Positions 1 through 64,000 of a DNA stretch of 64,000 nucleotides are shown piece after piece. The position numbers and the translations under genes are program-made. Source of the DNA: Burkholderiales bacterium (GTDB lineage Bacteria > Pseudomonadota > Gammaproteobacteria > Burkholderiales > SHXO01); contig JADZGB010000027.1 of NCBI GenBank assembly GCA_020854105.1, forward strand, positions 1 through 64,000, in the 5' to 3' direction. Numbering within the stretch: the stretch's first letter is position 1; every line of letters begins with the position of its first letter. The notes under the pieces were generated by a model, which was not told where the DNA came from, searched no databases, and was given only the letters and a program-made list of their open reading frames with translations.

Positions 1-461
1 AGATAGTCCGAGTACGTCGCTACCACGATGTGGTCGAGCAGCGCCCCGGCCAGCGGCTGGAAGTGCTCGTACACCTCCTGGCCGACCAGCGCCGTGCGTG
101 CCCCGCTGTCGGTCGCGTAGTGCTCCAGCTCCTCCGCGACGTTCATCGGACTCACCGGCACCACCACCGCGCCGGCGCGCAGGATGGCGTAGAAGGCGAG
201 CATGTACTGCGGGCTGTTCTGCATGTCGAGCAGCACGCGGTCGCCCTTGCGCACTCCGCATTCGCACTGCAGGTATCCGGCCAGCGCCAGGGCCTGCTCG
301 CGGAAGCGGGCGTAGCTCAGGCGCGAATCGTAGAAGATGGTGACGGGCCGGTCGGGGTAGCGGGCGGCCGACACGTCGAGGTTGAACCACAGCGACGTGC
401 GCGGCACGCTCAGGTGCATGGGGTATTGACGGGGCCAGATCGGGTAGTCTTCCGGTTTCAT
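1..461 (-). CDS. AMP-dependent acyl-CoA ligase, N-terminal part (cut by window edge)
   Basis: This is the first 153 residues of an AMP-forming acyl-CoA synthetase (ANL superfamily) reading off the left edge; the ATG is at 461-459. Visible are the N-terminal family segments NLDVSAARYPDRP, GYLQ..CGVRKGDRVLL and MQNSPQYMLAFYAILRAGAVVVPV. The AMP-binding P-loop and catalytic lysine lie outside the window. It aligns throughout with the ligase encoded just upstream on the same strand (540-2228), including a shared YSDYL segment, so the two are tandem paralogues. The family activates a carboxylic acid with ATP and CoA. Its place downstream of the second ligase and next to a liv-type transporter suggests catabolism of an imported acid. 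The substrate cannot be read from the sequence. Confidence 0.85.
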   Translation of the reverse strand, partial: MKPEDYPIWPRQYPMHLSVPRTSLWFNLDVSAARYPDRPVTIFYDSRLSYARFREQALALAGYLQCECGVRKGDRVLLDMQNSPQYMLAFYAILRAGAVVVPVSPMNVAEELEHYATDSGARTALVGQEVYEHFQPLAGALLDHIVVATYSDY

Positions 462-539
462 GCGGCTGCTGCGTGGTGTTCGAAACCGTGAGAGGTTACG
501 CGATCCCGAGGCGCTCCAACAAGCGGCGTCCGCCACCCG

Positions 540-2228
540 CTAGCTGGCGCGCACGTTCTCCTGCTCCTGCAGCATGCGCCACTGGATCTTTCCGGTCGCC
601 GACTTGGGCAGGGAATCGACGAACTCGACTCGGCGCGGGATCTTGTAGGCCGCCATGTGGCTGCGGCACCAGCCGATGATCTCCTCGGGCGAGACGCGTC
701 CGCGGCTGTCGGTCTTGAGCACCACCAGCGCCTTGACTGTCTCGCCGCGGTGCGCATCGCGCGTGCCGATGACGCAGGCCTCCTGCACCTCGGGATGGCC
801 GTACATGATCGCCTCGACTTCGGCCGGCCACACCTTGTAGCCGGAGGCGTTGATCATGCGCTTGAGCCGGTCCACGATGAAGAAGTAGCCGTCCTCGTCG
901 TAGCGGCCCAGATCGCCCGTGCGGAAGAAGGTCCTGCCGTCCAGTTCCACGAAGCACTCGCGCGTGGCCTGCGGATTCTTCCAGTAGCCCTTGAAGATCT
1001 GCGGTCCGCTGGCGACGATCTCGCCGATCCGGTTCGGACCCAGTTCCTGGAGCGTGTCGGGATCGATCACGCGCGCGTCCGTGTTGCACACCGGGATGCC
1101 CAGGCACTGCTTCTTGGGTCGCGCATCCGGGTTGATGTGCGTGGGAGCGATCGTCTCGGACAGGCCGTAGCCCTCGATGTAGTCCAGCCCGGTCAGCGCC
1201 TTCAGGCGCTGTGCCACCGGCCCGGGCATCGCCGCCCCGCCGCCGCCGATGCGGCGCAGGCTGGACAAATCGTAGCGGCCGAGTTCGGGGTTGGCCAGGA
1301 AGTCGATCGCCATGGTGGAGATGGCAGTCCATCCGTCCACGCGGTGGCGCTGGATCAGCTGCGCCGCCGTGTGCCGGTCCCAGCGTGTCATCAGTACCAC
1401 GCTCGCACCGCTGTAGATGGGTGCGTTCATGCTGCCCTGCATGCCGGTGACGTGAAACAGCGGCAGCGTGCACAGCAGCGTGGCGTCCTGGTGCGATCCG
1501 CCCCAGTGCGTCATGATGACGATGGTGCTCATCACCGTGGCATGCGTGTGGATGCAGCCCTTCGGATGCCCGGTCGTTCCCGAGGTGTAGGGCATGACGC
1601 AAAGATCTTCCGGCCCGGCACGATGCGGGCCGGGCCGCAGTCCGGCCGCCAGCGCGTCGGTCCACGCGACCGCCCCGGCGGCGTCCAGCGGCTGGCGCGG
1701 CGCGGCCGCCACTTCCGGTACGTGCAGCGCGGCGGCCGTCCCTGCGAGATAGTCCGAGTAGGCGGCGACCACGACGCGCTCCAGGCCCTGGCCGAGCAGC
1801 GGGGCGAGCTGCCCGTACAGCTCCTGGCCGCACAGCGCCACGCGCGCATCGCTGTCCTCGACGTAGTGGCGCAGTTCGTCCGTCAGATTCATCGGATTGA
1901 CCGGCACCACCATCGCATCGGCACGCAGGATCGCGTAGAAACCCACGATGAACTGCGGACTGTTCTGCATGAACAGCAGAACGCGGTCGCCGCGCGCGAC
2001 GCCGCAGTGCTGCTGCAGGTAGCCGGCGAGCGCCTCCGTCTCGCGCAGGGCGCGGCCGTAGGTGAGCGCGCAGTCGTAGAACCAGGCGAGCGGCTTGTCC
2101 GGATAGCGCGTGGCGCTCACGCGCAGATTGTCGAACACGCTCGTGTCGGGGAACGGCAGCGCCTTGGGCAGGCCGGCAGGCCAGTGCGCGTAGTGAAGTG
2201 GTTCGTGCGCCCGCTCGTTCGCTGCCAT
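540..2228 (-). CDS. AMP-dependent acyl-CoA synthetase (long-chain/aryl acid CoA ligase type)
   Basis: A complete 562-aa ANL-superfamily ligase forming an acyl-AMP and then an acyl-CoA in the cytoplasm. Diagnostic motifs are the P-loop YTSGTTGHPKG (about residues 214-224), GYGLSET (about 350), the hinge/adenylate motif TGDLGRYDEDGYFFIVDR (about 440) and the C-terminal catalytic-lysine region PKSATGKIQWRML near the end. Length is normal for the family. The ATG at 2228 fits the family N-terminus. It is divergent from livG, separated by about 225 bp, and is followed on its own strand by a paralogous ligase running off the window. Two ligases beside a branched-chain-type ABC importer, an SDR and an amidohydrolase suggest activation of aromatic or fatty acids. 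The exact substrate is not determinable. Confidence 0.9.
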   Translation of the reverse strand: MAANERAHEPLHYAHWPAGLPKALPFPDTSVFDNLRVSATRYPDKPLAWFYDCALTYGRALRETEALAGYLQQHCGVARGDRVLLFMQNSPQFIVGFYAILRADAMVVPVNPMNLTDELRHYVEDSDARVALCGQELYGQLAPLLGQGLERVVVAAYSDYLAGTAAALHVPEVAAAPRQPLDAAGAVAWTDALAAGLRPGPHRAGPEDLCVMPYTSGTTGHPKGCIHTHATVMSTIVIMTHWGGSHQDATLLCTLPLFHVTGMQGSMNAPIYSGASVVLMTRWDRHTAAQLIQRHRVDGWTAISTMAIDFLANPELGRYDLSSLRRIGGGGAAMPGPVAQRLKALTGLDYIEGYGLSETIAPTHINPDARPKKQCLGIPVCNTDARVIDPDTLQELGPNRIGEIVASGPQIFKGYWKNPQATRECFVELDGRTFFRTGDLGRYDEDGYFFIVDRLKRMINASGYKVWPAEVEAIMYGHPEVQEACVIGTRDAHRGETVKALVVLKTDSRGRVSPEEIIGWCRSHMAAYKIPRRVEFVDSLPKSATGKIQWRMLQEQENVRAS

Positions 2229-2454
2229 CGCTCCTCCCGCTGATGCGTCGCGCTGATGTTGCGGTGCGTTATCGCCGTCGCGCCGCGAACACGGGCGACA
2301 GTCCTATTCTGTGGTGCGCGAAGGCGAATGGCAACGCGCGATTCCGCAGCCGAGGCATTTCTTTACGACGCCGGTGCAAGTGTGTCAGTATCGATCGGAC
2401 CAGTCATCCAAGCGCGCACCACGACGCGCCTGTCATCCACGCACGGAGGGGATC

Positions 2455-3267
2455 TTGCTGGGCAGTGCCGGCACCGCCGCCACGTCTACCGTGGCGCCTT
2501 CGCCCTTGCTGCGCGTGACGGACCTCACCGTTCGCTTCGGCGGCATCGTGGCTCTCGATCGCGTGAGCTTCGAGGTCGCGGCCGGCCAGATCTGCGGGCT
2601 GATCGGCCCGAACGGGGCCGGCAAGACGACATTCTTCAACTGCCTGTCCCGGCTCTATCCGTTCCGCGAGGGCAGGATCGAATTCGACGGGCGCTCCCTG
2701 ATCGAGGTGCCGCGCCACGGCATTGCGCCCCTGGGCATCGCACGCACGTTCCAGAACCTGGCCCTGTTCCGCGGCCTTACCGTGGGCGAGAACGTGATGC
2801 TCGGCGCGCACGCGCGCAGCAGCGGCGGATTCCTCGCCTGCGCCCTGCGCCTGCCCCGTGCACGCGCGCAGGAGCGGCGCATCGCCGAGCGCGCGCGCGA
2901 ACTGATGGAGCTGGTGGGGCTGGCGCCGTATGCCGCGCGACGCGTGGCCGACCTGCCGTTCGGCATCCAGAAGCGCGTGGAACTCGCGCGCGCGCTCGCC
3001 AGTGCGCCGCGTCTGCTGCTGCTCGACGAACCGGCGGCCGGGCTCAACCACGAGGAGGTGGAAGGGCTGATGAGCGTCATCCGCCGCATCCGTGACGTGC
3101 TGCACATCACGGTGCTGCTGGTCGAGCACCACATGAATCTGGTGATGCGCACTTCCGACAAGGTGGTCGCGCTCGATTTCGGACGCAAGATCGCCGACGG
3201 CACGCCCGAGCTGGTGCAGCAGGACGCCGAGGTGATCCGCGCCTATCTGGGCGGCGGAGGCAAGTGA
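2455..3267 (+). CDS. livG: Branched-chain amino acid-type ABC transporter ATP-binding protein LivG
   Basis: ATPase subunit (270 aa) of a LivFGHM importer. Walker A is GPNGAGKTT, the signature region reads LPFGIQKRVELARAL (LivG proteins carry this degenerate form instead of LSGGQ), and Walker B is LLLLDEPAAGLN followed by the H-loop VEHHM. The reading frame is open back to a GTG at 2311. I prefer the TTG at 2455 because GGAGGG at 2445-2450 is correctly spaced and the family region begins soon after. The stop overlaps the livF start (TGATG), so the two are translationally coupled. In this position next to acyl-CoA ligases, such systems often import aromatic or dicarboxylic acids rather than leucine; that is inference. 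Confidence 0.93.
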   Translation: MLGSAGTAATSTVAPSPLLRVTDLTVRFGGIVALDRVSFEVAAGQICGLIGPNGAGKTTFFNCLSRLYPFREGRIEFDGRSLIEVPRHGIAPLGIARTFQNLALFRGLTVGENVMLGAHARSSGGFLACALRLPRARAQERRIAERARELMELVGLAPYAARRVADLPFGIQKRVELARALASAPRLLLLDEPAAGLNHEEVEGLMSVIRRIRDVLHITVLLVEHHMNLVMRTSDKVVALDFGRKIADGTPELVQQDAEVIRAYLGGGGK

Positions 3268-3980
3268 TGGCGGCGCTGCTCGAGGTCGCGCAGCTGCACG
3301 CCGGTTATGGCGCGCTAACCGTGCTGCACGGCATCTCGTTCAGCGTCGAGGATGGCGGCATCACCGCCCTGCTGGGGGCCAACGGTGCCGGCAAGACCAC
3401 GACGCTGCGCGCGGTGTGCGGAATGCTCCGGATGCGCGGGCAGGTCGTGCTGGCCGGCGAAGCGATCGCCGGGCGCGCCACCGAGGACATCGTGCGGCGC
3501 GGCGTGGCGCACGTCCCGGACGGGCGCGGCACCTTCCTGCACCTGACCACCGAGGAGAACCTGCGTCTGGGCGCCTACACGCGCCGGGACCGTGCGGCGG
3601 TGACGCAGGACATGGAGCGCTGCTTCGAATACTTTCCGCGGCTGAAGGAGCGGCGCAGGCAGCAGGCCGGCACGCTCTCCGGTGGCGAGCAGCAGATGCT
3701 GGCGATCTCGCGCGCGCTGATGCTGCGTCCGCGCCTGCTGCTGCTGGACGAGCCCAGCTTCGGCCTCGCGCCGCTGGTGGTGCAGGAGATCTTCCGCATC
3801 ATGCAGCGCATCCGCGAAGAGCAGAAGGTCGGCATCCTGCTGGTGGAGCAGAACGCCAGCCTGGCACTGGAGGTCGCCGATCACGCCTATCTTCTCGAGA
3901 CCGGCCGGGTCGTGCTCGGCGGGCGGGCCGAGGAGATCAGGCAGAACGAGGCCGTGCGCCGGTCCTACCTGGGTTACTGA
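3267..3980 (+). CDS. livF: Branched-chain amino acid-type ABC transporter ATP-binding protein LivF
   Basis: Second ATPase subunit (237 aa) of the importer. Walker A is GANGAGKTT, the signature is LSGGEQQMLAISRAL, Walker B is LLLLDEPSFGLAPL, and the H-loop is LLVEQNASLAL, all typical of LivF. The ATG at 3267 overlaps the livG stop and follows GGAGG at 3256-3260; a GTG immediately before it at 3264 is a possible alternative. It pairs with LivG on the cytoplasmic face of the LivH/LivM membrane pair. An inverted repeat occupies the 160-bp gap before livH, which may separate transcripts or create a weak terminator inside the operon. Confidence 0.93.
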   Translation: MAALLEVAQLHAGYGALTVLHGISFSVEDGGITALLGANGAGKTTTLRAVCGMLRMRGQVVLAGEAIAGRATEDIVRRGVAHVPDGRGTFLHLTTEENLRLGAYTRRDRAAVTQDMERCFEYFPRLKERRRQQAGTLSGGEQQMLAISRALMLRPRLLLLDEPSFGLAPLVVQEIFRIMQRIREEQKVGILLVEQNASLALEVADHAYLLETGRVVLGGRAEEIRQNEAVRRSYLGY

Positions 3981-3993
3981 CAGACGAGAAGCG

Positions 3994-4128
3994 TTTGCCA
4001 CGGAGAACATGGAGAGCACAGAGAAGATGATCGCGCGCGCCCCTCATGATCAGGGAATCAACGATTCCGATCCTGGCAGCAACCGGCCTGCTGTCCTTCT
4101 CTGTGTCCTCTGTGCTCTCTGTGGCAAA
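3994..4128. repeat. Imperfect long inverted repeat of the 'CTCTGTGG' dispersed-element type
   Basis: Two arms of about 33 bp (3994-4026 and 4096-4128) are reverse complements with roughly 27 of 33 positions matching. They are built from TTTGCCAC plus runs of GAGAGCACAGAGAAG-like sequence. The loop contains a smaller perfect hairpin, GGAATC-AAC-GATTCC, at 4054-4068. Read on the minus strand, the arm encodes the spurious peptide ATESTEDTEK, the familiar signature of this kind of non-coding repeat when it is mis-called as a gene. It lies between livF and livH in an otherwise tightly packed operon. Confidence 0.75.
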
Positions 4129-4142
4129 AGGACTTCCTAGCG

Positions 4143-5012
4143 ATGGAAGCCTTCCTGCACCAGGTTCTCTCCGGCCTCGCCACGGGCGGCATCTACGCAA
4201 GCCTCGCGCTGGCGCTGGTGATGATCTACCAGTCCACCCACCACATCAATTTCGCGCAGGGCGAGATGGCCATGTTCTCCACCTACCTCGCGTGGACGCT
4301 GATCAGCACCGGCATGAGCTGGTGGGGGGCCTTCACCCTCACGGTGCTGGCATCCTTCGCCCTCGGCATGCTGATCGAGCGCATCCTCATCCGCCCGGTC
4401 GAGCATGCGCCGGTTCTCACCGTGGTGATCGTGTTCATCGGCCTGCTGGTGATCCTCAACAGCGTGGCCGGCTGGATCTTCACCTACACCATCAAGAGCT
4501 TTCCCAGCCCGTTCCCGTCCGAGGCGGTGCTCGGCGGCCTCATGTCGGCGCACGAACTGGGTGCGGTCGCCGTGACGCTCGTTCTGCTGATCCTGCTCTA
4601 CCTGTTCTTCCAGTTCACGCCGCTGGGCCTCGCCATGCGGGCGGTGGCGCAGAATCCGGTCTCGAGCCGGCTGGTGGGCATCCGCGTCGGCTGGATGCTC
4701 GCACTCGGGTGGGGGCTGGCAGCAGCCATCGGCGCCGTGGCGGGCATGATGATCGCGCCGATCGTCTACCTCGATCCGAGCATGATGTCCGGGGTGCTGC
4801 TGTACGCTTTCGCCGCCGCGCTCATGGGCGGCATCGACAGTCCGGGCGGGGCGGTGATCGGGGGATTCATCGTCGGCGTGGTGGAGAACGTGATGGGCGC
4901 GTTCGTGATCGGCACCGAGCTCAAGCTCACCGTCGCGCTGATCGTCATCATCGCGGTGCTGCTGGTGCGCCCCTCCGGCCTGTTCGGGCGCGTCATCATC
5001 AGCCGCGTGTGA
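4143..5012 (+). CDS. livH: Branched-chain amino acid-type ABC transporter permease LivH
   Basis: Integral membrane permease of 289 aa with about eight hydrophobic segments. The N-terminal LSGLATGGIYASLALALVMIYQ and the following INFAQGEMAMFSTY are hallmark LivH motifs. GIRVGWMLALGWGLAAAIGAVAGMM and GGIDSPGGAVIGGFIVGVVEN near residues 180-260 are the conserved permease loop contacting the ATPases. The ATG at 4143 is the natural start. The stop is 7 bp before livM. It forms the translocation pore with LivM. Confidence 0.92.
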   Translation: MEAFLHQVLSGLATGGIYASLALALVMIYQSTHHINFAQGEMAMFSTYLAWTLISTGMSWWGAFTLTVLASFALGMLIERILIRPVEHAPVLTVVIVFIGLLVILNSVAGWIFTYTIKSFPSPFPSEAVLGGLMSAHELGAVAVTLVLLILLYLFFQFTPLGLAMRAVAQNPVSSRLVGIRVGWMLALGWGLAAAIGAVAGMMIAPIVYLDPSMMSGVLLYAFAAALMGGIDSPGGAVIGGFIVGVVENVMGAFVIGTELKLTVALIVIIAVLLVRPSGLFGRVIISRV

Positions 5013-5019
5013 GCAGACC

Positions 5020-6027
5020 GTGATCCAGGCATCGAAGTCCCCCGCGGCGCAGCCCGCCAGCAGCTCCCGCCTGCTCCCCGTGCTCGCCGTCCTGATCGGA
5101 CTGGCGCTGCTGTGCGCACTGCCGTTCGTGGTGAGCAGCTACCGGACGTTCCAGTTCACGCTGGCGCTGATCTATGCCATCGTGCTGCTCGGCCTGAACA
5201 TCCTCACCGGCTACAACGGCCAGATCTCGCTCGGCCATGGCGCGTTCTACGCGATCGGTGCGTATGTCGCCGCGATCCTGATGGACCGCTTCGGGGTGCC
5301 GTACTGGGCAACGATTCCGGTGAGCGGTGTGGTGTGTCTGGTGTCCGGCTTCCTGTTCGGCTTGCCGGCGCTGCGCCTGCAGGGACACTACCTGGCGCTG
5401 GCGACCTTCGCGCTCGCGGTAGCCATGCCGCAGCTACTCAAGCACAGGGGAATCGAGGAGTGGACCGGGGGTGTGCAGGGGATCGTCATCGTCAAGCCCA
5501 CTGCTCCGGCGGGTCTGCCGCTCACGCAGGACCAATGGCTCTATCTGCTCACGCTGGCGGTTGCGGTGCTCATGTTCGCACTGGCGTGGAATCTCGTGCA
5601 CAGCCGGGTCGGCCGGGCGCTCATGGCGATCCGTGACCACCCGGTCGCGGCGGAGGCGATGGGTGTGCACAGCGCCTGGTACAAGTCCGCGGCGTTCGGC
5701 ATCAGCGCCCTTTACACCGGCGTTGCCGGTGCGCTGGGTGCGATCGTGGTCCAGTTCGTCGCGCCCGACAGCTTCACCGCGGTGCTGTCGATCAACTTTC
5801 TCGTGGGCGTGGTGGTCGGCGGCCTGGCCTCGATATCGGGGGCCATCTGGGGGGCGCTGTTCATCCAGTTCGTGCCCAATTTCGCGGATCAGATCTCGAA
5901 AGCCGCACCCTGGGCGATCTACGGCATCTTCATGATCGTCTTCGCCTATACCATGCCCACGGGGGTGGCCGGCTTCCTGCGGCTGTCCTGGGCCCGCGTG
6001 CGGGGCCGTCGGGGCAGCTCGCTATAA
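5020..6027 (+). CDS. livM: Branched-chain amino acid-type ABC transporter permease LivM
   Basis: Second permease (335 aa), GTG start at 5020, only 7 bp after livH. Family motifs include YAIVLLGLNILTGYNGQISLGHGAFYAIGAY (residues about 50-80) and GRALMAIRDHPVAAEAMG (about 200-217), the EAA-like cytoplasmic loop. About nine to ten membrane segments are predicted by hydrophobicity. The TAA stop lies inside a TATAAT hexamer that may serve the downstream binding-protein gene. Confidence 0.92.
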   Translation: MIQASKSPAAQPASSSRLLPVLAVLIGLALLCALPFVVSSYRTFQFTLALIYAIVLLGLNILTGYNGQISLGHGAFYAIGAYVAAILMDRFGVPYWATIPVSGVVCLVSGFLFGLPALRLQGHYLALATFALAVAMPQLLKHRGIEEWTGGVQGIVIVKPTAPAGLPLTQDQWLYLLTLAVAVLMFALAWNLVHSRVGRALMAIRDHPVAAEAMGVHSAWYKSAAFGISALYTGVAGALGAIVVQFVAPDSFTAVLSINFLVGVVVGGLASISGAIWGALFIQFVPNFADQISKAAPWAIYGIFMIVFAYTMPTGVAGFLRLSWARVRGRRGSSL

Positions 6028-6028
6028 T
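6023..6028 (+). promoter_or_regulatory. Candidate -10 element (TATAAT) before the binding-protein gene
   Basis: A consensus TATAAT in the context CTCGCTATAATGCCGC overlaps the livM stop codon, about 50 bp upstream of the binding-protein ATG. No convincing -35 hexamer is present 16-18 bp upstream. An internal promoter would let the periplasmic binding protein be made in excess of the membrane subunits, which is usual. This is inference from sequence only. Confidence 0.35.
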
Positions 6029-6076
6029 GCCGCTGCCTGCACGCGACAGGCATTCAACGATAACGAGGAGGAGCCC

Positions 6077-7285
6077 ATGAAGATCGCCCGGATCGGACGC
6101 GGTGTCGTGCTCGCTGCCGTCGCCGTCGCCATCCTTGCCAGCTGTGACCGGAAGCAGAGCGCGCCCGGTGTCACCGACACCGAGATCAAGCTGGGGCAGA
6201 CCATGCCCTACAGCGGCCCGGCGTCGGCCTATGGCGCGATCGGCAAGACCGAGGTCGCCTACTTCCAGATGATCAACGACCAGGGCGGCGTCAACGGCCG
6301 CAAGGTCAACCTGATCAGCCTGGACGACGCCTACTCGCCGCCGCGCGCGGTCGAGCAGGTGCGCAAGCTGGTCGAGCAGGATCAGGTGCTGGCCCTGTTC
6401 CAGACCCTGGGGACACCGAGCAATTCGGCCATCCACGAGTACGTCAATGCGCAGAAGGTGCCCCATCTGTTCCTCGCCACCGGCGCGAGCAAGTGGGGCG
6501 ATCCGAAGAATTTTCCGTGGACCATCGGCTTTCAGCCCAGCTACCGGATCGAATCGAAGATCTACGCCAGGTACGTCCTGACCGAGAATCCCGGGGCGAA
6601 GATCGCCGTGCTCTATCAGAACGACGACTACGGCAAGGACTACCTCGAGGGATTCAAGGAGGGGCTGGGCGACAAGGTGGGCCAGATCGTCGCCGAGGCG
6701 AGCTACGAAGTCACCGATCCGACCGTCGATTCGCAGATCGTCACGCTCAAGGCCTCCGGCGCCGACGTGATGTTCACCATCGCGACCCCGAAGTTCGCCG
6801 CGCAGTCGATCCGCAAGGTAGCGGACATCGGCTGGAAGCCGCTGCACGTCGTCAACAACGTCGCCTCGTCGGTGGGGGCGGTGCTCACGCCAGCCGGGCT
6901 GGACAAGTCGGTGGGGCTGATCACGGCGCTGTACATGAAGGATCCCACCGATCCGCAATGGGAGAACGACGAGGGCATGCGGCGCTGGCGTGAGTTCATG
7001 GCCAAGTACATGCCCAACGCCGACATCAGCGATTTCAATCACGTCTACGGCTATGGTGCCGCCGAGCTGATGACGCTGGTGCTGAAGAATGCCGGCGACG
7101 ACCTGTCGCGCGAGAACCTGATGAAGCAGGCGACCAGTCTGGACGACGTCACCCTCGACGTCGCCCTGCCGGGCGTCAAGTACGACACCGGCGCCGAGGA
7201 CTATTACCTGGTCGAGCAGCTGCAGATGGCGCGCTTCGATGGCCAGCGCTGGGTGCTGTTCGGAGATGTCATCGGACACGATTGA
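6077..7285 (+). CDS. ABC transporter substrate-binding lipoprotein, Leu/Ile/Val-binding family
   Basis: Periplasmic binding protein of 402 aa. The N-terminus is a lipoprotein signal with lipobox LASC (Cys near residue 23). The mature part shows the type I periplasmic-binding fold motifs TEIKLGQTMPYSGPASAYG, MINDQGGVNGRKV, PSNSAIHEY and AVLYQNDDYGKDYL. GAGGAGG at about 6064-6070 gives a strong ribosome-binding site. It closes the livGFHM operon. Branched-chain-type binding proteins in such clusters bind amino acids, aromatic acids or amides; the ligand here is not predictable from motif reading. Confidence 0.9.
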   Translation: MKIARIGRGVVLAAVAVAILASCDRKQSAPGVTDTEIKLGQTMPYSGPASAYGAIGKTEVAYFQMINDQGGVNGRKVNLISLDDAYSPPRAVEQVRKLVEQDQVLALFQTLGTPSNSAIHEYVNAQKVPHLFLATGASKWGDPKNFPWTIGFQPSYRIESKIYARYVLTENPGAKIAVLYQNDDYGKDYLEGFKEGLGDKVGQIVAEASYEVTDPTVDSQIVTLKASGADVMFTIATPKFAAQSIRKVADIGWKPLHVVNNVASSVGAVLTPAGLDKSVGLITALYMKDPTDPQWENDEGMRRWREFMAKYMPNADISDFNHVYGYGAAELMTLVLKNAGDDLSRENLMKQATSLDDVTLDVALPGVKYDTGAEDYYLVEQLQMARFDGQRWVLFGDVIGHD

Positions 7286-7337
7286 CGGCAGCGTCCGTGA
7301 CGCAGCGCCGCGACCAACGAAGACAACGGAGTCGATC

Positions 7338-8096
7338 ATGGCAGAGAAATTCCTGCAGGGCAGGGTGGCAGTAGTGACTGGAGCGAGCCGCGGCATCGGC
7401 CGATGCACGGCGCTGGCCTTCGCTCGGGCCGGCGCGAAGCTGGTGCTCACCGGGCGCGACCGCGCCATGCTGGAGGAGTCGCTGCGCATGGTGCGCGACC
7501 AGGGCGCCGAGGCCGAGATGTACCTGTGCGACGTGCGCGACGAGGCGCAGGTCAGGCAGCTCGCGTCCGACGTGGGCAAGCGCTTCGGCAGCGTGCACGT
7601 CCTGGTCAACAACGCCGGCACCGCGATCCGCAAGAACGTGATCGACTTCTCGATGGAGGAGTGGCGCGCGCTCACCGACACCAACATCACCGGCGTGTTC
7701 CTGATGTGCAAGTACATCGTGCCGCTGATGAAGGGCAACGGCTACGGACGCATCATCAATCTCACCTCGATCATGGCGCACGTGACGAGCACCGGACGCG
7801 GCGTGTACTCCGCGACCAAGCATGCGGTGGCCGGCCTCACCAAGGCGCTGGCGCTCGAGCTGGTGGACGAGAAGATCACCTGCGTGGCGATCAGTCCCGG
7901 TTTCATCGCGACCGACCTGACCGCGCCGCTGCGCTCGGATCCGGTGAAGAACCAGGCCTTGATGGATCAGACGCCGATGCGCCGCTGGGGCCAGCCGGAG
8001 GAGATCGCGAGCCTCGCGCTGTACATCTGCTCCGACCAGGCGGCGTTCATGACCGGCAACGACGTGCTCATGGACGGGGGGTGGTGCGCGCAGTAG
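7338..8096 (+). CDS. Short-chain dehydrogenase/reductase (SDR)
   Basis: Classical SDR of 252 aa using NAD(P)H. The nucleotide-binding motif is VTGASRGIGR near the N-terminus, followed by NNAGT, the catalytic SxnYxxxK as S-IMAHVTSTGRGVY-SATK, and the C-terminal GNDVLMDGGW. The frame is open further upstream, but the ATG at 7338 gives the normal family start a few residues before the dinucleotide fold. It follows the liv operon by about 50 bp and precedes a Tat-exported amidohydrolase. A role in oxidising a hydroxy or 3-hydroxyacyl intermediate of the imported compound is inference. Confidence 0.9.
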   Translation: MAEKFLQGRVAVVTGASRGIGRCTALAFARAGAKLVLTGRDRAMLEESLRMVRDQGAEAEMYLCDVRDEAQVRQLASDVGKRFGSVHVLVNNAGTAIRKNVIDFSMEEWRALTDTNITGVFLMCKYIVPLMKGNGYGRIINLTSIMAHVTSTGRGVYSATKHAVAGLTKALALELVDEKITCVAISPGFIATDLTAPLRSDPVKNQALMDQTPMRRWGQPEEIASLALYICSDQAAFMTGNDVLMDGGWCAQ

Positions 8097-8216
8097 CGCA
8101 TGGGCCGGGCGCGCGTGCTCACGCCGTGCACCGGCCGATCATTGCGGGAACCTTCGATCTGCCCGGGCTGCCTCACCAGCGTCGTCGCAGTTCCGCCGGC
8201 GCGCAGCGAGCGGGCG

Positions 8217-8272
8217 GACACCCGGAGCAGATGCCCCGGAGCAGATCCCCCGGAGCAGATCCCCCGGAGGAG
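8217..8272 (+). repeat. Tandem array of a 14-bp unit carrying Shine-Dalgarno-like GGAG
   Basis: Four adjacent 14-bp copies at 8217-8230, 8231-8244, 8245-8258 and 8259-8272 follow the consensus ATCCCCCGGAGCAG. The first is degenerate and the last ends GGAGGAG. The array stops 6 bp before the amidohydrolase ATG, so the last unit supplies the ribosome-binding site and each upstream unit carries another GGAG. The unit is not a multiple of three and the array is non-coding. Confidence 0.85.
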
Positions 8273-8278
8273 ACCCGC

Positions 8279-9751
8279 ATGAAGCACCGCATCGACCCCG
8301 ATGGCCAGCGCCTTCCGATCAAGCTCGACACCACCTCCAACGGTGAATTCGTTCCCGTTCCCCTGTCCGGGACCAACCGCGCCGCCAACCGCATGGCGCA
8401 GGAGGCCGCCTCCCGCAACGCCCGGCGCCTCGGGTTGAAGCGGCGCGACTTCCTGCTCTCCACCTGCGGGGCGGCGAGCACGCTGCTCGCGTTCAATGCC
8501 GCCAACGCGGCCGCTGGCAGGACGGGGGGCTATTTCGACCTGCACGCCGATGCCGCGCTCGAGCCGCAACTGGCGCAGGCCTCGCTCGACAAGGCCGAGT
8601 TCATCTTCGACGTGCAGGGCCATTTCGTCGATCCGAACCGGCAATGGCTCGAGACCGCTCCCGCCACCGCGTTCAAGTTCGCCTCCAAGACGCGGTGCGC
8701 GCTGAATACCGGCGACGCTGCACTCAGTCATCTCGCATGCCTGACCCCGGAGGAGTTCGTAAAGGACGTGTTCATGGACAGCGATACCGACATGATGGTG
8801 CTGTCCTTCGTGCCTTCGCGGCGCGATGCCCAGCCGCTCACCATCCAGTCGGCCGACGCGGTACGCCGCATCGTCGATCGCATGGAAGGCACGCACCGGC
8901 TGCTGATCCACGGACGCGTCAACCCCAACCAGCCAGGTGATGTCGAGGACATGGAGGAACTGCGCGACCGCTGGGGCATCGCGGCGTGGAAGACTTATAC
9001 GCAATGGGGGCCGGACGGCAAGGGGTATTTCCTGTCCGACGAACCCGGCACACGCCTGATCGAGAACGCGCGCAAGCTGGACGTGAAGGTGGTCTGCGTG
9101 CACAAGGGGCTGCCCTTCGGCAAGCCCTCGTACGAACACAGCCAGTGCAGCGACATCGGCGTGGTCGCCAGGCGCTTCCCCGACGTGAGCTTCCTGATCT
9201 ATCACTCGGGCTTCGTGCCCGGCGTGAAGGAAGGTCCGTTCGTCGGCAGGGGTGCGGACGACGGCATCGACACCCTGATCCGTTCGCTGGTGGAGAACGG
9301 CATCGGACCGAACAGCAACGTGTACGCGGAACTGGGCAGCACCCGGCGCTTCCTGATGCGCGATCCGGATTCGGCCGCGCATGCGCTGGGCAAGCTGCTC
9401 CGGTATTGCGGCCCCGACAACGTCGTATGGGGGACCGACTCCATCTGGTACGGCTCGCCGCAGGACCAGATCCAGGCATTGCGCACGTTCCAGATCACGC
9501 CCGAGCTGCGCGAGAAGTACGGCTATCCGGAGATCACGCCGCGGCTGCGCGCGAAGATCTTCGGTCTGAACGCGACGCGGCCCTACGGGATCAGCGCGCA
9601 AGAGGTGAAGATGCGCGCACGCGGCGACCGCATCGCACGCGAGCGCCTCGCCTATCTCGAGCGGCCGGAACCGCATTATCGGACCTACGGGCCGAAGACT
9701 CGCCGCGAGTTCCTGAACCTGCTGGCATGGAACGGCGGTTCGCGGGCGTGA
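8279..9751 (+). CDS. Tat-exported amidohydrolase (amidohydrolase-2 family)
   Basis: Protein of 490 aa. The start is set by GGAGGAG at 8266-8272, 6 bp before the ATG. A twin-arginine motif KRRDFLLS lies at about residues 54-61, followed by a hydrophobic stretch ending AANAAAG, so a Tat signal sits behind an unusually long n-region of about 54 residues. The mature part looks like an amidohydrolase-2 TIM barrel: FIFDVQGHFVDP, SFLIYHSGFVPG and the late VVWGTDSIWYGSP, in which the conserved Asp is a metal or acid/base residue. The reaction could be hydrolysis or decarboxylation; members of this family do both. It probably ends the transcription unit that begins with livG. Confidence 0.8.
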   Translation: MKHRIDPDGQRLPIKLDTTSNGEFVPVPLSGTNRAANRMAQEAASRNARRLGLKRRDFLLSTCGAASTLLAFNAANAAAGRTGGYFDLHADAALEPQLAQASLDKAEFIFDVQGHFVDPNRQWLETAPATAFKFASKTRCALNTGDAALSHLACLTPEEFVKDVFMDSDTDMMVLSFVPSRRDAQPLTIQSADAVRRIVDRMEGTHRLLIHGRVNPNQPGDVEDMEELRDRWGIAAWKTYTQWGPDGKGYFLSDEPGTRLIENARKLDVKVVCVHKGLPFGKPSYEHSQCSDIGVVARRFPDVSFLIYHSGFVPGVKEGPFVGRGADDGIDTLIRSLVENGIGPNSNVYAELGSTRRFLMRDPDSAAHALGKLLRYCGPDNVVWGTDSIWYGSPQDQIQALRTFQITPELREKYGYPEITPRLRAKIFGLNATRPYGISAQEVKMRARGDRIARERLAYLERPEPHYRTYGPKTRREFLNLLAWNGGSRA

Positions 9752-9847
9752 ACCTGCGCCGCCGCAGCAGCAGGAGCGGGTGCGGCGCACTCCCGCACGA
9801 GGTGCGCATCGCCGCGCGTGCGGCACGCCTGGCGCGCTGACTCGGCC

Positions 9848-11029
9848 TCAGCTGGCCGGGCCGGTCACGCAGGCCGCGAGGATCTCGATCATCGCGTCGA
9901 CCTCCTCGTGCGTCACGTTGAGCGCCGGCATGAAGCGCAGGCATTCGGGGCGCGGCGAGTTGATCAGCAGTCCGCGCGCGCGCGCCGCGTCGACGATGCG
10001 GCCGCCGATGGGTTGGCCCAGGTCGAGCGCGAGCAGCAGTCCCCGGCCACGCACCTCGCCGAGGTGCTGCGCGCGGGAGAATGCCTCCAGACGGCCGCGC
10101 AGGTGCTCGCCGGTCCTGCGGACCCCGTCCAGGAACTCCGGGGCGCCGATGCTGCCTGCCACGGCCAGGCCGACCGCGCACATCAGGGGATTGCCGTTGT
10201 AGGTGCCGCCCTGGTCGCCCGGCTCGAAGCACGAGACCGATTCGCGCGCCAGCATGGCCCCGAGCGGAACGCCGCCTCCGATGCCCTTGCCCAGCGACAT
10301 GATGTCGGGCTCGATGCCCGCGTGCTCGTATCCGAACAGGTCGCCGGTGCGCCCCATGCCGGTCTGGACCTCGTCCACGATGAGCAGGATCCCGCGTTCC
10401 GCGGTGAGCGCGCGCAGGTCGCGCAGGAACTGCACTGTGGCCGGCCACACGCCCGCTTCTCCCTGGATCGGTTCCAACATCACGCCGACCGTGCGCGGGC
10501 CGAGCAGTGCCTCCACCGAGGCGAGGTCGTTCAGGCGCGCGCGCGGGAACCCGGGCACCTTCGGCTCGAACAGCGCGTCGAACTGCTTCTTGCCCGACGC
10601 GGACATGGTGGCCAGCGTGCGCCCATGGAACGCGCCGTCGAAGGTGATGATCTCGTAGGCACCCTCGCGGTGCCGTGCGCCATACTTGCGCGCCAGCTTG
10701 ATAGCGCCCTCGTTGGCCTCGGCACCCGAGTTGGTGAAGAACACGCGGTCGAAGCAGCTGTGGCGCACCAGCCAGTCCGCCAGGCGGATGCTGGGTTCGT
10801 TGTAGAAGGCAGGACTGGGCGTGATCAGGCGGTGCGCCTGCACGGCGAGCGCGTCGGCGATCGGCTGCGGTGAATGGCCCAGGCAGTTCACTGCCCAGCC
10901 CTGGACGAAATCCAGATAGCGGCGACCCTCGTGATCCCACAGCCAGGATCCCTGGCCCCTGACGAAGATCAGTTCGGGTCGCGTCGTGATGTTCATCAGC
11001 GCACCGGCCGGGAACTGCTCGAAACCCAT
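9848..11029 (-). CDS. argD: Class III aminotransferase, acetylornithine transaminase type
   Basis: PLP-dependent class III aminotransferase of 393 aa. Visible signatures are [38 protein letters not shown], the cofactor-binding [13 protein letters not shown] and the Schiff-base lysine in [15 protein letters not shown]. This pattern and the length match ArgD (N-acetylornithine to N-acetylglutamate-5-semialdehyde, arginine synthesis). No other arg genes flank it, so a broader omega-aminotransferase role is possible. The ATG at 11029 has AGAGG almost abutting it; Met12 (10996) is a possible alternative start. Confidence 0.85.
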
Positions 11030-11042
11030 CCTCTGTCTGCCC

Positions 11043-12326
11043 CTAGAGTGATTCGACGAATGCCGCCAGCGCCTCGCGCTGCCGGGCGCTCATGCGGCCG
11101 TACGCATCGCGCGCCGCGCGCGCTTCGCCATCGTGCCACAGGATGGCCTCGGCAATCGTGCGTGCCCGCCCGTCATGCAGCAGCCCGGCGTGCGCAGCGC
11201 GCGCCAGGTAGGCACCCAAGCCCCACAGGGGTGCAGTGCGCCACTCGCCGCCTTCTGCGGCACCCTCGGGGCGCCCGTCGCTCAGTCCAGGCCCCAGGTC
11301 GTGCAGCAGAAGATCGGTGTAGGCGCGGACCGGCTCGGCATATCCCTCGCGCCCGAGCTCGGGCAGATGGCATGCAGCGCAGCCTGCCGCCGTGAACAGC
11401 CGCGCGCCTTCACCGGCCGCTGCGGGTTCACGCAGCGCCGATGCTGGGGCGGGAAGCGCACGCAGGTACAGGACCAGGTCGGCGATCTCCGCGTCTTCGA
11501 TCTCCCTCGACTCGCCGGCTGCGAGCCGCGCACACTCCCACTGCACGGGCGGGCAGTCGTGCGCAGGAAAATGCGAGGAGGTGATGCCCAGGTCCATGAA
11601 CAGCGCGCCTGCGGCCCGAGCACGCAGGTCCGGCTGCATCGCCTTGTGGCCGAAGCGGCCCGTGACCGGCTCGCCCCCGCCCGCATCCGGCACGAGGTGC
11701 GCACGCCCCGATACGCCGGCGGCGCGCTGGCCGGCCGCTACGCGGGCGAGCGTCGTCGCGCTCACGTCCTCCAGCAGTCCGAGTCCGCCAAGGGCGGGCG
11801 CGAGCCGCAGCGACACGAGCGTGTCCGCGGACAGTTCGCCGAACGGAAGGCCGGTCAGGTGCAGCACCGGGCGGCGCAGGCTCGCGCGTGTGCCGTCGGC
11901 CAGGGTGATGACATGCTCGTGCCACTCGACGTGGACCTCGCCCTCGCCCGGCACCTTGCCGAGGACGCCCTGGTACTGCAGCTGGTTGCCGTAGGCCGGA
12001 TGCGGCAGCAGCAGCGCGCCCACGCGCTGCGACAGACGCAGCACGCCCTGGCGCAGCGGCACCTCGGCCGAGGCCGGGGGCGATCCCCGGCCGGCGCCGG
12101 CGTGGCAGTCCAGGCAGGTCTCGCCGTTGGAGGTCGGTCCGCGACCCCAGCGCCCCAGCCCCGAGGGCGCCACGCTCCAGCGCTGCTCGAACAGGATCCG
12201 GCCGCGCTCGATGCCCGCCACGTCCTGCACCGGCGTGCCCGCGCGGGACGGCGCGAGCGCAGCGACGCAGGCGAGCGTGACCGCGAGCGCGAGCGCGGCC
12301 GGCGATGGAGGGCGAACACGGAACAT
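11043..12326 (-). CDS. Periplasmic di-heme oxidoreductase (DUF1111/DHOR family)
   Basis: A 427-aa secreted c-type cytochrome. A signal peptide covers about residues 1-30. Two CxxCH heme-attachment motifs are present, CLDCH at 71-75 and CAACH at 316-320, and the C-terminus has the family [21 protein letters not shown]. This matches the di-heme thiol-oxidoreductase-like family, often found near imelysin/iron-uptake genes, but none is seen here. It begins head-to-head with ppk2, about 40 bp apart. The electron partner is unknown. Confidence 0.85.
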
Positions 12327-12364
12327 CGGATGTGCGCGTATGCTGGCTTCGCGGCCAGGGCCGA

Positions 12365-13186
12365 ATGGAGAGGCAGGTGAACTTCACACGATACAGAGTC
12401 GAGCCGGGCAGTGCACCGGAGCTCGCGCAGCGCGACCCCGCGGCCCGGGGCGGCATTCCCGCGAGCAAGCAGGAGCGTGCCGATAGGCAGGCCGAAATGG
12501 CCGGCCGCATCGACGTGTTGCAGGATCTGCTGTACGCCGAGCACCTGAACCGGATGCTCGTCATCCTGCAGGGCATGGACACCTCGGGCAAGGACGGCAC
12601 CATCCGTCACGTGTTCGGCGAGGTCGATCCTCTGGGCGTGCGAGCCGTGAGCTTCCGTGCCCCCGTGGGCGAGGAGATGGAGCGCGACTATCTCTGGCGC
12701 GTGCACCGGCAGGTGCCGGGCACGGGCGAGATCGTCCTCTTCAACCGCAGCCATTACGAGGATGTGCTGGTCCCGTGGGTGCACGGGCACATCGACCGGG
12801 CGGAGTGCGAGCGGCGCTACCAGCACATCAACGCGTTCGAGCGCATGCTCGCCGAGACCGGCACCACGATCGTGAAGCTCTTCCTGCACATCTCTCGGGA
12901 CGAGCAGCGCAGCCGGCTGCAGGCGCGTCTGGACGATCCGCTCAAGCGCTGGAAGTTCGACCCGCGCGACCTAGAGGTGCGCAGGAAGTGGGATGACTAC
13001 ATGCAGGCGTACGAGGATGCGATCGCGGCCACCTCGTCGCCGTGGGCGCCCTGGTACGTGGTGCCTGCCAACTCCAAGTCCGGACGGAATTTCGTGGTGT
13101 CCTCGCTCCTGATCGACATCCTCGAGCAGCTGAAGATGAAATATCCGGAGCCGTCCCAGGACTATTCAGGCCTCGTATTGGACTGA
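12365..13186 (+). CDS. ppk2: Polyphosphate kinase 2 family protein
   Basis: A 273-aa PPK2 that transfers phosphate between polyphosphate and nucleotides. Walker A reads GMDTSGKDGTIRHVF (G-M-D-T-S-G-K) and the lid/Walker B region NRSHYEDVLVP. The segment DPLKRWKFDPRDLEVR is typical of the class III-like branch, which can phosphorylate AMP and ADP. The ATG at 12365 or the GTG at 12377 (with GGAGAGG just upstream) are both plausible starts. Its 3' end overlaps the 3' end of bioF on the other strand by 25 bp. Confidence 0.9.
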   Translation: MERQVNFTRYRVEPGSAPELAQRDPAARGGIPASKQERADRQAEMAGRIDVLQDLLYAEHLNRMLVILQGMDTSGKDGTIRHVFGEVDPLGVRAVSFRAPVGEEMERDYLWRVHRQVPGTGEIVLFNRSHYEDVLVPWVHGHIDRAECERRYQHINAFERMLAETGTTIVKLFLHISRDEQRSRLQARLDDPLKRWKFDPRDLEVRRKWDDYMQAYEDAIAATSSPWAPWYVVPANSKSGRNFVVSSLLIDILEQLKMKYPEPSQDYSGLVLD

Positions 13187-14382
13187 GCGGAGTCGATCTC
13201 GCGCTCGAGTGTGCGCAGCGCATCGACCAGGCACTGCACGTCCCCGGCGTCGTGTGCCGCGGACAGCGATACGCGCAGGCGAGCCGTCCCGGCCGGCACG
13301 GTGGGGGGGCGGATCGCCGGCACCCAGATGCCGCGCGCGATCAGTGCCGCCGCGAGCGTGACTGCCGCCTCGTTCGTGCCCACGACGATGGGCTGGATCG
13401 CGGTGTCGGACGCCAGCAGGCGGTAGCGCGATCCTGCCAGCCCTGCCTGCAGCTGCCGGGCCAGTTCGCGCAGGCGCGCACGCCGCCAGTCCTCCGCTGC
13501 GATGATCCTCAGCGACTCGTGCAGGGCATCCGACAGCATGGGCGGGGATGCCGTGGTGAACACGTAGGTGCGGGCGCGCTGCAGCAGCCACTCGATGGTG
13601 CAGGCATCGCCGGCCGCGAAGGCTCCGGCCACGCCTGCGGCCTTGCCCAGCGTGCCCATGTGAACGAGGTTGCGCGAATGCACCCCGAAATGCGCCGGCG
13701 TCCCACGCCCTTGCGGCCCCAGGACGCCGAGGCCGTGCGCGTCGTCCAGCACCAGCCAGGCGCGCTGCGCTTCGCACAGCGCGATCAGTTCGCGCAGCGG
13801 CGCGATGGTGCCGTCCATGCTGAACACCGCGTCGCTTGCCACGAGCTTCACCCGGGCCGTGCTCTGCTCCAGCATGCGCGCCAGGGCGCGCACGTCGCGG
13901 TGCGGGTAGACATGCACGTCCGCGCGCGACAGGCGTGCGGCGTCGACGATGGACGCGTGGTTGAGCGCGTCCGAGAACACCGCATCGCCGCGGCCGGCGA
14001 GCGCAGGGACGATGCCCAGATTGGCCATGTAGCCGGTGGAGAACAGCAGGGCGCGCTGGGCGCCGACGAACCGCGCGAGTTCGGTCTCCAGACGCTCGTG
14101 TGCGGACCAGTGGCCGCTGATCAGCGCCGAGGCGCCGGCGCCCGCCGTCTGCGCGCTGCGGCTCGCCGCCTGCAGCAGGCGCGGATCGCCCGACAGCCCC
14201 AGGTAGTCGTTGCTGCAGAAGCTCAGCAGCCATCTGCCGTCGATGCGCAGGCGCACGCCCTCGGCTGCCTCCACGGTGCGCCGTGTACGCCGCAGGCCGG
14301 CGTGGTCGAGTTCGTCCAGGCGGCGCGCCAGTTCGTCGAGAAGGGGGTTCGCGGAGCCGGCTTCGGCGGGTGTCGCGTGCAT
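13162..14382 (-). CDS. bioF: 8-amino-7-oxononanoate synthase (biotin synthesis)
   Basis: A PLP enzyme of 406 aa of the alpha-oxoamine synthase family, condensing pimeloyl-ACP/CoA with alanine. Motifs are FCSNDYLGLSGDPRL, GAGASALISGHWSAHERLE, LVLDDAHGLGVLG and the PLP lysine in HMGTLGKAAGVAG. Length fits BioF. No other bio genes are adjacent, so it is a detached biotin gene. A glycine C-acetyltransferase is the main alternative, but the SGHWSAHERLE segment favours BioF. Confidence 0.87.
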   Translation of the reverse strand: MHATPAEAGSANPLLDELARRLDELDHAGLRRTRRTVEAAEGVRLRIDGRWLLSFCSNDYLGLSGDPRLLQAASRSAQTAGAGASALISGHWSAHERLETELARFVGAQRALLFSTGYMANLGIVPALAGRGDAVFSDALNHASIVDAARLSRADVHVYPHRDVRALARMLEQSTARVKLVASDAVFSMDGTIAPLRELIALCEAQRAWLVLDDAHGLGVLGPQGRGTPAHFGVHSRNLVHMGTLGKAAGVAGAFAAGDACTIEWLLQRARTYVFTTASPPMLSDALHESLRIIAAEDWRRARLRELARQLQAGLAGSRYRLLASDTAIQPIVVGTNEAAVTLAAALIARGIWVPAIRPPTVPAGTARLRVSLSAAHDAGDVQCLVDALRTLEREIDSAQSNTRPE

Positions 14383-14562
14383 GGGAAAGGAGGAGAGAAT
14401 CCCGGGTCGCAGATGATACGACGCGGATCGTCGCGATCCCGGCGAGACGGGGCGAGCGTCCGGGGTCGGCCGTGCAAAATTTTCAAGTCGACGCGCCGCC
14501 AGCCGTTATGGGGTTACTGCCGCGGGGTGATTGCATACCCCCAATTCGCGCCTCAGTTCCCA

Positions 14563-15156
14563 ATGATCGAGCCATCGTCCGCCGTCGGGTCCAGCGCCGA
14601 CGTTCAGTCGTCCGAACTGCACCGCCACATCGCGTATCGCCTGGAAGCATTGGAACAGGAGGTCGCGCGCCTGTCGGGCCGCAACGGCCTGACCGTATGC
14701 GTGTTCAGCGGCGATCTCGACCGGCTCATCGCCGCCTTTTCCATCGCCAATGGCGCGGCCGCGTGCGGGTTGCGGGTATGCATGTTCTTCACCTTCTGGG
14801 GTACCACGCTTCTGCGCAGGCCGCGGGTCGCCTCGCGGGGAAAGCGCCTGGTGGAGCGCATGCTGGGCTGGCTGCTGCCGGCGGGCCCGCACGCCGTGCG
14901 ACTGTCCCGTCTCGACCTGGGTGGACTGGGGCGGCGCATGATCCTGGCCGAGATGCGACGCAAGGGCGTCCCCGATCTCGCCGCGCTGATGGAGATGGCG
15001 AAGAACACCGGGGTGGAGATCCTGGCCTGCGGCATGTCGATGGAATTGATGGGGATCCGTGCCGGGGAACTGATCGATTACCCCGGACTGCGCGTGTGCG
15101 GTGCCGCGCAGTTCGCCGACATGGCGGCCGAGGGCAACGTCACGCTGTTCGTATGA
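14563..15156 (+). CDS. DsrE/DsrF-like sulfur-relay family protein (DsrE2 type)
   Basis: A 197-aa DsrE-superfamily protein. The core starts at TVCVFSGDLDRLIAAFSIANGAA and contains LRVCMFFTFWGTTLLRR, the Cys in VEILACGMSMELMGI and a third Cys in LRVCGAAQFADMA, matching the DsrE2/peroxiredoxin-like branch that handles protein-bound sulfane sulfur. The ATG at 14563 is preferred; a GTG at 14527 is an in-frame alternative. A TusA gene follows after 27 bp and a hybrid kinase 28 bp after that, so the three are probably cotranscribed. The family is associated with sulfur trafficking, usually with TusA and rhodanese partners. Confidence 0.82.
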   Translation: MIEPSSAVGSSADVQSSELHRHIAYRLEALEQEVARLSGRNGLTVCVFSGDLDRLIAAFSIANGAAACGLRVCMFFTFWGTTLLRRPRVASRGKRLVERMLGWLLPAGPHAVRLSRLDLGGLGRRMILAEMRRKGVPDLAALMEMAKNTGVEILACGMSMELMGIRAGELIDYPGLRVCGAAQFADMAAEGNVTLFV

Positions 15157-15183
15157 AGGATCGGACCCGTCGGTGAGGCAACC

Positions 15184-15414
15184 GTGAGCGAGCGCAAGAC
15201 CATCGATCTGACCGGAATGAGATGTCCGGGGCCGATCGTCCAGTTGAATGCGGAGATCCGCCAGATTACGCAGGGGGCGGAACTCGAAGCGCTCAGCGAC
15301 GACCCGGCCTTCGAGCTGGACGCGAAGGCATGGTGCCGACGTACCGGGCACGAGCTGCTGGCGCTGGCGAGCGCCGATGGCATCGTCCGGGCACGCATCC
15401 GGCGGCGGGCGTGA
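15184..15414 (+). CDS. TusA-family sulfur carrier protein
   Basis: A small 76-aa protein with the family-defining motif DLTGMRCPGPIVQLN (Cys-Pro-Gly-Pro), where the Cys carries a persulfide, and the C-terminal AWCRRTGHELL. GTG start at 15184. It sits between a DsrE2-like gene and a hybrid histidine kinase gene with short spacers on both sides. DsrE2-TusA pairs are known to exchange sulfane sulfur; here the third partner is a signalling kinase. Confidence 0.9.
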   Translation: MSERKTIDLTGMRCPGPIVQLNAEIRQITQGAELEALSDDPAFELDAKAWCRRTGHELLALASADGIVRARIRRRA

Positions 15415-15442
15415 CCGGATCGTTGGCGGACGGTGCACCGGC

Positions 15443-17281
15443 GTGAGCAACGTCGACGACCTGTTCAGCAGGTTGGAGGCGATGGCCCGAACGCCGGGCG
15501 GCGACCGCGGCGAGATGGCCGCCGTGGTGCACGCGCTGCGCAGCGAGGTGGGCGCCGCCAGGCGGCGGGCCGACGATCTCGCGCAGGCCCAGGCCGAGGC
15601 CATCGTCAATGCCGGCATGATGATGTCCGAGCTGCAGGAAGCGCAGGCGCAGCTGGAGAAGGCGCGTAGCGCGGCCGAAGCGGCCGACCGCGCGAAGTCA
15701 GAGTTCCTCGCGCACATGAGCCACGAGATCCGCACGCCGTTCAACGGTGTGCTGGGCATGGCGGAGATCCTGCTCAAGAGCGCGCTCAGTCCGCAACAGC
15801 GCCATTGCGCGCTGACCATCCAGGAGTCGGCCAGCGCGCTGCTGAGCGTCATCAACGACATCCTGGACTTCTCGAAGATCGAGGCCGGCAAGCTGTTCAT
15901 CCAGGCCTACGAGTTCAACCTGCGCGACACGGTGGAAGCGGTGGCCCACGCACTGGCCGAGCGCGCCCACCGCAAGCGCCTGGAACTGCTCTGCAGGATC
16001 CCGCACGACATCCCAGCGCGCTGGATCGGCGACGCCGTGCGTCTGCGACAGGTACTCACCAATCTCCTCGGCAACGCGGTCAAGTTCACCGACAGCGGAG
16101 AGACGTCGATCAGCGTGCGCGTGCTGGAGGCGGCCGGCAACGGCAACCGCCGCCTGCGCTTCGATGTCGCCGATACCGGCATCGGCATCGATGCACAGGC
16201 GCAGCGTCGCGTGTTCGAGGCGTTCGCGCAAGCCGACCATCGCAGCCAGCGCCAGTACGAAGGTACGGGCCTGGGTCTGGCGATCAGCGCCCACCTGGTT
16301 GCCCTGATGGGTGGTGAGCTCCGGCTCGAGAGCACACCGGGCAGAGGTTCGCGCTTCTGGTTCGAGATCGAACTGCAGGCAGTCGACGAGGCGCAGGGAC
16401 GACAGGCTTGCCCGGACCGGGTGATTGCTGCAGGCAGACGTGTGCTGGTCGTCGACGACAATCGCACCAACCTCGAGATCTGCGCAGAGCAGCTGAGCGG
16501 TCTCGCCCTGCATACGCTGTGCGTCGGCGACGGCGGCGAGGCGCTGGCGGCCCTGCGCCTGTGCCGGGAGCGCGGCGAGCCGTTCGACCTGGTGATTCTC
16601 GACATGCACATGCCGGCGATGAACGGCCTGGACGTGGCCCGAGCAATCCAGGCAGACGACGCCTTGCGCACCGTCCCCCGCATCCTGCTCAGTTCCGTGG
16701 GCGACAGCGAACCCGCGCACACGCTGGAAGCGGCAGGCATCGCGCGCGCGATCACCAAGCCGGTGCGGCAGGCCGAGCTCCTGGAGTACGTGCTCGCGGT
16801 GCTGGGCCGGCCGGGGGCGCCGCGAACAGTCGCGCCGCTGCCCGCGCCGCAGGCGAGCCTCGCCGGGCGCGTGCTGGTGGCAGAGGACAACGGGGTGAAT
16901 CAGCTGGTCGCACGCGCCATGCTGCGCTCACTGGGACTCGAATGCGAGATCGCAGTCAACGGCATGGCGGCGCTGCAGGCCTGGCAACAGGGCGGATTCG
17001 ACCTGGTGCTGATGGACTGCGAGATGCCCGTCCTGGACGGATACGAGGCGACGCGCCGCATCCGGGACGAGGAGGCCAGCCGCGGACTGGCGCGCGTGGC
17101 GGTCGTCGCGCTCACCGCGAACGTCGTGTCCGGGGTACGCGAGCGCTGCGAGGCAGCGGGCATGGACGCCTACCTGAGCAAGCCCTACAGCGAACGCGCG
17201 TTGGCGCAGGTGCTCGCGCGCTGGCTGCCGCACCACGGTGCCGTGGCGCGCGACGGCACGCACGAAGCCCCCCCGGCCTGA
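15443..17281 (+). CDS. Soluble hybrid sensor histidine kinase with two receiver domains
   Basis: A 612-aa protein with order: N-terminal alpha-helical segment without membrane helices (1-80), HisKA with phospho-acceptor His94 in LAHMSHEIRTPFNG, HATPase (NLLGNAVKFTDSG, DTGIGID, GTGLGLAIS), REC1 with Asp387 in LVILDMHMPAMNG, and REC2 with Asp525 in LVLMDCEMPVLDGYEATRRIR and the Lys of YLSKPYSERAL. No PAS, GAF or transmembrane input domain is visible, so the signal must come through the helical N-terminus or a partner. The GTG at 15443 lies 28 bp after tusA. No cognate output regulator is encoded nearby. Confidence 0.9.
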   Translation: MSNVDDLFSRLEAMARTPGGDRGEMAAVVHALRSEVGAARRRADDLAQAQAEAIVNAGMMMSELQEAQAQLEKARSAAEAADRAKSEFLAHMSHEIRTPFNGVLGMAEILLKSALSPQQRHCALTIQESASALLSVINDILDFSKIEAGKLFIQAYEFNLRDTVEAVAHALAERAHRKRLELLCRIPHDIPARWIGDAVRLRQVLTNLLGNAVKFTDSGETSISVRVLEAAGNGNRRLRFDVADTGIGIDAQAQRRVFEAFAQADHRSQRQYEGTGLGLAISAHLVALMGGELRLESTPGRGSRFWFEIELQAVDEAQGRQACPDRVIAAGRRVLVVDDNRTNLEICAEQLSGLALHTLCVGDGGEALAALRLCRERGEPFDLVILDMHMPAMNGLDVARAIQADDALRTVPRILLSSVGDSEPAHTLEAAGIARAITKPVRQAELLEYVLAVLGRPGAPRTVAPLPAPQASLAGRVLVAEDNGVNQLVARAMLRSLGLECEIAVNGMAALQAWQQGGFDLVLMDCEMPVLDGYEATRRIRDEEASRGLARVAVVALTANVVSGVRERCEAAGMDAYLSKPYSERALAQVLARWLPHHGAVARDGTHEAPPA

Positions 17282-17287
17282 GTCGTC

Positions 17288-18538
17288 TCAGTCTGCCGCG
17301 AAACGGAACTGCACCGACGGAGTGCGTCCGCTCACGATGTCGGCAATGGCGCGGCCCGACCCCGCGCACAGGGTCCAGCCGAGCGTGCCGTGCCCGGTGT
17401 TCAGGAACAGGCCGGGAATGCGCGTGCGCCCGATCACCGGGACGTTGCCCGGCGTTGCCGGGCGCAGCCCCGCCCACTTCACCGCGTTCGCGAAGTCGCC
17501 CGCCCGTGGAAACAGTTCCCGCACGCGGCGCAGGATGGCATTGCAGCGCACCTCGTTGACGCTGGTGTCATATCCGCCGAGTTCAGCGGTGCCGGCCACG
17601 CGCAGGCGATCGCCCAGCCGCGACAGCGCCAGCTTGTGACCCTCGTCGGTGAGGCACACGGTCGGCGCCTCGGCACCGGCGCCGGGTATCGTCACCGAGT
17701 AACCCTTCACCGGATACACCGGCACCCGCAGGCCGAGCGGCTCCAGCAGGTGCGGCGAACTCACGCCCAGGCACGCCAGCACGGCGTCGGCCTCCAGGCG
17801 CTCCTGGGTGCCGGCGCGTTCGATGCGCACCGCGCGCACCCGCTCGGCGTCGGCCTCGATCGCCAGCGCGGTGGTGTCGAACGAGAATGCCACCCCGCGC
17901 CCAGCACAGGACTGCGCCAGATTGTGCGTGAACACGTGAGCGTCGCCGCTCTCGTCGGTCGGCGCATACGTCCCGCCGACCGGGCGCACGCGGCTGCCCG
18001 CGAGTGCTGGTTCGATCTCGAGGCACTGCTGTGCGCTCCTGGTCTCGAGCGGATAGCCGCCGCGGCGCACCAGCTCGGCACGCGGCTTCGCGGCCTCGAA
18101 CTCCCGCGCGTCGAAATACAGCTGCAGGATGCCGCGTTCGAGGTGGTGGTAGTCGAGCTTCGTGGCCGCACGCAGCGCCTTGAGTTCCTGTCCGCTGTAG
18201 ATCGCCAGACGCAGGATCTGCAGGGTGTTGTCGCGCGTGCGGCCCGGCAGGCATTCGTACAGGAAGCGGGCGCCCCAGCGCCACTGGCGTGCGCTGAGCA
18301 TGGGACGGAACAGCAGCGGCGCCTCCTCGTTGCCCAGCCACTTCAGGATCTTCGCGGGTGCGGAGGGATTGGACCAGGGTTCGGCCTGGCTCACCGAGAT
18401 CTGGCCGCCGTTGGCGAAGCTGGTTTCCAGCCCGGCGCCGGACTGGCGCTCGATCACGTGCACCTCATGGCCGGCCTCGGCCAGGTACCACGCGCTGGTC
18501 ACGCCGACGACGCCGGCGCCGAGGACTAGGATCTTCAA
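17288..18538 (-). CDS. dadA: D-amino acid dehydrogenase, small subunit type
   Basis: A 416-aa FAD-dependent oxidoreductase. The N-terminal dinucleotide fold is VLGAGVVGVTSAWYLAEAGHEV, followed by SFANGGQISVSQAEPW, a DadA signature. The C-terminus carries GLRPATPGNVPVIGRT and LNTGHGTLGWTLCAGSG. It deaminates D-alanine and other D-amino acids at the inner membrane, passing electrons to the respiratory chain. No alanine racemase gene is adjacent. It converges closely with the upstream kinase gene (7 bp). Confidence 0.92.
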   Translation of the reverse strand: MKILVLGAGVVGVTSAWYLAEAGHEVHVIERQSGAGLETSFANGGQISVSQAEPWSNPSAPAKILKWLGNEEAPLLFRPMLSARQWRWGARFLYECLPGRTRDNTLQILRLAIYSGQELKALRAATKLDYHHLERGILQLYFDAREFEAAKPRAELVRRGGYPLETRSAQQCLEIEPALAGSRVRPVGGTYAPTDESGDAHVFTHNLAQSCAGRGVAFSFDTTALAIEADAERVRAVRIERAGTQERLEADAVLACLGVSSPHLLEPLGLRVPVYPVKGYSVTIPGAGAEAPTVCLTDEGHKLALSRLGDRLRVAGTAELGGYDTSVNEVRCNAILRRVRELFPRAGDFANAVKWAGLRPATPGNVPVIGRTRIPGLFLNTGHGTLGWTLCAGSGRAIADIVSGRTPSVQFRFAAD

Positions 18539-18583
18539 GCGGTGCGACTCCCCTGTGCCGGGTGCATTACAGGATCTCCCCGG

Positions 18584-19015
18584 TCAGCGGCAGAACATGC
18601 GCTTGACCGGCATCGATCCGCCCGGAATCGTATTGCCGCGCTCGAACACCAGCTCGCAGGCGCGCACGCCCGGGGGCAGCGGCATGGTGAGCACGGCGTT
18701 GCTGCGGTCGTAGCTGCACTGCAGGTAGTGCGTGCGCGGCGAGTCGCGCAGCACCCAGCGAAGCACGAGTTCGCGCTTGCCCTGGCGCGCCTGATCCTGC
18801 TTGAGCCGGACCCGGTTGGCGGGCGGACCGTCGAACAGCGCAATGCCGGCGAGCCGTGCAGTGGAATCGCCATAGCTGACGCTCCAGCCCTCGGGCGGTT
18901 CCACACGCTGTTCGGCGCGGATGCTGTCCGGGCATGCGACCTCGGCCCACGACGCGGCAGGTACGCAAAGACAGCCGGCGACGAGCGCCACGCGCATACA
19001 TCGCATCGGGGGCAT
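18584..19015 (-). CDS. STY0301-like periplasmic protein
   Basis: A 143-aa secreted protein of unknown function. A signal peptide (RVALVAGCLCVPAASWA) precedes EVACPDSI and the segment GWSVSYGDSTARLAGIALFDGPPANRV, matching my recollection of the STY0301 family. Three further Cys residues (YLQCSYD, RACELVF, RMFCR) suggest disulfides. The ATG at 19015 is chosen because it opens the signal peptide; upstream in-frame codons give an unlikely basic extension. It lies 45 bp from dadA on the same strand. Confidence 0.65.
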   Translation of the reverse strand: MPPMRCMRVALVAGCLCVPAASWAEVACPDSIRAEQRVEPPEGWSVSYGDSTARLAGIALFDGPPANRVRLKQDQARQGKRELVLRWVLRDSPRTHYLQCSYDRSNAVLTMPLPPGVRACELVFERGNTIPGGSMPVKRMFCR

Positions 19016-19164
19016 CAGGAAATCCCTGTTCAAGAGTGCTCTTCGGTGACCGCCACGTTCGTGGCGCGCTTGTTGCTCGCGCGATGTCCTGCTCGACTCG
19101 GGCACTTGTCCGGCGAGACAACCTGCCCGCGGGCCCTAAGCGATCCGAATTATACGTTGCCCGC

Positions 19165-21846
19165 ATGAACGCCCCCACCTCCGATGCACGCATCGCGCTG
19201 GATCACGACCGCTTCCGCGCCGTCGTGGATCTGTCGCCGGATGCGATTCTCATGCACCTGCACGGGCGCATCACCTACGTGAACGAGGCCGCCGTACGGC
19301 TGTTCGGCGCGCAGGGGCGGGACGCACTGCTCGGGCAGCCGGTGATGGAGCGAATCGATCCGCAGTTCCGCGAGCTTGCCCTGTCGCGGACCCGTCGTGT
19401 CGTCCAGGGCGGCATCGCGCAGCCGGCCGGCATGCGCTGGCTGCGCATGGACGGGAGCCGGTTCGATGTCGAGGTGAGCGCCTCGCCGTTTTCGACGCCA
19501 CGGGGCATCTCGATCCAGGTCTTCGTGCGCGATGTCAGCGAGCGCAGGCAGGTCGAGCGCCGCATCGCGCGCGTGACCCACCTGTATCTCGCACTCAGCC
19601 TTGCCGCGCAGCAGGCGGCTGCGGCGCGCACGTGCGAGGAGCTGTTCGCACACGTGTGCACCACCGCGGTCGAGTACGGGGGATTGCGCACCAGCTGGAT
19701 CGGTCTGGCCGATGCGGGCCGCGGCCGCGTGGTGCCCGCCGCCGCGAGCGGGCCAGGCGAGGGCTACTGCCGGCAGGTGCGCGTGTCGCTGGATCCACGG
19801 CTTGCCGAGGGGCAGGGCCTGCTGACGAGCGCCATGCGCGAACGCGTGGTGCAGGTGTGCAACGACATCGCCGCCGACCCGGCCGAGCGCCCCTGGCTGG
19901 CGCCGGCTCAGGCGTTCGGCCTGCGCAGCGTCGCGGCCTTTCCGCTGCTGGAGCAGGGCAGGCCGGTGGGCGTGATCGCCTATTACGCCGACGAACCCGG
20001 CTACTTCCATTCCGAACTCACGGATCTGCTCGCGCGCATCGCGGACCAGGTCTCGCACGCGCTCGACCGGCTCGCCTCCGAGCGGCGCAAGCAGGAGGCC
20101 GAGGCGGCCCTGCGCGCGCAGCAGCGCAGCATGGCAACCCTCATGGACAGCCTGCCTGGGATGGTCTACCGGTGTCGCCTCGACATGGACTGGACCATGG
20201 ATTTCGTCAGCGACGGCTGCCTGGATCTCACCGGATATCGCGCCGACGAACTCACGCACTCCCGTGCGCTGTCCTTCGGGCAGCTCATTCATCCCGAGGA
20301 CCGCGCGCAGGTAGCGGCGCAGACCCAGGCCGCGCTGCGGGCACGCACGCGCTTCACGCTCGAGTATCGCATCCTCACTCGCGACGCCGGCGAGAAGTGG
20401 GTCTGGGACAACGGCGTGGGCGTGTTCGACGGCGGCGGACAGCTGGAGCAGATCGAAGGGTTCATCGCCGACATCACCGCGGTCAGGCGCTATCGCCAAC
20501 AGCTCGAGTACCAGGCCCATCATGATCCGCTCACCGGCCTGGCCAACCGCGGCCTGCTGCGCGAGCGGCTGCACCAGGCCATCGCGCAGGCCGAGCGCCA
20601 GCAGCGCGCACTGGCACTCATGTTCATCGATCTGGACGACTTCAAGCTGATCAACGACAGCATGGGGCACAGTGTCGGCGACGAACTGCTCAAGCTTGCC
20701 GCGCATCGCCTGCGCGCCTGTGTGCGCGAGGAGGACACCGTGGCGCGACTGGGCGGCGACGAATTCGTGCTGCTTCTGGTGGACCAGGAGGGCGATGGGT
20801 CCGTGAGCCAGGCGGTGGAGCGCCTGCTCGGGTCGATGTCGCAGCCCTATCGCGTGCTGGGCAAGGAATTCGTACTGACCTGCAGCGTCGGCGTGGCGCT
20901 GTTCCCGAACGACGGACGCGACGTGGAGACTCTGCTCAAGCACGCGGATGCGGCGATGTATCGCGCGAAGGCGGTGGGCCGCAACGCGCACCACTTCTTC
21001 ACCGAGGAGATCAACACGCAGATCGCAGAGCGCCTGGCGATGGAGCGCGACCTGCGCCGGGCGCTGCAGAACCAGGAGTTCGTACTGCACTATCAGCCGA
21101 AGGTGGCGCTGCGGTCGGGCACGATGATCGGTGCCGAGGCCCTGGTGCGCTGGAATCACCCCGACAAGGGCGTGATCCCGCCCGTGCGCTTCATTCCCGT
21201 CGCCGAGGAGACCGGCCTGATCCTGCCGCTGGGCGACTGGGTGCTGCGCGAAGCGGCACGGCAGGCCAGGGCGTGGCGCGACGCAGGGCTGGACTTCAAC
21301 TGCCTGTCGGTAAATCTGTCCGCGCGCCAGTTCAAGCAGCGCGATCTCGTGCAGCAGATCGACGATGCGCTGCGAGCGAGCGGGCTGCCGGCGCACTGCC
21401 TCGACCTCGAACTCACCGAGAGCCTCATGATGGAGAACGTCGAGGCCAATCTGCAGTGCCTGCAGGCGCTCAAGACGCTGGGCATGCAACTGTCGCTCGA
21501 CGACTTCGGAACCGGCTATTCCAGTCTCAGCTCCCTGCGCCGGTTTCCGGTCGACCGGCTCAAGATCGACAAGTCCTTCGTGCGCGACATCGCACGCGAC
21601 GCCGGCGCTGCCGCGATCACGCAGGCGATTATCCGGCTCGGGCAGATCCTCGGACTGGCGGTCACGGCCGAGGGCGTGGAGACCGAGGAGCAGCTGCGGT
21701 TCCTGGCCCGTCACGGCTGCGACGAGGCGCAGGGGTACTACTTCAGCCCGCCGCTGGCAGCCGATGCATTCGAGGCGCTGTGGCGCCGCGGGCTGCTGGC
21801 GCCGCCGGGATGGTGTGCGCCCCTGGCCCTGTCCGCGATCGTCTGA
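19165..21846 (+). CDS. PAS-GAF-PAS-GGDEF-EAL cyclic-di-GMP signalling protein
   Basis: An 893-aa soluble protein. Order: PAS (about 10-125), GAF (about 140-305), PAS (about 325-440), GGDEF (about 445-610) and EAL (about 630-885). The diguanylate-cyclase site is intact as GGDEF at 530-534, with an inhibitory I-site RxxD (R-E-E-D) five residues before it. The phosphodiesterase site is intact as EAL at 658-660, plus DDFGTGYSSL and AEGVETEEQL. Both activities could therefore be present, with product feedback on synthesis. No membrane segment is seen. The ATG at 19165 opens the PAS domain directly; longer in-frame extensions overlap the upstream region and look non-coding. Confidence 0.92.
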   Translation: MNAPTSDARIALDHDRFRAVVDLSPDAILMHLHGRITYVNEAAVRLFGAQGRDALLGQPVMERIDPQFRELALSRTRRVVQGGIAQPAGMRWLRMDGSRFDVEVSASPFSTPRGISIQVFVRDVSERRQVERRIARVTHLYLALSLAAQQAAAARTCEELFAHVCTTAVEYGGLRTSWIGLADAGRGRVVPAAASGPGEGYCRQVRVSLDPRLAEGQGLLTSAMRERVVQVCNDIAADPAERPWLAPAQAFGLRSVAAFPLLEQGRPVGVIAYYADEPGYFHSELTDLLARIADQVSHALDRLASERRKQEAEAALRAQQRSMATLMDSLPGMVYRCRLDMDWTMDFVSDGCLDLTGYRADELTHSRALSFGQLIHPEDRAQVAAQTQAALRARTRFTLEYRILTRDAGEKWVWDNGVGVFDGGGQLEQIEGFIADITAVRRYRQQLEYQAHHDPLTGLANRGLLRERLHQAIAQAERQQRALALMFIDLDDFKLINDSMGHSVGDELLKLAAHRLRACVREEDTVARLGGDEFVLLLVDQEGDGSVSQAVERLLGSMSQPYRVLGKEFVLTCSVGVALFPNDGRDVETLLKHADAAMYRAKAVGRNAHHFFTEEINTQIAERLAMERDLRRALQNQEFVLHYQPKVALRSGTMIGAEALVRWNHPDKGVIPPVRFIPVAEETGLILPLGDWVLREAARQARAWRDAGLDFNCLSVNLSARQFKQRDLVQQIDDALRASGLPAHCLDLELTESLMMENVEANLQCLQALKTLGMQLSLDDFGTGYSSLSSLRRFPVDRLKIDKSFVRDIARDAGAAAITQAIIRLGQILGLAVTAEGVETEEQLRFLARHGCDEAQGYYFSPPLAADAFEALWRRGLLAPPGWCAPLALSAIV

Positions 21847-21882
21847 CGACAACGGCCGTCCGCGTCGAAAGCGGCGACGTAT

Positions 21883-21909
21883 CGTCATTCCGGCGAAAGC
21901 CGGAATTCA
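21883..21909. repeat. REP-type palindrome with GAAA loop
   Basis: A perfect 8-bp stem, ATTCCGGC (21887-21894) and GCCGGAAT (21899-21906), encloses a GAAA tetraloop and is flanked by CGTC. It lies between the convergent ends of the GGDEF-EAL gene and an SDR gene and could act as a bidirectional RNA hairpin. The same element recurs as a cluster at 46746-46919. Confidence 0.75.
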
Positions 21910-21933
21910 CGGTGCGTTGCGGTGCGCTGCGGC

Positions 21934-22722
21934 TCAGAGCTCGATCGGCCAGGCCGTGCCGGCCGAGATGCCTCCGTCCACGCGAATCACCTGACCGGTG
22001 ACGAAGGCGGCTGCCTGCGATGCCAGGAACACGGTCGTGCCCACCAGCTCGCGCACCTCGCCCAGCCGTCCCAGCGGCGTGTTGGCGATGGCCCAGTCGC
22101 GCACGTGTTCCTGCTGCCACATCTTCGAGGACAGCGCGGTCGGAAAGAATCCCGGCGCGATCGCGTTCACGCGCACGCCGTGCGGGCCCCACTCGGTGGC
22201 CATGCCGCGCGTCATCATGCTCAGCCCGCCCTTGCTCATGGCATAGGGCGTCACACCTTTCAGAGGGGCGTAGGTATTGAGCGAATCCACGTTGACGATG
22301 GAGCCGCTGCCGCGCGCGATCATGTGGCGGCCCACTGCCTGTGCGGCGAGAAACGCCCCGCGCAGGTTGATGTCCAGGATCCAGTCGTAGGTGTCGACGT
22401 CGTACTGCTCGACCTTCATGCGCTTGTTCACGCCGGCCACGTTGAGCAGGGTGTCGATGCGGCCGTGTTCGCCGATCACCGCATCGACCATGGCTTCGAT
22501 GTCGGACGGTTTCGCCACGTCGCACACGACTGTGGAGACCGGATGTCTGGCGCTGGAGATTTCCCTGGCGGCCTGTTCCAGCGTGCCGAGCTCGCGGCCG
22601 GCGATGACGACCCGCGCGCCGCGCTCGGCGAATCCCTCCCCCAGTGCGCGGCCGATGCCGCGGCTGCCGCCGGAGACGAGGACGATCTGGTCGGTGACGG
22701 AGAAGAGCGCGTCGTTGTGCAT
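21934..22722 (-). CDS. Short-chain dehydrogenase/reductase
   Basis: A 262-aa classical SDR. The cofactor motif is VSGGSRGIGRALGEGFAERGA, and the catalytic Ser and YxxxK appear in VNVDSLNTYAPLKGVTPYAMSKGG. The C-terminus GQVIRVDGGIS is conventional. The Asn of the usual NNAG is replaced in LLNVAGVN, a common variant. The ATG at 22722 was chosen because the in-frame extension upstream is basic and family-atypical. It lies downstream of the AlgH-like gene on the same strand (35 bp). Gluconate-5-dehydrogenase-like activity is possible; the substrate is unknown. Confidence 0.87.
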   Translation of the reverse strand: MHNDALFSVTDQIVLVSGGSRGIGRALGEGFAERGARVVIAGRELGTLEQAAREISSARHPVSTVVCDVAKPSDIEAMVDAVIGEHGRIDTLLNVAGVNKRMKVEQYDVDTYDWILDINLRGAFLAAQAVGRHMIARGSGSIVNVDSLNTYAPLKGVTPYAMSKGGLSMMTRGMATEWGPHGVRVNAIAPGFFPTALSSKMWQQEHVRDWAIANTPLGRLGEVRELVGTTVFLASQAAAFVTGQVIRVDGGISAGTAWPIEL

Positions 22723-22757
22723 GTCCGTGCGCAGTGACAGGTCGGTTGAAGGACGGG

Positions 22758-23402
22758 TCAGGTCTCGATCGCCGTGGCACGCACCAGAAGCCTGCGCCAC
22801 AGCTGATCCGGCCTGGAATCGAGGATCGTCTCGAGTTCGGCCGGCAATACGTACCAGGCGCCGGACTCGATCTCGCGTTCGAGCTGCGCGGCAGTCCATC
22901 CCGCGTAGCCGACGAAGAAGCGTTCGATGCGACCGTTCCCGATCAGCCATTCATCCAGGAAGGACCCATCCGTGCTCAGGTGCAGATCGCCCAGGACGGG
23001 AAAGCTGTCGATGGGAGCCACGGTGCTTCGAACCAGGTACCACAGCATGTCCGGGCGCACCGGTCCGCCCAGGTAGATCGGATCCTGCAGCCGGCTGAGG
23101 ATCCCGTCCTCGGCGAAGGCCTCGGCCCAGGGGATGTCGACACGCCGGTTCAGCACCACTCCGGTGGGCGCTCCGTTCTCGGGAAAGACCACCAGCACCA
23201 CGCTCGCGCGAAAGTTCGGATCGGCCAGCTGCGGCGATGCCACCAGCAGTACGGGCTCGCGTGCGTGAGCGTGCCTCCCGGCGAGCAGCGCCGCGGACAG
23301 CAGCACCAGCGCCAGCAGCAGGCTGCGCACGAGGCTGCCGGGCGTGGGGATGGTGCGCGAAGCGGATGCGGGGCGCATGGATGACGCAGCGTTCCGGGAC
23401 AT
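22758..23402 (-). CDS. YqgE/AlgH-family protein with N-terminal signal peptide
   Basis: A protein of about 214 aa. A basic start and a hydrophobic stretch (SLLLALVLLSAALLAGRHAHA) precede an AlgH-like domain with GVVLNRRVDIPWAEAF, YLGGPVRPDML and FVGYAGWTAAQLEREI. YqgE/AlgH proteins are normally cytosolic and lack a signal, so this is an exported variant. The start is uncertain: ATG at 23402 or 23378 both lack a clear ribosome-binding site, and an ATG also occurs at 23411 inside the adjacent tandem repeat. Function of the family is poorly defined. Confidence 0.75.
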   Translation of the reverse strand: MSRNAASSMRPASASRTIPTPGSLVRSLLLALVLLSAALLAGRHAHAREPVLLVASPQLADPNFRASVVLVVFPENGAPTGVVLNRRVDIPWAEAFAEDGILSRLQDPIYLGGPVRPDMLWYLVRSTVAPIDSFPVLGDLHLSTDGSFLDEWLIGNGRIERFFVGYAGWTAAQLEREIESGAWYVLPAELETILDSRPDQLWRRLLVRATAIET

Positions 23403-23408
23403 CGGTAT

Positions 23409-23545
23409 CATGGCGAAACTATCATGGCGCAATTCTCATGGCGCAATTCTCACGGCGCAACTAACACGGCGCAACTAACACGGCGCAACTAACACGGCAC
23501 AACTCACACGGCACAACTCACACGGCGCAACTCACACGGCGCAAC
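23409..23545. repeat. Tandem array of nearly ten 14-bp units
   Basis: Nine complete 14-bp copies plus an 11-bp partial run from 23409 with plus-strand consensus CACGGCGCAACTAA. Three copies nearest the AlgH-like gene are CATGGCG variants, the middle three are identical to each other, and the next three end ACTCA. This staircase of variants is what stepwise duplication produces. The array fills most of the gap between the MATE gene stop and the AlgH-like gene start, hence the leader of the latter on the minus strand. Confidence 0.92.
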
Positions 23546-23600
23546 GGTACAGGCGGCGGCAGCGCGTCGCAAGTGCGGGCCCGGCTCATGCCGACCCGGC

Positions 23601-25031
23601 TCAGCGCAGCGCGATGCGGCGCCATGCCCCCGAGCGCCAGCGCAGGAACATCACGGCGCCGAGCATCCCGGTATAGAGCAGCAGAGCCGCCCAGCCTCCG
23701 GCCGCACCCAGTCCGAACTGCGGCAGGAAGCCGACCAGGCCCTCGCCCGGAGCGAAGCTGAGCATGTGCGTGAGTGGAACGAAGCCGAGCCAGGACAACA
23801 GCAGCACGAGCAGCGTCGGTACCCGCACGTCGCCGGCGCCGCGCAGGCAGAAGCTCGCGCCGAGGTTGAAGCCGTCGAACACCTGGTAGGCGGCCGCGAT
23901 CCACAGCAGCACGCGGGCGGATTCGAGCGCCTGCGCCGCCGCGGCATCCTGCGCGGTCACGAACAGCGGCAGGAGCCAGGGTCCGGCCAGCGCGAGCAGC
24001 AGGCTCACCAATCCCATGTACATGACGTTGATGCGGATCGCCGCGTTGCCCACGTGCGCGGCCCAGTCGCGGTCACCCGCGCCGATGGACTGTCCGACCA
24101 GGGTGGTGCCTGCGCTGGCGATGCCGATCGCCGGCATGTATGCGAGCGAGGTCATCATCATGACCATCTGCGTGGCCGCTCCGGCAGCGGCCCCCAGGCC
24201 GGAGAGCATCACCTGGAACAGTGCCAGGCCGGTGAGGTCCGCCGCCGGCAGCATCCCCATCGGCACACCCAGGCGCACGACCAGCCCCATGCGTGCCGCG
24301 CTGGGGCGCCAGTGCAGATGCGAGCCGTATGCCCGCCGCACCCCGGCACTCAGGAACAGCGCCAGGCCGAGTCCGATGCCGATCAGCTGCGCGGCGCCGG
24401 TGGCCCAGGCGACGCCTGCCACCCCGAGTCCGAGTTCGAACGCGAACCACTGATTGAGCACGGCATTGCTCACCGACACGACGAGCATCACTGCCAGGGT
24501 GACCGATGTGCGTCCGATGCCGTTGAAGAAGCTGGTCACCGTCCACAGCGCGACGCCGGCGGCCGCGCCGAGCATGCGCGGGAACCAGAACTCCAGCGCC
24601 GCATCGCGCACCTCGGGTGCGAGCGGGAACGGCGCCAGCAGGAAGGTGCCGCACAGCGCGACAATGACGAACAGGGGCAGCATCGACAGGGCACTCCACA
24701 GCCCGGCCCACGCGGCCTCGGCTGCCTCGCCGCGTTCGCCCGCGCCGTGCGCCTGGGCTACGAGGGTCTGGACCGCCATCGATACGCCGCCGAACAGCAG
24801 CACGAACACGATGACGAACCAGTACACCGCGCCCACCCCGGCCATTGCCGCGGTGGAGACGCGTCCCAGGAACCAGGTGTCGGTCAGATTGAGGATCGCC
24901 TGCACGCCGCTGTTCAGAAACAGTGGCGCGGCCAGTGCGAACACCGCGCGATAGTCCACGCGCCGGGTGCCGTGCGGGTCGCGGCGCAGGGCCGGCAGGC
25001 GCCGCGATGTGGCAGAGGCCGGGCCGCGCAT
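23601..25031 (-). CDS. MATE-family efflux transporter
   Basis: A 476-aa integral membrane protein with about twelve hydrophobic segments in two similar halves. Family features include the N-terminal AAPLFLNSGVQAILNLTDTWFLGRVSTAAMAGVG and, in the second half, MPAIGIASAGTTLVGQSIGAGD. MATE proteins export cationic drugs or metabolites using a Na+ or H+ gradient. The ATG at 25031 lies 9 bp past the stop of the 5'-nucleotidase gene, so the two probably share a transcript. Confidence 0.9.
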   Translation of the reverse strand: MRGPASATSRRLPALRRDPHGTRRVDYRAVFALAAPLFLNSGVQAILNLTDTWFLGRVSTAAMAGVGAVYWFVIVFVLLFGGVSMAVQTLVAQAHGAGERGEAAEAAWAGLWSALSMLPLFVIVALCGTFLLAPFPLAPEVRDAALEFWFPRMLGAAAGVALWTVTSFFNGIGRTSVTLAVMLVVSVSNAVLNQWFAFELGLGVAGVAWATGAAQLIGIGLGLALFLSAGVRRAYGSHLHWRPSAARMGLVVRLGVPMGMLPAADLTGLALFQVMLSGLGAAAGAATQMVMMMTSLAYMPAIGIASAGTTLVGQSIGAGDRDWAAHVGNAAIRINVMYMGLVSLLLALAGPWLLPLFVTAQDAAAAQALESARVLLWIAAAYQVFDGFNLGASFCLRGAGDVRVPTLLVLLLSWLGFVPLTHMLSFAPGEGLVGFLPQFGLGAAGGWAALLLYTGMLGAVMFLRWRSGAWRRIALR

Positions 25032-25040
25032 GCGCCGGAC

Positions 25041-26675
25041 TCAGTCGATGCGCCGGATGCGCCCGGGCGCCGGCGCGCGCAACGGCGCATGGGCGCGCGC
25101 ATAGGCCTCGAGCGCTTCCACGTCCAGCGGTCCGACCGTACGCGCGCCACCCGCATCGAGCACGCCGAAGCGCTCGCCGCCGCCCAGCAGGTAGTCGTTG
25201 ACTGTCACACGGTAGGTCGACCCCGGCGAGATCGCCCGTCCGCTCAGGCGCAGGTCGTGCACGCGCTGTCCGCGCGCTGCGCTCGACCGCCACGTGTAGC
25301 TCAGGCCCCGCGACACCTGCAGGACGCGCGGGGTGCGTGCACGCGCGAACTGCTGCTCGAGCAGCTCGCGCAACTGTGCCCCGCTCAGGGTGAGCGTGAC
25401 CAGATGGTTGGAGAAGGGTTGCGCGGCGAACAGGTCGGAGAACAGCAGGCGGCCGTCGGGGCTGCGGAGCAGATCTGCACGCAGGCCGCCGGGATTGGTC
25501 AGCGCGATCTGCGCGCCGGCCTCGCGCGTGGCCCACAGCTGCGCGTCCGCGACCAGATTGCCGAGCGCGGATTCGCCGGTGCCGCCTCGCGCCACGTCGG
25601 CCGGAAAGGCGCCGCGGCGGCCGATGTCCCCGGCCAGTGTGCCGACCACCCTGTCGTGGCGGTCCGCTACGCGCACGGCGTCCTGCACGATGGCGGCGAC
25701 CACCGGATCGGGCTCGATGTCGTGCGTGACCGCCTCGTTGTGCGCGTGCGCGGCGAGCACGTGGCCGGTGCGCACGTCGATCTCCAGGTCGAGGCGTGTG
25801 ACCAGCCAGCCTGCGCTGCCTGCAGAGGTCACCGGCCGGCCCTGCACCCGGCACACGTAGCTCTGGTGTGTGTGTCCGGTGAGAACGGCGTCCACCGCCG
25901 GATCCATCTTCTCCACCACCGCCCGCACGGGCCCGGACAGCGACGGACAGTCGTTCGCGCCGCCGCCGGCATAGCCGCCCTCGTGCAGCAGGACCACGAT
26001 CGCCTCCACTGCCTGGGTACGCAGCCGCGGCACGAGCGCGTTGATGCTGCGCCACGGGCTGTCGAAGCGCCAGCCGGCGATGCGCTGCGCGTTCACCAGC
26101 CCGGCGGTGGCCTGCAGGGTGACGCCGATGAAGGCGATGCGCACCGGCCCGAACTGCAGGATCTCGTAGGCCGGGAACAGCGTTTCGCCATCGCTCCTGC
26201 GCACCACGTTGGCGGCCAGGAAGCGCAGGCGCGCACCATCGAAACGCGGCCGAAAGCGGCATCCGAACGCCGGGTGGCAGCCACCGCGCTGCATGCGCAG
26301 CAGCTCGTCCACGCCTTCGTCGAACTCGTGGTTGCCCACCCCGTTGAGCGCGAGGCCCATCGTGTCCATGGCCTCGATGGTCGGTTCGTCCTGGAACAGT
26401 GCCGAAATGAACGGACTGGCATTGATCAGGTCACCGGCCGAAACGAATACGTGGTGGGGGCTGGCAGCGGCGAGCCGGCGCACGTGGGCTGCCAGCCAGG
26501 CCGCGCCCCCCAGGGAAGCAGCGCCGGGCGAACCGGCGGCTTCCGCCGCCGGTTCGAGCTGTCCGTGGAAATCGTTGATGGCGAGCACGCGCACGCGCAC
26601 GCTGTCGGCGGCGTACGAGATGGCGGACAGCGACGTGCACAGCAGAACGAACAGCAGGGCGGGAAGGCGATGCAT
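25041..26675 (-). CDS. Periplasmic 5'-nucleotidase / 2',3'-cyclic phosphodiesterase family protein
   Basis: A 544-aa two-domain metallophosphoesterase with a signal peptide (HRLPALLFVLLCTSLSAISYAA). Metal-binding motifs are INDFHGQLEP, GNHEFDEG and TGHTHQSY in the N-terminal domain. The C-terminal substrate domain includes ALGNLVADAQLWATREAGAQ and NPGGLRADL. Such enzymes dephosphorylate extracytoplasmic nucleotides for salvage. The ATG at 26675 is selected because it opens the signal peptide; upstream in-frame sequence is non-coding in character. Confidence 0.9.
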   Translation of the reverse strand: MHRLPALLFVLLCTSLSAISYAADSVRVRVLAINDFHGQLEPAAEAAGSPGAASLGGAAWLAAHVRRLAAASPHHVFVSAGDLINASPFISALFQDEPTIEAMDTMGLALNGVGNHEFDEGVDELLRMQRGGCHPAFGCRFRPRFDGARLRFLAANVVRRSDGETLFPAYEILQFGPVRIAFIGVTLQATAGLVNAQRIAGWRFDSPWRSINALVPRLRTQAVEAIVVLLHEGGYAGGGANDCPSLSGPVRAVVEKMDPAVDAVLTGHTHQSYVCRVQGRPVTSAGSAGWLVTRLDLEIDVRTGHVLAAHAHNEAVTHDIEPDPVVAAIVQDAVRVADRHDRVVGTLAGDIGRRGAFPADVARGGTGESALGNLVADAQLWATREAGAQIALTNPGGLRADLLRSPDGRLLFSDLFAAQPFSNHLVTLTLSGAQLRELLEQQFARARTPRVLQVSRGLSYTWRSSAARGQRVHDLRLSGRAISPGSTYRVTVNDYLLGGGERFGVLDAGGARTVGPLDVEALEAYARAHAPLRAPAPGRIRRID

Positions 26676-26823
26676 CGGGCGAGGCAGATCGGCGAAGGGC
26701 TTCGCATTATGGCGTGCCGGCGGTTCGTCGCCGCCTCCTGCGCAGCGCGGCGCGGTCCTAGCTGCCCGCGACCGGCGTGCACGGTACACTAGCCCGTCGA
26801 TTCCATCCGGATAGAGAGATCGC

Positions 26824-27678
26824 GTGATCAGGTCGCTTGCGTTCGCCGCGATGGCGCTTGCCGTCTGCGCCCAGGGTGCCCGGGCCGCCTGCCCCTCGGC
26901 GGAGGAAGTCCGCGCCTATGTCCTGCAGTTCGTGCAACGCACGCCTTCGACCGGCCTGCCGTCAGTGCAGAGCATGCAGGATGCGTGGTGCGCACAGAAG
27001 AAGGTGACACAGCAGCTTTCGGCCCAGCTTGGCCCGGTGGTCGGCTACAAGGCGGCGCTGACCAACCCGGCGATGCAGGAACGCTTCGGCGTGAAGCAGC
27101 CGGTGCACGGGAGGCTGCTGCGCCACATGCTGCTGCCCGACGGCGCCGAGCTGCCGGCCAGCTTCGGTGCCCGGCCCCTGTGGGAAGCAGACCTGCTGGT
27201 GGTGATCAGGGACGCGGGCCTGCACCGCGCCAAGACCCTGCGCGAGGCGGCCGAGAGCATCTCACACGTCGTGCCCTTCATGGAACTGCCCGACACGATG
27301 CTGGCGGAAGGGGTCGCGTTTACCGGCCCCGCCCTGGTGGCGATCAACACCGGTGCGCGCTACGGCGTGATGGGCAGGCGCATTCCGATGCAGACCGACG
27401 ATGCCTTCATCGACAGCCTCGCCAGCATGACCGTGGTGCTGTCCGAGGACGGCAAGGAGCTGGCACGCGGACCGGGTTCGGCCATCATGGGGCATCCGCT
27501 GAACTCGGCGATCTGGCTGGCGCGTGAACTGGAGCGCAATGGCGTGCGGCTCAAGCCCGGCGACATGCTCAGCCTCGGCTCCTTCCTGCCGCTGCAGCCG
27601 CCGCGTGCGGGCGCCTCCTCGAGCGTGCAGTACATCGGCCTGCCCGGGGATCCCGGCGTGAGCGTGCGCTTCCGCTGA
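26824..27678 (+). CDS. Exported 2-keto-4-pentenoate hydratase-like protein (FAH superfamily)
   Basis: A 284-aa protein, GTG start, with a signal peptide ending GARAAC. The body resembles 2-oxopent-4-enoate hydratase/decarboxylase (MhpD/DmpH branch): VGYKAALTNPAMQERFGVKQPVHG, a WEADLLVVI segment with acidic residues, HVVPFMELPDTML and the C-terminal GDMLSLGSFLPL. Family members act in the cytosol in meta-cleavage pathways, so a secreted copy is unusual. No partner pathway genes are nearby. A TACACT hexamer at about 26785-26790 may be the -10 element. Confidence 0.75.
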   Translation: MIRSLAFAAMALAVCAQGARAACPSAEEVRAYVLQFVQRTPSTGLPSVQSMQDAWCAQKKVTQQLSAQLGPVVGYKAALTNPAMQERFGVKQPVHGRLLRHMLLPDGAELPASFGARPLWEADLLVVIRDAGLHRAKTLREAAESISHVVPFMELPDTMLAEGVAFTGPALVAINTGARYGVMGRRIPMQTDDAFIDSLASMTVVLSEDGKELARGPGSAIMGHPLNSAIWLARELERNGVRLKPGDMLSLGSFLPLQPPRAGASSSVQYIGLPGDPGVSVRFR

Positions 27679-27713
27679 CTTGCAGGCATGCACTTTTTCG
27701 CGGAGGAGCCAGG

Positions 27714-28565
27714 ATGCGTTGGGAACGGGGCAGGCGGAGCGACAACATCGAGGATCGGCGCGGCGTGCGCATGTCGCCGCGCGTGGCGGGGGGTGGCCTG
27801 GGGGCGATCGTCATCGTGCTGATCGCGCTGTTCCTGGGTGTGGATCCGCGCATGCTCACGCAGATGATGCCGGCCGAGCAGAGCGTGTCGCCGCAGCAGG
27901 GCGAGCAACAGCCGGCGGCCAACGATCCGCTGGCGCAATTCGTGTCGGTGGTGCTGGCCGACACCGAGGACGTGTGGAACGCGTTGTTCGCGCGAGCCGG
28001 CGGGCAGTACCGTGAGCCGGTCCTGGTGCTGTTCAGCGGTGCCGTGCAGTCGGCATGCGGGATGGCCGAGGCGGCGGTGGGGCCGTTCTATTGTCCGGCC
28101 GATCAGAAGGTCTACATCGACCTGAGCTTCTACCACGACCTGCGCAGCCGCTTCCAGGCGCCCGGCGACTTCGCGCAGGCGTATGTCATCGCGCACGAGG
28201 TGGGGCACCACGTGCAGAATCTGCTGGGCATCGCCGGCCAGGTCCACGAACGGCGCCAGCGCGTGTCGCAGGCCGAGGCAGACGCGCTGTCGGTGCGCCA
28301 GGAACTGCAGGCCGACTGTCTGGCGGGTGTGTGGGCGCATCATGCCGATCGCGCACGCCAGATCCTGGAGCAGGGAGACGTGGAGGAGGCGCTCATTGCG
28401 GCGGCGCAGATCGGCGACGACCGCGTGCAGATGCGCGACCGCGGCTACGTCGCGCCCGATTCCTTCACGCACGGCAGCGGCGAGCAGCGTGTACGCTGGT
28501 TCCGCCAGGGTCTGGACAGCGGCGACCTGGATCGATGCGACACCTTCGCGCCGGCGCGCGTGTAG
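27714..28565 (+). CDS. ypfJ: Neutral zinc metallopeptidase, YpfJ family
   Basis: A 283-aa membrane-anchored protein. One transmembrane helix (about 27-42, GGGLGAIVIVLIALFLGV) is followed by a periplasmic domain with the zinc motif HEVGHHVQN at 161-169 and a later ELQADCLAGVWAHHAD that supplies the third ligand. The N-terminal MRWERGRRSDNIEDRRG is highly typical of the family. It follows the hydratase-like gene by 35 bp and converges with a hybrid kinase gene. Confidence 0.92.
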   Translation: MRWERGRRSDNIEDRRGVRMSPRVAGGGLGAIVIVLIALFLGVDPRMLTQMMPAEQSVSPQQGEQQPAANDPLAQFVSVVLADTEDVWNALFARAGGQYREPVLVLFSGAVQSACGMAEAAVGPFYCPADQKVYIDLSFYHDLRSRFQAPGDFAQAYVIAHEVGHHVQNLLGIAGQVHERRQRVSQAEADALSVRQELQADCLAGVWAHHADRARQILEQGDVEEALIAAAQIGDDRVQMRDRGYVAPDSFTHGSGEQRVRWFRQGLDSGDLDRCDTFAPARV

Positions 28566-28587
28566 CCGCGCCCTGGCGGCGTGCGAT

Positions 28588-30390
28588 TCAGGCGCCGCCG
28601 CCGCGTGTGCCCAGGTACTGGCGCAGGGTGCGGGCCAGTGTCTGCAGGTCCACGGGCTTGGTGAGGAATGCGTCCATCCCGGCTGCGCTGCAGGCGTCGC
28701 GGTCGCTTCGCATCGCGTTGGCGGTGAGCGCGATGACGGGCGTGTGGCGTCTCTCGGCCGCCTCCAGGCGTCGGATCGCCCGCGTGGCCTCCAGGCCGTT
28801 CATCTCCGGCATCTGCACGTCCATCAGCACCGCGTCGAAACGCCTGTTCTGCACCTGCTCCACTGCCTCGCGGCCGTTGCCGGCCAGGCTGACCTGATAG
28901 CCGAGATTCTCCAGCATGCGCCTGGCAACGATCTGATTCACCGGATTGTCCTCCGCCAGCAGAATGCGTCCGGCATCCCCGTCCGGTCCCGCTGTGTCGG
29001 GCTCTGCTGTCGGGGCCGGCAGTGCGAGCGCCTGGCGCACGCGCACCCAGGCGCGGAACTCGCTGCCGCTGCCGGATACCGACGAGACCGAGATGCCGCC
29101 CCCCATCAGCGCGGTGAGCCGCGCGCAGATGGTCAGGCCCAGCCCCGTGCCGCCGAACTCGCGCGTCGTGGAGCTATCGGCCTGGGCGAACGCGTCGAAG
29201 ATCATCTCCTGCTTGTGCGGGGGAATGCCGATTCCGCTGTCGCGCACGATCATGCAAAGGTCCATCGCGTCGCCTTCCACCGCTGCGCGCTCGAACAGCA
29301 CCTGCACCGACCCCTTCGGAGTGAACTTGATGGCGTTGCCTGCGAGGTTGACCAGCACCTGGCGGATGCGGCCGGGATCGCCCTCCAGCATGTCGGGAAG
29401 ATCCTCGGCCACGTGAACGTGCATGGCGAGGCCCTTCTCGTGGGCATGCGCGATCAGGGGCGCGAGCCCGCGGTCGACCGCCGCGCGCAGGCCGAACGCG
29501 ACGCACTCGATGTGCAGCCGGCCGGCCTCGACCTTCGACAGGTCGAGGATGTCGTCGAGAATGGCGAGAAGCGCACCGGAGGAATCGCGGATCGTGGTCA
29601 GGTATTCGCGCTGCGCAGGAGTCAGTTCGGTCTGCAGCGCGAGCTGGGTCATGCCGAGTACGCCGTTCATCGGCGTACGGATCTCGTGGCTCATGTTGGC
29701 CAGGAACTCGCTCTTGGCGCGGTCCGCTGCCTGCGCGGAATCGCGCGCGTCGCGCAGGCGATGGCGCAGCATCTGGATGTATCCGCCCATCAGCGCGAAC
29801 CAGGCGAGTACCGCGCCCAGCACGATGCAACGCAGCAGCTCCAGCCGCAGGTCCACTTCCCCCGGATGCAGGGCATGGCGCAGCGACACGACCACCACGT
29901 ACGACGCACTCATGCCCAGGGCCAGCTGCATGAGGCGGCGGGTGCCGAAATGAAACACGCCGAACAGAAAGGACACCAGGTAGAACAGGACGAAGATGGA
30001 GCGCGCTTCCCCCGCGTGGTACAGCCCGTAGCTCAGACACAGCACGGCCGCACTCATCTGCTGGACGGTGAGACTGGCGTCGGTGAAACGCCGGTTCATC
30101 CCCGTACGGAACAGCAGGAGGAAGGCCAGGATGGAGGCGAGCACCAGGCCCGATCCGATCAGATACGGCTGCAGCGGCATGAAGCCGGCGAGGACGCCGA
30201 TGCCGAATAGCGCGATCACCAGGATCAGGCTGGCGGCCGCCATGAGGCAGCGCAGGATGTAGGTGCGCTGATGGCGGTCGGTCTGGGCGCCGTACAGCCA
30301 GCGGCGGGCGAACTCGTCGGCGTTGCCTGCGGGAGACTCTTCCATTGCGCGTGAGCCGGACGTATTCAAGCGTCTGTCCAGGGTGGTCAT
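28588..30390 (-). CDS. Membrane-bound hybrid sensor histidine kinase
   Basis: About 600 aa. Five or six transmembrane helices fill the N-terminal 190 residues in a MASE-like arrangement without a periplasmic domain. These are followed by a short coiled coil, HisKA with His235 in ANMSHEIRTPMNG, HATPase (NLAGNAIKFTPKG, DSGIGIP, GTGLGLTIC) and one receiver with Asp524 in AVLMDVQMPEMNGLEATRAIR and the Lys of DAFLTKPV. The start is uncertain; ATG codons at 30420, 30390 and 30345 all precede the first helix. No response-regulator gene is adjacent. Confidence 0.87.
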   Translation of the reverse strand: MTTLDRRLNTSGSRAMEESPAGNADEFARRWLYGAQTDRHQRTYILRCLMAAASLILVIALFGIGVLAGFMPLQPYLIGSGLVLASILAFLLLFRTGMNRRFTDASLTVQQMSAAVLCLSYGLYHAGEARSIFVLFYLVSFLFGVFHFGTRRLMQLALGMSASYVVVVSLRHALHPGEVDLRLELLRCIVLGAVLAWFALMGGYIQMLRHRLRDARDSAQAADRAKSEFLANMSHEIRTPMNGVLGMTQLALQTELTPAQREYLTTIRDSSGALLAILDDILDLSKVEAGRLHIECVAFGLRAAVDRGLAPLIAHAHEKGLAMHVHVAEDLPDMLEGDPGRIRQVLVNLAGNAIKFTPKGSVQVLFERAAVEGDAMDLCMIVRDSGIGIPPHKQEMIFDAFAQADSSTTREFGGTGLGLTICARLTALMGGGISVSSVSGSGSEFRAWVRVRQALALPAPTAEPDTAGPDGDAGRILLAEDNPVNQIVARRMLENLGYQVSLAGNGREAVEQVQNRRFDAVLMDVQMPEMNGLEATRAIRRLEAAERRHTPVIALTANAMRSDRDACSAAGMDAFLTKPVDLQTLARTLRQYLGTRGGGA

Positions 30391-30503
30391 CGTTTTCTCG
30401 TCCACCGTTCTCCCGTCCATCGTGCTTTTTCCGTCGAAACCGTTCCGATGCGCATTCTGCCTTCGGTGCGCATCTGCACACAACCGGATCGGCGCATCGA
30501 AGA

Positions 30504-30525
30504 TATCCACCGTTTCTGTGGATAA
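30504..30525. promoter_or_regulatory. Inverted repeat containing a perfect DnaA-box sequence
   Basis: TATCCAC (30504-30510) and GTGGATA (30518-30524) form a perfect 7-bp inverted repeat with a 7-bp spacer. Read on the minus strand, 30525-30517 is TTATCCACA, a perfect DnaA box. It lies between the divergent hybrid kinase and nnrU-like genes in an otherwise featureless gap of about 290 bp. It may be an operator or a DnaA site; there is no AT-rich unwinding region to suggest an origin. Confidence 0.45.
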
Positions 30526-30682
30526 CCGGGTATTGACACGGCCGCAAGACCAGACCGATGGCGGCCTGCATTGGTCTCGAGCAGGAATCGTGCAGAGCCT
30601 GCCGCCATGGCGCCAACCATCGATGCAGCGGCCGCCCGTGCGATACTGCGTCACCTCGTATACACCGCAAGGATGCTGCTTC

Positions 30683-31261
30683 ATGTCGATGCTCGTGATC
30701 GGGCTGATCCTGTTCCTCGGGGTCCACTCCGTGCGCATCGTTGCGGAGGACTGGCGCCGGCGACGTATCCAGGCCATGGGAGAACTCGCCTGGAAGGGCT
30801 CGTACACGCTGATCGCGGTGGTCGGACTCGTGCTCGTCGTATGGGGCTACGGCCAGGCCCGCAGCACGCCGGTCGATCTCTGGTACCCGCCGGTGTGGAC
30901 GAAGCACCTGGCGACGCTGCTCACGATTCCCGCGTTCATTCTGCTGGTCGCGGCAAAGGTACCGGGAAGCCGCATCCGGGCCGCGGTGAAGCATCCCATG
31001 GTGATCGGAATGAAGCTGTGGGCATTCGCCCACCTGCTTGCCAACGGCAGGCTGGCCGACGTCGTGCTGTTCGGCGCTTTCCTAGTGTGGGCAATTCTCG
31101 ATCTGCGCGCCGCCCGGCAGCGCGACCGCGCCACCGGTGTGGTGTACCGCGCCGGACCGGTCTGGCGCGATCTCATCGCGGTGATCGTCGGTCTGGCCGC
31201 GTGGGCAGCGTTTGCCATGTACCTGCACGCTGCCTGGATTGGTGTACGCCCGTTCGGCTGA
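30683..31261 (+). CDS. NnrU-family membrane protein
   Basis: A 192-aa polytopic membrane protein beginning MSMLVIGLILFLGVHSVRI, the NnrU-type start, with further helices near residues 38-55, 75-90, 110-130 and 160-180. NnrU relatives are linked to nitric-oxide/denitrification regulons in some proteobacteria; here no denitrification genes are nearby. The ATG at 30683 has AAGGA at 30669-30673. Longer in-frame extensions upstream cross the intergenic repeat and are not credible. Confidence 0.85.
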   Translation: MSMLVIGLILFLGVHSVRIVAEDWRRRRIQAMGELAWKGSYTLIAVVGLVLVVWGYGQARSTPVDLWYPPVWTKHLATLLTIPAFILLVAAKVPGSRIRAAVKHPMVIGMKLWAFAHLLANGRLADVVLFGAFLVWAILDLRAARQRDRATGVVYRAGPVWRDLIAVIVGLAAWAAFAMYLHAAWIGVRPFG

Positions 31262-31351
31262 CGCGCGCCAGCGCACGACACGTGACATGGTCGCCGCGTC
31301 CGGCGTCACGCCTGCGCTGGTACGACGAACCCACCTCTGGAGAGACGCGAA

Positions 31352-32161
31352 GTGAGTGAGCACAGCAAGCAAGACGCCGACGACGCACTCGGCGTGAAAC
31401 TGCCGGCGTTCCGGCTGGATGGCAAGGTGGCACTGGTGACGGGTGCCAGCGCCGGACTGGGTGCCGCCATTGCCATCGGCATGGCGCAGGCCGGTGCGCA
31501 GGTTGCCATCATCGCGCGCACGCGCGAGGGTCTGGAGCGGGTGGCGGAGCGCATTCGCGCGGATGGCGGGCGCTGCACCGTCATCGCCTGCGACGTCACC
31601 GACAGCGCCGCGCTGCGGGATGGCATTGCCGGCCTGCCCCGCCTGGACATCCTGGTGAACAATGCCGGCACCAATTTCCCCGAGCCGATCGTGGAGGTGA
31701 GCGACGAACATCTCGACGTCATGCTGGCCCTGAACGTGAAGTCGGTCTATGTCGCGGCACAGGCCGCGGTGCGCAAGATGCTGGAGGATCCGCGCCGCGG
31801 GGAAGCCGGAGGCGTGATCCTCAACATGTCCTCGCAGATGGGGCATGTCGGCTCGCCCAACCGCACCCTCTACTGCATGACCAAGCACGCGGTGGAGGGC
31901 TTCACCAAGGCGCTCGCCGTCGAACTCGCGCCGCAGGGCATCCGTGTCAACAGCATCGCGCCGACCTTCGTGGACACGCCGCTGGTGCGGCGCGTGGTCA
32001 ACACGCCGGAGAAGCGCGAATTCATCATGAACCGCATCCCCATGGGCAGGCTTGCCGGGCTGGAGGATATCGTGGCGGCGGCGGTGTATCTGGCCTCCGG
32101 CGCAGCCTCCATGGTCACCGGCACGTCGCTCGTGGTCGACGGAGGGTGGACCGCGCAGTAA
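31352..32161 (+). CDS. Short-chain dehydrogenase/reductase
   Basis: A 269-aa SDR with GTG start. Motifs are VTGASAGLGAAIAIGMAQAGA, NNAGTNFPEP, and the catalytic Ser/Tyr/Lys in LNMSSQMGHVGSPNRTLYCMTKHAVEG. The C-terminus is GTSLVVDGGWTAQ. The pattern resembles gluconate-5-dehydrogenase-like and 3-oxoacyl reductase-like SDRs. It stands alone, about 90 bp after the nnrU-like gene. Confidence 0.88.
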   Translation: MSEHSKQDADDALGVKLPAFRLDGKVALVTGASAGLGAAIAIGMAQAGAQVAIIARTREGLERVAERIRADGGRCTVIACDVTDSAALRDGIAGLPRLDILVNNAGTNFPEPIVEVSDEHLDVMLALNVKSVYVAAQAAVRKMLEDPRRGEAGGVILNMSSQMGHVGSPNRTLYCMTKHAVEGFTKALAVELAPQGIRVNSIAPTFVDTPLVRRVVNTPEKREFIMNRIPMGRLAGLEDIVAAAVYLASGAASMVTGTSLVVDGGWTAQ

Positions 32162-32240
32162 GCGGTTGCACTGTCGGATAATTTTACAACACGACTCAGG
32201 ACGACATTGTAAGACACGGAATATAAATAACATGTTTATG

Positions 32241-32255
32241 TGGCATGAAACGTGT
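32241..32255 (+). promoter_or_regulatory. Candidate sigma-54 (-24/-12) promoter of the PEP-CTERM gene
   Basis: TGGCATG at 32241-32247 matches the -24 half of the sigma-54 consensus. At the right distance (GG, 10 bp, then GT instead of GC) stands GTGTTT at 32252-32257, an imperfect -12 half. It lies in a locally AT-rich stretch about 40 bp before the lectin ATG. PEP-CTERM genes in floc- and biofilm-forming betaproteobacteria are known to be controlled by PrsK/PrsR with RpoN, which makes the placement suggestive. Confidence 0.35.
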
Positions 32256-32295
32256 TTCTGATCGGCAACAGTACAACCGCGCAGGGAGATACCCG

Positions 32296-33168
32296 ATGAA
32301 CAAGGCACTATCAGCGCTCGTCCCTGCCGTCGGCCTTCTGGCTGCGACATCCGCAGGCGCGACGACCATCACCTATGGTGAGTTCTCCGACCTTTCCGCG
32401 TTTCAGCAGAACGGTGCCACGGCGTCGATCGCCGATCCGGTCGTCGACACCGCAGGACGAACGGTCCTGCGTCTGACCAACTCGCTGAGCCAGAGCGGCA
32501 GTGCATTTCTGACGAACCCGGTCAGCCTGGATAATCAGGCGTCATTCAGTACGTTCTTCTCGTTCCGCATCTCCAATCCGATGGGGATCTCGGACGGCGA
32601 CGGCCAAGGTGCCGACGGCATCGTGTTCGTCGTGCAGACGGTGGCGAACACCGCAGGCGGTTCGGGTGGAGGGATCGGCTACCTGGGTATCGGCAATAGC
32701 GTTGGCATCGAATTCGATACCTGGAACAACGGATCGGGCCTGAACGATCCCAACGGCAATCACGTCGGCATCAATACCGAGGGCAGCTTCAACGGTCCGA
32801 CCCAGGCCATCGCGCAACGGATGAACAATGCGACGGACTGGTTTGCCTGGATCGACTACAGCGGCGACACCAACGTCGTCGAAGTGCGTCTGGCGCAGAC
32901 CAACTCGCGTCCTGGCATCGCGACCCTGACGCGTACCGTTGACTTGGTCGACGTACTCGGCCAGACCGATGCGTTCATCGGATTCACCTCGGGAACCGGT
33001 GCTGCCGGTGGCTTCCACGACATCATCAGCTGGACCTTCATCGACGACTTCGATCCGATCGATCCGGATCCCGATCCGAACGGCGTGCCCGAGCCGGGCA
33101 TCCTGGCATTGCTGGGCGTGCTGGCGCTGGGAGCGTCGCTCACGCGCAGGCACGCACGCGCCGGCTAA
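32296..33168 (+). CDS. L-type lectin-domain protein with PEP-CTERM sorting signal
   Basis: A 290-aa secreted protein. The signal peptide is KALSALVPAVGLLAATSAGA. The body has a legume-lectin-like (concanavalin A-type) fold: FSTFFSFRISNP, GADGIVFVVQT and the metal/sugar-binding GIEFDTWNNGSGLNDPNGNHVGIN. After a D/P-rich linker comes the sorting signal VPEPGILALLGVLALGAS followed by basic LTRRHARAG, the PEP-CTERM tripartite signal recognised by an exosortase (not in this window). It is probably a surface or exopolysaccharide-associated sugar-binding protein. GGGAGA at 32284-32289 precedes the ATG. Confidence 0.92.
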   Translation: MNKALSALVPAVGLLAATSAGATTITYGEFSDLSAFQQNGATASIADPVVDTAGRTVLRLTNSLSQSGSAFLTNPVSLDNQASFSTFFSFRISNPMGISDGDGQGADGIVFVVQTVANTAGGSGGGIGYLGIGNSVGIEFDTWNNGSGLNDPNGNHVGINTEGSFNGPTQAIAQRMNNATDWFAWIDYSGDTNVVEVRLAQTNSRPGIATLTRTVDLVDVLGQTDAFIGFTSGTGAAGGFHDIISWTFIDDFDPIDPDPDPNGVPEPGILALLGVLALGASLTRRHARAG

Positions 33169-33219
33169 GCCGGCACCGTGCAGGGTGCGCAGGCGAACTC
33201 TGCAGCAGATCCGAAAGGC

Positions 33220-33254
33220 GAGGCCGCGGCACTGTCCGCGGCCTCTTGCTTTCT
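33220..33254 (+). terminator. Rho-independent terminator after the lectin gene
   Basis: A perfect 10-bp stem, GAGGCCGCGG (33220-33229) and CCGCGGCCTC (33236-33245), with a 6-nt loop is followed by TTGCTTTCT. It lies about 50 bp after the lectin stop. Confidence 0.8.
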
Positions 33255-33273
33255 CGCGGTCCGTCCCGGACTG

Positions 33274-33302
33274 CAGACATGCGGGCGTGGCGTGGCTAGA
33301 AT
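33274..33302 (+). promoter_or_regulatory. Candidate sigma-70 promoter of the ACP-KAS genes
   Basis: CAGACA (33274-33279), a 17-bp spacer and TAGAAT (33297-33302) fit a -35/-10 pair about 45 bp before the acyl-carrier-protein ATG and just after the lectin terminator. Confidence 0.45.
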
Positions 33303-33344
33303 GCGGTCGAGGTCGCACAAGAACAGACTGACGGAGGCCACGAG

Positions 33345-33587
33345 ATGGGAACGTTCACCGAGCTCCAGACCATGCTCACCGGAAAGTTCGACGTCAAGCT
33401 CGACCTGATTCATACCGACTCGAAGCTGGCGGATCTCGGGCTGGACTCGCTGGGAATTGCCGAACTGGTGTTCGACATCGACGAGAAGTACGGCATCGAG
33501 ATTCCCGAGGACGACCTCGAGTTCCAGACCACGCTCGGGGAGGCAGTGGCCCTGGTCGATCGCCTGCGCGCCGCCAAGGCCGCCTGA
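33345..33587 (+). CDS. Acyl carrier protein
   Basis: An 80-aa acidic carrier protein. The phosphopantetheine attachment site is Ser35 in LADLGLDSLGIAELVFDIDEKYGIEIPED. GGAGG at about 33334-33338 precedes the ATG. It is followed after 7 bp by a ketosynthase gene. Lack of other fatty-acid genes suggests a specialised carrier dedicated to that ketosynthase rather than the housekeeping AcpP. Confidence 0.9.
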   Translation: MGTFTELQTMLTGKFDVKLDLIHTDSKLADLGLDSLGIAELVFDIDEKYGIEIPEDDLEFQTTLGEAVALVDRLRAAKAA

Positions 33588-33594
33588 GTTCTCC

Positions 33595-34833
33595 ATGCGC
33601 CGGCGCGTGTTCGTCACCGGCATCGGCATGGTATCCCCGCACGGATGTGCGACGGATGCGGTGTTCGAGCGTGTGTGCGCCGGCGAGTCCGCGATCCGCA
33701 AGCTGCGCAGCGGCACCGAGGAGCTGGGGGCGGACTGCCTGCTCGCCGCCGCCGAGCTGAACATCGAGGGCATCATTCCCAGGGCGCAGGCGTTCGCGAT
33801 GGATCGGGTCGCGCAGATGGCGGTGGTGGCCGCGCATCACGCGCTGCGCTCTGCCCGGCTGCTCGATGGCGAGCGCGGTGCCGTGCCGGCGCAGGCCGGC
33901 GTCTACATGGGCTGCGGACTGGGCGGATCACAGGCGATCCAGGACGCCTATCGCACCTACTTCGAGCGGCGCAGCCGCCGGCCCAAGCCCACGACCGTTC
34001 CGCTGATCATGGCCAATGCGCCGGCCGCGCACGTCTCCATGCGCTTCGGCCTGCAGGGCCCGTCGTACACCTATTCCATCGCCTGCGCCTCCTCGGCGGT
34101 GGCGATCGGCGAGGCGTTTCGTGCCTTGCGCGACGGCTACCTCGACACGGCCGTGGCCGGCGGGGCCGAATCGATGATCAACGACGGTACGCTGTGCGCG
34201 TGGGAGATGCTGGGTGTACTGGCCAAGGAGCACGTCGAGGGCGCGGCTGCCTCCAGCCGCCCGTTCTCGTCCGATCGTACTGGCTTCGTCCTGGGGGAGG
34301 GCGCGGCAGTGCTGGTGCTGGAGTGCGAGGACACCATGCGCGCGCGCGGCGGTGCGCCGATCGCGGAACTGGCGGGCTTCGGCTGTGCCAGCGATGCGCA
34401 CAACCTCACCCAGCCCTGCGCCGACGGGCAGGCGCGGGCAATGGACCGGGCATTGCGCGACGCGCGGCTCGAACCGGAGCGGATCGGCTACATCAACGCG
34501 CACGCCACCGCTACACCGACCGGAGATAACATCGAGATCGACGCGATCAAGCGCAGCTTCGGCGCACACGCCTCATCGCTCGCGATCAGCTCGACCAAGT
34601 CGATGCACGGGCACCTGGTCGGTGCGGCCGGCGCACTGGAGTGCGCGATCACGGCGCTGGCGCTGCAGCGCCGCCGCATCCCGCCCACGGCCTTCCTGCG
34701 CGAACAGGATCCGGCGTGCGACCTCGATTGCGTCCCGTGCAAGGCGCGCGACGTGCCGGATCTCGACCATGCGCTGTCGAACTCGTTCGCGTTCGGCGGC
34801 ACCGATGCGGCGTTGATTCTCGGACGGGCATGA
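33595..34833 (+). CDS. Beta-ketoacyl-ACP synthase, FabF-like
   Basis: A 412-aa KAS II-type condensing enzyme with the full triad: Cys164 in SIACASSAVAIGEAF, His303 in INAHATATPTGDN and His340 in HGHLVGAAGALE. The GGTDAALILG C-terminus is normal. Divergence from housekeeping FabF is visible in the N-terminal third (CLLAAAELNIEGIIPRAQAF). Paired with its own ACP it probably elongates a special acyl chain. No malonyltransferase, reductase or dehydratase is encoded next to it. Confidence 0.9.
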   Translation: MRRRVFVTGIGMVSPHGCATDAVFERVCAGESAIRKLRSGTEELGADCLLAAAELNIEGIIPRAQAFAMDRVAQMAVVAAHHALRSARLLDGERGAVPAQAGVYMGCGLGGSQAIQDAYRTYFERRSRRPKPTTVPLIMANAPAAHVSMRFGLQGPSYTYSIACASSAVAIGEAFRALRDGYLDTAVAGGAESMINDGTLCAWEMLGVLAKEHVEGAAASSRPFSSDRTGFVLGEGAAVLVLECEDTMRARGGAPIAELAGFGCASDAHNLTQPCADGQARAMDRALRDARLEPERIGYINAHATATPTGDNIEIDAIKRSFGAHASSLAISSTKSMHGHLVGAAGALECAITALALQRRRIPPTAFLREQDPACDLDCVPCKARDVPDLDHALSNSFAFGGTDAALILGRA

Positions 34834-34885
34834 GCGTGCCCGTACGTCGTCATAATGTGACGATCCCGGATCCGAAGAGGCACTC

Positions 34886-35806
34886 ATGAGAGCAGACGAC
34901 ATTCTCCAGACGATCGGCAACACGCCGCACATCCGCATCAATCGCCTGTTCGGCGGCGCTCATCAGGTATGGATCAAGTCCGAACGTGCCAATCCCGGCG
35001 GCTCGATCAAGGATCGCATCGCGCTCTCCATGGTGGAGGCGGCCGAGCGCGATGGCAGCCTGAAACCCGGTGGCACCATCGTCGAGCCGACCTCGGGCAA
35101 CACCGGGATCGGTCTGGCGATCGTGGCAGCGGTGAAGGGCTACAGGTTGGTGCTGGTCATGCCCGAGAGCATGTCGGTCGAGCGCCGGCGCCTGATGCTG
35201 GCCTACGGTGCCACCTTCGTGCTTACCCCGCGCGAGAAGGGCATGAACGGCGCCATCGCGCGCGCCGCGGAAGTGGTCGCGGAAACGCCGGGCGCGTGGA
35301 TGCCTCAGCAGTTCGACAATCCCGCGAACATCGAGGCGCACGAGCGTACGACGGCGCAGGAGATCGTTGCGGATTTCCCTGACGGCCTCGACTATGTCGT
35401 CACGGGCGTGGGCACCGGCGGCCATCTCACCGGGGTGGCGCGCGTGCTGAAGCAGCGTTGGTCCGGTTTGCAGGTGTTTGCAGTCGAGCCAGCGGCATCG
35501 CCGGTGATCTCCGGCGGCAAGCCTGCTCCCCATCCGATCCAGGGCATCGGCGCGGGCTTCGTTCCGAACAATCTCGACGTGTCCGTGCTCGATGGCACCA
35601 TCCAGGTCGAGGCCGATGCGGCCAAGGACATGGCGCGCCGTTCGGCGCGCGAGGAAGGGATCCTGGTGGGCATCTCGTCGGGTGCGACACTGGCTGCCAT
35701 CGCGCAGCATCTGCCTCGGATTCCGACAGGCAGCCGCATCCTCGGCTTCAACTATGACACCGGCGAGCGCTATCTCTCGGTGGAGGGGTTCCTGCCGGTG
35801 GAATGA
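34886..35806 (+). CDS. cysK: Cysteine synthase A (O-acetylserine sulfhydrylase)
   Basis: A 306-aa PLP enzyme forming cysteine from O-acetylserine and sulfide. The PLP lysine is in [12 protein letters not shown], the substrate loop is [12 protein letters not shown], the phosphate-binding loop is [10 protein letters not shown], and the C-terminal part has [17 protein letters not shown] before the ATG at 34886 and a CATAAT hexamer about 30 bp upstream suggest its own promoter. It contributes to the sulfur-assimilation theme of the window. Confidence 0.92.
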
Positions 35807-35866
35807 GCGGCGGCTCACCCGTTGCCACCGCACGTTGGGAGGTGCGAACGGCCCGCTCCGCCGCTC

Positions 35867-36244
35867 TCAGGCAGACGAGGGCATCTCGTCGAGCACCTGC
35901 TCGAGCATCACCAGCGCATCCCACATCGCGGGAAAGCCGGCGTAGACGGCCACCTGGAACAGTGCCTCGAAGATCTCCTCCGTCGTGGCGCCGTTGTTGA
36001 TCGCCATCTCGAAGTTGAGCTTCAGCGCGTTGACGCGGCCCAGCGCCGCTAGCACGCAGATGCTGCACAGGGACCGTGTCTTGAGGTCGATGCCGCCCCG
36101 CGTCCACATCCGGCCACCCACCACCGATACCACTTCCCGCTCGAAGTCGGGGCATACGCTGCGGAAGCGCGCAACCAGGGCGTCGATGCGCTGATTCCCC
36201 ACCATCCGACGAAACTGTGCAAAGCCGCGCTGGTAGTCGTCCAT
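35867..36244 (-). CDS. Carboxymuconolactone decarboxylase family protein
   Basis: A 125-aa CMD-like protein. The family segment DLKTRSLCSICVLAALGR contains a Cys-Ser-Ile-Cys pair, and NNGATTEEIFEALFQVAVYAGFPAMWDAL is the conserved second half. Members include gamma-carboxymuconolactone decarboxylase and AhpD-like peroxidases; the C-x-x-C pair leans to a redox role, but the AhpD His is not evident. GGGAGGGA lies just upstream of the ATG. Confidence 0.85.
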   Translation of the reverse strand: MDDYQRGFAQFRRMVGNQRIDALVARFRSVCPDFEREVVSVVGGRMWTRGGIDLKTRSLCSICVLAALGRVNALKLNFEMAINNGATTEEIFEALFQVAVYAGFPAMWDALVMLEQVLDEMPSSA

Positions 36245-36323
36245 CCTGTCCCTCCCTGGTTCACGTGCATGCGCATGCGCGCGAGTGTACAGGGCGAGGC
36301 ACGTCGCGCGCGGCGGCGCCGGC

Positions 36324-36593
36324 CTAGCGGCGGGACGAATAGGGCCTGCGCTGGAAGGATCCCGTGGGCGCTTCGTCCTTGTGCCGGTACGTGATGCGCG
36401 CGATGGACAGATCGTAGGGCGTCATCTCGAGGGTGACGCGGTCACCCGCCAGGATGCGGATGCCGTGGCGGCGCATCTTGCCGCAGCTGTAGGCCATGAC
36501 GCCGTGCCCGTTCTTCAGTGTGACGCGAAAGCGTGAATCGGGCAGTACTTCGTCCACGACTCCTTCGAGTTCGATCATTTCTTCCTTCGCCAT
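36324..36593 (-). CDS. infA: Translation initiation factor IF-1, second betaproteobacterial type
   Basis: An 89-aa S1-like OB-fold protein: [44 protein letters not shown] and [22 protein letters not shown]. It carries a basic C-terminal extension of about 17 residues beyond the usual 72. Betaproteobacteria commonly carry such a stand-alone IF-1 paralogue beside a cold-shock gene, as here. The ATG at 36593 is the family start. Confidence 0.95.
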
Positions 36594-36684
36594 ATGCCTC
36601 CGGTGGGATCGGGTGGATGAACGGACGAACCACGGCCGGCAGGACCGCACACGGGGTATGCAGTCCGGCTCGACGCGATGGAAC

Positions 36685-36719
36685 GGAACGAGGAAAGACG
36701 GCGCACGGTGTGCGCCGTC
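36685..36719 (-). terminator. Rho-independent terminator downstream of the cold-shock gene
   Basis: On the minus strand a perfect 10-bp stem (36710-36719 with 36697-36706, GACGGCGCAC/GTGCGCCGTC) and 3-nt loop is followed by TTTCCTCGTT. It separates cspA from infA. Confidence 0.7.
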
Positions 36720-36743
36720 GGGGGCGGGCCTTGACCATCCCGG

Positions 36744-36776
36744 CTCCGCCTCTTGCCTGCATTGCGAGAGGCGGAG
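36744..36776 (-). other. Second stem-loop downstream of the cold-shock gene
   Basis: CTCCGCCTCT (36744-36753) and AGAGGCGGAG (36767-36776) form a perfect 10-bp stem with a 13-nt loop, between the cspA stop and the terminator at 36685-36719. No T-run follows, so it is more likely an mRNA 3'-end stabiliser than a terminator. Confidence 0.5.
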
Positions 36777-36801
36777 GTCGAGCCTGACCCGGGTGATGCG
36801 C

Positions 36802-37005
36802 TTACTCGGGATGGATGGCCGTGGCCTGGGGGCCCTTGGGGCCCTGCGACACGGTGAAGGTGACGCGCTGATTTTCCTTGAGGGACTTGAAACCGTTGCC
36901 CTGGATCTCGGAGAAATGAGCGAACAGGTCCTTGCCGCCGTCATCGGGCGTGATGAAGCCGAAACCCTTCGCATCGTTGAACCATTTGACGCTGCCTGCT
37001 GCCAT
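36802..37005 (-). CDS. cspA: Cold-shock protein of the CspA family
   Basis: A 67-aa single cold-shock domain. RNP1 is KGFGFITPD and RNP2 DLFAHFSEI; the start is [21 protein letters not shown] precedes the ATG at 37005. The gap upstream holds a perfect 5-bp hairpin (CGGGC-TGGT-GCCCG, 37037-37050) and a CCGCG-AA-CGCGG hairpin near 37098-37110, consistent with a structured leader. Residue Phe is replaced by Leu in RNP2 (DLF for DVF), a frequent variant. Confidence 0.95.
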
Positions 37006-37294
37006 GTGAACTACCTCGTGATAATTACATTGAATACGGGCTGGTGCCCGCGGGTCGCGCAGAACTTCAAGAGGAGAAGGCAGGAAGAACAGGTAGAACC
37101 GCGAACGCGGCACGTACGAGGGCAACTACGATTCAGCGCTCAAAGCATGCGTGGCCACTTATACGCACCTTGCGGCCGGATGTCAAAGCATTCCTCGTAG
37201 ATTGCGTATCATCCCTGATCCTCGACTCCCCGAATCTTCCCTCAGGCAACCATCGATACGGGCACAGGATGCCGATGAACCAGGACTGGATCCT

Positions 37295-38524
37295 GTGGTC
37301 GAGGTCGAGGCACTGTATCGGCGCGAGTCGCGCCGCGTCCTGGCCACGCTGATCCGCCTGCTCGGCGATTTCGACCGTGCCGAGGAGGCATTGCACGAAG
37401 CCTTCCAGGCCGCCCTCGAGCAATGGCCGCGCGACGGTGTGCCGGCAAGTCCCCGCGCCTGGCTGGTGTCGACCGGTCGCTTCAAGGCGATCGATGCGAT
37501 CCGGCGCAACGTGCGCTTCCAGGCCCTCGAGGACGTGGCGGATCTCGTCGAGGACATTGCCGACGAGCGCGCACCGGTCGAGGCCGCAGGCGTGGAGGAC
37601 GACCGGCTGCGCTTGGTCTTCACCTGCTGTCATCCGGCGCTCGCCCCGGAAGCCCAGGTCGCACTGACGCTGCGCGAGGTATGCGGCCTGACCACCGAGG
37701 AGATCGCGCGCGCCTTCCTGACCACGCCCGCTACGCTGGCACAGCGCATCGTGCGCGCCAAGAACAAGATCCGCACCGCGCGCATTCCCTACGAGGTGCC
37801 CGGACGCGCGCAGCTGCCGCAGCGCCTGGACAGCGTGCTGCGGGTGATCTATCTGGTGTTCAGCGAGGGCTACTGCGCCTCCGGGGGCGATGCGCTGACG
37901 CGTCTCGATCTGTCGTCCGAAGCCATCCGCCTGGCGCGGCTGCTCGCGGAACTGCTTCCCGAGCCGGAGGTGTGGGGCCTGCTCGCGCTCATGCTGCTGC
38001 ACGAATCCAGGCGCGCCGCCCGCGCCACGCCGCAAGGCGACCTGATCCTGCTCGACGAGCAGGATCGCACGTCGTGGGATGCCGCCAGGATCCGCGAGGG
38101 CACGGCGCTGGTGCAGCATCTTCTCGCGGCCGGGGAGATCGGTCCGTACGGAATCCAGGCCGCAATCGCGGCGGAGCATGCGCGCGCGGCGGCGCCGGCC
38201 GACACCGACTGGGGCCGCATCGTGGCGCTGTACGACCTTCTCCTCTCCCTCGAGCCCACCCCGGTGGTCGAACTCAATCGCGCCGCGGCGCTCGCCATGC
38301 GCGACGGTCCTGCAGCCGGACTGGATGCCGTCGATGTCATCCTGGTGCGCGGAGAACTGGCCGGCTACCACCTCGCGCATGCCGCCCGTGCGGACATGTG
38401 CCGCCGCCTGGGCCGTCCGCGAGAGGCGGTGGCCGCCTATCGGCAGGCGCTGGCGCTGGCCAGCCTTGAGCCCGAACGGCGCTTTCTCAGGCGTCGCCTG
38501 GCGGAGCTCGGTGCGCGTCCCTGA
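37295..38524 (+). CDS. ECF-type RNA polymerase sigma factor with C-terminal extension (ECF42 type)
   Basis: About 409 aa. Sigma region 2 covers VEALYRRESRRVLATLIRLLGDFDRAEEALHEAF and RAWLVSTGRFKAID. Region 4 covers VALTLREVCGLTTEEIARAFLTTPATLAQRIVRAKNKI. A long helical, TPR-like C-terminal domain follows (about 180-409). This architecture, with YCII/DGPF genes next door, is the ECF42 group. No in-frame ATG exists; GTG codons at 37151 and 37295 are candidates and the second matches the family N-terminus, with AGGA upstream. No anti-sigma gene is present, as expected because the extension is thought to control these factors. Confidence 0.87.
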   Translation: MVEVEALYRRESRRVLATLIRLLGDFDRAEEALHEAFQAALEQWPRDGVPASPRAWLVSTGRFKAIDAIRRNVRFQALEDVADLVEDIADERAPVEAAGVEDDRLRLVFTCCHPALAPEAQVALTLREVCGLTTEEIARAFLTTPATLAQRIVRAKNKIRTARIPYEVPGRAQLPQRLDSVLRVIYLVFSEGYCASGGDALTRLDLSSEAIRLARLLAELLPEPEVWGLLALMLLHESRRAARATPQGDLILLDEQDRTSWDAARIREGTALVQHLLAAGEIGPYGIQAAIAAEHARAAAPADTDWGRIVALYDLLLSLEPTPVVELNRAAALAMRDGPAAGLDAVDVILVRGELAGYHLAHAARADMCRRLGRPREAVAAYRQALALASLEPERRFLRRRLAELGARP

Positions 38525-38536
38525 TTTTTTTCTGCA

Positions 38537-38572
38537 GCCTGGTCGATCCGTGCGCACGCCGTTCGACCAGGC
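38537..38572 (+). promoter_or_regulatory. Perfect 10-bp inverted repeat upstream of the DGPF gene
   Basis: GCCTGGTCGA (38537-38546) and TCGACCAGGC (38563-38572) are perfect reverse complements with a 16-bp spacer that itself contains GTGCGCAC. It lies between the ECF42-type sigma gene and its first presumed target. As I recall, ECF42 promoters carry a TGTCGA-like -35; GGTCGA here is close. It could be a sigma-dependent promoter or an operator. Confidence 0.4.
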
Positions 38573-38629
38573 AGTGAAGGCACGCTTTATCGACGCATTT
38601 CCTTGCCAACACCGCAGGAGGACACCGAA

Positions 38630-39008
38630 TTGAAGTACATGTTGCTGATCTACATGGACGAGCGGGCGATGGACGAGGCGCAGCGCGAGGTCCTGCTACG
38701 TCGATTCGACCGGGCTGGCGCAGGCACTGCATGCAGAGGGTCGGTTCCTGACAGCCAGCCCGCTGCATCCGGTGGCCAGCGCCACCAGCGTGCGCGTGCG
38801 CGAGGGGCGCAGTCTGGTCACCGACGGGCCGTTCGCGGAGACCCGCGAGCAGCTCGGCGGCTTCTTTCTGGTGGAGGCGCCCAACCTCGACGAAGCCATC
38901 GCGGTCGCGCAACGCATACCCGCGGCGCGCTACGGCACCGTGGAGGTGCGGCCGGCGATCGACATTCCGGGCCTGCCAGACGCCCGGGCAACGGGAGAGC
39001 AGCCATGA
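38630..39008 (+). pseudogene. YCII/DGPF-domain protein, interrupted by a single-base frameshift
   Basis: TTG start at 38630 with GGAGGA upstream gives [20 protein letters not shown]. From base 38693 the expected continuation ([13 protein letters not shown]) is in the next frame. Removing one C of the CC at 38692-38693 restores one open frame ending at 39008. The second part has the family hallmark [21 protein letters not shown] and [13 protein letters not shown]. Total length 379 nt confirms the odd base. It may be a real inactivation, a programmed shift or an assembly error. DGPF proteins are the usual targets of ECF42 factors. Confidence 0.8.
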
Positions 39009-40121
39009 GCCGGGTGCGCCTGCTGGTGGGGACGCGCAAGGGCGCGTTCATCCTCGACTCGGACGCCACTCGCCGCGCCTGGAGGGTCGACGGGCCGCAC
39101 TTCGCCGGCTGGGAGATCTACCACATGATAGGGTTCTCCAGCGGATCCCGAGCGTCTGTATGCGTCGCAGTCGAGCAGCTGGTTCGGCCAGACCATGCAG
39201 CGCTCCGACGACGGCGGCCGCAGTTGGGAGAGCGTGGACAACCGCTTCGCCTACGAGGGGGATCCGGGCACGCACCAGTGGTACGACGGCACGCCGCACC
39301 CGTGGGAGTTCAAGCGCGTGTGGCACCTGGAACCCGCGCCCGACGATCCGGATACCGTCTACGCCGGCGTGGAGGACGCGGCGCTGTTCCTCACCCGCGA
39401 CGGCGGACGCAGCTGGAAGGAGCTGTCCGGCCCGCGGGCAGTGAAGGGCAGGCTCTGGCAACCCGGCGCGGGCGGCATGTGCCTGCACACGATCCTGCTC
39501 GATCCCTCCCGGCGCGGGCGCCTGTTCGTCGCCATCTCCGCAGCGGGCGCCTTTCGCAGCGAGGACGGCGGCGCGACCTGGCAGCCGGTCAACGGCGACC
39601 TGCACTCGCCCTATCAGCTGCCGGATCCCGACGCGCAGGTGGGGCACTGCGTGCACCGCATCGCCATGCACCCCTCGCGTCCCGACGTCCTGTTCATGCA
39701 GAAGCATTGGGACGTCATGCGCAGCGACGATGGCGGCGACTCGTGGCGCGAGGTCAGCGGCAACCTGCCGAGCGATTTCGGCTTCGTCATCGACGTGCAC
39801 GCGCACGAGCCGGACACGATCTACGTGGTGCCCATCAAGAGCGATTCCGAGCACTTCCCGCCCGAGGGCAGGCTGCGCGTGTACCGCAGCCGCAGCGGCG
39901 GCGGGGACTGGAAAGCGCTCACGCAGGGGTTGCCCCAGCGCGACTGCTACGTCGACGTGCTGCGCGATGCGATGGCGGTCGATCGCCTCGACCCGTGCGG
40001 GGTGTACTCCGGCACCACCGGCGGCCAGGTGTACGGGTCGGCCGATGCCGGCGACAGCTGGATGGCGATCGTGCGCGACCTGCCGCCGCTGCTGTCGGTG
40101 GAAGTGCAGACGCTGCCATGA
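39005..40121 (+). pseudogene. BNR/WD40-like beta-propeller protein, interrupted by a single-base frameshift
   Basis: The ATG at 39005 overlaps the preceding stop. It encodes [18 protein letters not shown] and then shifts frame near 39134, where GGGTTCT has one T too many. The next frame resumes with [12 protein letters not shown] and runs intact to 40121. Repeated Asp-box-like blades are visible: [40 protein letters not shown] and SADAGDSW. The family is annotated as exo-sialidase/VPS10-like propellers, with no known activity. The stop overlaps the start of a MoaD/ThiS-like gene. Confidence 0.8.
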
Positions 40122-40414
40122 TCCGCGTGCTGCTGCCCGCGCATCTGCGCAGTCTGGCGCGCGTGGAGGGTGAGATCGCGCTGGAGGCGGGTACGACGGC
40201 GAGCATCGCCGCGGTGATCGACACACTGGAGGCGCGCTATCAGATGCTGGGCGGGACCATCCGCGAACACGGCACGCGGCGCAGGCGGCCCCTGATCCGC
40301 TTCTTCGCGTGCGAGCAGGATCTGTCGCATGACCCCCTCGACACGTCGCTGCCGCGGGATGTGCTCGAAGGGCGTGAACCGCTGCTCATCGTCGGTGCAA
40401 TCGCCGGCGGATAG
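40118..40414 (+). CDS. MoaD/ThiS-like ubiquitin-fold protein ending in Gly-Gly
   Basis: A 98-aa protein beginning [22 protein letters not shown] with the beta-grasp sulfur-carrier pattern and ending VGAIAGG, the C-terminal diglycine that is adenylated and thiocarboxylated in MoaD and ThiS. Its ATG overlaps the stop of the BNR propeller gene (ATGA), implying coupled translation and joint function. No moaE, thi or E1-like activating gene is seen nearby. The body between the N-terminal strand and the tail is longer than typical MoaD (about 80 aa). Confidence 0.75.
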
Positions 40415-40439
40415 CATCGAGACTGAACAGGAGGATGAC

Positions 40440-40850
40440 ATGAAGGTGGAAGCGTATCTGACGTTCAACGGGCGCTGCGAGGAGGCGGTGCAGTTCTACC
40501 AGGAGGCGTTGGGCGCGAAGGTCGAGATGATGATGCGGTTCAAGGAGGCGCCCGACCAGCCGCCGGCGGGGATGCTGCCCCCGGGATCCGGTGACAAGAT
40601 CATGCACTGCAGCTTTCGCATCGGCGAGACGGTGGTGATGGCCTCGGACGGGCTATCGTTCGAGGGATCGAGCTTCAAGGGATTCTCGCTGTCGATCGTG
40701 GTCGCCAGCGAGGCCGAAGCCGACCGCGTGTTCGCCGCCTTGTCGGAAGGCGGCAAAGTGACCATGCCGCTGGGAAAAACGTTCTGGTCCGCGCGCTTCG
40801 GCATGCTCGAGGACCGCTTTGGCGTGGCGTGGATGGTCAACGTGGTGTGA
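40440..40850 (+). CDS. VOC-family (PhnB/glyoxalase-like) protein
   Basis: A 136-aa single VOC module: KVEAYLTFNGRCEEAVQFYQEALGAKVEMMMRF, IMHCSFRIGETVVMASDG and the C-terminal ARFGMLEDRFGVAWMVNVV. This PhnB-like branch often neighbours ECF42/DGPF genes. GGAGG lies just before the ATG. The substrate is unknown; metal ligands typical of glyoxalase I are not all evident. Confidence 0.87.
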   Translation: MKVEAYLTFNGRCEEAVQFYQEALGAKVEMMMRFKEAPDQPPAGMLPPGSGDKIMHCSFRIGETVVMASDGLSFEGSSFKGFSLSIVVASEAEADRVFAALSEGGKVTMPLGKTFWSARFGMLEDRFGVAWMVNVV

Positions 40851-40873
40851 CGAGTGGTCGAGGAGAGCGAGCG

Positions 40874-41290
40874 ATGCGATTCATGATGCTGATGATTCCG
40901 AAGGGATACGAGCGAGCCGAACCGGGAACCATGCCGGATGCCGCGGCGGTGGAGGCGATGATGAAGTACAACGAGGCGCTCCAGCGGGCGGGCGTTCTGC
41001 TCACGCTGGACGGGCTGCACCCGCCCTCGATGGGCGCGCGGGTGTCCTTCGCGAGAGGCAAGCCGGTGGTCACCGACGGCTCGTTCATCGAGGCCAGGGA
41101 GGTGCTTGGCGGCTACTGGATGATCAAGGTCGACTCCAGGCAGGAGGCGATCGAATGGGCGAAGCGCTGCCCGGCCTCCGACAACGAAGTCATCGAGATC
41201 CGGCAGGTGCAGGAGTTCGACGACTTTCCGGCCGATGTGCAGAAGGCGGCGGAAGGATTCAAGGCGATGCAGGACGGCGCCCGGTACTGA
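40874..41290 (+). CDS. YCII/DGPF-domain protein
   Basis: A 138-aa YCII-related protein: MRFMMLMIPKGYERAEPG, LLTLDGLHPPSMGARVSF, VVTDGSFIEAREVLGGYWMIKVDS and a C-terminal IEIRQVQEF. The DGPF motif is replaced by DGSF, a known variant. An AGGAG ribosome-binding site sits about 10 bp upstream of the ATG at 40874. It closes the group that begins with the ECF42-type sigma factor. The molecular function of this family is not established. Confidence 0.85.
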   Translation: MRFMMLMIPKGYERAEPGTMPDAAAVEAMMKYNEALQRAGVLLTLDGLHPPSMGARVSFARGKPVVTDGSFIEAREVLGGYWMIKVDSRQEAIEWAKRCPASDNEVIEIRQVQEFDDFPADVQKAAEGFKAMQDGARY

Positions 41291-41316
41291 GTCACCCGGA
41301 CCGGCCCGGCCGGCGT

Positions 41317-42903
41317 TCAGGACGGCTGCATCCTGAGCCCGGCCAGGTGCTCGTCCAGTTCGGCGATCTGGCGCTGCATCTCGCGTTCGCCGATCTCGGC
41401 GTGCTGAATGATGTAGTCGGCCGACGATTTGATCGTGTTGCACTTGATGCGGATCGCCTGGAATTTCTCGGACTGCTTCTCGATGGCGCGTACGGCGGAT
41501 TCCATCTCCGCGATCTCGGCCGTGCGTCCCTGCACCTCGACACCGGCGCGCACGCACAGAGCCTTGGCCACCATCAAGCCTGCGCGCGACATCAGATCGC
41601 TCGCCTCGTCCTCGGCGTCCCAGACGACGACGATGTCGTTGCCGTGACGCGAGAACTCGCTGATGCCTGCGGGCGCAGTGAGGCGCGAATGCACGAACAG
41701 GCCGATGTCGGCGCCGCGGTTCTTGCGGGCGGTCTCTGCCTCATCGAGCGTGGTCTTCAGGTTGTAGGAGGCATCCTCCTTGAATTCGATTACCACCCGT
41801 GCGCCGGCGGCGATGCAGTCCGCGCCGAGCGTGACCACGCAATCCCCCGTCTTGCAGCGCGCGATCACGCCGGTGGTGTCCCCGACGTCCGCGGCAACGT
41901 CGCCAGCCTGCTCGCACAGGCGCTGGACCAGGCGGAAGCCTTCTTCCTGGAAGGAGCGTCCGTGCAGGGTCGAGCGCGCTGCCTCCTCCTTGCGCACGCG
42001 CATGTTGGAAAGCGCTTCCTGCGCCTGGGCCTGGAAGGTGTCGTTGCGCTGCTGCTGGGCAGCGAGCACTCCCAGCAGCTCACGCTTGAGGCGCGCCAGC
42101 GCCGAGTTCTCCGCATCCAGCGAGAACTCGCTGCTGATCTGTTTCTGTGCGTGCTCGTTCTGTGCGTGCTCGACGCGGCGCACCAGCCGGCTCAGCGCGG
42201 AATCTTCCTTGTCCAGGGAGAACTCGCCCACCACGGACTCGATCTGGCGGGCCAGATCGCCGGTCAGTTCGCCGTGGCGCGCCTTGAGTTCGCGCACCAG
42301 GCGGGCGAGCGCGCTGTCCGGGTTGTCCAGCGAGAACTCGCGCAGGATCTGCCCGCTCTGGCCGGACAGGGCGGTCTCCAGGCTCTGGCTGAGGCCGGCG
42401 AGAAAGCGGTTCGATTCGTCCGGAGTGAGCAACTGCAGCAGCGGACTGCCCTCGCCAATGTACTCGGCGAGCACACCGGCGATGACGCGCTGGTTGTTCT
42501 CTATCTGGGCGCGCATCACGCGCTCGAGTTCGCCGTCCTGCCGCACCAGGCGCTCCACGCGTTCGGTGAAGCGGCCGTCGCCGGGGTCGAAATAGTCCTT
42601 CAGCGTGCCCTGTAGCAGCGCCTCGGTCTGCGTGCGGTAGTCTGCGAGCGTGCCGGCCAGCAGCGCGATCACGCGCTCGCCTTCGTTGCGGACCGCCTCG
42701 CCGTCGATGCGTCCCTGCGCCTGGCGCATGGCGATGATGCCGATGCGCAGCGCCTGGCGCGCGAAATCGTTGCGCGCGCGTCCCTCGGGCAGGGAGGAGA
42801 GCGCATCGATGCATTCGGGGTCGATCACCTCGAGGTCGAGGCGCAGCGCATCGGAGGCGTCGGCGCGTTGCGCGGGCGGAGCGGCAAGAGCGGTCGGGTG
42901 CAT
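41317..42903 (-). CDS. Coiled-coil protein with three EFSLD repeats and a possible nuclease core
   Basis: A 528-aa conserved hypothetical. Three copies of an 18-residue helical repeat occur at 189-206, 227-244 and 259-276 (pattern EFSLD-x-x-x-SAL-x-RL-x-R). The surrounding helices are rich in Gln, Glu and Arg. From about 330 a globular part contains GD354 and, 19 residues on, E373-F-K375, then KNRGADIGLFV; the spacing resembles a PD-(D/E)XK nuclease core, as in RmuC-like proteins. The last 100 residues return to coiled coil. No signal peptide. No function is known to me; the nuclease idea is inference. Confidence 0.75.
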   Translation of the reverse strand: MHPTALAAPPAQRADASDALRLDLEVIDPECIDALSSLPEGRARNDFARQALRIGIIAMRQAQGRIDGEAVRNEGERVIALLAGTLADYRTQTEALLQGTLKDYFDPGDGRFTERVERLVRQDGELERVMRAQIENNQRVIAGVLAEYIGEGSPLLQLLTPDESNRFLAGLSQSLETALSGQSGQILREFSLDNPDSALARLVRELKARHGELTGDLARQIESVVGEFSLDKEDSALSRLVRRVEHAQNEHAQKQISSEFSLDAENSALARLKRELLGVLAAQQQRNDTFQAQAQEALSNMRVRKEEAARSTLHGRSFQEEGFRLVQRLCEQAGDVAADVGDTTGVIARCKTGDCVVTLGADCIAAGARVVIEFKEDASYNLKTTLDEAETARKNRGADIGLFVHSRLTAPAGISEFSRHGNDIVVVWDAEDEASDLMSRAGLMVAKALCVRAGVEVQGRTAEIAEMESAVRAIEKQSEKFQAIRIKCNTIKSSADYIIQHAEIGEREMQRQIAELDEHLAGLRMQPS

Positions 42904-43000
42904 GGCAGGCGACGCTGCTGTGCGGAGGCAGCGCCAGTATAGGGCCGGGGTGGATCAGGCCGTGAGCCACCGGCTGGAACGGAAAGATGTTTCCCGGATC

Positions 43001-43070
43001 GGTGTTGCTGGGTCAGTATTGTTGGGGCGGTGTTGTCGGGCCGGTGTCGTTGGGCGGGTGTTGGCGGGCT
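43001..43070 (+). repeat. Five degenerate 14-bp tandem units, G/T-rich
   Basis: Five consecutive 14-mers at 43001, 43015, 43029, 43043 and 43057 follow GGTGTTGTTGGGCC with two to five mismatches each. One strand is strongly G-rich with several GGG runs, so a G-quadruplex is conceivable. The array lies between the EFSLD-repeat gene (start 42903, minus) and the Xre antitoxin gene (start 43117, plus). Confidence 0.75.
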
Positions 43071-43082
43071 GGCTTCTCTTCT

Positions 43083-43099
43083 GCTACATTTATCGTAGC
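43083..43099 (+). promoter_or_regulatory. Candidate operator of the Xre-RES module
   Basis: GCTAC (43083-43087) and GTAGC (43095-43099) form an inverted repeat around the AT-rich ATTTATC, 17 bp before the antitoxin ATG. Toxin-antitoxin operons are typically autoregulated by the antitoxin at such sites over the -10 region. No clear Shine-Dalgarno follows. Confidence 0.4.
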
Positions 43100-43116
43100 G
43101 TTCAGCGCAATCTGCC

Positions 43117-43524
43117 ATGGAAGCCATCTCCCCCCAACTGCCGGCCCTGGTCGACCTGAAGACGCGCGAGGCGCGCGAGCGCCTGGCGCGCATGGTCACG
43201 CAACTGTTCGAGCTGTGGCGCCTGTCCGTGGCCGAGCAGGCCGCGCTGCTCGGCCTGTCGGCGGACAACCGCTCGACCCTGGCGCGCTACCGCAAGGGCG
43301 ATCCGCTCGCCGACAGCCGCGATCTGCTGGATCGTGCCGGCCACCTGCTCGGCATCCACAAGTCGCTGCGCATCCTGTTTCCGCACGATCGCGATCTGGC
43401 CTACCGCTGGATGAGCACGCCGAACCGCCGCTTCGGTGCGCGACCGGTGGACGTGGTCGTCCAGCACGGATTCGAAGGCCTGCTGGCCGTGCGCCGCTAT
43501 CTCGACTTCGAGCGCGGCACCTGA
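43117..43524 (+). CDS. Antitoxin of Xre/MbcA/ParS type
   Basis: A 135-aa protein. A helix-turn-helix-like region (about 30-60, LFELWRLSVAEQAALLGLSADNRSTLARYRKG) is followed by the toxin-binding domain (RAGHLLGIHKSLRILFPHDRDLAYRWMSTPNRRFG and the C-terminal GLLAVRRYLDFERGT). The RWMxxPNxxFG segment is diagnostic of the MbcA/ParS domain that caps RES toxins. Its stop overlaps the toxin start (TGATG). Confidence 0.92.
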   Translation: MEAISPQLPALVDLKTREARERLARMVTQLFELWRLSVAEQAALLGLSADNRSTLARYRKGDPLADSRDLLDRAGHLLGIHKSLRILFPHDRDLAYRWMSTPNRRFGARPVDVVVQHGFEGLLAVRRYLDFERGT

Positions 43525-44231
43525 TGCTGCCCGATCTGGTGGACACCAATGTCGCCTGGGCCGATGATCTGGTGCGCAACATCAAGACCATCCGGGCATC
43601 CCAGAACCTGTTCGACGACCTGTCGGCGGATCCGGCCGACTGGGCCGCCGCGATCACGGCAGAAGCCGAGGAGCGCATTCCCACCGCGGCCTCGGTCATC
43701 ACCCGTCCGTTCGACTACGGCACCGTGATCAGCTACTCCTTCGATCCGGCGCACTGGCAGGCCACGCGCTTCGGGGACGGCACCCGTTACGGCGTGTGGT
43801 ACGGCTCGACCGATGTCGTGACCACGGTCTACGAGACGGTGTTCCACTGGCACCGCTTCCTGATGGACAGCTATGCCGGCGAGGACCGCGGCATCGTCGG
43901 CGAGCGGCGCCTGTACGACGTGCGCTGCGAAGCGCTGCTGATCGACCTGCGAGGCAAGGAGCGCCGGCATGCGGATCTCGTGCACCGCACCAGCTACGCG
44001 TTCACGCAGCGCCTGGGCCATTTCCTGCACGGGCAGGGCAGCAACGGGCTGCTGGTGCGTTCGGCGCGCTCGAAGGGCGTGAACGCGGCGATCCTGCGGC
44101 GCGAGCGGCTGTCCAACGTGCGCGAGCGCATGCTGCTCACCTACCGGTGCAATCCGGCGCAAGATCACTGCGCGGTGGAACGCGAGCCGGGCAGGGTCTG
44201 GATGAAGGTGCGTCCCAGCGCGCTGTACTGA
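43524..44231 (+). CDS. RES-domain toxin
   Basis: A 235-aa RES-family protein. The three namesake residues fall in RYGVWYGSTDVV (Arg), VYETVFH (Glu) and VRSARSKGVNAAIL (Ser). Characterised RES toxins degrade cellular NAD+. It is longer than many RES toxins, with an extra N-terminal helical part (1-60). Start at the ATG overlapping the antitoxin stop. It is probably neutralised by the adjacent Xre/MbcA-type protein. Confidence 0.92.
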   Translation: MLPDLVDTNVAWADDLVRNIKTIRASQNLFDDLSADPADWAAAITAEAEERIPTAASVITRPFDYGTVISYSFDPAHWQATRFGDGTRYGVWYGSTDVVTTVYETVFHWHRFLMDSYAGEDRGIVGERRLYDVRCEALLIDLRGKERRHADLVHRTSYAFTQRLGHFLHGQGSNGLLVRSARSKGVNAAILRRERLSNVRERMLLTYRCNPAQDHCAVEREPGRVWMKVRPSALY

Positions 44232-44267
44232 GGGCGCTAGAATCTCGCCCTCGTGCAGGAGAAACCC

Positions 44268-45317
44268 ATGAACGCGCCTCACCCGCCTCCGCGTCTGACC
44301 AGCCTCGCCCATGGCGGCGGCTGCGGCTGCAAGCTTGCCCCCGGCGTGCTGCAGCAGATCATCGCCCGGAGTGCCGGCGGCGTCGTGCCGCCCGGCCTGC
44401 TGGTGGGCATCGAGACCAGCGACGACGCGGCCGTGTACCGCATCAGCGAGACCCAGGCGATCGTTGCCACCACCGATTTCTTCATGCCGGTGGTGGACGA
44501 TCCCTTCGACTTCGGCGCCATCGCCGCGACCAACGCGATCTCGGACGTGTACGCGATGGGCGGCACGCCGCTGTTCGCGCTGGCGCTGGTCGGCATGCCG
44601 GTCGACAAGCTCCCGGTGGAGACCATCCGCCTGATCCTGGAAGGCGGCGAATCGGTGTGCCGGCGCGCCGGCATTCCGGTGGCCGGAGGGCACAGCATCG
44701 ATTCGGTGGAGCCGATCTACGGCCTGGTGGTGATCGGTCTGGTCGACCCGCGCCACCTCAAGCGCAACGCCGACGCACGGGCCGGTGACGCCCTCATCCT
44801 GGGCAAGGCACTGGGGGTCGGCATGTACAGTGCGGCGCTGAAGAAAGACAGACTCGCCGCCGAGCAGTACCGGGTGATGCTCGACAGCACCACGCAGCTC
44901 AACACGCCCGGCGCAGAGCTTGGCCGAATGCCGGGCGTGCACGCGCTGACCGACGTCACCGGCTTCGGCCTGCTGGGACACCTGCTCGAGGTGTGCCGTG
45001 GTTCGGACCTGGGCGCGCGCATAGAATGGGACCGGGTGCCGCTGCTGCCCGGCGTGCTCGATTTCGCCCGGCAGGCAGGGCGCACCGGCGCCTCCGTGCG
45101 CAACTGGGCGAGCTACGGCGCTCAGGTCGACCTGGGTGGGCACGGCGAGGCGCAGCGGGATCTGCTCACCGACCCGCAGACCAGCGGCGGACTGCTGGTG
45201 AGCTGCGCGCCGTCGGCGGTGGACGAGGTGCTCTCGCTGTTCCGCGCGCACGGATTCGCCCGCGCAGCGGTGATCGGCGAGATGCGCGCGGGGGATGCGC
45301 GCGTGCACGTGCGCTGA
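44268..45317 (+). CDS. selD: Selenide, water dikinase
   Basis: A 349-aa SelD making selenophosphate from selenide and ATP. The glycine-rich N-terminus has GGGCGCKLAPGVL with the catalytic Cys and Lys, then TSDDAAVY, TTDFFMPVVDDPFDFG, NAISDVYAMGG and TDVTGFGLLGHLLE. The active position is Cys, so it is not itself a selenoprotein. AGGAG before the ATG at 44268 sets the start. A TAGAAT hexamer lies at 44238-44243. selA/selB or selU are not in the window, so whether the product serves Sec-tRNA or selenouridine cannot be told. Confidence 0.93.
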   Translation: MNAPHPPPRLTSLAHGGGCGCKLAPGVLQQIIARSAGGVVPPGLLVGIETSDDAAVYRISETQAIVATTDFFMPVVDDPFDFGAIAATNAISDVYAMGGTPLFALALVGMPVDKLPVETIRLILEGGESVCRRAGIPVAGGHSIDSVEPIYGLVVIGLVDPRHLKRNADARAGDALILGKALGVGMYSAALKKDRLAAEQYRVMLDSTTQLNTPGAELGRMPGVHALTDVTGFGLLGHLLEVCRGSDLGARIEWDRVPLLPGVLDFARQAGRTGASVRNWASYGAQVDLGGHGEAQRDLLTDPQTSGGLLVSCAPSAVDEVLSLFRAHGFARAAVIGEMRAGDARVHVR

Positions 45318-45344
45318 ACACCCTACAACTGCAAGGATCCGACC

Positions 45345-46712
45345 ATGGCTCGCAAGGTCTTCGACAACATTCTCGGCACCATCGGTGACACGCCGCTGGT
45401 GAAGCTCAACCGGATCGTGCGCGAGATCCCGACGACGGTGTACGCCAAGGTCGAGACGTTCAATCCCGGGCACAGCATCAAGGACCGGATGGCGCTGCGC
45501 ATGATCGAGGAGGCCGAGCGCAGCGGCGCACTCGCGCCAGGCGGCACGATCATCGAGGGCACCAGCGGCAACACCGGCATGGGGCTGGCCATCGCCGCCA
45601 TCGTGAAGGGCTACGGGTGTATCTTCACCACCACCGACAAGCAGTCCAAGGAGAAGGTCGATGCCCTGCGCGCTTTCGGCGCGGAGGTGATCGTGTGCCC
45701 CACGGACGTCGATCCCGAAGATCCGCGCTCGTACTACTCGGTTTCCTCGCGCCTGGTGAAGGAGACACCGAATTCGTGGAAGGCGAATCAGTACGACAAC
45801 CTCAGCAACGCGCAGGCGCACTACGAGACCACGGGCCCCGAGATCTGGGAGCAGACCGAGGGAAGAGTCGATCATCTCGTCGTCGGCGTCGGCACGGGCG
45901 GCACCATCTGCGGCACCGGCCGCTACCTGAAGGAGAAGAAGCCGTCGGTTAAGGTGTGGGGGATCGACACCTACGGCTCGGTGTTCAAGAAGTACAAGGA
46001 GACGGGGATCTTCGACAAGGAGGAGATCTACCCGTACGTGACCGAGGGCATCGGCGAGGATTTCCTGCCGCAGAACGTGGACTTCTCCGTCATCGACCAC
46101 TTCGAGAAGGTGACCGACCGCGACGCCGCCATCTTCACGCGCGAGATCGTCAGGCAGGAGGGCATCTGGGTCGGCAACTCGGCGGGCTCGGCCATCGCCG
46201 GCATGCTGCAACTCAAGGATCGCTTCAAGAAGGGCGAGACGGTGGTGGTGATCTTCCACGACCATGGCACGCGCTACGTCGGCAAGATGTTCAATCCCGA
46301 CTGGATGCGCATGATGGGCTACGACGATCCGCCCGGTCCGACCGCGCGCGACCTGGTGCGCAACAAGGAGGTGGCCGACGTGGTCGGCGTGGAAGTCAGC
46401 GACACCGTCGGCACCGCCGTCCAGGTGATGAGCCGGCACGGCTTTTCGCAGATCGCGGTGACGCAGGACAAGCGCGTGGTGGGGTCGCTCGACGAGACGC
46501 ACGCGTATGCCGCGCTGGTGCGCGATCCGAAGCTGCGCGGGCAGCCGGTGAAGTCCATCATGCAGAAGGCCTTCCGCTTCGTCGACATCGATACGCCGGT
46601 GCAGCTGCTGGCACCGATGATCACGCCGGAGCACCCCGCCGTGCTCGTGCGCGACTTCAAGGCAGGCACGACCTACATCCTCACCGGCTATGACGTGTTG
46701 AAGGCGATCTGA
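45345..46712 (+). CDS. cbs: Cystathionine beta-synthase with C-terminal CBS pair
   Basis: A 455-aa protein. The PLP fold carries the Schiff-base Lys in NPGHSIKDRMAL, the loop EGTSGNTGMGLA and the phosphate loop GVGTGGTICGTG. Two CBS motifs follow from about 335 to 455 (VADVVGVEVSDTVGTAVQVMSRHGFSQIAV and VKSIMQKAFRFVDIDTPVQLL). This is the transsulfuration enzyme condensing serine with homocysteine. It lies 27 bp after selD, probably cotranscribed. The CBS pair usually binds an adenosyl ligand and regulates activity. Confidence 0.92.
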   Translation: MARKVFDNILGTIGDTPLVKLNRIVREIPTTVYAKVETFNPGHSIKDRMALRMIEEAERSGALAPGGTIIEGTSGNTGMGLAIAAIVKGYGCIFTTTDKQSKEKVDALRAFGAEVIVCPTDVDPEDPRSYYSVSSRLVKETPNSWKANQYDNLSNAQAHYETTGPEIWEQTEGRVDHLVVGVGTGGTICGTGRYLKEKKPSVKVWGIDTYGSVFKKYKETGIFDKEEIYPYVTEGIGEDFLPQNVDFSVIDHFEKVTDRDAAIFTREIVRQEGIWVGNSAGSAIAGMLQLKDRFKKGETVVVIFHDHGTRYVGKMFNPDWMRMMGYDDPPGPTARDLVRNKEVADVVGVEVSDTVGTAVQVMSRHGFSQIAVTQDKRVVGSLDETHAYAALVRDPKLRGQPVKSIMQKAFRFVDIDTPVQLLAPMITPEHPAVLVRDFKAGTTYILTGYDVLKAI

Positions 46713-46745
46713 ACGTCTTCATCATGGCCGCAAGAGTTCGGATCG

Positions 46746-46919
46746 CGTCATCCCGGCAGAAGCTCCCCGATCTCGTCATCCCGGCGGAAGCCAGGATGTG
46801 AACGGCTCATTCATTCGCGCTGGGCCTCGGCTCTCGCCGGGGCGACGTAGTGTGCTGGGTCCCGGCTTTCCGCCGGAGCGACGGGGTTATGCTGGGCCCC
46901 GGTTTTCGCCGGGGCGACG
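46746..46919. repeat. Cluster of five REP-type palindromic elements
   Basis: Two copies in one orientation (46746-46770, 46774-46798, CGTCATCCCGGCxGAAGC) and three in the other (46819-46847, 46854-46883, 46891-46919, GCTGGGxCCCGGCTTTCGCCGGGGCGACG) lie between the convergent cbs and GST genes. The inverted copies recur every 35-37 bp. All are relatives of the single element at 21883-21909. Such clusters act as terminators or mRNA 3'-end stabilisers and may be mobilised by RAYT transposases; none is seen here. Confidence 0.85.
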
Positions 46920-46966
46920 GGGTGTGGGGCGGCGGGGTGCGGTCCGCCGGACCGATCTCGGCTGCA

Positions 46967-47629
46967 TCATACCGACGCGTACGGTTCGTCGGCCGGTACG
47001 AACCCGGTTTCCGCCCGCGCCTGCTGGCACCAGCGCTGCACCGCCGGCAGGCGCTGCAACGCCTCGCAGTAGGCCTGCGCGACCGGCGGCAGCGTGACCG
47101 CGTAGGTCATGAAGCGCATGGCCACCGGCGCGAACATCGCGTCGGCGCAGGAGAACCGGCCGAACAGCATGTCGCCCCCCTCCCCGTGGCGGCTGCGGCA
47201 CGTTTCCCACACGGCCGCGACGCGCGCGATGTCCGCGAGCGAACCCGGCGTGCGCCCCTTGTCCGGGTGCGACGCGCGGATGTTCATCGGCATGTTCCGG
47301 CGCAACTCGCCGAAGCCGGCGTGCATCTCCGCGGATACCGCGCGGGCGTGCCGGCGCGTGGCCGCGTCGGCGGGCCAGAGCGACTTTTCGGGGAACAACT
47401 CGGCGGCCGTCTCGCAGATGGCGAGCGAGTCCCACACCGGTTCCTCGTCCACCCACAACACCGGAACCTTGCCGGTCGGCGACCAGCGTGCGATGTCGCG
47501 CACGCTGCCATCGTCTTCGAACGCGAGCTGGATCTCTTCGAATTCGATGCCGGCCTGGGTGAGCAGAACCCAGGGCCGCATCGACCAGGACGAGTAGTTC
47601 TTGTTGGCGATGGCCAGACGAAGCCGCAT
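46967..47629 (-). CDS. Glutathione S-transferase family protein
   Basis: A 220-aa GST. The thioredoxin-like N-terminal domain has NKNYSSWSMRPWVLLTQAGI with the probable catalytic Ser, the cis-Pro loop GKVPVLWVDE and the Glu-Ser-like WDSLAICETAAE. The C-terminal helical domain follows with FSCADAMFAPVAMRF. It lies 25 bp downstream of the TusA-MetE fusion on the same strand, so a glutathione-linked step in that sulfur locus is possible. Confidence 0.9.
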   Translation of the reverse strand: MRLRLAIANKNYSSWSMRPWVLLTQAGIEFEEIQLAFEDDGSVRDIARWSPTGKVPVLWVDEEPVWDSLAICETAAELFPEKSLWPADAATRRHARAVSAEMHAGFGELRRNMPMNIRASHPDKGRTPGSLADIARVAAVWETCRSRHGEGGDMLFGRFSCADAMFAPVAMRFMTYAVTLPPVAQAYCEALQRLPAVQRWCQQARAETGFVPADEPYASV

Positions 47630-47654
47630 GCCGTACCTCCCGAAGTTGGCGTAG

Positions 47655-49166
47655 CTACCTGCGCAAGCGCTCGGCCGCCTGAACCATGGCCGCGAGCTTG
47701 CTTCGTGCGATCTGCGCAGAGGCGACGGGATTGTCCGCGAAGGTGGCGAAACCGCAGTCGGGTACCAGCAGCACGCGTTCCTTGCCGAACAGGGTGATCG
47801 CCTGGCGCGCTCTCGCCTCGATCTCCTCGGCGCTTTCAGTGCGCGCGTGCTTCTGGTTGACCACGCCCACCCCCACGCGCTGTTCTTCGCGCAATCCGCG
47901 CAAGATCCCCAGCTCGCCCGCGCGCGGCGTGCACGATTCCAGGAACAGCGTGCCCACCTGCAGCGTGCGCAGCGTCTCGACCAGCGGCGCGTAGCTCCCG
48001 GACAGGCAGGCGTCCTCGTCGGGCGTCCAGTTGCCGCGGCACATGTGCAGGCCGATGCGCTCTACGGGAAAACCCTGCGTGAGCGCATTGATCAGGTCGC
48101 GCGCGAAGGCCAGCTCGTGCGCGGCATCGCCCTTCTCCGACAGGGCGCCGCACATGAAGCTGCGCTGATTCCTGGCGCCGGTGAATACCACCTCGGACAG
48201 CACCGGCTCGTCGAACTGCACCATCGACACGCCAGCGGCGAGCAGATCGGCGAGTTCCTCGCGCAGCACGCGCACGATATCCTGCGCGATGTGCTCGCGC
48301 GAGCGGTACGCGCTGTCGGAGACGCACTCCATCCACATGGTGCGTGCCAGCAGGTACGGACCCGGCAGGGCGACCTTGACCGGTCGCTGCGTGAGCCCCT
48401 GCAGGAAGCGGGCTTCGTGAACCGCGATCGGCCGCGAGCGCCCGAGCGGCCCGAACACCGCGGGATGGCGCACGCTTGCCGCCGGCACGTCCAGGGCACG
48501 CAATTCCTGTTCGAAGTGCGCCGGATCGTCCACCAGAGGCAGCAGATCGGTCAGCGGGATCAGCTGGCAGTTGTCCAGGCGGGCGGCGACGAAGCTCGCG
48601 TAGCTGTCGCGGCGCTGCTCGCCATCGGTCAGCACGTCCACGCCCGCGCCCAGTTGCGCCTCCACTGCGAGGCGCACCGCGTCGTCCGCGGTGGCCTGGA
48701 AGTCGTCCTCCGACAGGCGACCCTCGAGGTACTCGTGGATGGCCTGGAGCATCCAGCGCGGACGCGGCCAGCTGCCCACGCCCATTACCGACAGGGGCGT
48801 GATGGCGGGAGCGGGTGCCGCCTCGGGAAGGCGGCCGGGAATCGTCACCGGGACCAGCGACCGGGTCGCGACGAACTGCGCCCGGGGGAGCGCCTGCGCC
48901 GCCGCACGTTCGCTCAAGGCGCCCTTGCACACGAGGAAGGAGACGGCCTTGCCCGTAGAAGCCTGCGACACCAGTTCGTTGCCGGTGAGCCGGCACCACG
49001 CCGGCAGATCCTCCCTGACCGAGATCTCGGTTGAGAGAATCTCCAGCAGAGCGCCGCGCGGGAGCGGATCGATGTGCTTGCGGATCAGCAGCAGCAGGCC
49101 GCTGCCGCAGTCGAGGTCGCCTCCGTCGAAGCTGACGGCCGGCGCGTGCGGATGCGGATGGCTCAT
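47655..49166 (-). CDS. TusA-like domain fused to MetE-type methionine synthase
   Basis: A 503-aa fusion. Residues about 12-85 form a TusA-like domain: GGDLDCGSGLLLLIRKHI with Cys20 in place of the CPxP motif, and VREDLPAWCRLTGNELV, shared with the small protein at 49623. After a Pro/Ala linker, residues 125-503 are a cobalamin-independent methionine-synthase C-domain. It has MGVGSWPRP, TDGEQRRDSYASF, QFDEPVLSEVV and a complete zinc set His374-x-Cys376 (GLHMCRGNW), Glu410 (LFLESC) and Cys471 (VPDCGFAT). The MetE N-terminal half is absent. It is preceded by DsrE-like and TusA-like genes, suggesting that methyl or alkyl transfer involves carrier-bound sulfur. The reaction is not known. Confidence 0.85.
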   Translation of the reverse strand: MSHPHPHAPAVSFDGGDLDCGSGLLLLIRKHIDPLPRGALLEILSTEISVREDLPAWCRLTGNELVSQASTGKAVSFLVCKGALSERAAAQALPRAQFVATRSLVPVTIPGRLPEAAPAPAITPLSVMGVGSWPRPRWMLQAIHEYLEGRLSEDDFQATADDAVRLAVEAQLGAGVDVLTDGEQRRDSYASFVAARLDNCQLIPLTDLLPLVDDPAHFEQELRALDVPAASVRHPAVFGPLGRSRPIAVHEARFLQGLTQRPVKVALPGPYLLARTMWMECVSDSAYRSREHIAQDIVRVLREELADLLAAGVSMVQFDEPVLSEVVFTGARNQRSFMCGALSEKGDAAHELAFARDLINALTQGFPVERIGLHMCRGNWTPDEDACLSGSYAPLVETLRTLQVGTLFLESCTPRAGELGILRGLREEQRVGVGVVNQKHARTESAEEIEARARQAITLFGKERVLLVPDCGFATFADNPVASAQIARSKLAAMVQAAERLRR

Positions 49167-49218
49167 GGGGAAGGGCGCGCCGGCGCAGGCGCTCGGCGGC
49201 GCTGGCAGAGGGCGGTTC

Positions 49219-49587
49219 TCAATAGCTGATGCAGGGCGTGCCGTCGGCCAGGAATTCCACCAGCTTCGCACCGCCGACGATGGTCGCGCCGTCCACCAGC
49301 GCGGCCTCGTCGAGCTTGCGCTTCTTGAAGCAGGGCGAGCATACGTACGTCTTTCCACCCGCCTTGACGAAGCTGTCCATCAACTCCTTCAGCGGGGCGA
49401 AGCCTTCCTCGTGGATGGAATCGGCGAAGCCTGTCTGTGACAGGCGCACGCCCTCGATGCTCAGGAAAACCAGCGTGTCCTGAGCCGAGGCGACAGCGGC
49501 GTTGGCCACGACGAAGGCGACGGTGGCCTTGTCGGTGTTGTCCTTCGAGCAGGTGAGATTGACGCAGAATTTGCCGGTTCCGGCCAT
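49219..49587 (-). CDS. DsrE-family protein
   Basis: A 122-aa DsrE-like protein: GKFCVNLTCSKDNTDKATVAFVVANAA, TLVFLSIEGVRLSQTGFAD and the conserved active-site segment KTYVCSPCFKKRKLDEAALVDGATIVGGAKLVEFL, where C-S-P-C is the persulfide site. CGGAGACC before the ATG at 49587 sets the start. It sits between a TusA-like gene and the TusA-MetE fusion, so the three most likely pass sulfur among themselves. Confidence 0.88.
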   Translation of the reverse strand: MAGTGKFCVNLTCSKDNTDKATVAFVVANAAVASAQDTLVFLSIEGVRLSQTGFADSIHEEGFAPLKELMDSFVKAGGKTYVCSPCFKKRKLDEAALVDGATIVGGAKLVEFLADGTPCISY

Positions 49588-49622
49588 ATGGTCTCCGTTG
49601 AGGCTCGAGCGGCGGGCGGCGT

Positions 49623-49865
49623 TCAGCCGCCTGCGCGCTGGATGAAATAGAGGTGCCGGTCGGGATCGTGCGCCAGCAGCGTCTCGCCTGTCATGCGGCA
49701 CCACGCCGGAAGGTCTTCGCGCGCGCCCGGGTCGGTCGCGTGAACGCGGATCACCTCGCCGGGCTGCATCGCCTTGAGCCGGAAGCGCAGCCGGATAACG
49801 AGGTCGCCGCAACCGAGGTCCCCGGCGTCCCATTCCTCATCGAACTCGGGTGATTCGCGCTGCAC
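49623..49865 (-). CDS. TusA-like sulfur carrier variant
   Basis: An 80-aa TusA-fold protein, GTG start. The active-site region reads GDLGCGDLVIRLRFRLKAM (Cys19), so the prolines of the usual C-P-x-P are lost. The C-terminal half has REDLPAWCRMTGETLL with a second conserved Cys, also present in the fusion protein downstream and, as AWCRRTGHELL, in the classical TusA at 15184. Of the three TusA domains in the window, the two in this locus form a C-G subtype. The gene opens the minus-strand sulfur locus. Confidence 0.8.
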   Translation of the reverse strand: MQRESPEFDEEWDAGDLGCGDLVIRLRFRLKAMQPGEVIRVHATDPGAREDLPAWCRMTGETLLAHDPDRHLYFIQRAGG

Positions 49866-49915
49866 TTGCCTGCCTGGCGACTGATCCGGTCAACCACGAG
49901 CATAGCAGACGCCAA

Positions 49916-50368
49916 TCAGGTGCCCGCCTTCACGAACGTGAGCACGGTGTTGCCGTCGTCACTCTGCAGTTGCAGCGCATTGCCGGCCAGGATAGCGCGT
50001 GTGGTCTTCGGAATCCCGGCCAGATACGCACGCTCCTTCTCCATCAACTCCGGCGGGCCGGCCTTGCGCGTGGCTGCCAGGCCCTCGCTCCAGCTCAGGC
50101 GGCCGCTTTCGTCGAAGCGGTAGCTGCCGCTGAAGTTGTTGACCGCTGCATAGCCGCCGGCGCGCCCGTCCGCACCGAACACGAGGGTCATGTCGCCGTC
50201 GGTGTGCATGATCACGCGCTGCCCATCGACCGTCAGGGTCTTGAGCTGCCACTCGACGCCGAGCAGACGACCGGCCGTGCTGCCATCGATCAGAACGGGA
50301 CCGCCCTTGGCCGCGCACGCCCCCAGGACGATCAGTGCGAGCGCGCCGATCCACAGCCAGGCCTTCAT
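49916..50368 (-). CDS. META-domain lipoprotein
   Basis: A 150-aa protein with a lipoprotein signal (KAWLWIGALALIVLGAC, lipobox LGAC, Cys near residue 17). The mature part resembles the META/HslJ domain: GVEWQLKTLTVDG, GGYAAVNNFSGSYRFDESGRLSW and a C-terminal LQLQSDDGNTVLTFVKA. META-domain proteins sit in the envelope with unclear function. GAGGCGGA precedes the ATG at 50368. Confidence 0.8.
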   Translation of the reverse strand: MKAWLWIGALALIVLGACAAKGGPVLIDGSTAGRLLGVEWQLKTLTVDGQRVIMHTDGDMTLVFGADGRAGGYAAVNNFSGSYRFDESGRLSWSEGLAATRKAGPPELMEKERAYLAGIPKTTRAILAGNALQLQSDDGNTVLTFVKAGT

Positions 50369-50753
50369 CGTCGATCCGCCTCGTCGGTTGATGCCGGTGT
50401 CCCGGCCCTCATGTCTGCTGCAGAGATTAGCCCAGGCATGGCCGGCTGCCAAGCGCACGCTAGTCCGGCGCCGCGTGCGAATGCACCGCAGGCGTGCCGA
50501 TGGGGTCACGCGTGCGCCCATGCCTCGGCGATGCCGGCCCAGCCCAGCCCAGGCAGCCCGCGAGGTCGAGTGTGAACCCGGTGACGGTGTGCCCAGACCA
50601 GTCCTGGCGTCCGGCTGCGCGCTGGCCGTCGGTCATGCGGGCGACGGAATGATCACGGCAAATCTGCTGCTGAAGACCGTCCACATCCTTCTTCGGGATG
50701 CTGGGGATCTACTTCCTGATGATCCTAGAGCCGGTGTGATCTGCGCCGCCGGG
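50369..50753. other. Gene-poor gap with one possible small membrane-peptide remnant
   Basis: No complete gene is convincing in this 385-bp gap. On the plus strand an ATG at 50649 opens MITANLLLKTVH. In the next frame SFFGMLGIYFLMILEPV runs to a TGA at 50740. Dropping one base near 50685 would join them into a 29-residue hydrophobic peptide. This looks like a small single-helix membrane protein with a frameshift, or chance. The rest is GC-rich with CCCAGCCCAGCCCAGG near 50539 and shows no clear signals. Confidence 0.3.
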
Positions 50754-51950
50754 CTACTTCGCGGGCGCGGCTGCCATCGCGCTGCGGCCGCTGCGGCTCC
50801 AGGCGAGCCACAGGACGGCGATCGCCGTCGCAGCCAGCAACGGCAGGGCGGTGTAGTTGAGCCAGTTCCAGCCCAGCCGGTACAGGATGCCGCCCGACAC
50901 CGCACTCGAAGCGCCCATCACGACGAATACCGCCACGTCGTTGGTGCCCTGCGCGCGCGCCTTCTCGGCCGGCGCGTACGAGTGGGTGAGCAGGGCCGTG
51001 GCGCCGACGAACAGCGCGCACCACCCCACGCCCAGCAGCAGACCGGAGAGCCAGAAGTGCATCGTGGTCTGTCCGCTGATGGCGGCGGCCACGCAGCCCA
51101 GGTTGATGCAGACCCCGGCCAGCATGACGCGCAGGGGGCCGAAACGCTGGACCACGTTGCCCATTACCAGCGCGGGCGCGTACATGCCGACGACGTGCCA
51201 CTGGATCACCATCGCGGCGGACGCGTACGGCAGTCCGCAGATCTGCATCGCCAGCGGAGTCGCACCCATCAGCAGGTTCATCACCGCGTAGGCGCTGACC
51301 GCGCCCAGGCAGGCCACTGCGAACACCGGCTGGCGTACCAGCGTTCCCAGGCCGCGCACGCTGCCCGTGCGCTCTTCGCTGGTGGCCTGTGGAAGTTCGA
51401 GCGTGCGCACGATGAGCAGGGCCAGCATCGCGAACAGCATCAGGGCGGCGTAGGAGGCGAGGAAGGTGGCGGAGAGCAGATCCCGCGTGAACTTGGTGCT
51501 CTCCGGGCCGAGGATGCCGCCGGCGAGTCCGCCGGCAAGCACCAGGGATATCGCCCGGCCGCGTGCGTTCGGCGCCGCTGCGTCGGCAGCGGCGAACCGG
51601 TAGTAGCCGCCGGAGGCCGTGTACGCGCCCGCGACGAAGGTGCCGAGGCAGAACACCCAGAACAGTTCGAACCAGACTCCCACCGTGGAGATCGCGGCGC
51701 CCAGCATGCCGGCGAGGATGCCGAGCGTGAAGCCGGCGCGCCGCCCGTGACGGCGCATGTACTGCGAGATCGGATAGGTGGACAGGGCGCCGGCCGCGAT
51801 GTACGTGGTGGCCGGCAACGTGGACCAGCTCTTGTCCGGCGCCAGCGCGAATCCCGCGAGCGAGCCCACGGAGATGATGGTCAGGTTGTTCACGGTGAGC
51901 AGCGCCTGGCATGCGAACAGCGCCAGCACGCTGCGGCGGTCCGCGCTCAT
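50754..51950 (-). CDS. Major facilitator superfamily transporter
   Basis: A 398-aa membrane protein with about twelve helices. The loop after helix 2 has YPISQYMRRHGRRAGFTLG, the MFS motif A region; the central linker carries ELPQATSEERTGSVRG. It resembles unspecific sugar/drug MFS exporters of the YbfB or YajR-like kind. The substrate is unknown. It is preceded on the same strand by a periplasmic cupin-like gene 30 bp away, so the pair may act on one compound. Confidence 0.87.
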   Translation of the reverse strand: MSADRRSVLALFACQALLTVNNLTIISVGSLAGFALAPDKSWSTLPATTYIAAGALSTYPISQYMRRHGRRAGFTLGILAGMLGAAISTVGVWFELFWVFCLGTFVAGAYTASGGYYRFAAADAAAPNARGRAISLVLAGGLAGGILGPESTKFTRDLLSATFLASYAALMLFAMLALLIVRTLELPQATSEERTGSVRGLGTLVRQPVFAVACLGAVSAYAVMNLLMGATPLAMQICGLPYASAAMVIQWHVVGMYAPALVMGNVVQRFGPLRVMLAGVCINLGCVAAAISGQTTMHFWLSGLLLGVGWCALFVGATALLTHSYAPAEKARAQGTNDVAVFVVMGASSAVSGGILYRLGWNWLNYTALPLLAATAIAVLWLAWSRSGRSAMAAAPAK

Positions 51951-51980
51951 CGGCGCCGCCGGAGATTCGGTCGCATGCGC

Positions 51981-52658
51981 CTACTTGACCAGAATGTCTA
52001 CGCCGTGGAACACCTCGGTGCCGCTGTTGCGCACGCGCACCGGCGTGCTCGCCTCGCGCCACTTGAATCCGGCCGGGGTCATGCTCATGCGCTCCTCCGG
52101 CCCGCCACTGTCGAAGGCCAGTTCGCCGGCGCTCACGCCGACCAGCATGCCGCAGGGTGCGTGTAGGTCGGCCTGCTCGCCCGGGGCGAGCATCAGGCGT
52201 GTGACGCGCACCCGCTCGTTCTCGACGATGAGCGTCTGGGCCGGCGCATCCTGTACCGGCACGAACCCGCCGCAGCCGCGCAGGATCTCGGTGTCGATCA
52301 CGCGGTAGGGCGTGTCCCCGACGTTGCCCACGCGATGCGACTTCGGCTCTCGGGTGTAGTTGATGAAGTAGGTCTCGCCTATCATGCGCGGCGGCCGGAT
52401 CCGCGTGTCCCCGCCCAGGTCCTGGGCGCTGGTCGGGCTCGGTTCGATGTTGACGAACACGCCGTCGTGCAGATGCGTGTGCCACAGGGCGAGGTAGCCC
52501 GGCTGGAGCTGCACGTCGAAGAAGCGCACGTGCTGGTTCTGGAACTTCAGGACGTGACCGGGTTCTTGCTCGATGGGCACGATGCGCTCCTGCGCCTGGG
52601 CGGCAGACGCGAAGCAGAGGAGCAGCCAGGCGAGGGCCGGGCGCGCGACGATGGGCAT
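51981..52658 (-). CDS. Periplasmic cupin-like protein
   Basis: A 225-aa protein with a signal peptide (PIVARPALAWLLLCFASAAQA). The mature part looks like two cupin folds: the first with GYLALWHTHLHDGVFVNIEP (several His, possible metal site) and the second with LAPGEQADLHAPCGMLVGVSAGEL. The ATG at 52658 was chosen because it opens the signal peptide. It lies upstream of the MFS gene. The catalytic role is unknown. Confidence 0.7.
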   Translation of the reverse strand: MPIVARPALAWLLLCFASAAQAQERIVPIEQEPGHVLKFQNQHVRFFDVQLQPGYLALWHTHLHDGVFVNIEPSPTSAQDLGGDTRIRPPRMIGETYFINYTREPKSHRVGNVGDTPYRVIDTEILRGCGGFVPVQDAPAQTLIVENERVRVTRLMLAPGEQADLHAPCGMLVGVSAGELAFDSGGPEERMSMTPAGFKWREASTPVRVRNSGTEVFHGVDILVK

Positions 52659-52764
52659 GGGCGGATTGGGTGGGACGGGATCGGCGGTCGGGAGGCGCAG
52701 TGTACGACGAGAGATGCCGTGTACGCTTGGCGCCGGGTTCGAAACAGCGGAAGAATCGATATTC

Positions 52765-53778
52765 ATGCGGCTGACATTTCTGGCATTGCTGATGTTCGCC
52801 CTCGCGGGCGCACTGCCCGCACGGGCCGATACCGTGCTCATGACCAACGGTGACCGGCTCAGCGGCCGCGTGGTGGGGCTGGACGCCTCCTCGCTCAGGC
52901 TTCGCACCGATTACGCGGGCGAGATCCCGCTCGCGCTGGACCGGATCGCGCAGCTCGACAGCGAGGCACCGGTCACGCTGGTGCTGAAGGACGACAGCCG
53001 ACTGGCCGGTCTGCTCGGAATGCGCGAGGGGCGGATGTCCATCGTCCGCGCTCCGGGCGCGGCCGCGGTGGCGGTCGTGCCGGGGCGCGTGGGTTCGCTC
53101 GAACAGGGGATCGTCCCCACTGCGGCTTGGGTGTTCGGCGGCCGGATCACCCTCGGCGCTTCCAGCAGCCGCGGCAACAGCGACGTGACGCGCGGCAACG
53201 CGGGCGGCGAGGTCGTGGCCCGGCGCGGGCGTAGCCGGGTGATCGTGGGCGCACGCGGCGCCTACGCGCGCGATTCCGGCCGCGGCACCGAAGGCAACGC
53301 ATCGGCCAATGGCAAGTACGACCGGTTCCTCGGCGACAAGTGGTACGCCTACGCCAACTCCAGCCTCGAGTACGACCCGTACCGCGATCTGCGACTGCGC
53401 GCGACCGCCGGTGGAGGCTCCGGCTACCAGGTGCTCGACAACGCGCGCACCACGCTGTCGTTCGAAGGTGGCGTCGAGTACGTGACGGTGCAGTACTACG
53501 ACGAGCCGGACGAGGACTTCCCGGCTGGCCGCGTCGCGCTCCGGCTGGATCACTGGCTATGGCAGGACGTGGTGCAGCTGTTTGCCAGGGCGGAAGGCTA
53601 TGCCAATCTGGAGACGATCGAGCGCAGCTTCGTCCGCACGCAGACCGGATTGCGCTTCCCGCTGCGCAAGGGGCTGCTGGCACAGGCACAGGTGAACGTG
53701 GACTGGCAGGGCGATCCACCGCCGGGAACGAAGTCGACCGACCGCAGCGTCATCCTGAGCGTGGGCTACCAGTGGTAG
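52765..53778 (+). CDS. DUF481 outer-membrane beta-barrel protein
   Basis: A 337-aa protein. A signal peptide (RLTFLALLMFALAGALPARA) is followed by a small N-terminal part (DTVLMTNGDRLSGRVVGLD, repeated as LVLKDDSRLAGLLGMREG). The DUF481 domain follows with alternating aromatic strands: ITLGASSSRGNSDVTRG, YDRFLGDKWYAYANSSLEYDPYRDL and the C-terminal VILSVGYQW ending in Trp, as expected for barrel insertion. Members are salt-induced outer-membrane proteins. It is divergent from the cupin-like gene. Confidence 0.88.
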   Translation: MRLTFLALLMFALAGALPARADTVLMTNGDRLSGRVVGLDASSLRLRTDYAGEIPLALDRIAQLDSEAPVTLVLKDDSRLAGLLGMREGRMSIVRAPGAAAVAVVPGRVGSLEQGIVPTAAWVFGGRITLGASSSRGNSDVTRGNAGGEVVARRGRSRVIVGARGAYARDSGRGTEGNASANGKYDRFLGDKWYAYANSSLEYDPYRDLRLRATAGGGSGYQVLDNARTTLSFEGGVEYVTVQYYDEPDEDFPAGRVALRLDHWLWQDVVQLFARAEGYANLETIERSFVRTQTGLRFPLRKGLLAQAQVNVDWQGDPPPGTKSTDRSVILSVGYQW

Positions 53779-53809
53779 CCGCCATGGCTCGCGGATGATC
53801 GTTTCCCGA

Positions 53810-54004
53810 TCAGGGATTGTGGTAGTACACGTAGCCCGGTTGCGGAACCTCGGATGCCTCGACGCGCGCGCGCTCCTCGAGAGACTGCGGCCGGTCCCAC
53901 CACGTGGCACGGTTGCGCTTCTGCTTCTCCACCACCTCGGGATTCCTGTCCAGGAAGCCCCGGATGAAGGCGGTTATCTCGGATTGATAGTTGGTCAGCT
54001 TCAC
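53810..54004 (-). CDS. DUF3460 protein
   Basis: A 64-aa protein with GTG start: KLTNYQSEITAFIRGFLDRNPEVVEKQKRNRATWWD and a C-terminal YVYYHNP. It matches the DUF3460 family, which as far as I know is restricted to betaproteobacteria, so it is a useful taxonomic marker. GGGGAA lies upstream of the GTG at 54004. Function unknown. It converges with the DUF481 gene; a short hairpin (TGATCG-TTTCC-CGATCA, 53796-53812) bridges the two ends. Confidence 0.87.
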   Translation of the reverse strand: MKLTNYQSEITAFIRGFLDRNPEVVEKQKRNRATWWDRPQSLEERARVEASEVPQPGYVYYHNP

Positions 54005-54157
54005 TTGTTCCCCGGATCTGCACGCTGAACGCGTGCCGCACAGATTGTAACGGCTGCATCCCGGCCTGGCTTGACGCAGCACTTTCTCCGGCCCGACGAG
54101 CCGGCCGTTCGTGCCTATCGCGTATCATCGGGAGCCGTCCCCGGAGCAGCAGCCCGC

Positions 54158-56200
54158 ATGAGCGATTCACCCGCGACCGTTCCTCCCGTTGCCGTGCGCG
54201 AGCCGGTGCAAACCACCATCCACGGCGAGCACCGCATCGACGACTACCGCTGGCTCCAGGACAAGGACAGCCCGCGGGTGCGTGCCCATCTCGAGGCCGA
54301 GAACGCCCATACCAAGGCGGTGATGGCGCACACGGAAGGCCTCCAGGAGACCCTCTACCGGGAGATGCTCGCGCGCATCCAGGAAACCGACATGGACGTG
54401 CCCTACCGCGACGGGCCGTTCGAGTACTACGCGCGCACCGAGCAGGGAAAGAACTATCCGATCCTGTGCCGCCGCCCGGTGCCGGGTGGCGCGGAGCAGG
54501 TGACCCTCGATCTCGACGCCATGGCGCAGGGGCACGAGTATTTCGCGCTGGGCGCCTACGACGCGAGCCCGGATGCCGGCCTGCTGGCCTTCTCCACCGA
54601 CGTCACCGGCTTTCGCGAGTACACCCTGCAGGTGAAGGACCTGCGCAGCGGGGAGATCCTGCCGCTGCGCGTGGAGAGGGCGCGCTCGGTCGCGTGGGCG
54701 CTCGACAGTGCCACGCTCTTCTACGTGGTGGAGGACGAGGCCAAGCGCGCGTACCGCCTCTATCGGCACCGGCTCGGCAGCACGGTGCACGCGCTGATGT
54801 ACGAGGAGGCGGACGAGCGCTTCTCGATCGGCGTGGACGGCTCGCGCAGCCGCGGCTGGCTGTTCCTCACTTCGCACAGCGCCACCACCTCCGAGGTGCG
54901 CTGCCTGTCCGCGGATCGGCCCGAGGGCGCGTTCGCGCTGATCGCGCCCAGGCGGCACGAGCACGAGTACTACGTCGATCACCGCGGCGACGAGTTCTAC
55001 ATCGTGACCAACGATCGGGGGCGCAATTTTCGCGCGGTCACCGCTCCGGTGTCGGCGCCCGGCGAGCACAACTGGCGCGAACTGGTCCCACACCGCGACG
55101 GGGTCATGCTCGACGGCATCGATCTGTTCGCGCGGCACTACGTCCTGCACGAGCGGCGCGACGGATTCCCACGTCTGCGCGTGGTGCGCATCGACAGTGG
55201 AGAGGGGCATGACATCGACACGCCCGAGCAGGTGTGCGCCGTGCACGCAGGTGCCAACGCCGAGTTCGACACGGACCGGTTCCGGTTCGTGTACGAATCG
55301 CTGGTCACGCCCGATTCCGTGTTCGACTACGACATGGACGCGCGCAGCCGCGTCCTGCTCAAGCAGCGGCCGGTGCTGGGCGGCTACGATCCGTCGCGCT
55401 ACGCCTCGGAACTGCTGCACGCCGCGGCTGCGGACGGAACCCCGGTGCCGGTGTCGATGGTCTACCGGCGCGACATGCGGCGTTCCCAGGGGCAGCCGAT
55501 GCTGCTCACGGGCTACGGCGCCTACGGCTACCCGCACGACGTGCACTTCAGTTCCGCGCGGCTGTCCCTGCTCGAGCGCGGCGTGATCGTGGCCGTCGCC
55601 CACGTGCGCGGCGGCGGCGAGATGGGCAAGCGCTGGCACGACGAAGGACGCATGCTCGCCAAGCGCAACACCTTCACGGACTTCATCGCGGCCGCGGAGA
55701 CGGTGATCGGGCAGCGCTACACGACGGCGGATCGCCTCGTGATCGAGGGCGGCAGCGCCGGTGGCCTGCTGATGGGCGCGGTGACGAACATGCGTCCGGA
55801 CCTGTTCAAGGCAGTGGTCGCCGATGTTCCCTTCGTGGACGTGATCAACACCATGCTCGATCCGAGCCTTCCTCTGACCACCGGCGAGTACGAGGAGTGG
55901 GGCAATCCGAACGATGCGCAGCACTACGCGGTCATGCGCGCGTACTCGCCCTACGACAACCTCGAGGCCAAGGCCTATCCGGCGATGCTGGTGCAGACCT
56001 CGCTCAATGACAGCCAGGTGATGTACTGGGAACCGGCGAAGTACGTCGCCCGGCTGCGGGCCCTGAAGACCGACACCAACCCGCTGCTGCTGCGGACCAA
56101 CATGGAGGCGGGCCACGGCGGCGCATCGGGGCGCTACGACTTCCTGCGGGAGATCGCATTCGGCTACGCCTTCATGCTGTGGCAGCTCGGACTGGGCTGA
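54158..56200 (+). CDS. ptrB: Oligopeptidase B (prolyl oligopeptidase family S9A)
   Basis: A 680-aa cytosolic serine peptidase cleaving after Arg/Lys in short peptides. An N-terminal beta-propeller (about 70-400) covers a C-terminal alpha/beta-hydrolase with the triad Ser in EGGSAGGLLMGA, Asp in TSLNDSQVMYWEP and His in EAGHGGASGRYD. HVRGGGEMGKRWHDEG is a family hallmark. CCGGAG precedes the ATG at 54158; the 11-mer CCCCGGAGCAG here is identical to the core of the 14-bp repeat unit at 8217-8272. Confidence 0.93.
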   Translation: MSDSPATVPPVAVREPVQTTIHGEHRIDDYRWLQDKDSPRVRAHLEAENAHTKAVMAHTEGLQETLYREMLARIQETDMDVPYRDGPFEYYARTEQGKNYPILCRRPVPGGAEQVTLDLDAMAQGHEYFALGAYDASPDAGLLAFSTDVTGFREYTLQVKDLRSGEILPLRVERARSVAWALDSATLFYVVEDEAKRAYRLYRHRLGSTVHALMYEEADERFSIGVDGSRSRGWLFLTSHSATTSEVRCLSADRPEGAFALIAPRRHEHEYYVDHRGDEFYIVTNDRGRNFRAVTAPVSAPGEHNWRELVPHRDGVMLDGIDLFARHYVLHERRDGFPRLRVVRIDSGEGHDIDTPEQVCAVHAGANAEFDTDRFRFVYESLVTPDSVFDYDMDARSRVLLKQRPVLGGYDPSRYASELLHAAAADGTPVPVSMVYRRDMRRSQGQPMLLTGYGAYGYPHDVHFSSARLSLLERGVIVAVAHVRGGGEMGKRWHDEGRMLAKRNTFTDFIAAAETVIGQRYTTADRLVIEGGSAGGLLMGAVTNMRPDLFKAVVADVPFVDVINTMLDPSLPLTTGEYEEWGNPNDAQHYAVMRAYSPYDNLEAKAYPAMLVQTSLNDSQVMYWEPAKYVARLRALKTDTNPLLLRTNMEAGHGGASGRYDFLREIAFGYAFMLWQLGLG

Positions 56201-56247
56201 GCGGCCGGGTCGGATCGAGCCAGAACGACAAGAAACGGAGACCTTCG

Positions 56248-57351
56248 ATGCACTTGCCGATCAGGAATTTCGCCCGTGCGGCGCGCGCCGCATGTGCGCT
56301 GCTGCTGCTGTGCGTGCACACGCTTGCCTGGGGTCACGCCACCCAGTTGTCCAGTTCGCGCATGCTGCTCGCCGAGCACGGTGCCGCCGTGGAACTCGAG
56401 CTCAACGCGCGCGACCTCGATGTCGCGTTGAGAAGCGCTCTGCTGGCTCGCGACGGCACCATTTCCGAGCATCGGCTGGCGGCCGCGCGTCCGGCCATCG
56501 AGGCCTATGCACTGGAGCACACGCGCCTGTCGGTGGCGCCCGATGCGCATTGCCGCGGCGAGCCCGCCGGGGTGCGCGCGAAGGGCGACCACGTGCTGGT
56601 GGACCTGCGCTGGTCCTGTCCGCCGATCGACGGCACGTTGACCTACACGGTGACGCTGTTTCACGAGATCGACGCCGCATCGCGCCACATGGTGACGGCC
56701 AGCGGGGCGGTCAAGATGGTGGGCCTGCTGGGGGTGTCCAATCCGGCACTGCAGCTTGCCACCGCACGCAGCAACGTCTGGCGCGTCATGTGGCACTACC
56801 TGCTCGCGGGCATCGAGCACATCGCCATCGGCTACGACCACATCGCCTTTCTCATCGCGGTCATCGTCTGGGGGCGCAGGCCGTGGCCGCTGGTGAAGGT
56901 GGTGACCGCGTTCACGATCGCGCACTCGATCACGCTGAGCTTGGCCGTGCTCGACATCGTGCGTCTGCCATCGCTGCTGGTGGAGACGCTGATCGCCCTG
57001 TCCATCGTCTACGTCGCAGCGGAGAACTTCTTCGTGCGCGACATGCGCCATCGTGCGTGGATCACCTTCGGCTTCGGCCTGATCCACGGCTTCGGCTTCG
57101 CCAGCGTGCTGCGCGACTACGGCCTGCCGCAGGACGCGCTGGTGCCGGCGCTGGCCGCCTTCAACGTTGGCGTGGAAGTGGGGCAGGTGGCGATCGTCGG
57201 TGTGTCCCTCGCCGTATTCATGCTGCTCGAGCGGAGCATGCGCGACGTCAAGGCGCTGCAGCCCGCGATGCGGGCCATGCCGCTGCTTCTGTCGGGCGTG
57301 ATCCTCTTGCTCGGGCTGTACTGGACGATCGAGCGGGTGCTGAGCGCGTGA
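56248..57351 (+). CDS. HupE/UreJ-like membrane protein
   Basis: A 367-aa protein. A signal peptide ending AWGHA and a periplasmic beta-rich domain (about 30-170) precede six or seven membrane helices. The membrane part has HYLLAGIEHIAIGYDHIAFLIAVI, TAFTIAHSITLSLAVL and FGLIHGFGFASVLRDYGL, the conserved His-rich motifs of HupE/UreJ. These proteins are linked to nickel or other metal supply. GGAG before the ATG at 56248 sets the start. An exported acetamidase/formamidase gene follows 130 bp later. Confidence 0.88.
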   Translation: MHLPIRNFARAARAACALLLLCVHTLAWGHATQLSSSRMLLAEHGAAVELELNARDLDVALRSALLARDGTISEHRLAAARPAIEAYALEHTRLSVAPDAHCRGEPAGVRAKGDHVLVDLRWSCPPIDGTLTYTVTLFHEIDAASRHMVTASGAVKMVGLLGVSNPALQLATARSNVWRVMWHYLLAGIEHIAIGYDHIAFLIAVIVWGRRPWPLVKVVTAFTIAHSITLSLAVLDIVRLPSLLVETLIALSIVYVAAENFFVRDMRHRAWITFGFGLIHGFGFASVLRDYGLPQDALVPALAAFNVGVEVGQVAIVGVSLAVFMLLERSMRDVKALQPAMRAMPLLLSGVILLLGLYWTIERVLSA

Positions 57352-57480
57352 CGCCAGCTCGACATGACGCAGGATTGACAGGGCGCCGGGCCAGACACAT
57401 GATGCGCGCAGCGGCGTCCCGCAGTGCGTCATCCTGGCAGGTTCTTTCATTCCGGTTCGGACAAAGGGAGATCCCGCATC

Positions 57481-58737
57481 ATGAAGATCAGGCTGCTCAC
57501 CGCGCTGCTGGCTGCCAGCGCATCGTTCGCGACATCCGCTGCCTACGCCGACACGACCGACGTCGATACCCAGTCATGGGTCCACGTCAAGAAGAAGGGC
57601 GCCCACTGCAAGGACGATCCGAACTGCATGAACCGGTACCATCCGGCGATCAAGCCGGTGGCAACCGCGAAGCCCGGGCAGCTCATCCTGTTCGAGACGC
57701 GCGACGCGCTCGACTCCGATCTCGACGTGAACTCCCAGCCCAAGGATCTCGCGGCGATCGATCTGAACAACGTTCACCCGATCACCGGGCCCGTGCACAT
57801 CGAGGGCGCCAGGCGCGGGGACGTGCTTGCCGTGACACTGGTGGACGTCGAACCGGACGAGTACGGCTACACCACGATCGTTCCCGGCTTCGGCTTTCTG
57901 CGCGATCTGTTCACGCAGCCCTACATCGCCAACTGGGAGCTCAACCGCATGGAAGCGGTGTCGAAGCAACTGCCGCGCGTGGCGATCCCGATGAACGCGT
58001 TCATGGGCACCGTGGGCACGCTGCCGGGCGAGGCGGAGATCGATGCCTGGCTCGAGCGCGAGACCAAGCTGGGCGAGGCCGGCGGCATCGCGCTGCCGCC
58101 CCAGCCCACGAACGCGATCCCGGCCGACGTGTGCGGCCCGAGCGGCAAGCACAAGGACAAGTGCCTGCGTACCATCCCGCCGCGCGAGAATGGCGGCAAC
58201 ATGGACGTGAAGCAGATGGTGGTGGGTACGACGCTGCTGCTGCCCTGCTACGTGGACGGCTGCGGGCTGTTCGTGGGCGACGTGCACTTCGCCCAGGGTG
58301 ACGGCGAAGTCTCCGGTACCGCGATCGAGATGGGTGCCAGGGTCACCGTGCGCACCGAGATCCGCAAGGGGATGCTGTCGATGATCCGTGGCGGGCCGCA
58401 CTTCGAGGGCGGCTCTCAGCTCAAGAAGCTCGAGCCGGACGTGTTCCACGCCACCGTGGGCTATCCGACCAAGAAGGCGGGCGAAGTGCCGCCGTATCAC
58501 AAGTACCTCGACAGCGCGAAGATCGCCGGCCTCACCAACCTGTCCGAGGACCTGATGATGGCCGCGCGCAATTCCCTGATCGACATGCTCGAGTGGCTGC
58601 AGAAGAACAAGGGGATGACGGCGCAGCAGGCCTACGTCTACACCAGCGTCGCCTGCGACCTGCGCATCGCGAACGTCGTGGACGTGCCCAACTATACCGT
58701 GTCGACGATCTGCCCCCTGGAGCACATCAGGCGCTGA
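57481..58737 (+). CDS. Exported acetamidase/formamidase family protein
   Basis: A 418-aa protein with signal peptide KIRLLTALLAASASFATSAAYA. The FmdA/AmdA core shows GPVHIEGARRGDVLAVTLVDVEP, the Gly-rich ENGGNMDVKQMVVGTTLLLPCYVDG, FVGDVHFAQGDGEVSGTAIEM and SVACDLRIANVVD. The family hydrolyses formamide or acetamide to ammonia and the acid, usually in the cytosol, so secretion is noteworthy. Several Cys residues (KDDPNC, CGPSGKHKDKC, CYVDGC) may form disulfides in the periplasm. AGGGAG lies before the ATG. Confidence 0.85.
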   Translation: MKIRLLTALLAASASFATSAAYADTTDVDTQSWVHVKKKGAHCKDDPNCMNRYHPAIKPVATAKPGQLILFETRDALDSDLDVNSQPKDLAAIDLNNVHPITGPVHIEGARRGDVLAVTLVDVEPDEYGYTTIVPGFGFLRDLFTQPYIANWELNRMEAVSKQLPRVAIPMNAFMGTVGTLPGEAEIDAWLERETKLGEAGGIALPPQPTNAIPADVCGPSGKHKDKCLRTIPPRENGGNMDVKQMVVGTTLLLPCYVDGCGLFVGDVHFAQGDGEVSGTAIEMGARVTVRTEIRKGMLSMIRGGPHFEGGSQLKKLEPDVFHATVGYPTKKAGEVPPYHKYLDSAKIAGLTNLSEDLMMAARNSLIDMLEWLQKNKGMTAQQAYVYTSVACDLRIANVVDVPNYTVSTICPLEHIRR

Positions 58738-58755
58738 GCAGAGTCTTCGGTTCGT

Positions 58756-58792
58756 GATCGGGGCGGGGATTCGCGCCCCGATCCGTTTGCAC
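58756..58792 (+). terminator. Probable terminator after the acetamidase gene
   Basis: GATCGGGGCG (58756-58765) and CGCCCCGATC (58774-58783) form a perfect 10-bp stem with an 8-nt loop, about 20 bp after the stop codon. The following CGTTTGC is only weakly T-rich. Confidence 0.55.
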
Positions 58793-58800
58793 CGCATCGG

Positions 58801-59349
58801 ATGAATCGTCGTTGCGTACTCACGCTGCTCGGCGCAGCGGCCGCCGGCACCCTGCTCGGCGGGCACTCGCCGTACCGCCAGTGGAAGCTGTACCGGCAGG
58901 CGCACCTGCTGCTGCTCACCATGCGCGAGGATCCGCGCTCCGACGAGCTGGGCGAGTTGCTCGCGGCCGCGCTGCGCGAGCGACTGCCCGACAGCCGCGC
59001 GCAGGTGGCGCGCGCGCCGCATGCGCAGCGCATCGCCAGTCTCGTATCCAGCCGCCAGGCCGACGTGGGAATCCTTCGCAGCGAGGATGCACGCGCGCTC
59101 TACCGCGGCGAGGGCGCCTTTGCGCACTACGGCAAGGTGCCGCTGCGCGTGCTGGTGCAGGTCGAGACCTACCGCGTGATCTGCCGCGACGATTTCCGCC
59201 GCGAGCACGCGTACGCGGTGGCCGAGGCACTGAGCGCGGCGCCGCGGCCGGCGGCACTTCACGTGCCGCTGTCCGTCGCCGTGGGAGACGTGCCCACGCA
59301 CGAGGGGGCGCTGGCGTTCGCGCGCGGCGAGCCGGTCACCGGACGATGA
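58801..59349 (+). CDS. TAXI-like periplasmic binding protein, short form
   Basis: A 182-aa protein. A twin-Arg-like or Sec signal (NRRCVLTLLGAAAAGTLLGG) precedes a fragment resembling the first lobe of TAXI-type TRAP solute-binding proteins: LAAALRERLPDSRAQVARAPHAQRIASLVSSRQADVGILRSEDARALYRG. The normal two-lobe protein is about 320 aa, so this is a compact or truncated version. Its stop overlaps the start of the next gene (ATGA), suggesting joint function. No TRAP permease is nearby. Confidence 0.6.
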   Translation: MNRRCVLTLLGAAAAGTLLGGHSPYRQWKLYRQAHLLLLTMREDPRSDELGELLAAALRERLPDSRAQVARAPHAQRIASLVSSRQADVGILRSEDARALYRGEGAFAHYGKVPLRVLVQVETYRVICRDDFRREHAYAVAEALSAAPRPAALHVPLSVAVGDVPTHEGALAFARGEPVTGR

Positions 59350-60074
59350 CGCGCCGCCTCGCCGCCTGGCTGGTCGCGGCATGCATCGCGGCGCTGCCGT
59401 CGCGGGCGCCGGCGCACGATCTCATCGATGCGCAAGGCGCCGAACGCTACCTCCTGCGCATCGAGCGCGAGCAGGATGTGCTGCATTCGAAGGCGTCGCC
59501 GACGGCGCGGGCGCAGGCCAGTGTCGCGCTGGGCAGTACGCTGGACGAGATCAGGGACCTGCTCAACCGCGACATCGCCTCGCACGGTCAGCCGCAGGGG
59601 CTGCCCACGCTGTTCCTGATCCAGTCGCTGCGCAGCCGCGGCCTCGCCCTCGAGATCTCGCCCGCGCTGGGGTGCTATCCGGCCAATCTCGGCTTCTACC
59701 GGTCGGCGCTGCGGCTCGATCCCGACGGGCCCGGCGCCGGCGAGGCGCGCCTGCGCCTGCTGCAGGGTCATTTCTACGACAGCTTCGGGCAGGATCCGCT
59801 CCAGCCCCGCGATCAGTCCTGGGCCATGCTGCAGGAACAGATCCGCCATGCCGAGATCCTGTTGCGCGCCTCGCCCGCCGAGCCGAACCGGGAGGAGGTG
59901 CTGTTCATCCTCGCGGTACACCACCTGCAGGCGGCCAGGGCCGCACCCGATGCCGGTGCGCGAGGCGTGCACGCGAAGCAGGCACGCGAGACCATCGCGC
60001 AGTTCCGTTCGCGCTATCCCGACAGCCTGCGCGTGGCTGCCCTGGACGTGCTGGGAGAGGGTCTGGCCAGGTAG
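59346..60074 (+). CDS. Hypothetical exported helical protein
   Basis: A 242-aa protein I do not recognise. A signal peptide (TRRLAAWLVAACIAALPSRAPA) is followed by an all-helical mature part. LLRIEREQDVLHSKASPTARAQASVALGSTLDEIRDLLNRDI starts it, and a second half (AGEARLRLLQGHFYDSF, REEVLFILAVHHLQAARAAPD, ARETIAQFRSRYPDSLRVAALDVL) resembles TPR-like packing. The ATG at 59346 overlaps the stop of the TAXI-like gene. It is probably the partner of that protein. Confidence 0.7.
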   Translation: MTRRLAAWLVAACIAALPSRAPAHDLIDAQGAERYLLRIEREQDVLHSKASPTARAQASVALGSTLDEIRDLLNRDIASHGQPQGLPTLFLIQSLRSRGLALEISPALGCYPANLGFYRSALRLDPDGPGAGEARLRLLQGHFYDSFGQDPLQPRDQSWAMLQEQIRHAEILLRASPAEPNREEVLFILAVHHLQAARAAPDAGARGVHAKQARETIAQFRSRYPDSLRVAALDVLGEGLAR

Positions 60075-60115
60075 GCGGTGTACCATGTGCCATGCACTCC
60101 ACGGAGACGGACGCG

Positions 60116-61165
60116 ATGAAGGAGATCGATCTGCGCAGCGACACGGTGACGCGGCCCACGTCCGGCATGCGCGCGGCCATGGCAGCCGCCGATGTCGGCG
60201 ACGACGTGTATGGCGAGGATCCGACGGTCAATCGTCTCGAGTCGCTGGCCGCCGGCATGCTGGGCAAGGAGGCGGCTCTGTTCGTCCCCACCGGCACGCA
60301 GAGTAATCTCCTGGGGGTCATGGCGCACTGCGAACGCGGCGACGAGTACATCGTCGGACAGCAGGCGCACACCTACAAGTACGAGGGCGGCGGCGCTGCA
60401 GTGCTCGGCAGCATCCAGCCGCAGCCGCTGGAGTTCGAGGCCGACGGCACGCTCGACCTCGAGCGCGTCGCTGCGGCCATCAAGCCGGACGACTCGCACT
60501 TCGCCCGCACGCGCCTGCTGTGCCTGGAGAACACCCAGGGCGGCAAGGTGCTGCCGCTAGCCTACCTCGAGCGCGTGCACGCGTTCGCCCGCGCACACGG
60601 ACTGGGTCTGCACCTGGACGGGGCACGGTTGTTCAATGCCGCGGTCGAGCAGAAGGTGGCCGTGCGCGAGATCGCGCACTGGTTCGATACCGTGTCGGTG
60701 TGCCTGTCCAAGGGACTGGGTGCGCCGGTCGGCTCCGTGCTGTGCGCCAGCGCCGCGCACATCGCCAAGGCGCGCCGCTGGCGCAAGGTGCTCGGCGGGG
60801 GGATGCGCCAAGCCGGTGTGCTGGCCGCGGCGGGCATCTACGCGCTCGAGAATCACGTCGAGCGGCTGGCACAGGATCACGCCAACGCCGGGCGGCTGGC
60901 GCACGGGCTGTCCGCGATCTCCGAACTGCGCGTGGAGCCCCGGGCGGTACAGACCAACATGGTCTTCGTCGATCTTCCGGCCCAGCGTGCCGATGCGCTG
61001 CGCACCTTCCTGCACGCGCGCAACGTGCGCATCGGCAGCGGGACACGCGTGCGCATGGTCACCCACCTCGACATCGACGCGCACGACGTGGATGCAGTGG
61101 TGAGTGCGATGGGCGAATTCTTCGTCGCCTATGCCGCGTCCCGGGCCGCGCTGCATGCGGGCTGA
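60116..61165 (+). CDS. ltaE: Low-specificity L-threonine aldolase
   Basis: A 349-aa PLP enzyme cleaving L-threonine or L-allo-threonine to glycine and acetaldehyde. Start DLRSDTVTRPTSGMRAAMAAADVGDDVYGEDPTVNRLE is diagnostic. The cofactor region is LHLDGARLFNAAV and the PLP Lys lies in SVCLSKGLGAPVGSV. GGAG at about 60103-60106 favours the ATG at 60116 over that at 60092. It stands alone between the exported helical protein and the OmpA-like gene. Confidence 0.92.
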   Translation: MKEIDLRSDTVTRPTSGMRAAMAAADVGDDVYGEDPTVNRLESLAAGMLGKEAALFVPTGTQSNLLGVMAHCERGDEYIVGQQAHTYKYEGGGAAVLGSIQPQPLEFEADGTLDLERVAAAIKPDDSHFARTRLLCLENTQGGKVLPLAYLERVHAFARAHGLGLHLDGARLFNAAVEQKVAVREIAHWFDTVSVCLSKGLGAPVGSVLCASAAHIAKARRWRKVLGGGMRQAGVLAAAGIYALENHVERLAQDHANAGRLAHGLSAISELRVEPRAVQTNMVFVDLPAQRADALRTFLHARNVRIGSGTRVRMVTHLDIDAHDVDAVVSAMGEFFVAYAASRAALHAG

Positions 61166-61212
61166 GCGCCGCGTCCGCTGGGGAAGACGGCGGGCGCGAT
61201 ACATGACTTCGC

Positions 61213-61218
61213 TATAAT
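61213..61218 (+). promoter_or_regulatory. Candidate -10 element (TATAAT) before the OmpA-like gene
   Basis: Consensus TATAAT in TTCGCTATAATGCGCC, about 45 bp before the ATG. The context is very like that before the liv binding-protein gene (CTCGCTATAATGCCGC). No good -35 hexamer is present. Confidence 0.4.
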
Positions 61219-61261
61219 GCGCCGCAACTTTCCCTTCCGAGCACCGTCACGAGGAGCGCTC

Positions 61262-62401
61262 ATGCGTCGTCCGTTCACTCCCAGATCTCTCCGCATCGGC
61301 ATTGTCTTCGTCATCGTCGCATCGCCTGCGGCCGCTTTCGCGCAGCAGGGACAGGGCGGTGGCGAGCTGCCGCCGCCGACGCTCGATGCGCCCGCGCCTG
61401 CCGCGCAGACCGTCCCTTCTCCGGCAGCCACGGCCGCTCCCGCGCCCGCTGTGACGGTCCCGCCCGCGGCGGCGACGCCGGCCGGCGTTCCCGAGCGAAA
61501 GAGTGCCGCGGCACCGGTTTCCACTGCTCCGGTCTACGGTGCACCGGTTTCCGACACACCGGCGTCCGACGCCGGGCAGCCCTGGTACAAGCGTGCCTGG
61601 GGGAGGGTGACCGGGTGGTTCAGCGGTGAGGAGCGGGCGAGCGATCCCGCGCCTGCGGTTGCGTCGGCTGCCGAGCCGCGTCCGGTTGCGCCCCCGGCTG
61701 CGTCGCGCGGCTCGGGGCCCGTGGAAGGCTACGCGGTGGACAGTCCGGAGCGCGTGGTGCGAACCGGTGTGCTGGGTGAGTGCGTGAAGACCGGCACGTG
61801 GCACGAGGGCGCGCAGGCCGGGGAGTGTGGCGGCGCTGCGTCGCAGGCCGGGGCCGTCGCACAGGCCGAGCCAGTCGCTGCACCGCAACCCGCGCCCGAG
61901 CCGGTCGAAGTGCAGCCTCTGCCCACCCCGGCGGAGGAGCCGCAGGCGCCGCTCGCCGCCGAGGCCGAGCCGGCTCCCTCGCCTGCGCCGCCGGCTCCCT
62001 CGCCGCGCGAGACCATGACGCTGTCGGCCGATGCACTGTTCGCCGTCAACAGCGACGTGCTCAAACCCGCTGCCCGGGACAGCCTCGATGCGCTGGCGCG
62101 CAAGCTCGCCGGCATGGAGTACGAAACCGTCGAGGTGGTCGGCCACACCGATCCCACCGGCTCGGCCTCTCTCAACGATCGTCTCTCGAGGCGTCGCGCG
62201 GAAGCGGTGAAGCGCCACCTGATCGAACAGGGCGTGCCGGGCGACAGGATCTCTGCGCAGGGAGTCGGCAGCAGCATGCCGGTGGTGGATCCCGCCACCT
62301 GCAGGAGCCTGCCCAAGGGCAAGCGCGGCGCCTGCTTCCAGCCGGATCGCCGGGTCGACATCGAGGTGACCGGAACCGTCCCCAGCATGGCTGGGCAATA
62401 A
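61262..62401 (+). CDS. OmpA-family peptidoglycan-binding protein
   Basis: A 379-aa exported protein. The signal peptide ends AAAFAQ. Residues about 30-260 are a long Pro/Ala-rich low-complexity region interrupted by a small Cys-containing segment (VLGECVKTGTWHEGAQAGECG). The C-terminal OmpA domain (about 255-370) has LSADALFAVNSDVLKPAARDSLDALA, VEVVGHTDPTGSASLNDRLSRRRAEAVKRHL and PDRRVDIEV, the Asp and Arg being the peptidoglycan contacts. There is no beta-barrel, so it probably tethers another envelope component to the wall. GAGGAG lies upstream of the ATG. Confidence 0.88.
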   Translation: MRRPFTPRSLRIGIVFVIVASPAAAFAQQGQGGGELPPPTLDAPAPAAQTVPSPAATAAPAPAVTVPPAAATPAGVPERKSAAAPVSTAPVYGAPVSDTPASDAGQPWYKRAWGRVTGWFSGEERASDPAPAVASAAEPRPVAPPAASRGSGPVEGYAVDSPERVVRTGVLGECVKTGTWHEGAQAGECGGAASQAGAVAQAEPVAAPQPAPEPVEVQPLPTPAEEPQAPLAAEAEPAPSPAPPAPSPRETMTLSADALFAVNSDVLKPAARDSLDALARKLAGMEYETVEVVGHTDPTGSASLNDRLSRRRAEAVKRHLIEQGVPGDRISAQGVGSSMPVVDPATCRSLPKGKRGACFQPDRRVDIEVTGTVPSMAGQ

Positions 62402-62405
62402 CGCC

Positions 62406-63290
62406 ATGGCCGGCTCGGGCGGCGGCGAGACGCGCAGCATGGCGGTGTTCTGTGACTTCGAGAACGTCGCGCTCGGTGTGCGAGATGCCAAGTACGACAA
62501 GTTCGACATCGCCAAGGTCCTCGAGCGCCTCCTGCTCAAGGGCAGCATCGTGGTGAAGAAGGCCTACTGCGACTGGGAGCGCTACAAGACCTTCAAGGCG
62601 GTCATGCACGAGGCCGCGTTCGAACTGATCGAGATCCCGCACGTGCGCCAGTCGGGCAAGAACTCCGCGGACATCCGCATGGTCGTGGACGCGCTGGACC
62701 TGTGCTACACCAAAGCGCACGTGGACACCTTCGTCATCGTCAGCGGCGATTCGGATTTCTCGCCGCTGGTATCCAAGCTGCGGGAGAACAACAAGGCGGT
62801 GATCGGCGTGGGTGTCAAGCAGTCCTCGTCCGATCTGCTGATCAACAACTGCGACGAGTTCATCTACTACGACGATCTGGTGCGGGAGAAGGAAGGCAGC
62901 AAGCGTACCAGCCGGCGCAAGCCCGCGAAGGCAAAGACGGCATCACGCGCCGCAGCCCCGGAGCCGGATGCGGCAGGCGAGATCACCGAATTGCAGGAGC
63001 CGGTCCCGGAGGAAAAGGACCGTTCTCAGCAGGCGATGGATCTCGTGGTCGACACGTTCGAGGCCCTGCTCGCGGAGCGCGGCGGGGACGAGAAGATCTG
63101 GGGCTCGATGATCAAGCAGGCGCTGAAGCGGCGCAAGCCCGGCTTCAGTGAAACCTATTACGGATTCAAGAGCTTCAACGGCCTGCTCGAGGAGGCGCGC
63201 GCACGCGGCCTGCTCGGGCTGGAGCGCGACGACAAGTCCGGCGGCTACGTGGTGCGTGCCGCGGCCCACGAAGGGGAGCTGGCCGACTGA
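62406..63290 (+). CDS. NYN-domain ribonuclease-like protein with LOTUS/OST-HTH domain
   Basis: A 294-aa protein only 4 bp after the OmpA-like gene. The NYN (PIN-like) domain occupies about 10-160: MAVFCDFENVAL, the Asp in SGKNSADIRMVVDALDL and FVIVSGDSDFSPLVSKLREN, the acidic metal-binding residues of an endoribonuclease. A basic linker (KRTSRRKPAKAKT) follows, then an OST-HTH/LOTUS domain (about 205-285, DLVVDTFEALLAERGGDEKIWGSMIKQALKRRKPGFSETYYGF). The combination resembles eukaryotic limkain-type proteins and targets RNA. Its substrate is unknown. Confidence 0.88.
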   Translation: MAGSGGGETRSMAVFCDFENVALGVRDAKYDKFDIAKVLERLLLKGSIVVKKAYCDWERYKTFKAVMHEAAFELIEIPHVRQSGKNSADIRMVVDALDLCYTKAHVDTFVIVSGDSDFSPLVSKLRENNKAVIGVGVKQSSSDLLINNCDEFIYYDDLVREKEGSKRTSRRKPAKAKTASRAAAPEPDAAGEITELQEPVPEEKDRSQQAMDLVVDTFEALLAERGGDEKIWGSMIKQALKRRKPGFSETYYGFKSFNGLLEEARARGLLGLERDDKSGGYVVRAAAHEGELAD

Positions 63291-63307
63291 ACCGGCCTGC
63301 ATTCCCG

Positions 63308-63351
63308 ACGATGCACCCCAGGGCGATGCACACTAGGGCGATGTACCCCGG
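63308..63351 (+). repeat. Three tandem 15-bp units
   Basis: ACGATGCACCCCAGG (63308-63322), GCGATGCACACTAGG (63323-63337) and GCGATGTACCCCGG (63338-63351) follow each other about 105 bp before the next gene start. They are non-coding. Confidence 0.65.
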
Positions 63352-63456
63352 AGCCTGCCTTGCCGGGTGCCGCTCCGCCTCTCATGACTGCGCACCCCTG
63401 TGGTAGCTGGCAGACACCTTGCTTCGCTGGACGGGAATGTCGAAGAGAGGAAGCGA

Positions 63457-63810
63457 ATGAACATTTCCGCAGCCAACCGTTCGGTGCTCACGTCCATGCA
63501 TCGCGTACTCGAGCAGCTGTGCGACGGCGACTGGTCTGCCGTGCGCGTGGCCTGTGTGCCCAACGGTATCGAGTACCGGTTCCTGGCCTGCGTGGCCGAG
63601 GGCCGCCGTCCCGACGTCTACGGCTTTCTGGCGGTGCATACGGACATGCCGATCCCGGTGGACGGCGGGCCGCTCAATCTGTCCGAAGAACAGGCCATCG
63701 AACTCGGGCAGCTCGATCCTGCCAAGGCGCTGGCAGCAGCGGCAGCACCGCGCGCCAGACGCGCGGCCACCAGAAAGTCCGGCGGCCGCAGCGAGGCCGC
63801 GCTGGGCTGA
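63457..63810 (+). CDS. Hypothetical protein
   Basis: A 117-aa protein I do not recognise. It starts NISAANRSVLTSMHRVLEQLCDGDWSAVRVACVPNGIEYRFLACV and has an acidic middle (LNLSEEQAIELGQLDPAKAL). It ends in a basic Ala/Arg/Lys tail (AAAAAPRARRAATRKSGGRSE) of the kind that binds nucleic acid or is unstructured. AGAGGA before the ATG at 63457 supports it as a real gene. No signal peptide or membrane segment. Confidence 0.6.
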   Translation: MNISAANRSVLTSMHRVLEQLCDGDWSAVRVACVPNGIEYRFLACVAEGRRPDVYGFLAVHTDMPIPVDGGPLNLSEEQAIELGQLDPAKALAAAAAPRARRAATRKSGGRSEAALG

Positions 63811-63872
63811 GCGCGCGCGCCGCTAAAGCGCGCGCACCCGGCAGCTGGCGCGCCTTCGCGTGAGGCCGCCTC

Positions 63873-64000
63873 CTAGTCCACGATGGCCTGATACACGGCG
63901 TTGCGCACGAGTGCGCGATAGTGATTGCGCCGCGCTACCTCCTGCATCATGAACACCGGCACCAGTTCCTCCTCGGGATCGACCCAGAAGTAGGTACCGG
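63873..64000 (-). CDS. Serine hydrolase of the beta-lactamase (class C/EstB) family, C-terminal end
   Basis: The last 42 residues of a gene entering from the right edge: GTYFWVDPEEELVPVFMMQ followed by EVARRNHYRALVRNAVYQAIVD and a TAG stop at 63875-63873. The GTYFWVDP-(D/E)-E-LV-V-FM-Q pattern is the C-terminal strand and helix of the beta-lactamase-related esterases that contain the KTG-like box upstream. The catalytic Ser-x-x-Lys lies outside the window. Confidence 0.75.
   Translation of the reverse strand, partial: GTYFWVDPEEELVPVFMMQEVARRNHYRALVRNAVYQAIVD

Follow-up and report, generated by a model that had tools for sequence, protein, structure and literature searches.

Relays built from TusA and DsrE proteins serve sulfur oxidation and tRNA thiolation. 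DsrE/TusA pairs are known to pass on thiosulfate or sulfane sulfur, and thiosulfonate transfer has been described in Metallosphaera (PMC4175335). A second group of described systems, the core methionine synthases (MesA to MesD), includes MesD, which together with MesX constitutes a folate- and cobalamin-independent enzyme; the characterised core methionine synthases use methylcobalamin in vitro (PMC7857596). The methyl donors of this group are largely unknown, and that of MesD/MesX is an open question. Here we describe a module in which a TusA-fold carrier is fused to a MetE-type zinc barrel and encoded next to TusA-like and DsrE-like partners. Like the TusA/DsrE relays, it combines a TusA fold that has its invariant cysteine at the same place with a DsrE fold bearing conserved cysteines, encoded in adjacent genes. 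Unlike them, it carries C-G instead of C-P-x-P, and one of its carriers is fused to the barrel. With MetE it shares the catalytic C-terminal barrel and its residues, including the H/C/E/C zinc ligands, whereas the N-terminal folate-binding half is missing. MesD comes closer, since it too is a single MetE-type barrel without the folate half and has the same zinc and homocysteine residues; the fusion differs from it in the lack of MesX, the fused TusA domain, the TusA and DsrE partners and two cysteine-bearing inserts.

The window, which is the whole stretch of 64,000 nucleotides analysed from a Burkholderiales bacterium, carries the three genes on the minus strand, transcribed in the order tusA-like, dsrE-like, fusion (Table 1). 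A first-pass annotation had described them as a C-G TusA-like protein, a C-S-P-C DsrE protein and a 503-aa TusA:MetE fusion; the open reading frames lie where it had placed them, Pfam agrees with the domain calls, and the residues that it named in the fusion (Cys20, His374, Cys376, Glu410 and Cys471) are correct in the translation. Its further statement that the MetE N-terminal half is absent is borne out by the domain search: the fusion matches Meth_synt_2 (115 bits at residues 230-499) and TusA (30.4 bits at 25-81; cut-off 28.6 bits), while Meth_synt_1 reaches 22.5 bits, below its cut-off of 27 bits, and does so on barrel residues 284-326 only.

Table 1. Features of the module in the window and of genes found with it at related loci
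Feature	Sequence	Position	Strand	Evidence
tusA-like gene, 80 aa, GTG start	window	49623..49865	(-)	Pfam TusA, 43.2 bits
dsrE-like gene, 122 aa, C83-S-P-C86	window	49219..49587	(-)	Pfam DsrE, 51.2 bits
TusA:MetE-barrel fusion gene, 503 aa	window	47655..49166	(-)	Pfam TusA and Meth_synt_2
N-terminal TusA-fold domain of fusion, aa 11-81	window	48924..49136	(-)	Pfam TusA at 25-81; predicted E-H-E-H-E-E
Linker of fusion, aa 82-119, poorly conserved	window	48810..48923	(-)	pLDDT <50 at 90-101; variable in alignment
MetE-type zinc barrel of fusion, aa 120-503	window	47658..48809	(-)	Meth_synt_2; Z 37.2 versus 3rpd
Cys20 codon, putative carrier cysteine of fusion	window	49107..49109	(-)	invariant, 67/67
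His374 codon, zinc ligand	window	48045..48047	(-)	aligned with H/C/E/C of MesD and MetE
Cys376 codon, zinc ligand	window	48039-48041	(-)	
Glu410 codon, zinc ligand	window	47937-47939	(-)	
Cys471 codon, zinc ligand	window	47754-47756	(-)	
Cys281 codon, family-specific insert	window	48324..48326	(-)	69/69; insert absent in MesD and MetE
Cys339 codon, R-S-F-M-C-G-A-L loop	window	48150..48152	(-)	69/69; loop absent in MesD and MetE
HtxB-like importer inside operon	L014	5366-7983		
HtxB-like importer inside operon	L029	5456-7986		
CxxC membrane protein and exported 505-537-aa protein	L113	6865-8946		
CxxC membrane protein and exported 505-537-aa protein	L038	5723-7919		
CxxC membrane protein and exported 505-537-aa protein	L043	5837-7980		
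CxxC membrane protein and exported 505-537-aa protein	L022	5838-7907		
Second DsrE-like gene	L022	4665-5042		
Second DsrE-like gene	L012	9421-9867		
Second DsrE-like gene	L032	1739-2146		

A scan of bacterial and archaeal genomes returned at least 70 loci; with a search of relatives added, close relatives of the fusion were counted in at least 68 loci. After dereplication these relatives are 52-89% identical to each other, and their hosts span Burkholderiales (among them Duganella and Burkholderia), Gallionellaceae, Alphaproteobacteria, Myxococcota, Planctomycetota, an Acidobacteria MAG and Actinomycetota, the last including Corynebacterium, Dermabacter, Helcobacillus and Enteractinococcus; the module is also found on Paracoccus megaplasmids. 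Corynebacterium, Duganella and Burkholderia are aerobic genera. Both partner genes stand beside the fusion in 60 of the 68 loci, with the order changed to dsrE-fusion-tusA in Corynebacterium and in locus L046. Six of the eight incomplete trios are contig or locus ends and the rest are L026 and L034, in the latter of which the binding-protein gene is truncated. Moreover, pairwise divergences are correlated between fusion and DsrE (Mantel r 0.71) and between fusion and TusA (0.55), with none of 1000 shuffles as high, as expected if the three proteins travel together. The recurrence of the fusion architecture is far beyond chance. The first-pass annotation had proposed such a search with tabulated neighbours, and had held that loss of Cys20 together with unconserved neighbours would speak against its interpretation; since Cys20 is never lost (67 of 67 homologues) and the neighbours are conserved, the comparison leaves that interpretation standing. 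Literature searches, in a library that is incomplete, turned up no description of a TusA:MetE fusion; the module is real, widespread and apparently undescribed.

Residue conservation extends to all three proteins. In the alignments, C19, G20, D51 and T59 of the standalone TusA-like protein are present in all 65 homologues, the C-G motif is kept in 65/65 standalone and 67/67 fused TusA-like homologues, and Cys83 and Cys86 of DsrE are found in 64 of 64. The zinc ligands H374, C376, E410 and C471 of the fusion are invariant in every alignment row with a residue at these positions. Ser132, Glu183 and Asp319 align with the homocysteine-binding positions that Price et al. (PMC7857596) assign in MetE and MesD; they are kept in 68/69, 69/69 and 68/69 members of the fusion family and recur in MesD, MetE and other single-domain relatives. 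Barrel, zinc site and homocysteine residues are those of the core methionine synthases, whose activity we predict for the fusion. Epoxyalkane:CoM transferase-like relatives of MetE have a CoM thiol site instead of one for homocysteine; in the alignment with MesD and MetE the fusion retains the homocysteine residues, which would speak against a CoM site. The AlphaFold model of the fusion has a mean pLDDT of 82.8 and a pTM of 0.77. Within this otherwise good model the loop around Cys339 falls below a pLDDT of 50 at residues 335-337 and 339-343; being invariant yet floppy, and bearing a cysteine, it suggests a moving catalytic part.

In a tree of the barrel all 24 fusions form one clade (100/97), apart from both the MesD proteins encoded beside MesX (100/99) and MetE (100/99). 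Its nearest rows are uncharacterised single-domain relatives, which join it unsafely and with long branches. The best solved structural neighbour is 3rpd, a MesD (Z 37.2, 28% identity). By its sequence the fusion is therefore classed as a new lineage among the core methionine synthases and not as a MesD. In genomes of relatives (L077-L084) we also observed an uncharacterised single-domain MetE-like clade that shares R377, N379 and K439 (CRxN motif) with the fusion and neighbours it in the tree on long branches. Two records of Acinetobacter phage MD-2021a (CAKLQH020000007.1, 109987-110970) furthermore have an annotated gene for a MetE-like barrel, which may be MesD-like or host sequence.

The methionine pathway was compared in 26 fusion genomes, all of which were searched for MetH (PF02965), the MetE N-terminal half (PF08267) and MesX (PF08908), and most also for MTHFR (PF02219) and PF02574. 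Another methionine synthase is encoded in 20 of the 26, including the genome of the window, which has MetH and MTHFR and lacks MetE. Neither MetE nor MetH was found in the other six (no PF02965, PF08267 or PF02574), namely Helcobacillus, Corynebacterium NML130628, Dermabacter, Enteractinococcus and two planctomycete MAGs. MTHFR was likewise not found in three of these six (Dermabacter, Helcobacillus and Corynebacterium NML130628), and Enteractinococcus gave weak MTHFR-like matches only; one of the planctomycete MAGs has a strong MTHFR match, compatible with a folate donor for its fusion. No MesX was detected in any of the 26 genomes, and the same search was positive in six of six Dermabacteraceae controls with a single-domain MesD. 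Corynebacterium NML130628 encodes MetX and MetY, and Enteractinococcus MetX, so that both, in which another methionine synthase was not found, should make homocysteine. In Dermabacter and Helcobacillus MetX is missing, so these two may be auxotrophic for methionine. Among 42 Dermabacteraceae genomes, about 26 have a strong MTHFR match, mostly with a full-length MetE; six have the single-domain MesD with MesX, which replaces MetE and MetF in some members of the family, and two have the TusA:MetE module alone. Two fusion-free members (G274 and G280) encode MetX and have neither a full-length MetE nor an MTHFR match; since they seem to lack every option, absence of a synthase alone proves little. 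In Corynebacterium the fusion occurs in 7 of 161 sampled genomes, most of these seven also having a MetE match. The distribution suggests that the module can take the place of an expected methionine synthase, without MesX and probably without a need for methyl-folate.

The most likely reading, in our view, is a core methionine synthase coupled to sulfur carriers, which would form a fifth family beside MesA-MesD; we put the probability of this reading at about 0.45. The barrel would bind homocysteine as a zinc thiolate, and the conserved residues make a strong case for homocysteine on zinc as the predicted acceptor. The methyl group would arrive neither through a folate domain nor through MesX, both of which are absent; gene fusion, synteny and the invariant cysteines point instead to delivery through the fused TusA-like domain and its TusA and DsrE partners. 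With moderate confidence, TusA and DsrE would act in delivering the methyl group or in carrying off the leaving group. The chemistry that we prefer is a guess, and an unlikely one: a small methylated sulfur compound would give Cys-S-S-CH3 on the carrier, the methyl group would pass to homocysteine to yield methionine and a carrier persulfide, and the persulfide would be relayed away by the DsrE cysteine pair together with Cys281 and Cys339. We chose methyl persulfide as the candidate donor because, in general chemistry, perthiolates leave much more readily than thiolates and because it uses all of the conserved cysteines, although its identification is weak. It is also unlikely, and slightly more so, that the full scheme holds, in which a B12-free and folate-free synthase would use the tethered TusA-like methyl persulfide as donor and turn methylated inorganic or organic sulfur into methionine plus sulfane sulfur. 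A fifth family with its own sulfur-carrier relay would make the donor question testable with three small proteins that are predicted to be soluble. It would also bear on how methionine prototrophy and B12 dependence are predicted in Corynebacterium, Dermabacter and soil Burkholderiales.

Since MetE or MetH is also encoded in most of the fusion genomes, the module may instead have an accessory role: it would assimilate or detoxify a small sulfur or selenium compound taken up by the cell, serving to demethylate or dispose of it, with homocysteine as methyl acceptor and methionine as by-product. The supplier would be a PhnDEC-type ABC transporter, whose genes separate dsrE from the fusion gene at about 17 loci of Burkholderiales and Beijerinckia and are absent in the window. 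The binding protein of this transporter shares 43-49% identity with HtxB and carries the HtxB-like pocket signature S128, H158 and F/Y176 in 11 of 11 sequences, and permease and ATPase are of the PhnE and PhnC type, as in HtxBCD. HtxBCD is a hypophosphite importer to which a set of "HtxB-like" proteins is related (PMC5700983, PMC6629693); these have a larger pocket than HtxB and are predicted to bind phosphite (PMC6629693). Unlike HtxBCD, the importer lies within a sulfur/methyl-transfer operon, so that phosphorus is not the cargo one would first expect; another small oxyanion such as sulfite, selenite or methanesulfinate is conceivable, and some "HtxB-like phosphite transporters" may carry such a cargo. 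The embedded importer is a clue to the substrate of the module. In Paracoccus ferrooxidans (plasmid locus L113), a divergent cysteine desulfurase lies upstream (4717-5919) and selA-trxB directly downstream (10560-12931), a possible link to selenium or persulfide supply, and SelD is encoded 2.3 kb from the module in the window. However, most other lineages do without the importer, and neither selA nor SelD is near the module in other loci; we therefore regard an accessory role as possible, if rather unlikely.

The methyl source could also be conventional. The fusion would then be a folate- or corrinoid-dependent methionine synthase, its zinc site being supplemented by the TusA domain and DsrE for redox or persulfide protection. 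The barrel has complete zinc and homocysteine sites, most of the genomes encode MTHFR, and methylcobalamin serves characterised core synthases in vitro (PMC7857596). Yet the folate half is missing, the three genomes without MTHFR are also without MetH, and the invariant carrier cysteines with their near-obligatory partners suggest a catalytic role, which makes a conventional donor quite improbable. Finally, the first-pass annotation had offered both the making of methylated sulfur and a sulfur-dependent methionine route; the latter fits better, because Ser132, Glu183 and Asp319 are conserved. That the zinc site methylates carrier-delivered persulfide or sulfide, releasing methanethiol or other methylated sulfur, would accord with a carrier fused to a thiol-activating zinc site and with the sulfur transfer known from DsrE/TusA pairs (PMC4175335), but it is very improbable, since such an acceptor would not need homocysteine-binding residues and a methyl donor domain is absent, and methylation of homocysteine is the favoured prediction.

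The first-pass annotation had mentioned a GST gene that follows directly; none of the related loci has a homologue of it next to the module, and we exclude it from the system. In the window, selD (selenophosphate synthetase; 44253-45317, +) and a cystathionine beta-synthase (CBS)-like gene (45345-46712, +) converge on the module; the CBS gene is kept only in L004 and L074 (nearest relative) and SelD nowhere else, and both were rejected as parts of it. A role in selenium metabolism suggested by the Paracoccus selA was likewise rejected, selA being near the module in no other locus. Neighbour enrichment gave no clear recurrence beyond the phosphonate-type ABC system, although three transglutaminase-like neighbours turned up, and no sulfur-oxidation or tRNA-thiolation genes recur beside the module. 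The search for riboswitches and regulatory RNAs in the window and 16 loci yielded only one tmRNA and two tRNAs.

The operon also varies in what it contains. In Paracoccus, Aquabacter, Azospirillum and one Oxalobacteraceae member the importer slot is filled by genes for a small CxxC membrane protein and an exported protein of 505-537 aa, for which Pfam gave nothing above cut-off, the PDB no convincing match and fold prediction an unusable model (pLDDT 37.5). About a dozen loci from Burkholderiales have a second, shorter DsrE-like gene adjoining the module. The genome of the window moreover has a second carrier pair, of the ordinary type: at about 14.9-15.4 kb of the window (+), a canonical C-P-G-P TusA (15.2 kb) is preceded by an apparent DsrE-family protein and followed by a hybrid histidine kinase. 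Exported transglutaminase-like proteins are encoded near the module in four hosts (L021:6645-7874, L025:5485-6642, L033:4489-5592 and L113:3481-4587).
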